A stretch of 33,618 nt of DNA from a virus, in the IMG/VR virus record IMGVR_UViG_3300027734_000198, positions 1 through 33,618 of that record; one strand, written 5' to 3'. Shown here piece by piece: positions 1 to 33,618 of the stretch (positions are counted from its first letter, which is position 1; each line of letters starts with the position of its first letter). The notes beneath the pieces were generated by a model, which ran no database searches, was not told the DNA's origin, and worked only from the letters and a program-made list of their open reading frames with translations. The position numbers and the translations under genes are program-made.

Positions 1-2
1 CA

Positions 3-380
3 CAGAAACAGAATGAAAACAGAGCACTCTCTGTAATCCAGCAGTTTGCGAGCGACCCCGCAAACGCACACTTTGAGGCAGTCCAAGACCGTATGTTGTC
101 GCTTCTCCAAGCGCCGCAAGTTCTAGGGGACATCAGTCATATGTCAGAACGCGAGAAATTGCAAGTGGCATATGACACCGCTGTAAGACTTGATCCACAA
201 TTGGCACAAAGTTTATTTGCTCAACAGCAACAAAGCTACGCCGCACAGAATCAGGTTCAAAAGGCAAGACAAGCGGCTGTACAGGTAAGGGGCGCACCAG
301 GCGGCGCAGTCTCTGGCCCAGTAAGTCAATCAGACCGCCGAGCTGTTATCGCAAATGCGTTACGGTCGGCAAATTTTTAA
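3..380 (+). CDS. Capsid scaffold protein, C-terminal part (5' truncated)
   Basis: The frame is open from the window edge, so the gene starts outside; the first internal ATG is at 93 but coding is clearly continuous before it. The visible 125 residues are hydrophilic and helical. They include a segment FASDPANAHFEAVQDRM that I recognise from podoviral scaffold proteins, a glutamine-rich stretch (LFAQQQQSYAAQNQ) and a flexible Gly/Pro linker before a basic tail (SDRRAVIANALRSANF). Scaffold proteins guide assembly of the procapsid shell, and their basic C-terminus usually contacts the coat protein. The gene sits 14 bases before the major capsid gene, the normal scaffold position. The call rests on position, composition and that motif; a minor head protein is the alternative. 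Confidence 0.7.
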   Translation, partial: QKQNENRALSVIQQFASDPANAHFEAVQDRMLSLLQAPQVLGDISHMSEREKLQVAYDTAVRLDPQLAQSLFAQQQQSYAAQNQVQKARQAAVQVRGAPGGAVSGPVSQSDRRAVIANALRSANF

Positions 381-394
381 ACAAGGAGTAAATC

Positions 395-1375
395 ATGGCA
401 TACGCCAATAGTAATTACTCAGACGTTTTAGCAACTACCATTGAATCACGCTCCGGCATCGTTGCCGATAACGTGACCAAAAACAATGCGTTGCTGACTC
501 GCCTGCGCGAGAAAGGCCGTTACAAGCCTTTTACCGGTGGTTCGACCATTCTGCAAGAATTGTCATTCCAAGCAAACTCAACAGCCATGTACTACTCAGG
601 CGCTGAAGTATTGAACATCTCCCCTGCGGACGTGATCAGTGCGGCTCAGTTCCCGATTAAACAGGCAGCCGTAGCAGTCACCATCAATGGTTTGGAAATG
701 CTCCAAAACAGCGGCGAAGAACAGATCATCGATTTGTTTGACGCACGTTTGGACGTTGCCGAGGCATCCATTGAGAACTTGATCTCTACTGGTATTTACT
801 CTGACGGTACAGCCAACAACGGCAAGCAGATCACTGGTTTGCAAGCTATGGTGGTTGCGTCTCCATCCACTGGTGTGGTTGGCGGCATTGACCGTGCAAC
901 TTGGTCATTCTGGCAAAACCAGACTTTCGACTTCTCTGGCGATCTGGGCGCATCTGCATCCAGCTCCAACATTCAGACCGGTTTTAACCGCCTGTATGCA
1001 AAGACAAGTCGCGGCTCTGATGTAGTCGATTTGATTTTGTTGGATAACAACTTGTGGGGCTTCTTCATGTCGTCTCTGCAAAACATTCAGCGTTTCCCTG
1101 GCTCTAGCAAGATGGCTGAACTCGGCTTTGTTGCTTCCAAGTACATGAACGCTGACGTTGTTCTTGACGGTGGTATCGGCGGTAATATTCCGACATCCAC
1201 TGGTTACTTCCTTAACACGAAGTACATTTTCTTCCGTCCTCACGCAAATCGTAACTTTGTTCCGATCGGTGATGAGCGTATGTCCACTAACCAAGATGCC
1301 ATCGTGCGCTTGATTGGCTGGGCTGGCAATATGACTGCCTCGGGACTCCAGTTCCAAGGCGTTATGACTGAATAA
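395..1375 (+). CDS. Major capsid protein
   Basis: A 326-residue protein that builds the icosahedral head shell. It begins MAYANSNYSDVLATTIESRS and contains a long N-terminal helical part, a middle segment with ITINGLEMLQNSGEEQIIDL-type helices and a C-terminal beta-rich segment ending GNMTASGLQFQGVMTE. This fits phage capsid proteins of the HK97-like fold found in podo-like phages. A strong ribosome site (AAGGAG) lies seven bases before the ATG. It follows the scaffold gene and precedes a small beta-rich protein, the standard head order. There is no recognisable prohead-protease site and no protease gene nearby, which agrees with use of a separate scaffold. Cryo-EM fold class cannot be fixed from sequence alone. 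Confidence 0.88.
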   Translation: MAYANSNYSDVLATTIESRSGIVADNVTKNNALLTRLREKGRYKPFTGGSTILQELSFQANSTAMYYSGAEVLNISPADVISAAQFPIKQAAVAVTINGLEMLQNSGEEQIIDLFDARLDVAEASIENLISTGIYSDGTANNGKQITGLQAMVVASPSTGVVGGIDRATWSFWQNQTFDFSGDLGASASSSNIQTGFNRLYAKTSRGSDVVDLILLDNNLWGFFMSSLQNIQRFPGSSKMAELGFVASKYMNADVVLDGGIGGNIPTSTGYFLNTKYIFFRPHANRNFVPIGDERMSTNQDAIVRLIGWAGNMTASGLQFQGVMTE

Positions 1376-1386
1376 GGAGCAAAATC

Positions 1387-1920
1387 ATGGCTGATTACGT
1401 CACCGATGGAAAAATTGGTATTGATTTGACCGCTACTTATGCGAGCACATCTGCCGGTTCTACAACTTTGTTCCCTGTTACCCCTGGTACTCGGGTGAAC
1501 ACCTCCAACAACGGCGTGTATATGTTTGTCCGCGCCGAATCCACCATCAACGCATTTGATGCGGTGATTATGAGCACATTTGCAAACTCAGCGAGTTCTA
1601 CTCCTGTGATGCGAGCTGTGCCTGTGACCACCACAAACGCTGCGGCTTTGGGTTTCAACATGGTTGGCTTTGCACAAACCGCGATTGCCTCTAGCTATTA
1701 CGGCTGGGTTGGCTTGAATGGTATGTTGCAAGTTAACTTGTTGGTCGGATGCAATCCTAAAGTGCCTTTGTACACCACTTCTACCGCTGGTTCACTGGAC
1801 GACACAACCGTGTCAGCCGGTTTCATCCAAGGTATTGTGGCTAACACATCTGCCACTTCTGCATCAGCACCATTCTGTATGGTCAACAATGCAGGCTTAA
1901 TCATGGTTGGCGCAGGCTAA
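1387..1920 (+). CDS. Probable capsid decoration/head protein
   Basis: A 177-residue, small-residue-rich (Ala, Ser, Thr, Gly, Val), almost charge-free protein predicted to be all beta strand. It starts MADYVTDGKIGIDLTATYAS, with an AAGGAG ribosome site before the ATG. Its position eleven bases after the major capsid gene, and its composition, fit a head decoration or cement protein that binds the outside of the shell. No catalytic motif is visible. A strong terminator follows directly, so capsid and this protein may be produced at the highest level of the late operon. Function is inferred from context, not from a recognised domain. Confidence 0.65.
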   Translation: MADYVTDGKIGIDLTATYASTSAGSTTLFPVTPGTRVNTSNNGVYMFVRAESTINAFDAVIMSTFANSASSTPVMRAVPVTTTNAAALGFNMVGFAQTAIASSYYGWVGLNGMLQVNLLVGCNPKVPLYTTSTAGSLDDTTVSAGFIQGIVANTSATSASAPFCMVNNAGLIMVGAG

Positions 1921-1928
1921 ACCAGACT

Positions 1929-1960
1929 GACACCCTGCCCATAAAGCGGGGTGTCTTTTT
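1929..1960 (+). terminator. Rho-independent terminator after the capsid genes
   Basis: The arms GACACCCTGC and GCGGGGTGTC pair over ten positions, with one T-G wobble, around a seven-base loop (1939-1945), and five T residues follow at 1956-1960. It lies directly after the stop of the decoration gene. The next gene's ATG is at 1962, only one base past the T run, so transcription of the downstream genes must come from read-through or a separate start. Confidence 0.85.
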
Positions 1961-1961
1961 A

Positions 1962-3593
1962 ATGAGTTCTGTACCCTTAAAAATAACTGGAAAATGTGTC
2001 GCTGAAGATGAGACACTGTTTGCCCACATGGATGCCGCAATTGCAAGAGGCTATCCACAGATCAAGGAAGCACAGCCAATAAAAGCTGGCTCGATCTTGT
2101 TAGTGGCAAGCGCACCAAGCGTAAGGGGTCAGGTAGAGCTTATTAAAAAGATGAAAGCGGAGGGGTCGCCCATTGTGGCGATCAAGGGGGCGCATGATTG
2201 GCTTATTGCCCAAGGCGTAATACCCGACTATGCCTTAGCCATCGACCCACAAGAGCACCGCATTGCGTTTTACGCGCCACGCAAAGAAGTGCATTACATG
2301 ATTGCCAGCCAATGCCATCCGGCGATGTTTGACAACCTTGATGGGCATCAGGTCACGATATGGCATCCATACGTCACAAAGGGCCAAAACCGCCCTAAAA
2401 ACTCCATGCTGATAGGTGGAGGCACAACCTCGGGATTGAGGGCTATATCGCTGTTCTACGTCCTTGGATACAGGAAGTTTGAGCTGTTTGGCTTTGATTC
2501 TTGTAACACCGACCAAATGCTCAGGGTCAACGGCGAAAGACTCAAAGAGGGCGACCAATTGATTGAGGTCAAGATTGACCCGCAAGGCGAGACCTTTTAC
2601 TGCAATACAGCGATGGCGTTGCAAGCCGAGCACTTCCAGACCTACTACGACTACTTACCTGATGCGGTATTTAATGGGCATGGGCATGGATTGATCCAAG
2701 CCATTATCAAAAAGCGCGAACAAAACATAATGGAGTTGGGCGGCATCATTGATGTCAAAACCGAGCTAAACGACCGCACATCGTTTATCCATTGGGGCGA
2801 CAAGAACGCCGCGAGCTGGCGCTACCGTTCCAAGATACCGGCGGGTGATTGGGCAAGCCAAAACGACTTGACCGCTGACACGTTGGTGTTTACCAAGCCG
2901 CAAGCCAATGAGTTGATGGTGATGGCAAGAGCCAAAGCCCGAGGCGCATGGGTGGTGGTGGACTTTTGTGATGACCATTTTGATTGGATGCACTACCAAG
3001 AGGCATTGCGTCTTGCGGATGCGGTGACTTGTTCAACCACCGAAATGGCGAGAAGAATTAAAGAGTTGGGGCGGGATACTTCTGTTATTCCTGACCCTTA
3101 TGAGTACCCCGAGATGCCACCGCACTGTAATGGGGTCAATTTGCTTTGGTATGGGCATCATGTCAACCGTGAAAGCCTAAAACGCATACTGCCCGACCTT
3201 GAGGGTTATCCTTTGCGGGTGGTGTCAAACTTTGATGGGGCAATTCCTTGGTCGCATGAGACTATGTTGGAAGAATTTGCCCGAGCCGATATAGTGGTGA
3301 TCCCTGCCACAGCTCCTTACAAGAGCGCAAACAGGGCAATTGAGGCAATTCGCCAAGGGTGTTTTGTGGTTGCAGAGCCGCATCCCGCCTTAGAGGGTTT
3401 TCCCATTTACATCGGCAACATCAAAGAGGGCATCGAATGGACAAAACAACAGGACATGAAAAAACTTATTTCCAAGGCGCAGAAGTTCGTGATGGAAGAA
3501 TTCTCGCCTCAAACACTGATCGACAAGTGGAAGACAGCTACGAGACGGCCTACAACCTTGGATGCGGAAAGAAAAAATGGGACGGTTGGGTAA
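1962..3593 (+). CDS. MptE/Maf-like (DUF115) plus GT-B-like glycosyltransferase fusion
   Basis: A 543-residue two-part protein. Residues 1 to about 240 resemble the MptE/Maf (DUF115) fold: ILLVASAPS near residue 50, a GAHDWLIAQGVIPDYALAIDP block, and IGGGTTSGLRAISLFYVLGY followed by a FGFDSC block. In cellular Maf proteins this fold takes part in flagellin glycosylation. The C-terminal part looks like a GT-B glycosyltransferase, with DAVTCSTTEMARRIKELGR, VIPDPYEYPE and a late acceptor-side segment IPATAPYKSANRAIEAIRQG. The N-terminal part is a paralogue of the protein at 4021-4758. It likely transfers sugar to a virion or host-surface target; the substrate is unknown. The ATG follows the terminator directly and has no ribosome site, so an unusual start or translation mode is possible. 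Confidence 0.72.
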   Translation: MSSVPLKITGKCVAEDETLFAHMDAAIARGYPQIKEAQPIKAGSILLVASAPSVRGQVELIKKMKAEGSPIVAIKGAHDWLIAQGVIPDYALAIDPQEHRIAFYAPRKEVHYMIASQCHPAMFDNLDGHQVTIWHPYVTKGQNRPKNSMLIGGGTTSGLRAISLFYVLGYRKFELFGFDSCNTDQMLRVNGERLKEGDQLIEVKIDPQGETFYCNTAMALQAEHFQTYYDYLPDAVFNGHGHGLIQAIIKKREQNIMELGGIIDVKTELNDRTSFIHWGDKNAASWRYRSKIPAGDWASQNDLTADTLVFTKPQANELMVMARAKARGAWVVVDFCDDHFDWMHYQEALRLADAVTCSTTEMARRIKELGRDTSVIPDPYEYPEMPPHCNGVNLLWYGHHVNRESLKRILPDLEGYPLRVVSNFDGAIPWSHETMLEEFARADIVVIPATAPYKSANRAIEAIRQGCFVVAEPHPALEGFPIYIGNIKEGIEWTKQQDMKKLISKAQKFVMEEFSPQTLIDKWKTATRRPTTLDAERKNGTVG

Positions 3594-4039
3594 ACGTAGA
3601 CCTACATTCCGACATTTCCGACATCAAATGCGACCTTAGAAAACTAGAGTTGGCAACCGATTCAGCCGATGCGGTGGCGGCAATTCACGTTTTAGAGCAC
3701 TTTTACGAGTGGGAAGTCTACGACCTACTGAGTGAGTGGAAGCGAGTGTTAAAGCCAGGCGGCAAAATGATCCTAGAGCTTCCTTGCATGGACAAGGTGT
3801 TTGCCTATGTATCCAACTGCGTGATCACCAAAGAGCCGTTACAGCCCTTTATGACCACTTATGCCCTATGGGGTGACCCTAAGTACAAAGCCGAGGAAAT
3901 GTGCCACCGTTGGGGTTGGTTTCAGCGCCCATTGCAAGATATGTTGGAAACCGTGGGAATGCAGAATATTACGTTCTGCGAGCCAAGATACCATTTCCCA
4001 TTTCGTGACATGAGGGTGGAATGCTTAAAGGGGTCTTAA
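3437..4039 (+). CDS. SAM-dependent methyltransferase (class I)
   Basis: Class I methyltransferase of about 200 residues. The SAM-binding motif I is YNLGCGKKKWDGWVNVD (residues 39-55), followed by an acidic CDLRKL strand, AAIHVLEHF (81-89) and the post-motif RVLKPGGKMILELP (103-116). The open frame extends further upstream, but ATG 3437 has an AGAGGG ribosome site six bases away, so I take that start; a GTG about 93 bases later is possible. The gene overlaps the preceding glycosyltransferase by 157 bases and the following one by 19, so the three are translated as a unit. It probably methylates a sugar or small molecule in the same pathway. It lacks any DNA-methyltransferase NPPY/DPPY motif. 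Confidence 0.8.
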   Translation: MDKTTGHEKTYFQGAEVRDGRILASNTDRQVEDSYETAYNLGCGKKKWDGWVNVDLHSDISDIKCDLRKLELATDSADAVAAIHVLEHFYEWEVYDLLSEWKRVLKPGGKMILELPCMDKVFAYVSNCVITKEPLQPFMTTYALWGDPKYKAEEMCHRWGWFQRPLQDMLETVGMQNITFCEPRYHFPFRDMRVECLKGS

Positions 4040-4758
4040 CCAACACCGAGCGCCATGAGCAAATGGCAAAGTCAATGCACTTGCCGTTGCTGAAGAAAAA
4101 GGGCAAATTCAACGACCGGCGCATGACCATTGCGTGTTATGGGCCAAGCCTTGAGGACACTTGGCGGCAGCTCAAGCACCCAATCATGACGGTTTCAGGG
4201 GCGCATGACTATCTAGTGGAGAGGGGAGTTATTCCTGATTTTCATGTGGACTGTGACCCTAGAGCGCACAAGGCCGAGATGCTGAGAAAGCCTCAGAAAA
4301 ACACAAAGTACCTGATGGCCTCGGTCTGCCACCCAAACTTTTGGGAAACCCTTAAGGGGAAAAATGTTAAGGTATGGCATTTGGTAAATGGAGATGATTT
4401 CGAGACGGTGGCATGGGTTGCCCAGCACCACCCCGAGGGAATGGAAAGCCTGATAGGTGGCGGTTCGAGCGTAGGAATGCGGGCTATGAATGTTTCGGCG
4501 GCTTTAGGGTTTCGCCGGTTTGACATTCATGGCATGGATTGTTCGTTTGTAAAAAACCGTCACGCGGGTGCTCACACTGGCAAAGATCAGACTAAAATCA
4601 TGGTCAGAGTTGGTTTGAGAACATTCCAGACAACGCACCAGATGCTTCAATCTGCGATTGAAATGGAGAAATTCATAGAAACGCAAGACGCTGAAGTGGT
4701 GTTTTACGGTGATGGACTAATGCAGGAAACTGCTTTCAAACTCAAGGAATTAGCATGA
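4021..4758 (+). CDS. MptE/Maf-like (DUF115) protein
   Basis: A 245-residue single-domain protein homologous to the first half of the 1962-3593 product. Matching blocks include IACYGPSLEDTW (binding loop), SGAHDYLVERGVIPDFHVDCDP, LIGGGSSVGMRAMNVSAALGF and DIHGMDCSF. In the Maf/MptE families this region forms a Rossmann-like nucleotide or activated-sugar site. It starts inside the end of the methyltransferase gene, with GAGGG upstream of the ATG, and ends with an ATGA overlap into the next gene. Two DUF115 copies flanking one methyltransferase suggest successive steps on one glycan. Whether the target is a virion protein or the host surface is not visible. Confidence 0.7.
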   Translation: MLKGVLTNTERHEQMAKSMHLPLLKKKGKFNDRRMTIACYGPSLEDTWRQLKHPIMTVSGAHDYLVERGVIPDFHVDCDPRAHKAEMLRKPQKNTKYLMASVCHPNFWETLKGKNVKVWHLVNGDDFETVAWVAQHHPEGMESLIGGGSSVGMRAMNVSAALGFRRFDIHGMDCSFVKNRHAGAHTGKDQTKIMVRVGLRTFQTTHQMLQSAIEMEKFIETQDAEVVFYGDGLMQETAFKLKELA

Positions 4759-5345
4759 AAAACGAAGTGGCAGGCTGGACAAACGAGAGCTGGATGGAAG
4801 ACAACCGAGGCAAGATGGCGGTGTTTTTCTATACCAAGCAAGTGCAAAACTCATTTAAGACGGCGCAAGAAAATCGCCCGATCTTTGATGAAAAGGTGTT
4901 TTTGAAGAAACTTGTACCCGGCGACTCCACCTTGGTTGTTGACCGCCCCATGCGCCCGACCGATGTAGATGATCACCCAATTGAGTGGGCAAGGTTTGAG
5001 CAAAAGAAAGAAAACCGCGTTTCTGGCACACCTTTGGAAGCATGGTCTATTCTTAGCGACACCCAAAAAGCTGAGTTCAACGCATTGCACATTTTCACAA
5101 TTGACCAGTTTGCACAGCTTCCTGACTCAGTGGGCAACAAGATCATGGGCTTTAATGACTTGCGCGACAAGGCTCGCACGTTCATTTTGGCGGCTAAAGA
5201 TTCCAAACTGATGGACAACGTAAGGGCTGAGACTGAGAAAGTTATGCAGACTCAAGCCGCTGAAATTGCTCAATTGCGTGAGATGATCAACGAGTTGACT
5301 GCCAAAAAAGCAGGCCGACCCAAAAAAGAAACCGTAGAGGAATGA
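4755..5345 (+). CDS. Conserved virion-region protein of unknown function
   Basis: A 196-residue soluble protein linked to the previous gene by an ATGA overlap. The first two thirds are a mixed alpha/beta domain (for example MAVFFYTKQVQNSF and LVVDRPMRPTDVDDHPIEWARFE). The last third is a coiled coil (about residues 150-185, ETEKVMQTQAAEIAQLREMI) ending in the basic tag AGRPKKE, which looks like an AT-hook-type nucleic-acid contact. I do not recognise a domain with certainty. Its place between the glycan genes and the head-tail adaptor suggests a minor virion or head-completion factor. Confidence 0.55.
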   Translation: MKNEVAGWTNESWMEDNRGKMAVFFYTKQVQNSFKTAQENRPIFDEKVFLKKLVPGDSTLVVDRPMRPTDVDDHPIEWARFEQKKENRVSGTPLEAWSILSDTQKAEFNALHIFTIDQFAQLPDSVGNKIMGFNDLRDKARTFILAAKDSKLMDNVRAETEKVMQTQAAEIAQLREMINELTAKKAGRPKKETVEE

Positions 5346-5346
5346 T

Positions 5347-6264
5347 ATGAGCTACACATTACTGCAATTGGTTGATCAAGTATCGGGAGAGCTGGGTTTG
5401 ACTCAGCCAACGGCAGTAATTGGCTCATCAAACAACCAAACCATTCAGCTATTGTCCTTGGCTCAACGGCTGGGCAAGGATTTGGTCAGGGATTACGAGT
5501 GGCAGCGCTTGGTGCAGGCTTACATCTGGCAAACCCAGAATGCGGTGAGCACCACAGGCAATATAACGGCAAACTCAAGAGTAATCACTAACATTCCAAG
5601 CACAGCGGCTTTGCAAGTGGGGAATGTGGTTACCGGCACAGGGCAAACACCGTACGCGGAGATTTTGACGATTGACAGCTCTACGCAAGTCACGCTAAAT
5701 GCGCCGGTTGCCACCTCCACATCCTCGGTTTCAATGACGTTTGCCAAACAGGATTACGACTTGCCTGATGGCTACGACCGCATGATTTCGGACACCAATT
5801 GGGACAGGACAGACCATTGGCGCAACCTCGGGCCAAAGTCATCACAAGATTGGCAGTTCTTGCAAGGCGGCATTATCTCCATTGGCCCACGCGAGCGCTT
5901 TCGGATATACAACAACAAATTCAGGATTTTCCAAGCCCTGACCACGGTTTACAACTTCTCATTTGAGTATGTGTCTAACTATTGGGTATGTGCGGCAGGC
6001 TCAGAGCAAGGCTCAAAGTCAGCATATACGCTGGATACCGACACCAGTATTTTCCCTGATGACCTGATGCTTGCGGGTTTAAAGTTTTATTTCTTGAAAG
6101 CCAAAAAGCTGGACTACTCCATTGAGTTGGGCGAGTTCATGCGGGCGTTGGCTTATTGCAAAGCTCAGGATCAACCAGTTTCTGCCATGTCGCTTGCACC
6201 AGTAGGAATGAACCAACTGGTCGGGCCGTGGAGTGTGCAAGATGGCAATTGGCCTAGTGTTTAA
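5347..6264 (+). CDS. Head-tail adaptor (tail-tubular-A-like)
   Basis: A 305-residue protein with a helical start (MSYTLLQLVDQVSGELGL, then LLSLAQRLGKDLVRDYEWQRLVQ), typical of podoviral adaptor proteins that ring the underside of the portal. A beta-rich insertion (about residues 60-130, TTGNITANSRVITNIPSTAA) looks like a small decoration domain. After it come YDLPDGYDRMISDTNWDR and a late helical part (DDLMLAGLKFYFLKAKKLDYS) that returns to the adaptor pattern. GAGGA precedes the ATG. It follows the head genes and precedes large tail genes. The family is inferred from the YDLPDGYDR signature and layout. Confidence 0.72.
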   Translation: MSYTLLQLVDQVSGELGLTQPTAVIGSSNNQTIQLLSLAQRLGKDLVRDYEWQRLVQAYIWQTQNAVSTTGNITANSRVITNIPSTAALQVGNVVTGTGQTPYAEILTIDSSTQVTLNAPVATSTSSVSMTFAKQDYDLPDGYDRMISDTNWDRTDHWRNLGPKSSQDWQFLQGGIISIGPRERFRIYNNKFRIFQALTTVYNFSFEYVSNYWVCAAGSEQGSKSAYTLDTDTSIFPDDLMLAGLKFYFLKAKKLDYSIELGEFMRALAYCKAQDQPVSAMSLAPVGMNQLVGPWSVQDGNWPSV

Positions 6265-6273
6265 GGAGATGAC

Positions 6274-6432
6274 ATGAAACTAGATGGACTTTACAAAAAT
6301 ATTCAAGACAAAAGGGCAAGAATTGCCGCAGGGTCAGGCGAAACAATGAGAAAGCCTGGCACTGAGGGCGCACCGACTGCCAAAGCGTTTAAAGAAGCTG
6401 CTAAGACTGCCAAGCCAGAAAAAAAGAAATAA
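6274..6432 (+). CDS. Small basic conserved virion-region protein
   Basis: A 52-residue, Lys/Arg/Ala-rich protein that begins MKLDGLYKNIQDKRARIAAG and contains MRKPGTEGAPTAKAFKEA. A good AAGGAG site sits before the ATG, and the stop lies directly against the next ATG. I have seen the same MRKPG..GAPTA.AF pattern in small proteins of other podo-like environmental phages, always between adaptor and tail genes. The charge suggests contact with DNA or with acidic virion surfaces. Its role is unknown. Confidence 0.65.
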   Translation: MKLDGLYKNIQDKRARIAAGSGETMRKPGTEGAPTAKAFKEAAKTAKPEKKK

Positions 6433-7980
6433 ATGCTGAATTCATTTTCCAAAGCTCCGCGCCAGCAAGCCTCACAAACTGTTACGGTTGCCGCGCCAAT
6501 TGGGGGTTGGAATGCCCGCGATGCGTTGGGGGCAATGGATCCTTTGGATGCGGTGACGTTGCAGAACTTTTGGCCTGGCACTAACTCAGTTATTCTGCGA
6601 AACGGCTACACCAAACACGCCACGGGATTCCCTGGCACGGTTGACAGCCTAATGGCGTATTCGTCAGGTTCATCAAATAAATTATTTGCCGCAAGCGTAA
6701 GCAGTATTTATGACGCAACTAATCCTGGCGCAATTGGTGCGGCAGCGGTTGGCAGTCTGACTAATGCAAAATTTCAGTACACCAACATTACCACCGCTGG
6801 CGGCTCATATTTAATGGCGGTCAATGGTGCAGACAAGCTCAGAATCTTTAACGGTACATCATGGGCTAAGGATGGAGACGGCGCACCGTATGATATTACT
6901 GGCGTAAATACAGCTAATTGTTCAAACATTTTGTTGTTTAAAAACCGTATTTGGCTTATTGAAAATGGTAGTCTCAAAGTCTGGTATTTGCCAATAAATG
7001 CAATTGGTGGGGCGGCTGTGGCGCTGGATATGACCAGCTTGGTTCAGCAAGGCGGCTACATCATGGCGGGCATGACATGGACGTTGGACGCTGGCTATGG
7101 TGTAGACGACAACTTGGCGTTTATCACCAACAAGGGCGAATTGATCCTTTGGCGATTAACCGACCCGACCACACCGACAGGCATATCAATGGTGGGTTTG
7201 TGGAAGCTAGGCGCACCAATTGGTAGGCGTTGCTACACAAAGTTTGGCGGGGATTTGCTGATCATCACGCAAGATGGCATTGTGCCGATGTCGGGTGCAT
7301 TGCAAAGCTCAAGGCTTGACCCAAGGGTATCAATTACCAACAAAATCCAGTATGCGGTCAGTCAAGCGGTTAGTTCGTATTCTGATAATTTTGGGTGGTG
7401 CTTGCTGTATTACCCTAAAGAAAACCAGTTAATTATGAACGTGCCAATTCAAGCAGGGTATCAGCAGCAGTATGTGATGAACAACATTACAAAAAGTTGG
7501 TGTAATTTCACAGGTTGGGCGGCAACAAGTTGGGAATTGTTTAACGACAACCCCTATTTTGGCGGTGACGGTTATGTGGCGGCGGCGTGGAATGGCACAT
7601 CAGATGACTCTACCGACATTGATGGCTTTAGCTTGCAATCATTCCAAACCTATGGCACAGCCTTGCAAAAGCAATGCAAAATGATCCGCTACCACTTGCA
7701 AAGCGATGGATCACCAAGCGTTTTTGGAAACGTGAACGTGGATTACAACCTTGCGGATGAAGCCGCACAGCTTAACTTTTCTACAAGCATTTATGGCTTA
7801 TGGGACACAGGATTGTGGGATTCTGCCATTTGGGGGTCAGGGCTTGTGCCTAGCGCTGATTGGCAAGGTGCAACAAATATTGGTTATAGCTTTGCGCCGT
7901 TGTTAAAAACAGCAACGCAAGGCATACAATTGCAGTGGGTCGCAACCGACTTGGTATTCGAGGCTGGTGGTGTGCTTTGA
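6433..7980 (+). CDS. Large beta-rich tail/tail-hub protein
   Basis: A 515-residue protein that starts with a short basic tail, then APIGGWNARDALGAMDPLDA and TLQNFWPGTNSVILRNGY, a signature seen at the start of podoviral tail-tube or nozzle-type proteins. The rest has repeated beta-blade-like segments (for example SVSSIYDATNPGAIGAA, LAFITNKGELILWRL, GDLLIITQDGIVPMSGAL), consistent with a propeller. No transmembrane segment or catalytic motif is seen. It follows the adaptor, where T7 and P22 relatives carry the tail tube/nozzle gene. Assignment to tail tubular B or nozzle is by analogy only. Confidence 0.65.
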   Translation: MLNSFSKAPRQQASQTVTVAAPIGGWNARDALGAMDPLDAVTLQNFWPGTNSVILRNGYTKHATGFPGTVDSLMAYSSGSSNKLFAASVSSIYDATNPGAIGAAAVGSLTNAKFQYTNITTAGGSYLMAVNGADKLRIFNGTSWAKDGDGAPYDITGVNTANCSNILLFKNRIWLIENGSLKVWYLPINAIGGAAVALDMTSLVQQGGYIMAGMTWTLDAGYGVDDNLAFITNKGELILWRLTDPTTPTGISMVGLWKLGAPIGRRCYTKFGGDLLIITQDGIVPMSGALQSSRLDPRVSITNKIQYAVSQAVSSYSDNFGWCLLYYPKENQLIMNVPIQAGYQQQYVMNNITKSWCNFTGWAATSWELFNDNPYFGGDGYVAAAWNGTSDDSTDIDGFSLQSFQTYGTALQKQCKMIRYHLQSDGSPSVFGNVNVDYNLADEAAQLNFSTSIYGLWDTGLWDSAIWGSGLVPSADWQGATNIGYSFAPLLKTATQGIQLQWVATDLVFEAGGVL

Positions 7981-8410
7981 GATAACTTCCGATCATTCGG
8001 CTGGTCATTGGACTGCTGAAAAGATTGAGGGTGGTTATCACGAAGCAAGAAGTCGGTCTATCGGATTGAAAAAAAACGGCGAGTTTGTTGCCGGTGTGAT
8101 TTACGAGAATTGGAATAGGCGGTCAATCACTTGCCATATTGCCATTTCTGGTCGGTTGACACCGAGGTACTTGGCGGTGATTTTTGACTATCCTTTTGTG
8201 GTTTGCGATGTCAAAAAAATTATTGTTCCAGTAGATGCAACAAATTCAAAAAGTGTCACTTTGGTAGAAAAAATGGGTTTTACAGAAGAAGCCCGAATCA
8301 AAGACGGCATGGCTAATGGGGATTTGATCCTGTACACATTGGCAAAGAAAGATTGCAAATATTTGGGGGAACGATATGGGAAAAAAAACAGCAGCACCAC
8401 CAACGCCTGA
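7970..8410 (+). CDS. GNAT-like N-acetyltransferase
   Basis: About 146 residues with a GNAT-type layout: an N-terminal strand-helix part, a central VAGVIYENWNRRSITCHIAISG strand pair, and a C-terminal part with IIVPVDATNSKSVTLVEKMGFTEEARIKDG. The last pattern (NSKS..LVEKMGF..EA) is the classic GNAT end in which a helix precedes the beta-bulge strand. The start is GTG; the copy at 7970 lies six bases after a GAGG site and is preferred over GTG 7967. It overlaps both neighbours. GNATs at this place occur in many podo-like phages; the acetylated target is unknown. Confidence 0.75.
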   Translation: MCFEITSDHSAGHWTAEKIEGGYHEARSRSIGLKKNGEFVAGVIYENWNRRSITCHIAISGRLTPRYLAVIFDYPFVVCDVKKIIVPVDATNSKSVTLVEKMGFTEEARIKDGMANGDLILYTLAKKDCKYLGERYGKKNSSTTNA

Positions 8411-9455
8411 TTACAAGGGCGCGGCGATTGAGCAGGGCGCAGCCAATGTTGAATCTGCAAGGGCTACGGCAAAACTGTCTAACCCCAATATTTATACACC
8501 TTACGGCACTCAATTAGTAAGCTATGACGGCGATGTTCCAACTGTTCGCCAAACTCTTACACCGACCGCACAAAAGACTTTAGAGGCTCAGCAAGGCGTT
8601 GATCTTTCATTGTCAAATCTTGCACAAAAAGGTACAGGCATTGCGTCTAATGTGCTTGATAAGCCGTTCAGCTTTGGTGGGCCTGATGTTCAGACTTCAT
8701 TAGATTTAAGCAATGTGGCAAAGATGCCAATCAATGCTGGCGTGACAGGCCAAGAAGCCATCATGTCAAGGCTTGAGCCATCTTTGGCAAAACAAAGGGT
8801 GAGCACAGAAACCCAATTGATCAATCAGGGGTTGCGACCAGGCACAGAGGCTTACGACAACGCCATTCAACTTCTTGGTCAGCAAGAGACAGATGCTAGA
8901 ACGCAAGCGGTTTTACAGGGCCTTAATCTTGATATTGGCGCAAATGCTCAAGGATATAACCAAGCGTTGCAAACCGGTCAATTTGGCAATACTGCCCAAC
9001 AACAAGCGTTAGCGCAAGCAATTCAAAGTCGCCAGATGCCATTGAATGAAATCAATGCGCTGATGAGTAGTTCACAAATTGAAAACCCTCAATTTGGGGC
9101 TTACTCTGGCGCTAACGTAGCACCCGCACCAATATTTGCAGGCACACAAGCGCAAGGGGCATTTGATGCCAACAAGTACAACCAACAAGTATCCCAAGCC
9201 AATGCAGCGACCGCAGGACTGTATTCGTTGGGTGGCGCGGCTTTGGGTGCGCCTAAAGGCACGTTTTCTGACCGCAGATTGAAATCAAACATTGTCAGGC
9301 TTGGTACTCACCCAATTGGTGTTGGTATTTACGAATACGACATATTTGGCGGTCGCCAGATTGGTGTGATGGCTCAAGAGCTGATGGAAGTGATGCCAGA
9401 TGCGGTGCAAGAGCACCCAAGCGGATATTTGATGGTTGATTACGGGAGACTTTGA
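8376..9455 (+). CDS. Internal virion/tail protein with C-terminal S74 chaperone domain
   Basis: A 359-residue protein. Residues 1 to about 290 are Q/A/N-rich and helical (QALQTGQFGNTAQQQALAQ), like podoviral ejection or tail-needle proteins. Residues 296-359 form a compact intramolecular-chaperone (peptidase S74, endosialidase-tail type) domain: FSDRRLKSNIVRLG with its Ser and Lys, GIYEYDIFGGRQIGVMAQEL, and VMPDAVQEHPSGYLMVDYGRL. In that family the domain folds a trimer and is usually cut off by Ser-Lys chemistry just before it. A GGGGA site precedes the ATG. The combination of an ejection-type body with an S74 domain is noteworthy; a trimeric fibre-like protein is the alternative. Confidence 0.75.
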   Translation: MGKKTAAPPTPDYKGAAIEQGAANVESARATAKLSNPNIYTPYGTQLVSYDGDVPTVRQTLTPTAQKTLEAQQGVDLSLSNLAQKGTGIASNVLDKPFSFGGPDVQTSLDLSNVAKMPINAGVTGQEAIMSRLEPSLAKQRVSTETQLINQGLRPGTEAYDNAIQLLGQQETDARTQAVLQGLNLDIGANAQGYNQALQTGQFGNTAQQQALAQAIQSRQMPLNEINALMSSSQIENPQFGAYSGANVAPAPIFAGTQAQGAFDANKYNQQVSQANAATAGLYSLGGAALGAPKGTFSDRRLKSNIVRLGTHPIGVGIYEYDIFGGRQIGVMAQELMEVMPDAVQEHPSGYLMVDYGRL

Positions 9456-10510
9456 TGCCAGCAATTAATTTAAGCCCTTTAACCGCCGAACAAGAATCGC
9501 TTGACCGCCGCCGCAAGATGGCAGAGGCAATGCAACAGCAAGCAATTTTGCCCATTGAGATGCCTACCGTGCCAGGCGCAAAGGTTAGCCCTTTGCAAGG
9601 TTTTGCAAAGCTATTGCAAGGCTACATTGCTGGCAAAAATCTTGAAAAAGCCGAGCAAGAAAAGAAACAGTACGAAACCGACACAATGGGCGACTTTGCT
9701 AAGATTTTGAGAAATACTGGCAAATATGAAACCATACCGGGTACGCCCGCTGTGCCTGAGCAAACTACCAGCACAATCGAGCCAAACATTGCTAATCAAA
9801 ATTTGCAGGCGGTTGCAGCAAGACAAATGATCCGTGACCCCAATGCGCCTATCAGCCCATTTGAAAGACAAATTGGCGAAGATGAAAGAGCGCAAATTAG
9901 TCAATTGCCATTGGAATCTACGCAAACAATGGTAACGCCTGCGGTTGCGGGAACGCCTGACAGACAAATACCTTTGTTGTCCCCTGAGTTACTTAGCGAC
10001 CCAAACTTTATGAAGACCAGCTCAGGTCGCATGATGTTGGCGCAGGCTTTGATGCAACAACAAGCACAACAGCAAGCAAAAGCTGAAAAGGCTTTAGAAA
10101 TTAAAAGTCGCAACCCAGAAGAAGATTTGTACAGAACGGTTGATGGAAAAGTTGAAATTGTGTCACCGGGCAAGCCTAAAGCAATATTGCCAAAATGGGA
10201 AAAATCAAGCAAGTTTGATGCTAATGGGCAAGAGATTATGGGTTGGGTAAATACCAATGCGGCTGATATTCCCGCATCATTTGTACAAGGCGCAGTAAAA
10301 CCTGCAATGACAGATGCACAACGATTAGAAGCAGAGTTAAAACTTTATGCAACTGACGTTGAAGCAGAAAAAGCTAAAGACGTAGGACGCATACCTCCTA
10401 CATTTACGCGGTTGCCTAAAGGTGTTCCGATTGGTGCGAAACGAACTGGCGAGACTCCTGACGGCAAAGTAGTTTTTGAGTTAAACGGCAAAAAGTATGT
10501 GGGGGAATAA
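9455..10510 (+). CDS. Internal virion (ejection-type) protein
   Basis: A 351-residue soluble protein rich in Gln, Ala, Pro and Lys. It starts MPAINLSPLTAEQESLDRRR, contains amphipathic helices (AKLLQGYIAGKNLEKAEQEK) and a glutamine-rich stretch (MLAQALMQQQAQQQAKAEKA), and ends in a small beta unit (GETPDGKVVFELNGKKYVGE). The ATG overlaps the previous stop as TGATG, with GGAG upstream. These features and the place between tail and fibre genes match internal virion proteins that are ejected with the DNA. No lytic transglycosylase motif is visible. Function is inferred. Confidence 0.6.
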   Translation: MPAINLSPLTAEQESLDRRRKMAEAMQQQAILPIEMPTVPGAKVSPLQGFAKLLQGYIAGKNLEKAEQEKKQYETDTMGDFAKILRNTGKYETIPGTPAVPEQTTSTIEPNIANQNLQAVAARQMIRDPNAPISPFERQIGEDERAQISQLPLESTQTMVTPAVAGTPDRQIPLLSPELLSDPNFMKTSSGRMMLAQALMQQQAQQQAKAEKALEIKSRNPEEDLYRTVDGKVEIVSPGKPKAILPKWEKSSKFDANGQEIMGWVNTNAADIPASFVQGAVKPAMTDAQRLEAELKLYATDVEAEKAKDVGRIPPTFTRLPKGVPIGAKRTGETPDGKVVFELNGKKYVGE

Positions 10511-11328
10511 TGGCTGAATACACTGGTGAAGTAATTTACGATGCCCCGCAAGGTAAACCCAAGCCTGTAGTTAACCCTGCATTGGTGAATGCGTTAGTGC
10601 CGCCCGCTGTTGTGCCAAAGGCGGCTTCAGTGCCTGCGTTGTCGCCACAAGATCAAAGAGCATTTGACTTAGCGGAAGTTAAAAGAAAAGCTGATGTGCA
10701 AGCAAAAATTGCTGAAGAAAATCGAGCTACAGCGCGAAAAATAGAAGAAGAAAAAAGAGCAAAAGCAACAAAACTAGAAGAAGAAAAAGCCAAAGAAGCA
10801 AATCCAATAAGCTCTTTAACTGAAGGAGAACGTAAAGCTGGCACGTTATTGCAAAGAATGCAATCTTCTTCAAAACAATTGCAAGACGTTCTTGCAAAAT
10901 ATCCTGATGCTGCAAAACCAGAATATTTGTCAAGTTTTGTGCAAGGTTTTAGTGAGCCTGCTGCTAACTTAATAAGGTCAACGCCTCGCCAACAAATAGA
11001 AACGGCACAAAAAGATATTGTGGATGCGGCTTTAACGGCCTCTACTGGGGCTTCATATACCGCACAACAATTTAAGGAATTTAAAGAATTTCTTTTTCCG
11101 CAAATTGGGGATGATCCACCCACCATAAAAGACAAACAAAAACGGTTAGAAACTGCCATTGAATCAGTACGGCTTCAATCTGGTCGTGCCGCCAAACTTG
11201 TTCCAGACGTAAAAACTGGCAACAATCCACCAGCAGGCGCACCGGCTGATGTCAAGCAAGCAAAAGATGGCAAATGGTATTCGCCTGATCCAGCAAGAAA
11301 AGGCAAATACTTACAGTGGGGAGATTGA
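10510..11328 (+). CDS. Internal virion protein with long charged coiled coil
   Basis: A 272-residue protein that begins after a TAATG overlap with the previous gene. Residues about 50-100 are a highly charged coiled coil (RKADVQAKIAEENRATARK, then EEEKRAKATKLEEEKAKEA). A helical middle (ERKAGTLLQRMQSSSKQLQD, ARKYPDAAKPEYLSS-like segments) follows, and the C-terminus carries KQAKDGKWYSPDPARKGKYL, a short beta-hairpin motif I associate with phage ejection proteins. It has no signal peptide or membrane segment. It is probably part of the core ejected into the host; the role is inferred from context. Confidence 0.58.
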   Translation: MAEYTGEVIYDAPQGKPKPVVNPALVNALVPPAVVPKAASVPALSPQDQRAFDLAEVKRKADVQAKIAEENRATARKIEEEKRAKATKLEEEKAKEANPISSLTEGERKAGTLLQRMQSSSKQLQDVLAKYPDAAKPEYLSSFVQGFSEPAANLIRSTPRQQIETAQKDIVDAALTASTGASYTAQQFKEFKEFLFPQIGDDPPTIKDKQKRLETAIESVRLQSGRAAKLVPDVKTGNNPPAGAPADVKQAKDGKWYSPDPARKGKYLQWGD

Positions 11329-11329
11329 G

Positions 11330-12913
11330 ATGGCTGGCAAACCTGTTGAATTTGACCCATTTGCAGCTCAACCAAAGCCGGTTGATGTTGATCCATTTGC
11401 GCCTAAAAAACGGTCTTGGATGGATGTGCCTGGCGAGGCTCTAAGCAACATACCCCAAAGTGCAAAAAATTTAGCTATGGGGCTTTATGACGTAGTTACA
11501 GACCCCATTCAAGCCGTAAGAGGCGCGGGCGAACTAATAGTAGGCGGCACACAAAAATTGATGGGTGATCCTTTGTTTCAAATTCCTGCTTTGCGTGAAG
11601 CAGAGCAAAATGTGCAACAAAGGGGCAAAGCTGCATTACAGGCGGGCAAAGAATTTGTCGGTCAAAGATATGGTGGTGAAGAACAATTAAAAGGCACACT
11701 TGCAACAGACCCTGTGGGCGCTGCGGCTGATCTATCGTTGTTGTTTACTGGTGGCGCTGGCTTGGCATCAAAAACGCCTATGCTGTCAAGAGCTGCACCA
11801 ACATTAAGAACAGCGGCAAACATAACTGATCCATTATATTTGGCAGGCAAAACTGCTGGCAAAACTTATGACCTGACAAGCGGTTTGGTTAAGTCTGGTC
11901 TTGGAATGAAGACAGGCGTAGGAACAGAAGCAATTGAGCAAGCGGTGCAAGCGGGTCGCCAAGGAAACACGACATTTCTAGAAAATATGCGCGGTGATGT
12001 ACCGATAACCAATGTACTTGATGACGCACAAGCCAATCTTGCCCAAATGAATTTGAACAAGCAAAAAGATTACCGTTCTGGAATGGTTGACATCAAGAAC
12101 GATAAATCTGTGCTTGACTTTAAAGGCATTGATCAATCCTTGCAAAATGCTCAAAGCAAAGTGTCTTATAAAGGAAAAATTATAGATAAAATTGCGGTTG
12201 AAACTGTTGAAAAAATGCGAGCCAAAATTGATGATTGGAAAAACTCTGATCCTGCTGAGTACCACACGCCAGAGGGTCTTGACAATCTAAAGCAAAGCCT
12301 TTGGGAAGATTTTGGCAAGTTAGGCAAAGACGAAAAATTAGCTTATTCCGCTGGCAAACAAATTTATGATTCTGTAAAAAACGAGATCAGCAAACAAGCA
12401 CCAACTTACGCAAAGGTGATGAAAGAATACACCGATGCAAGCGAGCTGACCAAAGAAATTGAACGAGCTTTGTCGCTTGGACAAACCGCATCTGCTGATA
12501 CGGCAATTCGTAAACTTCAGTCATTGATGCGTAACAACGTAAACACAAATTACGGTCAACGACTCAATCTTGCCCAACAGTTAGAAAGCGCTGGCGGTAG
12601 AGATTTGATGCCTGCATTAGCTGGTCAAGCGTTAAGCAGCAAATTGCCAAGAGGTTTGCAAAGCGCTACCAATATTCCATCTGCTTATTTGGCATATGGT
12701 GCTGGCGGGCCAGCGTTAGCAACGCTTGATCTGTTGGCTTCATCTCCTAGATTGGTGGGTGAAACTTCATACAAATATGGTCAACTTGCAAATGCTTTGA
12801 CACAAGGTCAGCAAGCGGTTTCCAAGGCCATACCTATGACGGCAAAACAAGCTAGATTGGCGGCTCTTTTAGGCGCACAATCTAATCCATACGCAATTGG
12901 GGGACAGAAATGA
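11330..12913 (+). CDS. Large internal virion (ejection-type) protein
   Basis: A 527-residue protein. ATG 11330 is chosen because a GGGGAG site lies just before it and the sequence then begins AGKPVEFDPFAAQPKPVDVD, a Pro-rich leader; the frame runs open to 11249 but overlaps the previous gene there. Long Ala/Gly-rich amphipathic segments (DPVGAAADLSLLFTGGAGLA, PSAYLAYGAGGPALATLDLL) could insert in membranes, and the middle has charged helices (KLGKDEKLAYSAGKQIYDSV). This agrees with podoviral core proteins that form a conduit through the cell envelope. No enzymatic domain is seen. Confidence 0.6.
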   Translation: MAGKPVEFDPFAAQPKPVDVDPFAPKKRSWMDVPGEALSNIPQSAKNLAMGLYDVVTDPIQAVRGAGELIVGGTQKLMGDPLFQIPALREAEQNVQQRGKAALQAGKEFVGQRYGGEEQLKGTLATDPVGAAADLSLLFTGGAGLASKTPMLSRAAPTLRTAANITDPLYLAGKTAGKTYDLTSGLVKSGLGMKTGVGTEAIEQAVQAGRQGNTTFLENMRGDVPITNVLDDAQANLAQMNLNKQKDYRSGMVDIKNDKSVLDFKGIDQSLQNAQSKVSYKGKIIDKIAVETVEKMRAKIDDWKNSDPAEYHTPEGLDNLKQSLWEDFGKLGKDEKLAYSAGKQIYDSVKNEISKQAPTYAKVMKEYTDASELTKEIERALSLGQTASADTAIRKLQSLMRNNVNTNYGQRLNLAQQLESAGGRDLMPALAGQALSSKLPRGLQSATNIPSAYLAYGAGGPALATLDLLASSPRLVGETSYKYGQLANALTQGQQAVSKAIPMTAKQARLAALLGAQSNPYAIGGQK

Positions 12914-13896
12914 GTTACAACGGTAGCGGCACATTCCAAATAAACACTTCTGGGCAACCAGTAGTTGCAGGCACGGTCATATCCTCGACCGCCTTTAACG
13001 CCCTTACAGCGGACTTGGCAACAGGTCTGTCCACGGCTATCACAAAGGACGGTCAGACCACTACAACGGCTCGCATACCGTTTGCGGCAGGTATTAACTC
13101 AAGCCTAACCACAGACTCATCTAGCACCACCACAGGGTCAATTATTACGGCGGGTGGTGTGGGTATAGCTAAAGCGCTGTATGTGGGTACAACGGCTAAT
13201 TTTGCAGGCGTAGTGACGTTAACTGCCCAGCCAATTCTTTCTAGCTTGACAGCCTCTAAGCCTGTGTTTACTGACGCATCTAAGGGTTTGGTATCCACGG
13301 GTACTTTGGGCGCTGATCAAGGCGGTACAGGGGTTGCAAACAATGCGGCAATGACTGTTACAGGCTCTGGAAACTTTGCTTACACAAGGACTTTGACAGG
13401 CGTTACAAACGTCACTTTTCCCACTACTGGAACATTGGCAACGCTTGCGGGTACAGAAACACTAACTGGCAAAACTCTTACTAGCCCAATAATTACTAAT
13501 CCTTTGATTACTGAGATTAGAGAAACAGCGACTGTTTCAGCAACAGCAGCCACAGGAACAATCCAATTTGATGCGCTGACCCAAGTCGTTCTATATTACA
13601 CAACTGCTTCATCAGGTAACTTCACGGTCAATTTCAGAGGCAATGTAAGCACATCTTTGGATAGCGTGATGTCCACAGGACAGTCTTTGTCGGCTACCTT
13701 TTTGGTAACCAATACTGGAACGGCTTATTACAACTCTGCTGTAACAATTGACGGCAACAGCGTTACTCCCAAGTGGCAAGGTGGCTCTGCACCGACAAGT
13801 GGCAATGCAAGCTCGATTGATAGCTACACCTATGTGATTATCAAAACAGGGTCTGCCACATTCACCGTTTTAGCTTCTGTAACCAAGTTCGCATAA
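12910..13896 (+). CDS. Tail fibre/appendage protein
   Basis: A 328-residue Thr/Ser/Gly/Ala-rich protein. It begins SYNGSGTFQINTSGQPVVAG, a conserved phage fibre start, then has FNALTADLATGLSTAITKDGQ, an attachment-type segment. The middle carries the GTLGADQGGTGVANN and FPTTGTLATLAGTETLTGKT motifs common in phage fibres. The C-terminal 130 residues are beta-rich (VVLYYTTASSGNFTVNFRGN) and are likely the tip domain. A GGGGGA site precedes the ATG, which overlaps the previous stop. It probably forms a trimeric fibre that carries or accompanies the adhesin encoded next. Confidence 0.78.
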   Translation: MSYNGSGTFQINTSGQPVVAGTVISSTAFNALTADLATGLSTAITKDGQTTTTARIPFAAGINSSLTTDSSSTTTGSIITAGGVGIAKALYVGTTANFAGVVTLTAQPILSSLTASKPVFTDASKGLVSTGTLGADQGGTGVANNAAMTVTGSGNFAYTRTLTGVTNVTFPTTGTLATLAGTETLTGKTLTSPIITNPLITEIRETATVSATAATGTIQFDALTQVVLYYTTASSGNFTVNFRGNVSTSLDSVMSTGQSLSATFLVTNTGTAYYNSAVTIDGNSVTPKWQGGSAPTSGNASSIDSYTYVIIKTGSATFTVLASVTKFA

Positions 13897-13906
13897 GGAC
13901 ACGCAG

Positions 13907-16387
13907 ATGCCACGTTTATCCAAAATTGGTGCTGCTGCACTAGCCGCCTTTGGGTGGACAGGACTGCAATCGGTTACTGCTAGTTACCTTGTAGTGGCTG
14001 GTGGAGGTGGCGGTGGTCATACATTTGGCGGCGGTGGTGGCGCTGGCGGATTACTATCAGGCACAACAGTTTTAACTCCAACTTTGTCCTACACCATTAC
14101 TGTAGGCGCTGGCGGTACGGCAGTAACAAGCAGTAGAGGAAATAATGGTAGTGATTCTGTTTTTAACAGCATTACAGCCACTGGAGGCGGTGGCGGTGGT
14201 GATAGTACAAGCACAACTGGTAAATCAGGCGGTTCAGGCGGTGGGGGTGCATATTATTTAGGTGCTGGTGGAAGCGGAACTGTCGGTCAAGGTAACAGTG
14301 GTGGCGCTAACCAAGGTACTAACGGTGTCGGTGGCGGCGGTGGTGGTGCTGGTGCGGTTGGTGCAAGCACAGGTACACCCGGCTCCGCAGGTGCAGGCGG
14401 TATTGGTTCAACATCTTCTATAACTGGAACATCTACTTACTATGCTGGCGGTGGTGGTGGTAGTGGAAATACTGGGTCAGTAGCCGCTGGTGGTCTTGGT
14501 GGAGGCGGTGCAGGTGGTATTAATGCGGCGGGAACTGCTGGAACTGCTAATACTGGTGGCGGTGGCGGCGGTGGCACTACTGGTGGCGCACAAGGCGGCT
14601 CAGGTGTCGTAATCATTTCATACACAAGCGCAACACAATTATTTGGTGGTGGAACTGTTACCCAATCAGGCGGTAACTTCATTCACACATTCACATCTTC
14701 TGGCGCACTTAGCCCTTTGTCATCTATAACAGCAAGTTACTTGGTAGTGGCTGGCGGTGGCGGTGGTGGTCGTTCAGAAAACTCAGCCAGCGGTGATGGC
14801 GGCGGTGGCGGTGGCGCTGGCGGCTATCGCACAGCCACAGCAATAATTGATTCCAACTCAATTTATACAGTTACTGTTGGCGGTGGTGGTGCTGGGTCAA
14901 CTTCTGTTGCCGCAAAAGGCGTTAACGGTTCTGATTCTGCTTTTTTTGCTGTCACTTCAGCTGGTGGCGGTGGTGGCGGCTCAGACAACGCCAATACAAA
15001 TATCAACAATGGTGCTGATGGTGGTTCTGGCGGCGGTGCAGCTAGTTTTTTCCAAACCGCAACAACTGGAGGTGCGTCAAGCCCTGTTACCTCTCCAGTT
15101 CAAGGTTTTGCTGGTGGCAGTCTTGCCGCCCCTGCAAGTCCATCGGGTGCAAGAGCTGGTGCTGGTGGCGGTGGTTCTTCACAAGCGGGAAATACCAAAA
15201 ACGCAAACATTGGCGGTGCGGGCGGTAACGGTACTGCTAATAGTATTTCTGGTTCATCAATTACTTACGCTGGCGGTGGTGGCGGTGGTGGTGGTGGCGA
15301 CAATGCTCAAGCGGGGGGCGCTGGAGGAACAGGTGGCGGTGGCGCTGGCGGCACAATAAATACCAATGGAACTGCGGGTACTGTCAATTTGGGTGGTGGT
15401 GGTGGCGGTGGTGGCCCGTCATCAGGAACGGGCGGTGCAGGCGGTTCAGGCGTAGTCATCATCTCTTACGCTGGCTCACAAGCATTTACTGGCGGCACAG
15501 TCACATCTTCTGGTGGCAACACTATTCACACATTTACTTCTAGCGGGTCTTTAACTGGTGGATTTGTTGAATATTTAGTTGTTGCTGGTGGTGGTGGTGG
15601 CGGTGGCAATGGCGGTGGCGGTGGCGGTGCTGGTGGTTTTAGAACAGGCACTACTACTTTAATAAAAGGCACTTCCTACACAGTCACAATAGGTGGAGGA
15701 GGCACTGCTGGGACGGGAGTTCCGGGAACTAATGGCGCAAAAGGTTCTGATTCAGTATTTAGCACCATTACATCTACTGGCGGTGGTTACGGCGCACAGA
15801 TTGCATTCCAAGGCGGCTCTGGTGGTAGCGGCGGCGGGTCTGGTAAAGACTCTAACGTATCTGGTGGTTCGGGTAATACTCCAAGCACTAGCCCATCTCA
15901 AGGAAATAACGGAGGTTCTGTACCTGGAAGCGGTAATATTGGCGCATCTGGCGGTGGTGGTGCTAGTGCAGTTGGCGCTAATGGAGGCGGCACTCCCGGT
16001 GCTGAAGTTGGTGGAAATGGCGGCGCTGGCACGGCAAGCAGCATAACTGGAAGTAGCGTCACCTATGCTGGAGGTGGTGGTGGAGCAGTCAATACTACTG
16101 GTTTGTCAACGCCCGGGCTTGGTGGTGCAGGCGGTGGTGGCAATGCTTCTGTTAATGGCACTTCTGCTGGCTCCGCAGGCACAGCCAATAGGGGTGGCGG
16201 TGGTGGCGGTGGTGATTATGCTTCTCTAGGCACGGCTCAAGCAGGCGGCGCTGGTGGTTCTGGCGTAGTCATTCTTTCCATTCCAACAGTCAACTACTCA
16301 GGCACAACCACAGGCTCACCCACAGTCACAACCAGCGGAACAAGAACAATTCTGACCTATAACAGTTCAGGCTCATACACGGCATAA
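13907..16387 (+). CDS. Three-module glycine-rich adhesin/tail protein
   Basis: An 826-residue protein. A short N-terminal helix (SKIGAAALAAFGWTG) is followed by three tandem copies, about 250-280 residues each, of a module that opens with YLVVAGGGGGG, runs through poly-glycine blocks broken by SITGSS.TYAGGGGG segments, and closes with GGSGVVIISY then a beta-hairpin like GGNTIHTFTSSGSL. The extreme C-terminus is VTTSGTRTILTYNSSGSYTA. Related glycine-rich domains in phage adhesins form packed polyglycine-II helices with variable receptor loops at the tip. Its place directly after a fibre gene supports receptor binding. The many overlapping open frames here come from the GGN-rich base composition. 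Confidence 0.82.
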   Translation: MPRLSKIGAAALAAFGWTGLQSVTASYLVVAGGGGGGHTFGGGGGAGGLLSGTTVLTPTLSYTITVGAGGTAVTSSRGNNGSDSVFNSITATGGGGGGDSTSTTGKSGGSGGGGAYYLGAGGSGTVGQGNSGGANQGTNGVGGGGGGAGAVGASTGTPGSAGAGGIGSTSSITGTSTYYAGGGGGSGNTGSVAAGGLGGGGAGGINAAGTAGTANTGGGGGGGTTGGAQGGSGVVIISYTSATQLFGGGTVTQSGGNFIHTFTSSGALSPLSSITASYLVVAGGGGGGRSENSASGDGGGGGGAGGYRTATAIIDSNSIYTVTVGGGGAGSTSVAAKGVNGSDSAFFAVTSAGGGGGGSDNANTNINNGADGGSGGGAASFFQTATTGGASSPVTSPVQGFAGGSLAAPASPSGARAGAGGGGSSQAGNTKNANIGGAGGNGTANSISGSSITYAGGGGGGGGGDNAQAGGAGGTGGGGAGGTINTNGTAGTVNLGGGGGGGGPSSGTGGAGGSGVVIISYAGSQAFTGGTVTSSGGNTIHTFTSSGSLTGGFVEYLVVAGGGGGGGNGGGGGGAGGFRTGTTTLIKGTSYTVTIGGGGTAGTGVPGTNGAKGSDSVFSTITSTGGGYGAQIAFQGGSGGSGGGSGKDSNVSGGSGNTPSTSPSQGNNGGSVPGSGNIGASGGGGASAVGANGGGTPGAEVGGNGGAGTASSITGSSVTYAGGGGGAVNTTGLSTPGLGGAGGGGNASVNGTSAGSAGTANRGGGGGGGDYASLGTAQAGGAGGSGVVILSIPTVNYSGTTTGSPTVTTSGTRTILTYNSSGSYTA
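13979..16387 (+). repeat. Three tandem coding modules of the glycine-rich adhesin
   Basis: Modules begin at 13979, 14732 and 15569, each with a codon run for (A/E)(S/Y)..LVVAGGGGGG. They are 753, 837 and 819 bases long, and the closing GGSGVVI and HTFTSSG blocks recur at matching places. Synonymous codons and loop lengths differ among copies, so the duplication is not recent or has diverged under selection. Confidence 0.8.
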
Positions 16388-16397
16388 GGAGAAACAA

Positions 16398-16739
16398 ATG
16401 TCACACTTTGCAAAAGTAGAAAATGGAATAGTAGTCAACGTCATTGTTGCCGAACAAGATGTCATCGACTCTGGCATCTTTGGGCACGGTTGGGTACAAA
16501 CCAGCTACAACACACACGGTGGTCAACACCCAGAGGGCAGACCTTTGCGTAAGAATTATGCTGGCATTGGTTATACCTATGACTTAGGCCGTGATGCGTT
16601 CATACCGCCACAACCGTATCCATCATGGATTATGAGTGAGGAAACTTGCCTATGGTCTGCGCCAACTCCAATGCCTATTGATGACAATCGTTATTCTTGG
16701 GATGAGCCAACATTGGCATGGATTGAGGTGGCAGTATGA
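16398..16739 (+). CDS. Conserved tail-associated protein
   Basis: A 113-residue soluble protein that starts SHFAKVENGIVVNVIVAEQD and contains WVQTSYNTHGGQHPEGRPLR, KNYAGIGYTYDLGRDAFIPP and aromatic-rich SWIMSEETCLWSAP and YSWDEPTLAWIEV. The same pattern (FAKVENGIV..VIVAEQ with NYA.IGYTYD) is widespread next to tail fibres in environmental phages, including T4-like marine phages. It is likely a structural or fibre-associated component; its exact role is unknown. AAGGAG precedes the ATG, and the stop overlaps the next ATG (ATGA). Confidence 0.7.
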   Translation: MSHFAKVENGIVVNVIVAEQDVIDSGIFGHGWVQTSYNTHGGQHPEGRPLRKNYAGIGYTYDLGRDAFIPPQPYPSWIMSEETCLWSAPTPMPIDDNRYSWDEPTLAWIEVAV

Positions 16740-16891
16740 CACCCGTTGAAGCCCGATTAGACACGCACGAACAGGTGTGCGAGTTCCGCTACGACAGCAT
16801 TAACGCCCGTTTAAAGCGCATTGAGCAGATTTTGATAGGGTCATGTGCCGCCATCATTGGTATGCTGTTGACGCTTGTTTTAAAGCTCTAG
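16736..16891 (+). CDS. XhlA-like small membrane protein (lysis region)
   Basis: A 51-residue protein starting at the ATGA overlap. Residues 1-30 are an amphipathic charged helix (MTPVEARLDTHEQVCEFRYD, then NARLKRIEQ), and residues 32-51 are one membrane span (LIGSCAAIIGMLLTLVLKL). This layout matches haemolysin XhlA-type phage proteins, which sit in the inner membrane and aid holin-driven lysis. The gene ends in TAG, and the same frame stays open after it into the next gene, so read-through would fuse the two. It is too short to assign with certainty. Confidence 0.65.
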   Translation: MTPVEARLDTHEQVCEFRYDSINARLKRIEQILIGSCAAIIGMLLTLVLKL

Positions 16892-16900
16892 GAACGTGAA

Positions 16901-17431
16901 ATCGAGCCGATCACGCTGGCGCTTGCTGCAATAGCCGGAATTAAGCAGGGCGTGGCTCTGTACAAGGATGCCAAAGCTGCGGGTACAGACCTTTACAAGA
17001 TCACCAAAGAAATCTCTGGATTCATTGGGCAATTCTTTGACGCACATGAGGAAGTCAAAAAGGACGTTAAGCGGCAAGAGCTTGACCCGCCCAAAACAAA
17101 ATCAATGAAAGCCCAAGCGCTTGAAAATGTGTTTCACCAGATTGAATTAGAGCGACAGTCGGTAGAATTGCGTGAGTTTTTGATCTACCACACAGACCCA
17201 GCGCTTGGTGCAGTCTGGTCACGGTTTGAGGAAGAATACAAAAAACTAAACGAGGAAAACGAGAAGCAGATTGAACTTGACCGCCAAATGGAGATGCAAC
17301 GCAAATGGCAACGCAAAAGAACAATAAGCAATCTGCAAGACAAGGCGCTAATAATCGGGGCAGTGCTAACGATTACTATATACCTCCACCTCCTCCTATG
17401 GTCAATCAAACAAATGACAACGGGCAAATAG
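16901..17431 (+). CDS. Membrane-anchored coiled-coil protein with apparent AUC start
   Basis: About 176 residues if it starts at ATC 16901. From there the sequence is (M)EPITLALAAIAGIKQGVALY, which matches the M(D/E)P(I/L)T start I know from similar phage proteins, and an AGGA site lies seven bases upstream at 16890-16893. The next in-frame conventional start, GTG 16952, would cut off that segment. The middle is a charged helix or coiled coil (FEEEYKKLNEENEKQIELDR); the C-terminus is one membrane span (ALIIGAVLTITIYLHLLLW). It lies between the XhlA-like gene and a second membrane gene. A lysis or virion-associated role is possible; the family is uncharacterised. Confidence 0.65.
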   Translation: MEPITLALAAIAGIKQGVALYKDAKAAGTDLYKITKEISGFIGQFFDAHEEVKKDVKRQELDPPKTKSMKAQALENVFHQIELERQSVELREFLIYHTDPALGAVWSRFEEEYKKLNEENEKQIELDRQMEMQRKWQRKRTISNLQDKALIIGAVLTITIYLHLLLWSIKQMTTGK

Positions 17432-17589
17432 TTTTTTTGATTTCACTGATTGCGGTGATGCTGATTTTGCCGTTGTTCTTATACTTGATGGCATCAATGT
17501 ACTTTGATATGCTAGTCGTGCAACAAGAAAACAAACAACAGCAGGCAATTATTCGCCGCCTCATTACTCAACTGGAGAATAAAAAATGA
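17305..17589 (+). CDS. Small single-span membrane protein overlapping its neighbour
   Basis: Ninety-four residues if started at ATG 17305 (GGAG eleven bases upstream), or 63 from ATG 17398, which has no ribosome site. The long form has a basic polar N-terminus, a run of five prolines, a strong hydrophobic segment (IVFLISLIAVMLILPLFLYL) and a short Gln-rich helix (VVQQENKQQQAIIRRLITQL). It overlaps the end of the previous gene by 127 bases in another frame, in the stretch that codes for that gene's membrane anchor. It may take part in lysis. It has no lipobox or spanin features. Confidence 0.6.
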   Translation: MATQKNNKQSARQGANNRGSANDYYIPPPPPMVNQTNDNGQIVFLISLIAVMLILPLFLYLMASMYFDMLVVQQENKQQQAIIRRLITQLENKK

Positions 17590-18095
17590 TTCCCATAGTC
17601 GCATCATTGCTTGGCACACTTGCCCAAAACGGCCTTGGCTTGCTATCTAGCGCCATTCAAGCCAAAGGCAAGGAAGTGGTCGAAAACACGTTGGGCGTAA
17701 AGATTCCTGACAACCCTACACCAGAAGACGTTTCCAAGCTAAGAGAGCTGCAATACGCACATGAGGAACGATTGCTCGAGCTGGGCATTGAAAAAGCCAA
17801 GATGGAACTAGCCGAGCTTGACCTGTTGGCAAGGGCCGCGCAAAGTGACGCAGATAACGTTACAGACCGTTGGCAAGCAGATATGTCATCTGACTCTTGG
17901 TTGTCCAAAAACATACGCCCCATGAGCCTTATAGCCATCTTTATGGGCTATTTCTTGTTTGCCATGATGAGTGCGTTTGGCTATAACGCAAATGAATCCT
18001 ATGTAACCCTGTTGGGTAATTGGGGGATGCTGATTATGGGCGCTTACTTTGGCGGCAGGACTGTGGAAAAACTTGCAGAAATGAGGAAGAAATGA
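17586..18095 (+). CDS. Holin, 3TM (GTA-type) superfamily
   Basis: A 169-residue protein. The N-terminal part has an amphipathic helix and charged coiled coil (KLRELQYAHEERLLELGIEK). The C-terminal part carries the signature DRWQADMSSDSWLSKNIRPM followed by two hydrophobic segments (SLIAIFMGYFLFAMMSAFG and LLGNWGMLIMGAYFGGRTVE). This DRW..DM.SDSWL.KN.RP pattern is diagnostic of the 3TM holins found in phages and gene-transfer agents. It permeabilises the inner membrane so the endolysin can reach the wall. It sits two genes before the M15 peptidase. Confidence 0.82.
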   Translation: MIPIVASLLGTLAQNGLGLLSSAIQAKGKEVVENTLGVKIPDNPTPEDVSKLRELQYAHEERLLELGIEKAKMELAELDLLARAAQSDADNVTDRWQADMSSDSWLSKNIRPMSLIAIFMGYFLFAMMSAFGYNANESYVTLLGNWGMLIMGAYFGGRTVEKLAEMRKK

Positions 18096-18322
18096 AAGCT
18101 AAATTAACTTTCCTTGTAACCCTGATGGTCAGCTTTACCCTGTGCATTGTTGTTGTTGGCATGGTTGGCGTTCTAATGGCTGGATTGTTTGACGAAAAAG
18201 TTGACAACGCAGAAATATTCAAACTAATTAGCCCAGCATTTCAAACTATTGTTGGTGGCTTTATTGGCTTATTAGCTGGCGTAAAACTGTCGCACGGTGA
18301 AATAGATGGAGAACAAAAATGA
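18092..18322 (+). CDS. Small two-span membrane protein (possible second holin/antiholin)
   Basis: Seventy-six residues from ATG 18092, which overlaps the holin stop as ATGA and has a GAGGAAG site upstream; the frame is open before this but that part lies inside the holin gene. Two hydrophobic segments (LTFLVTLMVSFTLCIVVVGM and FQTIVGGFIGLLAGVKL) flank a short acidic loop (FDEKVDNAEI). The place between holin and endolysin suggests it tunes lysis timing, as an antiholin or accessory holin. No family was recognised. Confidence 0.62.
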   Translation: MKAKLTFLVTLMVSFTLCIVVVGMVGVLMAGLFDEKVDNAEIFKLISPAFQTIVGGFIGLLAGVKLSHGEIDGEQK

Positions 18323-18657
18323 GCCTAAGCACCGAACAAGCCGCATTCCTTTTGGATGCTTGCAAACTGATTCAATACGCAACAGAACAAGGTTTTATGG
18401 TTACTGGTGGGGAGCTATCCCGCACACCAGAACAGCAAGCCATTTACGTCAAAACAGGCCGTTCTAAAACAATGAAATCCATCCACCTCAAGCGTTGCGC
18501 CATTGACCTAAACTTTTTCAAAGATGGCAAGATTATCTGGGACAAGGCCACTATTGCGCCTTTGGGTGTGTATTGGGAATCTTTAAATGTCAAAAATCGT
18601 TGGGGCGGTAATTTTTCCAATTTGGTGGATTGCCCGCACTTTGAGCGTAATGTTTAA
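18319..18657 (+). CDS. Endolysin, M15 family D-Ala/L-Ala-type peptidase
   Basis: A 112-residue zinc peptidase that cuts the peptide part of peptidoglycan. The M15 hallmarks are GGELSRTPEQQAIY (30-43), SIHLKRCAIDLNFF (54-67) with zinc ligands His56 and Asp63, and LVDCPHFE (102-109) with His107. YWESLNVKNRWGGNF lies just before the last motif. It has no signal peptide, so release depends on the holin. The length is normal for single-domain phage M15 enzymes. It ends four bases inside a small convergent gene on the other strand. Confidence 0.88.
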   Translation: MSLSTEQAAFLLDACKLIQYATEQGFMVTGGELSRTPEQQAIYVKTGRSKTMKSIHLKRCAIDLNFFKDGKIIWDKATIAPLGVYWESLNVKNRWGGNFSNLVDCPHFERNV

Positions 18658-18749
18658 TCTGCAAAAAAGTGCAGTAAGGCAACAACAACGCCAATGCCAA
18701 CAATTGCGCCAATGAACAAAATTGCAATGGTGATGATTACTTCTTCCAT
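18654..18749 (-). CDS. Tiny single-span membrane protein
   Basis: Thirty-one residues: MEEVIITIAILFIGAIVGIG, then VVVALLHFFAD, almost wholly one membrane span. An in-frame ATG at 18758 would add three residues; an AGGAG site lies two bases before that ATG and eleven before the one chosen, so the exact start is open. It overlaps the end of the upstream minus-strand gene and is the last gene of the leftward operon. Its stop overlaps the endolysin stop on the opposite strand. No function can be given. Confidence 0.5.
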   Translation of the reverse strand: MEEVIITIAILFIGAIVGIGVVVALLHFFAD

Positions 18750-18922
18750 CGGTCGCATATCTCCTGTACGTTTTTGGTTTTTTTAGGTTTTTGGCATAGC
18801 TCGCTAATTGACTTTTCTTTTGACTTGCGTTGCATTTGGTAGACATTGAGAGGCGCTGGTGGCAATAGGTTATAACCGCCAACGCCCATCATTGACAAAC
18901 ACAAGATGATGCGGCTAATCAT
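18737..18922 (-). CDS. Small exported or membrane-anchored basic protein
   Basis: Sixty-one residues with an N-terminal hydrophobic segment (MISRIILCLSMMGVGGYNLL), then a proline-rich turn and a strongly basic tail (MQRKSKEKSISELCQKPKKT) with two cysteines. The first part could be a signal peptide or anchor; there is no proper lipobox. The start overlaps the preceding gene by eight bases, as expected in this compact operon. A spanin-type role is conceivable from its place beside the lysis genes, but nothing in the sequence proves it. Confidence 0.5.
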   Translation of the reverse strand: MISRIILCLSMMGVGGYNLLPPAPLNVYQMQRKSKEKSISELCQKPKKTKNVQEICDRWKK

Positions 18923-19544
18923 GTTTGTTTATTGAATAAAACCAATCATCTCCAGCCGTCCACTTGCGTGTGCCATCGACTGAATAAATGGTTTTTGCTG
19001 CTTGGAAATCAGGAAACTTGGCTTGCTGGATTAGGCTTTGGTCATACCACAGGCAACGGTTGTTGGGCTGGGCGGCAAACTGACCATTGTCTAGGCGTAT
19101 GAAATTAAAGCTCTTGTGCTCCTCGGCGGTTTCGGTAAAGCCGGTGTCCACATCCATGCCGTCAGCACAAAAGTCTACGGTAAACATATAAGTTCCAAAA
19201 TGCCATTGTTTATCCTTGCCAAGAAACTTAACGCCAAGGTTACGCAGGCCAATCTTTTCAACAATGGTAAACCGATAGCCCATGCAGTCCCATAGCTGGA
19301 GCGTGTCGATTGACAACGTGCCACTGTAATCCTCATGCCACACATAAGCGTGGATGGGTAGTTTGTCGTACAAAGCGCCGTATTCGGTCAATAGCGACTC
19401 AATCCTAAACACTTGCCCTCTGATGGCTTTAAGACTGACCCACACGCAAGGCACAAGCTCGCCATGCCCTTTGGTGTGGTTGTATAGAAACTCGGCCTTA
19501 ATAAAGCACTGTAAGGGCGGTAATGACGCAACAAGGTAGCTCAT
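18915..19544 (-). CDS. Conserved phage protein of unknown function
   Basis: A 209-residue soluble, aromatic-rich protein that starts SYLVASLPPLQCFIKAEFLY. It has conserved-looking blocks KGHGELVPCVWVSLKAIRGQ, PIHAYVWHEDYSG, LQLWDCMGYRFTIVEK, TGFTETAEEHKSFNFIRLDN and SVDGTRKWTAGDDWFYS. I recall very similar proteins from other uncultured aquatic phages, without known function. AAGGAG lies before the ATG, which overlaps the previous stop (ATGA). The high density of W, Y, H and D resembles an enzyme or binding protein. It is one of the largest leftward genes. Confidence 0.6.
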   Translation of the reverse strand: MSYLVASLPPLQCFIKAEFLYNHTKGHGELVPCVWVSLKAIRGQVFRIESLLTEYGALYDKLPIHAYVWHEDYSGTLSIDTLQLWDCMGYRFTIVEKIGLRNLGVKFLGKDKQWHFGTYMFTVDFCADGMDVDTGFTETAEEHKSFNFIRLDNGQFAAQPNNRCLWYDQSLIQQAKFPDFQAAKTIYSVDGTRKWTAGDDWFYSINKHD

Positions 19545-20074
19545 GTGTTCTTCTCCTTGGCGTAGCCGTTCTTTTGCTTGAGTTTGGCTTCAATGGTTGA
19601 ATACATTTTTTCAAATATAAAATCGCTTGAAACCTTATTAGCAAACAAATCATATATTTCGTTGAAATCTGATTGCGTCAGCCCCTGCCATGTGCGCTGT
19701 GGTGTGGTGTAGTTCTGCCCACAGTTGTGGCATTGCACAACGCCGTTAAGGGGATTCCACTTGACTGCACTTGCATCCCTATAACCGCAACAAGGCAACG
19801 TCACAGGCTCTTGCTCTGTGCGCTGTGGTGGGTGGGTGAAAAGTGGAACGCAGTCATCCCATGCTTTTGTCTCGTAATAAATACGAATTCCATCTTCGAT
19901 CCTATACCACGCCACAGGCTCTTGGCTTTCCAACTCTGCAATGGCTTGGCGTAGGGATGTGATGGCATCGTGCATTTTTTCTGCTGACGCGTTGAATTCA
20001 TCATTGTTTGTCCAGTCGATAGACACCTCAGTTTCCAACGCCTCAAGCGCCAGCTTCAATGCTTTTTGTGTCAT
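19541..20074 (-). CDS. Phage accessory protein with Cys-rich motif, unknown function
   Basis: About 177 residues from ATG 20074 (GGGAG site; ATGA overlap with the gene upstream). Residues 1-45 form helices (MTQKALKLALEALETEV), followed by LRQAIAELESQEPVAWYRIED and PLFTHPPQRTEQEPVTLPCC; such EPVAW and HPPQRTEQEP segments recur in many phage accessory proteins. The centre has CCGYRDASAVKWNP and CHNCGQNYTTPQ, giving four cysteines that could bind zinc. The C-terminal part is helical (LTQSDFNEIYDLFANKV). It is probably a non-essential early gene. No enzymatic role can be assigned. Confidence 0.6.
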   Translation of the reverse strand: MTQKALKLALEALETEVSIDWTNNDEFNASAEKMHDAITSLRQAIAELESQEPVAWYRIEDGIRIYYETKAWDDCVPLFTHPPQRTEQEPVTLPCCGYRDASAVKWNPLNGVVQCHNCGQNYTTPQRTWQGLTQSDFNEIYDLFANKVSSDFIFEKMYSTIEAKLKQKNGYAKEKNT

Positions 20075-20373
20075 ATCAACTCCCGCTGAATAGGCACAAA
20101 CCGCCATTCACGTTCAGCCCTGCCAGACTTTGACTTGGTGGTCTTGCCGGTCAGCTCAACCATGCCAAGCCTAGCCATCTCAGGTAACCGCCTGGCTACC
20201 TGATTGCCATCCAAGCCGGTCAGCTCTGCAATACCGTCTTTGCCCCGAGCGCCAAAGCGTTGGAGACAATCCACAATCTGGTCAAAGTGCTGATTTGCAA
20301 AGGTAATTTGGTCGGCTGCGGCGTGGCTAGTCACTGGATCAAGTGACCGTGCGCGTTTAAAAAGGAATGTCAT
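20071..20373 (-). CDS. Winged-helix-like early protein
   Basis: One hundred residues from ATG 20373, with AGGAG six bases before it; the frame is open upstream only inside the neighbouring gene. The sequence has DPVTSHAAADQI, then a wHTH-like run: FDQIVDCLQRFG, GKDGIAELTGLDGNQVARRL, PEMARLGMVELTGKT, ending in a wing-like basic part KSGRAEREWRFVP. This order fits small phage regulators with a MarR-like winged helix that bind DNA. It lies directly after the recombination genes and could regulate the operon, though its binding site is unknown. Confidence 0.65.
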   Translation of the reverse strand: MTFLFKRARSLDPVTSHAAADQITFANQHFDQIVDCLQRFGARGKDGIAELTGLDGNQVARRLPEMARLGMVELTGKTTKSKSGRAEREWRFVPIQRELI

Positions 20374-20584
20374 CTCTTGCTCCTGTATTTGTCTTTTCCT
20401 CCAAGTCATAACAGTTTGCCCATCCTGTCCATCCACCATCTGCCAAAGGTATGGTGTCTAACTTAATTTTAAAATTTTCACCATCCTCAAACAAACTGCC
20501 AATGGTCTGGTAGCGTTTCTTTTCTTGACCGTCTTTGTTGGTGTATGTGCCGGTAATGACAACGATGTTTTTGATTTTTCTCAT
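20357..20584 (-). CDS. Small protein with SSB-like acidic C-terminal tip
   Basis: Seventy-five residues. The body is a short beta-rich domain (IKNIVVITGTYTNKDGQEKK, RYQTIGSLFEDGENFKIKLD, TIPLADGGWTGWANCYDLEE), and the last residues are DDIPF, the acidic tip by which bacterial SSB recruits partner proteins. It lies between the YqaJ exonuclease and the wHTH gene, so a role as a mini single-strand binding or partner-recruiting protein in recombination is likely. It is less than half the length of bacterial SSB and has no clear full OB fold. Confidence 0.68.
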   Translation of the reverse strand: MRKIKNIVVITGTYTNKDGQEKKRYQTIGSLFEDGENFKIKLDTIPLADGGWTGWANCYDLEEKTNTGARDDIPF

Positions 20585-21186
20585 GGCAAACTTTCTAATT
20601 GTTGGATTTTTAGGTCTACATCACCCAAGAACTGGATGACTGAATTCTCAAGCAAATTAACCATTTCGGGGTCATAGTTGATGCGCTTGATGAATAGCTG
20701 ATGTCTTTCCGGAAGACGTGGATCGAATGAAACAAAGTCTGCCCAAGGCGTATCGGTGCAAGCCATTTGCCACATCATTTGCGTGATGTACTTTTCTGGA
20801 ATTTTGCGATCTAGCAAAGTTTGCAGATGCGTACTAGTATTTGGGCATTTCAGTTCAACGATACCCTCATTAGCCAGGCCATCAGGAGAAGCGCCAGCCA
20901 TTGCAATGCGGGGATGGTTAACAAACCCCACCTCAGTAACCAACAAATCCATCCTTGCCTCATAAGCCGCCCGAGCGTAAGGCTCGGTGTCTGTACCCCA
21001 CTGCATGGCTGAATTGCTGTAAGACTCGGCAGGCTTGCCGGTCATGCGCTCACAAACCAATTGGGCAAGGTAGTTCTCGCGGCTGGCGCTTGGCCCTGAC
21101 TTGGTCTTGGCAATGATGTCAGCCACACGGCTTGCGGTGACCTTGCCGCATCTGGCGGCAAACCATTCTTCTGTGCGCTGTTCCAT
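20581..21186 (-). CDS. YqaJ/lambda-Exo family 5'-3' exonuclease
   Basis: A 201-residue PD-(D/E)XK nuclease. The start EQRTEEWFAARCGKVTASRV is the classic YqaJ opening. E68 lies in WGTDTEPYARAAYE, D102 in AGASPDGL, the E-x-K pair is E111/K113 in VELKCP, and a helical Gln motif follows at YITQMMWQM. These residues bind metal and cut DNA. The enzyme would resect double-stranded ends for the ERF annealing protein encoded just upstream in the same operon; their genes meet at a one-base overlap. Length is normal. Together they form a two-component phage recombinase. Confidence 0.9.
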   Translation of the reverse strand: MEQRTEEWFAARCGKVTASRVADIIAKTKSGPSASRENYLAQLVCERMTGKPAESYSNSAMQWGTDTEPYARAAYEARMDLLVTEVGFVNHPRIAMAGASPDGLANEGIVELKCPNTSTHLQTLLDRKIPEKYITQMMWQMACTDTPWADFVSFDPRLPERHQLFIKRINYDPEMVNLLENSVIQFLGDVDLKIQQLESLP

Positions 21187-21752
21187 TATTTGCTCTCCAA
21201 CATGGCTTTTTTAGCGTCCTTTTTGGCAATGACCTTAGCCTGCCATGCTTGCTCGCCGTTTGTGGCCTTGTATGCCGCTTTATAGGCTTCCTGTAACTCT
21301 TTGAGGGTGATGACTTCATCCATTGCCGCCATCAGGTCAAGAATTTGGTTTTCATTGACCGTGGACTTGATTTCGGTCTTGCGGGCGGCTTGGTTGCCAT
21401 CATCATCCTCGGGCGCAATACCGCAAGCAGCCATCAAGCTGTAGCGTCTGGCGTAAGTCAGGGCAGAGCCGTAGCCCTGTGGGTCTTGTTTGCTGGCTGG
21501 CACATGAAGAATGCCGCATTCCAACATTTCGCCTGATTCGTGGATAAACATTGTTTCCACCATTACGCCGTTTTCGCAGTCATAGCATTTTTGGATTAGG
21601 GCTATGCCGTTGTCGTTTAAGCCTGTGATTACGGCCTCAACGCAAGCAGCCAGGTCAGCATAGCGCGACTTGAAATGCGGGTTTGTGGATGATTTGAGGG
21701 CTGGGCCAAAGGCTTTTTGCGCCTTAACCAGAGCTGTTGCAATTTGTTTCAT
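21186..21752 (-). CDS. erf: ERF-family single-strand annealing protein
   Basis: A 188-residue ERF superfamily protein. Hallmarks are the N-terminal KAFGPALKSSTNPHFKSRYA with DLAACVEAV, the middle GIALIQ and METMFIHESGEML, and the diagnostic DPQGYGSALTYARRYSLMAA followed by CGIAPEDDDGN. The C-terminal third is a charged helical tail. ERF proteins form rings and anneal complementary single strands; here the partner exonuclease is the next gene. A GGAGAC site precedes the ATG at the head of this part of the operon. This is one of the firmest calls in the window. Confidence 0.9.
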   Translation of the reverse strand: MKQIATALVKAQKAFGPALKSSTNPHFKSRYADLAACVEAVITGLNDNGIALIQKCYDCENGVMVETMFIHESGEMLECGILHVPASKQDPQGYGSALTYARRYSLMAACGIAPEDDDGNQAARKTEIKSTVNENQILDLMAAMDEVITLKELQEAYKAAYKATNGEQAWQAKVIAKKDAKKAMLESK

Positions 21753-21761
21753 GTTGTCTCC

Positions 21762-22007
21762 TTAATAAAATTTTGGGCCACAAGTCACATCCACCAGTGT
21801 CTCGGCGGTGTAACCATTGATCTTGCGTTTACCGTAAATCGTGATGGCTCTGAGGCCATTTTTTTCGCATTGCTTGATTGCGTCTATAACTTCATTTCTG
21901 CCCATCGGTTGAATTTGTTTATCCATGATCAGCTCTTGTTCGGTTAGTTTTGTTTCGGTAAAGTGGCTGCAACCCACTAGCGCCAGTAGTAAAAATGCGT
22001 ATTTCAT
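21762..22007 (-). CDS. Small lipoprotein
   Basis: Eighty-one residues from ATG 22007, chosen because GGAG lies six bases before it; the open frame continues for four residues. The N-terminus MKYAFLLLALVGC ends in the lipobox LVGC, with Cys13 as the lipidation site, so the product should be membrane-anchored by a lipid. The mature part is polar (TKLTEQELIMDKQIQPMGRN, then IKQCEKNGLRAITIYGKRKI). As an early-operon lipoprotein it may act in superinfection exclusion rather than lysis, but that is inference. It contains three more Cys-poor beta segments and no known domain. Confidence 0.65.
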   Translation of the reverse strand: MKYAFLLLALVGCSHFTETKLTEQELIMDKQIQPMGRNEVIDAIKQCEKNGLRAITIYGKRKINGYTAETLVDVTCGPKFY

Positions 22008-22123
22008 TACGGTCTCCAAACAAAAAGGTCAAACAAAACTACCACAATAGCGGCTACCGAAACAATCCAGAGGGCAATCTGCGCCCAATCGGTGGGTTTT
22101 TTGTATTTCTCAATATCAAACAT
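22007..22123 (-). CDS. Tiny membrane protein of the early operon
   Basis: Thirty-eight residues: a polar start MFDIEKYKKPTDWAQIA followed by a hydrophobic span LWIVSVAAIVVVLFDLFVW. AAGGA lies six bases before the ATG. The stop overlaps the lipoprotein ATG (TAATG) and the start overlaps the upstream gene by eight bases, so it is translated within the unit. No function can be assigned. Confidence 0.58.
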   Translation of the reverse strand: MFDIEKYKKPTDWAQIALWIVSVAAIVVVLFDLFVWRP

Positions 22124-22361
22124 AGTCGTTCCTTTCAATCAAAGGCGCATATTCGCGCTCAAGCTGGGCAATCACGGTGTCGGCAAGGATGTTGTAAAGG
22201 TCAACTTGACCAAGATAGCAGTGCCACAAATTGCCGCTAACTGGGCAAAAGTAACAATCCATCTTTTCGGTCATATCAAAGTGCGTGACTTGCAGATGCT
22301 CTAAACCGCTTCTGACCATGATGCGGGCATCGTTAAAAGGTAATGTTTCGATGTGTTTCAT
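22116..22361 (-). CDS. First gene of the leftward operon, unknown function
   Basis: Eighty-one residues with a perfect AGGAG site five bases before the ATG. The sequence starts MKHIETLPFNDARIMVRSGL and has a Cys/His cluster in the middle (MDCYFCPVSGNLWHCYLGQ) that could hold a metal, then a helix (ADTVIAQLEREYAPLIER). As the promoter-proximal gene it is probably made first on infection. No family was recognised. Confidence 0.58.
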   Translation of the reverse strand: MKHIETLPFNDARIMVRSGLEHLQVTHFDMTEKMDCYFCPVSGNLWHCYLGQVDLYNILADTVIAQLEREYAPLIERNDYV

Positions 22362-22408
22362 ATTTACTCCTAAAAGACCCTATGCGAAATTGCTGGGGCA
22401 TGGGTGCA

Positions 22409-22428
22409 TTGTTAAGGTAAATTAACAA
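22409..22428. promoter_or_regulatory. Inverted-repeat operator candidate
   Basis: The sequence TTGTTAA GGTAAA TTAACAA is a perfect 7+7 inverted repeat with a 6-base spacer. It covers the candidate -10 of the leftward promoter. A further half-site TTAACA lies at 22489-22494, just before the rightward -10. The spacing suits a dimeric helix-turn-helix repressor, most likely the protein encoded at 22507. Confidence 0.62.
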
Positions 22429-22472
22429 CCATGCAAGCACTTTATTTAATTCCTGACTGTTTTGTGGGGATT

Positions 22473-22500
22473 TTGTTGTTTAGATGCCTTAACATAGAAT
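22473..22500 (+). promoter_or_regulatory. Candidate promoter of the Cro-like gene
   Basis: TTGTTG (22473-22478), a 16-base gap and TAGAAT (22495-22500). Transcription should start about seven bases later, at or beside the ATG at 22507, which has no ribosome site. The mRNA would thus be leaderless, as is lambda cI from its maintenance promoter. The -35 match is weak. Confidence 0.45.
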
Positions 22501-22506
22501 TACCGC

Positions 22507-22665
22507 ATGACAAAACAGCAATTAGTTCAGTTGGCAGGATCACAAAGTGAGCTTGCAAAGATTCTTGGCATTAGTCGAGTGGCGGTGTGTTTGTGGAAAG
22601 CTGTGCCAGAACTGCGATTGCGCCAGTTGAAAGATTTGCGACCACAGTGGTTTGTATTGGATTAA
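22507..22665 (+). CDS. Cro/YdaS-like helix-turn-helix regulator
   Basis: A 52-residue DNA-binding protein. The helix-turn-helix reads KQQLVQLAGSQSELAKILGI followed by SRVAVCLWKAVPELR, with the recognition helix around SRVAVCLWK. This matches the short Cro and YdaS-type proteins of phages, where helix 2 contains SQ.ELA..LGI. It is the first rightward gene, next to an inverted-repeat operator, and likely represses the leftward early promoter and its own promoter. There is no ribosome site before its ATG. No CI-type partner is found in the window. Confidence 0.8.
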   Translation: MTKQQLVQLAGSQSELAKILGISRVAVCLWKAVPELRLRQLKDLRPQWFVLD

Positions 22666-22760
22666 AATGTGGACTTGGCTACCCTTAGCGGGGGAAAAGG
22701 CGATTCGTTACCGCCCTGCCACAGTCTCTTTGTAACGGCGACCGACAACGTGAGGTTTAT
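22666..22760 (+). other. Leader between Cro-like gene and DUF1376 gene
   Basis: Ninety-five GC-richer bases with several paired elements: CCC/GGG around TTAGC near 22680-22695, and CGTTAC pairing with GTAACG around a 20-base loop (about 22705-22740). A 22-codon open frame starting MWTWLPLAGEK fills part of it but has no ribosome site. It ends with GAGG before the DUF1376 ATG. It could be a structured 5' leader or small RNA, perhaps of the C4 antisense type; I cannot confirm this by eye. Confidence 0.35.
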
Positions 22761-23522
22761 ATGCACTACTACCAATTCAATATTGGTGACTATCTCAGTC
22801 ACACAAAGCATCTTGATTTAATGGAAGATTTGGCTTATCGCCGACTTCTTGATCTTTACTATTTACATGAACGACCGTTGAACAGCGGTATAGCGTCTGT
22901 TGCACGGCAGATCGGTATGCGTGACCAAGAGACAGAGGTCAAAACTGTGCTTGAGGAGTTTTTTGACTTATCCGATGATGGGTGGATAAACCAACGAGCA
23001 GACAAAGAAATTAAGCATTTCCACAGCAAAATTGATCAGGCATCAAGGGCTGGTAAGGCATCTGCTGAACGGAGGATGAGCGCACGTTCAACGGACGTTC
23101 AACTAACCAATAACCAAGAACCAATAACCAATAACCAATTAAAACCCTCTTTATGTCCACCTGACGGTGAACTTGAATCAGCAAAAAAGTTACCTGGCTG
23201 TGACCACAAGGCAGTCATTGAGCTGTACCACCAGAATCTGCCCACAATGCGGCGAGTGGAGGTTTGGAACGAAACCCGAGCTGGTTACCTACGGCAACGA
23301 TGGCGGGAGGTGGCGGCAGAGCTGGCGCAAGCGCAAGACATCACCGCATCTGATGTGCTTAACTGGTGGAGTGAGTTTTTCCAATCTGTTGGCAAATCCA
23401 GATTTTTGACCGGTAGGGTTAACAGCAAGGACGGTCGGGCATTTGTTGCCGACTTGGAATGGATACTAAAACCAAGCAATTTTGCAAAAATCGTAGAGGG
23501 GAAATATCATGGCAATAACTAA
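22761..23522 (+). CDS. DUF1376 replication protein (replisome organizer-like)
   Basis: A 253-residue protein. Residues 1 to about 95 are the DUF1376 domain: YYQFNIGDYLSHTKHLDLME, DLAYRRLLDLYYLHERPL and the FFDLSDDGWINQRADKEI end, a winged-helix-like fold. A linker (about 100-135) is coded by tandem DNA repeats (QLTNNQEPITNNQL). The C-terminal part, with YLRQRWREVAAELAQ, FLTGRVNSKDGRAFVADLEW and ILKPSNFAKIVEGKYHGNN, matches the conserved end of phage replisome organizers that load helicase. It is the third element of the rightward early unit, as lambda O is, and the origin may lie within the gene. Confidence 0.82.
   Translation: MHYYQFNIGDYLSHTKHLDLMEDLAYRRLLDLYYLHERPLNSGIASVARQIGMRDQETEVKTVLEEFFDLSDDGWINQRADKEIKHFHSKIDQASRAGKASAERRMSARSTDVQLTNNQEPITNNQLKPSLCPPDGELESAKKLPGCDHKAVIELYHQNLPTMRRVEVWNETRAGYLRQRWREVAAELAQAQDITASDVLNWWSEFFQSVGKSRFLTGRVNSKDGRAFVADLEWILKPSNFAKIVEGKYHGNN
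23105..23139 (+). repeat. Five tandem heptamers inside the replication gene
   Basis: Five back-to-back copies of AACCAAT fill 23105-23139; the second reads AACCAAG and the other four are identical. A 7-base period in a coding frame repeats each 21 bases, which explains the peptide TNNQEPI then TNNQ. An AT-rich stretch follows. The pattern suits iterons that bind the initiator within its own gene, as in lambda O. Confidence 0.8.
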
Positions 23523-23709
23523 GTTCACTCAGCAAAAAGACGATTCTTTTGATGACACACTGCGTTTAATGTGTTCTGTCCAAGGTTGTCCAAACCGTTG
23601 GTCAGTTAACTCTGATGGCGAAAAACCCAAGTGCTCAAAACACCAATGGAATAAAAATGAGAAAAAGACACCTGCTAAAAGCTGGCACGATTTCGGGGAA
23701 GAATTCTAA
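23509..23709 (+). CDS. Small Cys-rich zinc-ribbon-like protein
   Basis: Sixty-six residues. The centre has LMCSVQGCPNRWSVNSDGEK and PKCSKHQW, so three cysteines plus a further Cys or His in the spacing of a small zinc ribbon (C-x4-C ... C-x2-H). The rest is charged. GAGGGG precedes the ATG, which overlaps the end of the DUF1376 gene by fourteen bases. Its place between replication genes suggests a DNA- or protein-binding accessory in replication. Similar small proteins are common in phage early regions and are uncharacterised. Confidence 0.6.
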   Translation: MAITKFTQQKDDSFDDTLRLMCSVQGCPNRWSVNSDGEKPKCSKHQWNKNEKKTPAKSWHDFGEEF

Positions 23710-23717
23710 AATGAACC

Positions 23718-23996
23718 ATGAGCACAGAAAAATCGCCAATTCAATCCTTAGCCGACTTAAAGACGGCGAACAATTTAGCCAATCAGTCATTAGAACAGCG
23801 CTTAAAGATACAGGAGACCTTGCGCCAAACCGAGGCGAGAGATTGGATCAAGCGGTACAGGAAAAAGATCAAGGAGGAGGGCGCAACCGAAGCATGGGCA
23901 TGGTGGCAGAAAACCTTATCCGACTTAGTAAAAAAACGTGGTCAGAAAGCTGTGGACGAATTGCGGAGGCGCATGAATGAGGGCGGCAAAAATTGA
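23718..23996 (+). CDS. Small basic helical protein of the replication region
   Basis: Ninety-two residues, mainly helix: LADLKTANNLANQSLEQRLK, LRQTEARDWIKRYRKKIKEE, then TEAWAWWQKTLSDLVKKRGQ and a basic tail VDELRRRMNEGGKN. It has no cysteines or catalytic motif. The net positive charge suggests contact with nucleic acid. A competing frame (from 23615) covers the same bases but overlaps the previous gene by 95 bases and has less protein-like composition, so I prefer this frame. It overlaps the VRR-NUC gene by twenty bases. Function unknown. Confidence 0.55.
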   Translation: MSTEKSPIQSLADLKTANNLANQSLEQRLKIQETLRQTEARDWIKRYRKKIKEEGATEAWAWWQKTLSDLVKKRGQKAVDELRRRMNEGGKN

Positions 23997-24264
23997 TGCA
24001 AATCAAGAGGCGGTGGTCACGGCGCTACGAACGGCTGGCGCTACGGTGCAGTCTTTGGCTGGTGTTGGAAAGGGTGTACCTGATTTGCTGGTGGGCTATA
24101 AAGGCCAAACCCTGCTCATGGAAGTTAAAGACGGCTTTAAAGCGCCGTCTGCGCGACTTTTGACTGAAGACCAGCTACGGTGGCATCATAACTGGTTAGG
24201 GGGCGCATTGGCGGTTGTAGACAGCCCTGATGCGGCTTTACGCATGATTGGGGTGATCAAGTGA
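23977..24264 (+). CDS. VRR-NUC domain nuclease
   Basis: A 95-residue stand-alone VRR-NUC protein of the PD-(D/E)XK fold. After a helix (DANQEAVVTALRTAGATVQS) comes GKGVPDLLVG with Asp36, then TLLMEVKDG with Glu49 and Lys51, and a Gln-containing helix LTEDQLRWHHNW. These are the metal and catalytic residues. Stand-alone phage VRR-NUC proteins are thought to cut branched DNA such as Holliday junctions. GGAGG lies before the ATG. Its end overlaps the next GTG start (GTGA). It probably resolves recombination or replication intermediates before packaging. Confidence 0.88.
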   Translation: MRAAKIDANQEAVVTALRTAGATVQSLAGVGKGVPDLLVGYKGQTLLMEVKDGFKAPSARLLTEDQLRWHHNWLGGALAVVDSPDAALRMIGVIK

Positions 24265-24986
24265 GAATTGTTTGTTGGTTTAGTTGCGGGGCGGCAAGCG
24301 CAGTAGCCACAAAATTGGCAATTGCTGAAAATAATGGCAAATTACCTTTAATCATTGCTTACACAGAAGTGGCAGAGGAACATCTTGACAACAAGCGGTT
24401 TTTGAAAGATTGTGAAATTTGGTTTGGTCAAGAAATAATAATTTTGAGAAATGATTTCTATCAGGGGTCAATTTACAAGGTGTTTGAAAAAAACTACATT
24501 CGCACACCTAAAGGCGCACCATGCACTAGAGCATTAAAAAAACAGGTTCGCCAAAGGTTTGAGGAAAAAACTGACAGACAAGTGTTTGGTTATACGGCAG
24601 AAGAACAGGCGCGGCTTGATAGGTTTATTGATGCCAACAATGATGTAAATATTTGGACTCCTTTAATTGACAAAGGGCTTTCCAAAGAAGATTGTTTGGC
24701 TATGCTTAAAAACGCCAATATTGAATTGCCTGCAATGTATCGCCTTGGATATAACAACAACAATTGCATTGGGTGTGTCAAAGGCGGCATGGGGTATTGG
24801 AACAAAATTAAGGTAGATTTTCCTGACCACTTTGATCGCATGGCAAAACTTGAACGATTTAAAAAGCAAACGGTATTTAAAGACCGTTATTTGGATGAAT
24901 TAAAACCTACAGACGGGCATTATCCAAGTGAGCAGAACATTGAATGTTCTATTTTTTGCCAAATGGCTGAACAGGATTACAAGTGA
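24261..24986 (+). CDS. PAPS reductase-family (PP-loop) protein
   Basis: A 241-residue adenine-nucleotide alpha-hydrolase protein with a PAPS-reductase-type core. The PP-loop is SCGAAS (residues 8-13), TEVAEEHLDNKRFLKDCE follows, and GAPCTRALKKQVRQRFEE includes Cys88. Further cysteines at 169 and 172 (NCIGCVKGG) and at 229 and 233 (IECSIFC) could bind an iron-sulfur cluster with Cys88. Such proteins occur in many phages; roles proposed include sulfur chemistry on DNA or RNA or nucleotide activation. A true assimilatory PAPS reductase is unlikely, since the usual C-terminal ECG-H motif is absent. Start is GTG in a GTGA overlap. Confidence 0.78.
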   Translation: MRIVCWFSCGAASAVATKLAIAENNGKLPLIIAYTEVAEEHLDNKRFLKDCEIWFGQEIIILRNDFYQGSIYKVFEKNYIRTPKGAPCTRALKKQVRQRFEEKTDRQVFGYTAEEQARLDRFIDANNDVNIWTPLIDKGLSKEDCLAMLKNANIELPAMYRLGYNNNNCIGCVKGGMGYWNKIKVDFPDHFDRMAKLERFKKQTVFKDRYLDELKPTDGHYPSEQNIECSIFCQMAEQDYK

Positions 24987-25261
24987 GAAGCCTTGAGCAA
25001 AACCGGCTAATGTGGGCAAACCTTGAGGACATTGCCCAGCAAGTGGTCTGGTACGGTCAAAAGCTACACAAGGAAGAATGGAAAGATGTTTTGACGGCTG
25101 CGCTGAAAAAGCAAAAGATCGTGCCTGGCATTGAGGGCGGGTTTGTGGTCATTGGCGCAAGGACAAGCAAAATGAGCGTGGCAGAAATGACCGAGCTGAT
25201 TGAGCTGTCATCCATGTTTGGCGCACAGCAAGGTGTTAAGTTTCGAGCATTAGAGGAATAA
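24983..25261 (+). CDS. ninB: NinB recombination protein
   Basis: Ninety-two residues, shorter than lambda NinB but with its conserved blocks: RSLEQNRLMWANLEDIAQQV, WYGQKLHKEEWKDVLTAALK, VPGIEGGFVVIGARTSKMSV and the C-terminal helix LIELSSMFGAQQGVKF. NinB binds single-stranded DNA and acts in phage recombination, in lambda as a RecFOR-like function. Start is GTG overlapping the previous stop. The gene stands between two nuclease genes, in keeping with this role. Good confidence because several blocks match in order. Confidence 0.85.
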   Translation: MRSLEQNRLMWANLEDIAQQVVWYGQKLHKEEWKDVLTAALKKQKIVPGIEGGFVVIGARTSKMSVAEMTELIELSSMFGAQQGVKFRALEE

Positions 25262-25287
25262 AAAGGGGATCGGCACAAGGCCGACCC
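25260..25287 (-). terminator. Possible terminator on the minus strand
   Basis: Read on the minus strand, GGGTCGGC, loop CTTGT, GCCGATCCC forms an eight-pair stem with one bulged T, and TTTTT follows after one C. On the plus strand the stem is followed by AAAATAATC, so it would not stop rightward reading well. No minus-strand gene is seen upstream of it, so it might stop antisense transcripts or be chance. Confidence 0.35.
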
Positions 25288-25337
25288 AAAATAATCACCG
25301 CAAGCATTTAAAACGGCAACCAAAAAGAAGTGTATCC

Positions 25338-25691
25338 ATGTTCCAAAAACATCAATATGTAAGGTCAAAAAAGTTACTCAAACTGGTAGCGGGTCTTGAT
25401 TGCCAATCCTGTGGGTCGGGCAATATGGTGCAAGCGGCGCACACAAATTGGGGTGGTGGCAAAGGTCGGGGCGTCAAGGCTGACGACAATTTGGTGGCTG
25501 CGCTGTGCCTCAAATGCCATTACGAGATTGACCAAGGCAAAGACATGAGCAAAGAAGAACGGCAAGAAATGTGGGAACAAGCACACATTGCCACCGTAAA
25601 AAAACTGTACATTCAAGGACTTTGGCCTGTTGACGTGCCGATTCCAGCGTTTACAATTGAGCCGCAGTTGTCTCCTTTGCAGGGGCATTGA
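25338..25691 (+). CDS. HNH-like zinc nuclease (DUF968/NinG-type)
   Basis: A 117-residue protein with a treble-clef zinc finger: DCQSCGSGN (Cys22, Cys25), VQAAHTNWGGGKGRGVKADD (His35) and ALCLKCHYEIDQG (Cys57, Cys60, His61). These are the metal and catalytic elements of the small phage HNH and DUF968 recombination-type nucleases. The AAH..W.G.GKGRG.KADD block is typical. The place after NinB matches the lambda nin region, where NinG/Rap cuts recombination intermediates. Ribosome site is weak (AGAAG). Its stop lies inside the stem of a strong terminator. Confidence 0.8.
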   Translation: MFQKHQYVRSKKLLKLVAGLDCQSCGSGNMVQAAHTNWGGGKGRGVKADDNLVAALCLKCHYEIDQGKDMSKEERQEMWEQAHIATVKKLYIQGLWPVDVPIPAFTIEPQLSPLQGH

Positions 25692-25706
25692 CCCCTGCTT
25701 TTTTTT
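25679..25706 (+). terminator. Rho-independent terminator of the early unit
   Basis: GCAGGGG and CCCCTGC pair perfectly over seven bases around a six-base loop (25686-25691), and eight T residues follow (25699-25706). It overlaps the stop of the HNH gene. It likely ends the early replication/recombination transcript, unless an antitermination system lets polymerase continue to the packaging genes. Confidence 0.9.
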
Positions 25707-25715
25707 AGGATAACC

Positions 25716-26072
25716 ATGAAAAAAGACGTAGCCGACTTTATTTCCACGCTGTTTCACAGCTCAACGGTGACGCATTTCATGCACCTAAGCACCGATTCAT
25801 ATGCCACGCATAAGGCTTTGGGTAAATACTACCCAGCCATTGTCGATTTGGCTGACAACTACGCAGAGGCGTATTCAGGCTGTTACGAAAAGATCAAGGA
25901 TTTTCCTGAAAACTTTCACAACGCCAAAGACCCGCAAAAGTACCTTGCCAGCATCAAAACTTACATTGAAAAAAACCGTGATGCTTTGCCAGACGACAGT
26001 CATTTGCAAAACATTGTGGATGAGATTGCCGCACTGGTTGATAGCACAATCTATTTATTGTCATTAAAATGA
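25716..26072 (+). CDS. Helical phage protein (DUF5856-like)
   Basis: A 118-residue all-helical protein: KKDVADFISTLFHSSTVTHF, STDSYATHKALGKYYPAIVD, DLADNYAEAYSGCYEKIKDF, then SIKTYIEKNRDALPDDSH and a last helix DEIAALVDSTIYLLSLK. The four-helix layout with a conserved H, Y, D/E pattern is like the DUF5856 or Dps/ferritin-type proteins seen in other phages. AGGA lies five bases before the ATG. It is the first gene after the terminator. A clear metal site cannot be assigned by eye. Confidence 0.65.
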   Translation: MKKDVADFISTLFHSSTVTHFMHLSTDSYATHKALGKYYPAIVDLADNYAEAYSGCYEKIKDFPENFHNAKDPQKYLASIKTYIEKNRDALPDDSHLQNIVDEIAALVDSTIYLLSLK

Positions 26073-26749
26073 TCAGGATATTTGCTGGCTATGACCCAAG
26101 GGAAGCTGTTGGCTACCATGTGTTCTGCCAGAGCCTGATTGAGCGCACCAGCGAGCCGGTAGCCATAACACCGTTATACGGTACACAGCGGGACGGCACA
26201 AACGCATTTACTTATCAGCGGTTTCTTGTACCCTACTTCACCAAGTTTAGCGGCAGGGCAATATTTTTGGACGCAAGCGATATGCTGATGCTGTCTAACA
26301 TTGATGACCTTGCCAAGCTGTTTGACCCGACCAAGGCAGTGCAAGTGGTTAAGCACAATTACCTGACCAAGCACCCAAAGAAATACATTGGCACACCAAT
26401 GGAAGCGGCGAACAGGGACTATCCCCGAAAGAACTGGTCAAGCCTAATTCTGTGGAATTGTGACCACCTAAGAAACCGAGTGCTGACACCTGACTTTGTG
26501 GCTGACCACAGCGGCTCAGACTTACACCGTTTCGGTTGGTTGCCCGATTCACTTATCGGTGAGTTACCGAAAGAATGGAACGTATTGATTGGCGAACAGG
26601 ACAACAAAAATGCCAGAATTGCCCATTACACGCTTGGCATACCTGAGTTTGAGCATTACCAAGATTGTGATTTCAGCAAGCAATGGTTTAACACCAAAAG
26701 CCGACTAATGAACGGCTTGATCAAAATGCGGGAGACGGTCGATGGATAA
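26069..26749 (+). CDS. Glycosyltransferase, GT-A (GT8-like)
   Basis: A 226-residue protein starting at the ATGA overlap. It begins IRIFAGYDPREAVGYHVFCQ, then SLIERTSEPVAITPL, a GT-A start. FLDASDMLML (Asp68, Asp71) is the metal-binding DxxD-type motif that holds a nucleotide sugar, and RIAHYTLGIPEF near the end matches the late HYT element of GT8-like phage proteins. It may decorate DNA, virion or host surface glycans; the acceptor is unknown. It has no membrane anchor. Similar glycosyltransferases are frequent in aquatic phages. It is physically separate from the 1962-4758 sugar genes. Confidence 0.78.
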   Translation: MIRIFAGYDPREAVGYHVFCQSLIERTSEPVAITPLYGTQRDGTNAFTYQRFLVPYFTKFSGRAIFLDASDMLMLSNIDDLAKLFDPTKAVQVVKHNYLTKHPKKYIGTPMEAANRDYPRKNWSSLILWNCDHLRNRVLTPDFVADHSGSDLHRFGWLPDSLIGELPKEWNVLIGEQDNKNARIAHYTLGIPEFEHYQDCDFSKQWFNTKSRLMNGLIKMRETVDG

Positions 26750-26755
26750 CGGTAA

Positions 26756-27886
26756 ATGAAAATCACCCAAAAAAAGGTTGACAGCCTAATACCTTATATC
26801 AACAACAGCCGCACCCACAGCGATGAGCAAGTGGCACAAATAGCGGCAAGCATTAAAGAGTTTGGCTGGACTAACCCAATATTGGTAGATGGCGACAACA
26901 GCATCATTGCCGGCCACGGCAGGCTAATGGCGGCAAGGAAGCTGGGCTACAAGGAAGTACCCACCATTGAGCTGTCAGACTTAACAGAAACCCAAAAAAA
27001 AGCCTACATCATTGCCGACAACCGCCTGGCGCTTAACGCTGGCTGGGACAACGAGCTGCTAACCATTGAGCTTAACGATTTGCTGGCAGATGGCTTTGCA
27101 TTGGAATTGCTGGGCTTTGACCCTAAAGAGCTAGACGCATTGCTTGAGCCAGAAGTGGTTGAGGGCTTAACAGACGAGGATGCTGTTCCTGATGTACCTG
27201 ATGAGCCAACAACCAAACGCGGGGACATATATCAACTTGGTTATCACCGATTGATGTGTGGTAATTCAACATTTATAGATGATGTTGAAAAGTTAATGCA
27301 GGGTACATATCCTGATCTGATACACACAGACCCACCGTATGGAATGAATGCTGTTAGCAAATCGTCTGTGCTTAAAAAGAATTACAAAATTGATATTCTT
27401 GGTGATGATTCGCCAGACGTGGCAAAAGACGCATTCAATTTGATTTATGGGTTATATCCAGAAGCCAAGCATATTTGGTGGGGGGCAAACTATTATTGTT
27501 CCGCATTGCCCGACAGCGAATGCTGGCTTGTTTGGGACAAGGACAATGGTCAATCCGATCAAACCGATTGCGAGTTGGCATGGGCAAATTTTAGAAGTGT
27601 TGTGCGCCAATTTACCAAATCATCAGAAAAAAAGAATCGCGTACACCCAACACAAAAGCCCGTGGCATTGATGGAATGGATTATTCGCCGTTTCAAATTA
27701 TCATCTGACACCATTGCTGATTATTTTGGCGGGTCTGGAAGCACATTGATTGCTGCTGAAAAGCACGGGATCAAAGCATTTGTGATGGAATTTGACCCAA
27801 AATTCTGCGATGTGATTGTTAAACGGTGGGAAGACTTTACAGGCAAAAAAGCCGTATTGTTGTTAGAATCCACCGTAACAGCTTAA
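26756..27886 (+). CDS. ParB-like plus N6-adenine/N4-cytosine DNA methyltransferase
   Basis: A 376-residue fusion. Residues 1 to about 95 form a ParB/Srx-like domain (NPILVDGDNSIIAGHGRLMA, residues 40-59, then AARKLGY and IIADNRLALNAGWDNEL). Residues about 155-376 are a beta-class amino-methyltransferase, with catalytic DPPY at 192-195, then HPTQKP (297-302) and SAM motif DYFGGSGST (322-330). The order, DPPY before FGGSG, defines the class. It methylates phage DNA, probably to evade host restriction; no matching nuclease is nearby. The ribosome site is weak. The region between the motifs is short, so target specificity may be relaxed. Confidence 0.88.
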   Translation: MKITQKKVDSLIPYINNSRTHSDEQVAQIAASIKEFGWTNPILVDGDNSIIAGHGRLMAARKLGYKEVPTIELSDLTETQKKAYIIADNRLALNAGWDNELLTIELNDLLADGFALELLGFDPKELDALLEPEVVEGLTDEDAVPDVPDEPTTKRGDIYQLGYHRLMCGNSTFIDDVEKLMQGTYPDLIHTDPPYGMNAVSKSSVLKKNYKIDILGDDSPDVAKDAFNLIYGLYPEAKHIWWGANYYCSALPDSECWLVWDKDNGQSDQTDCELAWANFRSVVRQFTKSSEKKNRVHPTQKPVALMEWIIRRFKLSSDTIADYFGGSGSTLIAAEKHGIKAFVMEFDPKFCDVIVKRWEDFTGKKAVLLLESTVTA

Positions 27887-27906
27887 CGAGTTCCCCTATA
27901 TAAAAG

Positions 27907-28245
27907 ATGGCACTAATTCCTCAAAAGGCGCACAAGCCAACCGATGAGACCCGCAGGATGGTCGAAAGCACCAGCGGATTAGGCTTGCCGCATGAGCAAA
28001 TAGCCATTCTTGTGGGCATAGACGACAAGACTTTACGCAAGTATTACCGCACCGAATTAGATTTAGGTAAGGCCAAAGCCAACGGACAAATAGCCAAAAC
28101 CTTGTTTGGTAAAGCCACAGGGGGCGACACTACCGCATTGATCTGGTGGACAAAGACGCAGATGCGCTGGGCTGAAACCGTTAAGCAAGAAATCACAGGC
28201 GCAGAGGGTCAAGACTTGGTGATCAAGTGGGCAGCAGGGAAATAA
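27907..28245 (+). CDS. Terminase small subunit
   Basis: A 112-residue DNA-binding protein. The HTH is LPHEQIAILVGIDDKTLRKY with YRTELDLGKAKANGQIAKTL, a Phage_terminase-small-type pattern, followed by ATGGDTTALIWWTKTQMRW, a conserved central helix, and a short C-terminus ending IKWAAGK. It recognises phage DNA and recruits the large subunit. The gene lies directly before and overlaps the large subunit by 19 bases. The ATG has only a weak AAAAG site. Homologues with AxFWLKtrmgW-type helices support the call. Confidence 0.8.
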   Translation: MALIPQKAHKPTDETRRMVESTSGLGLPHEQIAILVGIDDKTLRKYYRTELDLGKAKANGQIAKTLFGKATGGDTTALIWWTKTQMRWAETVKQEITGAEGQDLVIKWAAGK

Positions 28246-29546
28246 TACTGCCGTATAGCCCGCGGGAAGCATTTATGCCTTTCCACAATAGAACAGAACG
28301 CTGGTCGTGTTTGGTTGCCCACCGTAGGGCTGGCAAGACCGTGGCGGCAATCAATGACCTAATCAAACGAGCCATCACCGAGGGTCATAGAGGGGCGCAA
28401 TATGCTTATATAGCCCCATTTCGCAGCCAGGCTAAACGAGTGGCATGGGACTACATTAAGCATTACGCCGCACCAATCACTAAAACCACCAATGAATCAG
28501 ATTTGGCGGTAGAGCTGCTTAACGGCGCAAAGATCATGCTGTTTGGCTCAGACAATGCAGATGCCATGCGAGGTTTAGGATTTAACGGCGTATACCTTGA
28601 CGAATACGGTGACTTTAAGCCCAGCGTTTGGGGTAACGTCATTCGCCCCACATTGTCAGACCGGCTTGGCTGGGCGGTCTTTGGTGGTACGCCAAAGGGC
28701 AAAAATCAGTTTCACGATATTTACAAGGTCAGCCAAGTTGTGCCTGATTGGTTTCTGTTAAGGCTACCAGCAAGCGTGTCCCAAATACTGCCAGACTCAG
28801 AATTGCAGGCGGCTCGGTCACAGTTAAGCCAAGACCAGTACGACCAAGAGTATGAATGCAGCTTTGATGCCGCTATCCTTGGTGCGTTCTTTGGTCATGA
28901 AATGCGCTTGGCTGATGATGAGGGCAGGATATGTGAGTTGCCGTTTGAGCCTGAATCTTCTGTATATACGGCGTGGGACTTAGGTTACCGAGACGACACT
29001 GCCATTTGGTTTTATCAGGTAGTGCGGGGCGAGATCAGGGTAATGGACTACTACGCGGTCAGCGGCGCAAGCATTGAGGAAATCTGCGATGCGGTCATAG
29101 CCAAGGGCTACCGATATACCCGCCACCACCTACCGCATGATGCTAGAGCCAAAACCTTGGCCTCGGGTGGTAAGTCGATTGTCGAGCAATTGGCAGCGCA
29201 TCTGGGCGGCATAAGCAAGTTGGCAATAGTGCCTGAGATTGGCATACAAGACGGCATCCAAGCGGTGCGGATGATTTTGCCAATCTGTTATTTTGATTCC
29301 AGATGCGATGAGGGCTTGGAAGCGTTGAGGCAATATCAGCGGGAATACGATGAAGATAAGAAAACTTTTCGTCAAACTCCGCGCCACGACTGGTGCTCAC
29401 ACCCCGCAGATGCGTTTAGAATGTTGGCAGTAGCCTATCGACAAGAGGCAAGAGATCAAACACCGCCCAAGGGCAAGACCCTGCAAACCATCACACTTGA
29501 TGAGCTGTGGGACTTTGAGATGCAACATAAAGAGGAGCGAATATGA
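28227..29546 (+). CDS. terL: Terminase large subunit
   Basis: A 439-residue packaging motor. Walker A is AHRRAGKT (31-38), Walker B VYLDE (122-126), and the coupling motif FGGTPKG (152-158). The nuclease part has AWDLGYRDDTA (Asp251) and a late HPADAFRM with Asp395. This set is the standard TerL order: ATPase, then RNase-H-like nuclease. Start is GTG inside the small-subunit gene. It cuts and pumps DNA into the prohead through the portal encoded two genes later. The packaging type cannot be fixed without a phylogeny, but it resembles headful or direct-repeat podo-like TerL. Confidence 0.92.
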   Translation: MGSREIILPYSPREAFMPFHNRTERWSCLVAHRRAGKTVAAINDLIKRAITEGHRGAQYAYIAPFRSQAKRVAWDYIKHYAAPITKTTNESDLAVELLNGAKIMLFGSDNADAMRGLGFNGVYLDEYGDFKPSVWGNVIRPTLSDRLGWAVFGGTPKGKNQFHDIYKVSQVVPDWFLLRLPASVSQILPDSELQAARSQLSQDQYDQEYECSFDAAILGAFFGHEMRLADDEGRICELPFEPESSVYTAWDLGYRDDTAIWFYQVVRGEIRVMDYYAVSGASIEEICDAVIAKGYRYTRHHLPHDARAKTLASGGKSIVEQLAAHLGGISKLAIVPEIGIQDGIQAVRMILPICYFDSRCDEGLEALRQYQREYDEDKKTFRQTPRHDWCSHPADAFRMLAVAYRQEARDQTPPKGKTLQTITLDELWDFEMQHKEERI

Positions 29547-29818
29547 GCCAGCCAGTAGCAGAAGTCGGTGCATACAAAAACATCACCGCCACAGGTGCAG
29601 TCACAACAGGCCCATGCCAATTGCTTGGCTTTTACGTCAACAGCACCAGCTCAGGCACTTTGGTGCTTAGAGACGGTGGCGCAAGCGGTACAGTTATGTG
29701 CGGCACAATTACACCGGCAGTTGGTTATCACCCATTTCCCGCCAACGTAGGAACTAGCCTACACGCAACCGAGGGTGGCACATTGGATGTGACATTCTTC
29801 TTTGCCAGCGGTAACTGA
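29543..29818 (+). CDS. Small beta-rich virion-region protein
   Basis: Ninety-one residues joined to the terminase by an ATGA overlap. It is Gly/Thr/Ser-rich and beta-rich: GAYKNITATGAVTTGPCQLL, FYVNSTSSGTLVLRDGGASG, and GGTLDVTFFFASGN at the end. This kind of short protein is often encoded next to portal genes in podo-like phages and may be a minor head component or decoration. It has no charged DNA-binding patch and no membrane segment. Assignment rests on position and composition. Confidence 0.6.
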   Translation: MSQPVAEVGAYKNITATGAVTTGPCQLLGFYVNSTSSGTLVLRDGGASGTVMCGTITPAVGYHPFPANVGTSLHATEGGTLDVTFFFASGN

Positions 29819-29820
29819 TT

Positions 29821-32118
29821 ATGTACGAAGAAAACGGCGCATATGAGGGCGAAGACCCAGGCCCGTACTGGCATGACCAGATTGAGACCGCCATCAAGAT
29901 ATTTGATAAATGGGAAAAGCGCGGCTTAAAGGTTGTCAAGCGGTATCGGGACGAACGTGATGCCATTGAGATGCCAAGGATGAAGTTCAACATCCTGTGG
30001 TCAAACATCCAAGTGCTGTTTCCCGCCCTGTACGGCAGACAAGCCAAGCCCGAAGTTTCACGCCGGTACATGGATCAAGACCCTGTGGGTCGATTGGCTT
30101 CCACAATGCTTGAGCGTGTCATGGAGTACGAGACCACGCAATTCGGTGACTTTGACGCTGCCATGTCTGGTGCGGTGCAAGACAGATTGTTGCCTGGTCG
30201 CGGTACAGCATGGATTCGCTATGAGCCTGTAATCGTCAATGACCGCCCCGAGGTTGAGGGTGTGGAGCAAGACGAATCACAGGTTTACAACACGATTGAA
30301 GACCCGACAGAGCGCATTGATGCGGCTCACAGCCCTATTGATTACGTCTACTGGTCAGACTTCTTGCATTCACCCGCCCGAACATGGGATGAGGTTTGGT
30401 GGGTAGCTCGCGCTGTTTACATGACCAAGGAGGAGGGTGTAGAGCGCTTTGGTGACGTATTCAACAACGTAAGCCTGACTAGCTCAAACACCGACATGGA
30501 CGGCAAGAATCCATTGACCGCCAAGATGACCTATGACAAAAAAGCAATGGTCTATGAGATTTGGAACAAGCGCACGGCTAAGGTTTGTTGGATTGCCAAA
30601 GGTTATCCACAGGCATTAGATGAGCGTGATGACCCGCTAGAGCTGGAAGAATTCTTTCCATGCCCTAAACCGTTGATGGCAACCACCACCACCGGCACAA
30701 TGATTCCTGTACCTGATTACTGTGAGTACGAGGATCAGGCGCAAGAGTTGGATAACCTGACACAACGCATTTACCTGTTGACTAAGGCTTGTAAAGCGGT
30801 CGGTGTGTTCAATGCTGAGTTTAAAGAGCTGGCGCGGATGTTCAGCGAGGGCGTGGATAACAAGCTGTTCCCTGTTACTGGGTGGGCGGCAATGTCGGAA
30901 AAGGGCGGCTTAAAGGGCGCTATCGACATGATGGACACCTCGCAGATCATTGTGACCTTGCGGGAGCTGTACGCAGCCAGAGAACAAGTCAAGCAGTCGA
31001 TCTACGAGATCATGGGCATATCGGACATCTTGCGTGGATCGTCCAAAGCCCAAGAAACCCTTGGTGCTCAACAGCTCAAGGCTAACTTTGGTAGCTTGCG
31101 GTTAAAGAGTAGCCAAGGTGATGTAGCTAAGTTTGCTACCGACATCTTTAAGCTCAAAGCGCAAATTATCTGTAAGTTTTACCCGCCCGAGCTGATTGTC
31201 GAAATGTCTGGCGTGATGAACACGCCCGATGGTCAAGACCCGCAGATGTTGCAAGCGGCGTTGGAGATGCTATCTAATAGCACCATTCGCGACTTCCATA
31301 TTGCGGTTGAGGCTGACAGCTTGGCTCAGATTGATGAGCAAGCAGAAAAGCAAGGCGCACAAGAAGCCATCCAAGCTATCGGTTTGTTCTTGCGTGAGGC
31401 AATCCCTATGATTAGCCAAGCGCCTGAGACCTTGCCAATGGCTTCCGAGATGCTGTTATTCCTTGTACGCCGATTTAGAGCCGGTCGGGGATTGGAGAGC
31501 GCGGTCGAAAGGGCAATGAAAGCCCTGCAAGACAAGGCAGACCAAGCGGCTCAACAACAGCCTGGCCCGCCGCCCGAAATGCTACAAATGCAAGCCGAAC
31601 AGCAAGCAGAGCAAATGCGTATGCAAGCACAAGCGCAGTCTGAACAGATGAAGATGCAAGCAGACGCACAATTGGCGCAAGCACAGGCACAGCTTGAGAT
31701 GCAGATGCAACAGGCAAAAGCACAGGCTGATATGCAATTGGCGCAAATGAAAGCGGACTTTGAAGCCGCCAAGCAAAACAATGAATTACAAATTAAAGCC
31801 CGAGAAATGGCTGGAAAGGAAGAATATGAGCGATGGAAAGCAGAACTTGACGCAGCGACTAAGATCATGGTGGCAAGGATTGGTAGCAACCCTGGCGTCG
31901 ACTTACCAGTTGTTGAAGCAGCGGCTGCACAAATAACCAATGAGCTAGGTGCTCCAATTTCAGAAGCCGTTAACAGAATGGTGGAAATGCACGACCAAAT
32001 GGCAAATATGCACGGTCAGACTATGCAAAACATTGGTGAGGCCATGCAAAGGCTTAACGCACCCAAGAAAGTTATTAGGGGTGCTGACGGTCTTGTCATA
32101 GGCGTGGAGACAGCATGA
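29821..32118 (+). CDS. Portal protein
   Basis: A 765-residue podoviral portal, the twelve-part ring through which DNA passes. The start carries HDQIETAIKIFDKWEKRGLK and the signature KFNILWSNIQVLFPALYGRQ, then RLASTMLERVMEYETTQF and RGTAWIRYEPV. The central part has YEDQAQELDNLTQRIYLLTK, MGISDILRGSSKAQETLGAQ and LKANFGSLRLKSSQGDVAKF, a clear portal set. The last part, about residues 575-690, is a long Gln/Met/Ala coiled coil that resembles a barrel helix. It follows the terminase, as expected. The start has only a weak ribosome site. Confidence 0.9.
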   Translation: MYEENGAYEGEDPGPYWHDQIETAIKIFDKWEKRGLKVVKRYRDERDAIEMPRMKFNILWSNIQVLFPALYGRQAKPEVSRRYMDQDPVGRLASTMLERVMEYETTQFGDFDAAMSGAVQDRLLPGRGTAWIRYEPVIVNDRPEVEGVEQDESQVYNTIEDPTERIDAAHSPIDYVYWSDFLHSPARTWDEVWWVARAVYMTKEEGVERFGDVFNNVSLTSSNTDMDGKNPLTAKMTYDKKAMVYEIWNKRTAKVCWIAKGYPQALDERDDPLELEEFFPCPKPLMATTTTGTMIPVPDYCEYEDQAQELDNLTQRIYLLTKACKAVGVFNAEFKELARMFSEGVDNKLFPVTGWAAMSEKGGLKGAIDMMDTSQIIVTLRELYAAREQVKQSIYEIMGISDILRGSSKAQETLGAQQLKANFGSLRLKSSQGDVAKFATDIFKLKAQIICKFYPPELIVEMSGVMNTPDGQDPQMLQAALEMLSNSTIRDFHIAVEADSLAQIDEQAEKQGAQEAIQAIGLFLREAIPMISQAPETLPMASEMLLFLVRRFRAGRGLESAVERAMKALQDKADQAAQQQPGPPPEMLQMQAEQQAEQMRMQAQAQSEQMKMQADAQLAQAQAQLEMQMQQAKAQADMQLAQMKADFEAAKQNNELQIKAREMAGKEEYERWKAELDAATKIMVARIGSNPGVDLPVVEAAAAQITNELGAPISEAVNRMVEMHDQMANMHGQTMQNIGEAMQRLNAPKKVIRGADGLVIGVETA

Positions 32119-32933
32119 GCTTAGTTCTTGCTGATCGGGTAAGGGAAACCACCACGTCAACAGGCACAGGCACAATTACTTTAGGCGGTGCGGTTGATGG
32201 TTATCAATCCTTTGCGGTCATTGGCAACAACAATACGACCTATTACACAATATCAAACACCAGCCAATGGGAAGTTGGTATCGGTCAATACTATGGTGGG
32301 ACTCTCAGTAGAGACACGATTATTTCGTCATCTACTGGTTCAAAACTTAATCTGATTGCCGGTACAAAAGATGTGTTTGTCACTTACCCTGCGGGTAAAT
32401 CGGTTAATCAGGATGCCAATAACCGTGTTTTGATACCTTACACAGCAGGCGTAACCAATGTTGGCTCTTTAAATGTTGGGGATACAACAGGTCATACTGA
32501 TTCGGGAGTGATTGCAGGGTTTACGGCAAGTGAGCCTTTATACCTTTACACAAGCCTGCAAAACACAAGCACAGCCAACACATCATATGCAAGTTATGCG
32601 GTCAATGACGGCGGTCATACGGCCTATGGCGAGCTTGGAATAAATAACGCAAATTACAGTTACACGGCGGCGGGATACCCTAATAATGGGTTTTCTGTAC
32701 CGTTGGCAAGTTTTGTCGAATCCTTTGGTGGCCCATTGGTTTTGGGTAGTTGGGACAATCAAAAGATCAGTTTTATTATCAATGGCGCAGTTAGCACGAC
32801 TGACGCAGTAACCATCAATACCAATGGATCAGTCGCATTTAATGGTGAAGTGGGTACTGCCGGACAGGTCTTGCAATCTAACGCTACCAGCGCCCCGACT
32901 TGGGTAGATAACGCCGCAAAATGGGGGGCGTAA
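32115..32933 (+). CDS. Beta-rich virion/fibre-like protein
   Basis: A 272-residue Ser/Thr/Asn/Gly-rich protein beginning LVLADRVRETTTSTGTGTIT, a start typical of phage fibre or virion proteins of this position, then YQSFAVIGNNNTTYYTISNT, YGGTLSRDTIISSSTGSKL and VFVTYPAGKSVNQDANN. The C-terminal VGTAGQVLQSNATSAPTWVD is a fibre-type end. GGAG precedes the ATG, which overlaps the portal stop. It may be a head-exposed fibre or part of the tail. The gene lies in the head module, away from the other fibres. Confidence 0.68.
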   Translation: MSLVLADRVRETTTSTGTGTITLGGAVDGYQSFAVIGNNNTTYYTISNTSQWEVGIGQYYGGTLSRDTIISSSTGSKLNLIAGTKDVFVTYPAGKSVNQDANNRVLIPYTAGVTNVGSLNVGDTTGHTDSGVIAGFTASEPLYLYTSLQNTSTANTSYASYAVNDGGHTAYGELGINNANYSYTAAGYPNNGFSVPLASFVESFGGPLVLGSWDNQKISFIINGAVSTTDAVTINTNGSVAFNGEVGTAGQVLQSNATSAPTWVDNAAKWGA

Positions 32934-33296
32934 GTGTTTGGCATATCAGCTTTTGCTCAAACACCTTTTGCAAGCGTTCCAGATGCGGCAGCTCCTGTAC
33001 CCAGTGAAATCCCATTAGGCGGTCACTTTGGCTTTGACGATAAAAAGCGTGATGAACAATGGGCAAAAGAAAGAAAGCTAGAGACCCAGCGCAAGCTAAA
33101 ACTGCAAGAGGCATTGTTTGGCCTGCCGCCAGAAGTGCGGGAAGAAATCACCTCAGCGCCTGAGCAAACAATAGATGTTGCAGTCAGAAAACAAATTGAT
33201 TATGATTTGCTCATGCAAAGGGTCAAAGACCTTGAAGTGCGTGTTAAGCTAAAACGTGATGAAGAAGATATTGCAATGATTTTGGAGATGATGTGA
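32934..33296 (+). CDS. Small virion-region protein with coiled coil
   Basis: A 120-residue protein from GTG 32934, with GGGGGG five bases upstream. The N-terminus FGISAFAQTPFASVPDAAAP is a common start of small virion proteins beside the portal genes. A charged helix (DDKKRDEQWAKERKLETQRK) and an IDYDLLMQRVKDLEVRVKL coiled coil follow. It has no membrane segment. Probably a head accessory protein; function unknown. Confidence 0.6.
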   Translation: MFGISAFAQTPFASVPDAAAPVPSEIPLGGHFGFDDKKRDEQWAKERKLETQRKLKLQEALFGLPPEVREEITSAPEQTIDVAVRKQIDYDLLMQRVKDLEVRVKLKRDEEDIAMILEMM

Positions 33297-33618
33297 GAAC
33301 AACATGGGTATTTCCATCTGACGGCAGCGAACCCTACGAAAAATCTAAGGGTCGATCTGGCGAATACACCGCAGTGATGGGCGATATTGCCCCATTCATG
33401 TCACCTGATGGCGTAATGATTGAGGGCAGAAAGCAGTGGCGTGACCACCTCAAGCGCACCGATTCAATTGAGATGGGGCATTCTGACGTTAAGTATGCAC
33501 AGCAAGAGTGGAACAAAAAGAAAGAGGCGCACCGAGACAGGTTGCGCGGTCAACTGGCAACGGTACAAGAGTTTGACCGACCAGGCGCACCGATTGCCCC
33601 TGTTAAGATGTCTAACAT
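33293..33618 (+). CDS. Virion-region protein, 3' truncated at window end
   Basis: At least 108 residues from a GTG that overlaps the previous stop (GTGA). It begins RTTWVFPSDGSEPYEKSKGR, then SGEYTAVMGDIAPFMSPDG and a charged helical part KQWRDHLKRTDSIEMGH followed by YAQQEWNKKKEAHRDRLRGQ. I recall similar proteins just before the scaffold gene in related phages. The frame runs off the window. Joining the window ends directly would finish it after five more residues, but would leave the scaffold gene without a start. Confidence 0.6.
   Translation, partial: MRTTWVFPSDGSEPYEKSKGRSGEYTAVMGDIAPFMSPDGVMIEGRKQWRDHLKRTDSIEMGHSDVKYAQQEWNKKKEAHRDRLRGQLATVQEFDRPGAPIAPVKMSN

Follow-up and report, generated by a model that had tools for sequence, protein, structure and literature searches.

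Translation of a gene in the lysis region of a virus contig almost certainly starts at AUC, the counterpart of an AUU or AUC codon that is conserved at the same position in its relatives, and this weak start has probably been kept by selection. The window, that is, the whole stretch of 33,618 bases analyzed, carries portal, terminase and major head protein genes. The gene (16901..17431, + strand) starts with ATC at 16901-16903, encodes 176 amino acids and ends with TAG at 17429-17431. Upstream on the same strand lies an ORF of 51 amino acids (16736..16891, ATG at 16736) with weak similarity to phrog_38642 (unknown function, E 0.0015) and phrog_1193 (hemolysin, E 0.024). It ends with a TAG at 16889-16891, in frame with the AUC gene and 12 nt before codon 1, and the frame from 16736 is open up to this TAG and then open again to 17431. 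A Shine-Dalgarno-like AGGA (16890..16893, + strand) overlaps the TAG and is separated from the AUC by seven bases. These elements, described in the initial annotation, were all verified in the sequence. That annotation left three options for the site: initiation at AUC, UAG read-through joining the two genes, or an ATG-to-ATC change in the assembly. The comparison of start codons among homologues backed the first.

Relatives were sought in viral contigs using short peptide patterns. The search was blind to the start codon because the patterns were internal to the protein, except for one (MDPVTAFA) which contains the N-terminus and whose only additions were distant rows and two further copies of contigs already known. 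The three lists of relatives were the best 80 of 199, 91 and 116, so that members with ATG may exist among the remaining relatives. In a first set, 73 of 74 loci were readable and codon 1 was ATT in 66, ATC in 5 and GTG in 2. The full set consisted of 390 sequences (389 loci and the window), of which 388 could be placed (L050 and L126 could not), and 16 rows that were distant or misplaced were excluded (L076, L077, L125, L189-L198 and L201-L203). Since the 372 ingroup loci that remained include repeats of the same contig, the 172 distinct sequences to which they correspond are the figure used here. Among the matches listed, codon 1 of these sequences was ATT in 147, GTG in 17, ATC in 8 and ATG in none; counted by distinct protein (163 among the matches listed) it was ATT in 138, GTG in 17 and ATC in 8. 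An ATT or ATC at the homologous codon in 155 of the 172 sequences, with GTG in the other 17, indicates that the unusual start codon is not a product of chance. The non-AUG start was thus correctly recognized, but AUC is a minority form of a start that is typically AUU.

The ATC of the window was also found in L001, L002, L009 and L021, which are separate contigs. An ATG-to-ATC error of assembly or sequencing is excluded by these four independent occurrences and, given that ATT predominates and ATG does not occur among the ingroup matches listed, its probability is negligible.

Several features indicate that codon 1 is the point where translation begins. In 154 of the 155 distinct ATT/ATC sequences among the matches listed, the stretch from the last in-frame stop to codon 1 contains no ATG, GTG or TTG, the exception being L058, and in 59 of the 155 the in-frame stop abuts codon 1 (57 TAA, 1 TGA and 1 TAG). 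The amino acid entropy, calculated over 143 distinct sequences, was 2.3-3.3 bits across all ten upstream codons, 0.46 bits at codon 1 and 0-1.06 bits in codons 2-5. The third-base entropy was 1.6-1.8 bits at codons 2, 3 and 5, silent wobble beginning at codon 2. As judged from these profiles, protein-level conservation switches on exactly at codon 1.

Codon 1 does not behave as an ordinary isoleucine codon in these alignments, and the alternative to ATT or ATC is GTG, a normal start. In the same 143 sequences the isoleucine codons at this position were ATT (121) and ATC (8), with no ATA, whereas ATA was the commonest of the internal isoleucine codons of the same genes (772, against 620 ATC and 598 ATT). 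On a tree of 143 proteins, built by a quick method that left 66 of 140 inner branches unresolved and gives changes without direction, the third base of codon 1 changed 6 times, compared with 15-27 times at five other isoleucine codons. Most of the ingroup of this tree carried ATT; six changes involved ATC and three involved GTG, the latter showing that AUU as such is not indispensable.

The same data bear on the possibility that translation really begins further downstream at a canonical codon, for instance the GTG at 16952, with the conserved codons before it left untranslated. This GTG, which the initial annotation had mentioned as another place where the product might begin, is indeed present at codon 18 of the window. 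However, the first downstream ATG, GTG or TTG is scattered among the relatives from codon 6 to codon 153 (6, 8, 18, 20, 36, 69, 77, 90, 102 and others), codons 2-17 combine conserved residues with silent third-base change, and a start at codon 18 would split the predicted first helix (residues 3-27). A downstream start is contradicted by these observations and is very improbable.

The sequences upstream of the gene were also informative. An upstream ORF of at least 30 amino acids ending near the start was assigned in 176 of the 183 loci of one relative set. These 176 ORFs grouped into 11 clusters that blastp did not connect at 1e-5; the largest had 121 loci and three were singletons. The ORFs ended in phases 0, 1 and 2 relative to the AUU/AUC gene. 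The gap between their stop and codon 1 was 0 or 1 nt in 120 of the 176 loci, and in 168 the two genes overlapped or were at most 12 nt apart. As these arrangements show, the gene has acquired several kinds of neighbor and yet has kept AUU, and the close spacing of stop and start suggests termination-coupled re-initiation.

The diversity of upstream neighbors also argues against a fusion of the two genes by UAG read-through or other recoding. In the window this explanation is favored by an upstream ORF in the same frame with its TAG 12 nt before the AUC. Among the relatives, on the other hand, no single frame relation is kept, the 11 clusters occurring in all three phases, and the in-frame stop that abuts codon 1 may be TAA, TAG or TGA, with UAA touching the codon in frame in 57 of the 155 distinct ATT/ATC sequences. 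Furthermore, GTG replaces ATT in 17 of the 172 distinct sequences among the matches listed, and there is no protein-level conservation in the ten codons that precede codon 1. Read-through as a general mechanism, already contradicted by these comparative data, has a very low probability. The observation that the gene itself ends in TAG, offered earlier as an argument against reassignment of UAG, held as judged on this gene, which gives no sign of a reassigned UAG. Taken together, the census, the lack of an upstream canonical start, the onset of conservation at codon 1 and the varied upstream ORFs lead us to reject assembly error, general UAG read-through and a start at the downstream GTG in favor of initiation at AUU/AUC.

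Nearly all AUU/AUC copies are preceded by a Shine-Dalgarno-like site at usable spacing. An energy of -4 kcal/mol or better was reached in 143 of 146 ATT, 8 of 8 ATC and 2 of 17 GTG sequences, while shuffled versions of the same upstream stretches reached -4 in 60% (ATT), 45% (ATC) and 43% (GTG) of the trials, so that the signal of the ATT sequences is moderate and that of the GTG set is below chance. One of five Shine-Dalgarno-like tetramers was present in 105 of the 146 ATT and in all 8 ATC sequences. In an earlier set the median energy was -6.0 kcal/mol for ATT, against -5.7 for 479 ATG ORFs of the same loci, -4.3 for shuffled sequences and -2.6 for other places in the loci. Fifteen of the 17 GTG copies lack the Shine-Dalgarno site; these belong to one clade with the same upstream stretch, whereas L047 and L078 keep an SD-like site. 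Since the site was kept with ATT and ATC and lost in most GTG copies, the better start codon goes with loss of the Shine-Dalgarno, although, with 15 of the 17 GTG sequences of one kind, this trade-off amounts to little more than one event. In bacteria, start codon and Shine-Dalgarno have been reported to be coupled (part of PMC5622118). The trade-off fits selection for a fixed low output, as far as sequence comparison can tell. In the GTG clade L112-L124, which has no Shine-Dalgarno, the upstream stop lies 1 nt before the GTG, and this start may depend entirely on re-initiation.

The starts of the neighboring genes were compared across the same loci, contig repeats included. The ORF that follows the AUC gene (17305..17589, + strand), which lies in another frame and overlaps its end by 127 nt, started with ATG in 147 of 155 loci aligned at its start (7 GTG and 1 ATC). 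The holin-like gene started with ATG in 141 of 146 aligned loci (5 GTG) and the endolysin gene in 136 of 136. Two further queries were left out of these counts: g18089, which was one codon off, and xhlA, which probably mixes internal positions of longer proteins. Judged by these counts, AUG is avoided at the AUU/AUC gene and not across the region.

The initial annotation mentioned relatives starting with M(D/E)P(I/L)T. Relatives with ATG at codon 1 do exist, but among the matches listed they were only distant ones, 29-41% identical (L125/L189, from one contig, L190, L191 and L201-L203, read by eye). In another group, comprising L192-L198, L076 (near 2498) and Limnohabitans phage DC31, an ATG directly precedes the ATT; L192-L198 and L076 read ATG-ATT-GAT-CC. 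L077, one of the rows set aside, was read by eye as GTG-CTA. These distant sequences suggest that a start reading Met-Ile-Asp-Pro once had AUU as its second codon, or that the ATG in front is a later addition. The ATG-ATT-GAT-CC relatives are a possible intermediate in the origin or the loss of the AUU start.

The AUU/AUC start could also be genuine but accidental: modular recombination would have brought other genes up against what had been the second codon, the ATG would have disappeared, and stop-coupled re-initiation would have worked well enough for it not to be restored. The ATG directly before ATT in the distant L192-L198 and Limnohabitans phage DC31, and the 11 clusters of upstream ORFs, are in line with this explanation. 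It does not account for the ATG that is only one substitution away from ATT and yet is found in none of the 172 distinct sequences among the matches listed, while three changes on the tree involve GTG, which is two substitutions away, nor for a codon 1 that changes less than five other isoleucine codons. We therefore consider an accidental origin quite unlikely and retain selection for a weak start as the preferred reading.

The fold of the start site was also analyzed. The median folding energy of the 60 nt around the start was -10.8, compared with -7.3 at a site 150 nt downstream, and in several loci the fold pairs the SD region with the opening codons of the gene. The z-scores against shuffled sequences for 18 stretches varied from -2.41 to 2.99, with 15 of them between -1.5 and 1.5. 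Native upstream/downstream pairs folded better than chimeras in 48% of 140 pairs (58 representatives, Wilcoxon p 0.62). A conserved start-site hairpin is not claimed, since the native pairs fold no better than the chimeras.

The protein encoded by the AUC gene is predicted to be all-helical. The model contained four helices (3-27, 32-61, 69-97 and 100-174) with a mean pLDDT of 87.4 and a pTM of 0.66, and a hydrophobic C-terminal stretch can be read from the sequence. Searches with the window protein retrieved no Pfam family at cut-off, no PHROG better than E 0.08 and no PDB fold match at E 0.001 or less. A search of viral structures gave nine matches at E 0.001 or less, all uncharacterised or unnamed, and in the 'phages' collection the protein gave three weak matches and the DNA none. 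The nearest viral model, A0A6J5LM43, is 56% identical and has 144 amino acids, the length left when relatives of 179 codons are started at the ATG of codon 36, their first canonical codon. This ATG is the first canonical codon in 67 ingroup loci, repeats included. The coincidence of length suggests that A0A6J5LM43 was probably truncated at the N-terminus.

Downstream of the AUC gene and the ORF that overlaps it are, all on the + strand, a gene for a holin-like protein (17586..18095; phrog_3427, E 6.7e-14), a small hydrophobic ORF (18092..18322; the ATG at 18092 was taken from the translation of an ORF starting at TTG 18020) and an endolysin gene of the M15 peptidase type (18319..18657; PF13539, E 4.2e-08). 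The AUC gene thus lies in a lysis cassette. From its position ahead of the genes for the holin-like protein and the endolysin, its product may be a membrane protein related to lysis; no other part of the interpretation is as weak as this one, and a role in lysis is proposed only tentatively. With the model and the gene order considered together, the best reading is a helical, putatively membrane-anchored protein of a phage lysis cassette. Elsewhere in the window, an ORF with an amidase PHROG of the lysis category (6433-7980, E 2.6e-117) lies far from the holin and endolysin genes, and a single ORF at 26756-27886 matches both ParB-like and DNA methyltransferase PHROGs, possibly as a fusion.

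We propose that the AUC at 16901 (AUU in most relatives) is presumably read by the initiator fMet-tRNA, so that the protein would begin Met-Glu-Pro. Ribosomes would reach it after termination at the stop codon next upstream or else through the SD-like site found before nearly every AUU/AUC copy. The codon would have been kept because initiation there is inefficient, so that less of this putatively membrane-anchored protein of the lysis region would be made than of the products of the ATG-started genes behind it. As with infC, initiation may also respond to IF3.

Raised IF3 lowers the full-length product from AUU with a CAU anticodon in vitro (part of PMC10158994), and IF3 discriminates against non-canonical starts, including the GTC of sigR (as described in part of PMC5472188). 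Control of the phage gene by IF3, argued from such cases, has in our view about an even chance of being right. A phage-borne initiator tRNA or IF3 was rejected as part of the system, neither being found in a record that is possibly a fragment: the window contains no tRNA genes, and the record gave no match to IF3_C. One bacterial carrier of the gene was found, a Comamonadaceae MAG (L110), in which the gene starts with ATT and adjoins a tail-type gene. The infC gene of this MAG starts with ATC behind AAGGA, with no canonical start between the stop and the ATC. IF3 was present in 15 of the 21 genomes of the MAG's neighborhood, the MAG included, and 11 of the 15 infC loci were readable. At the presumed start seven of these have ATC and one has ATA, with no ATG, GTG or TTG between the stop and that codon; in the other three the codon is ATC but a canonical one lies farther upstream. 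The putative link to IF3 is drawn from this one MAG contig and its relatives. In the MAG relative L239, infC has ATA directly after TAA and no ATG, GTG or TTG before the conserved region, which suggests an AUA start.

A more specific proposal, which we consider rather unlikely, is that the AUU/AUC start, coupled to whichever stop lies upstream, acts as a sensor of the host ratio of IF3 to ribosomes and doses a membrane-anchored lysis regulator. On that equally doubtful supposition, phages would use the same codon class by which their hosts autoregulate IF3.

Conserved near-cognate starts are already known from infC, pcnB, cvfC1 and sigR. The infC gene, encoding IF3, starts with ATT in E. coli and ATC in Streptomyces and is autoregulated by IF3 (according to part of PMC5472188). 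It resembles the phage gene in having a conserved near-cognate isoleucine codon instead of AUG, but it is a cellular gene whose own product is the factor discriminating against AUU. The phage gene has no relation to it and lies in a lysis region with its start against an upstream stop; by analogy, it too may depend on IF3. The AUU start of E. coli pcnB, which is said to limit translation (Binns and Masters 2002, as cited in part of PMC13009471), is shared with the phage gene, although pcnB is a chromosomal bacterial gene. In Staphylococcus aureus, ribosome profiling identified AUU and AUA starts in cvfC1 and ccpN, respectively, with an extended Shine-Dalgarno and a lower yield, the AUU start of cvfC1 being conserved among staphylococci (from part of PMC13009471, 2026). 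Like the phage gene, these have a non-canonical start behind a Shine-Dalgarno site; they differ in being cellular genes, and the stop-coupled arrangement of the phage gene is absent from their description, as far as that part of the source goes. The Streptomyces sigR gene also has a non-canonical start repressed by IF3 (part of PMC5472188), but the codon is GTC and the product a bacterial stress sigma factor. For phages, one annotation sentence of an announcement (PMC4599075) names AUU starts, and in that sentence no gene names, evidence or conservation are given. In a literature search that covered subscription journals thinly, no conserved AUU/AUC start in a phage gene was found among the matches listed, nor was a phage case with exchangeable upstream stops found in the literature searched.

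Gene callers restricted to ATG, GTG and TTG starts would consequently cut the N-termini of this phage family at inconsistent places, so that databases would record the protein wrongly. To our knowledge, AUU/AUC starts kept by evolution are otherwise known from a few bacterial genes. An AUU/AUC start kept behind 11 kinds of upstream ORF, in front of genes that start with ATG, would be a natural experiment on the worth of weak starts, and the family makes IF3-dependent and re-initiation-dependent control directly testable.
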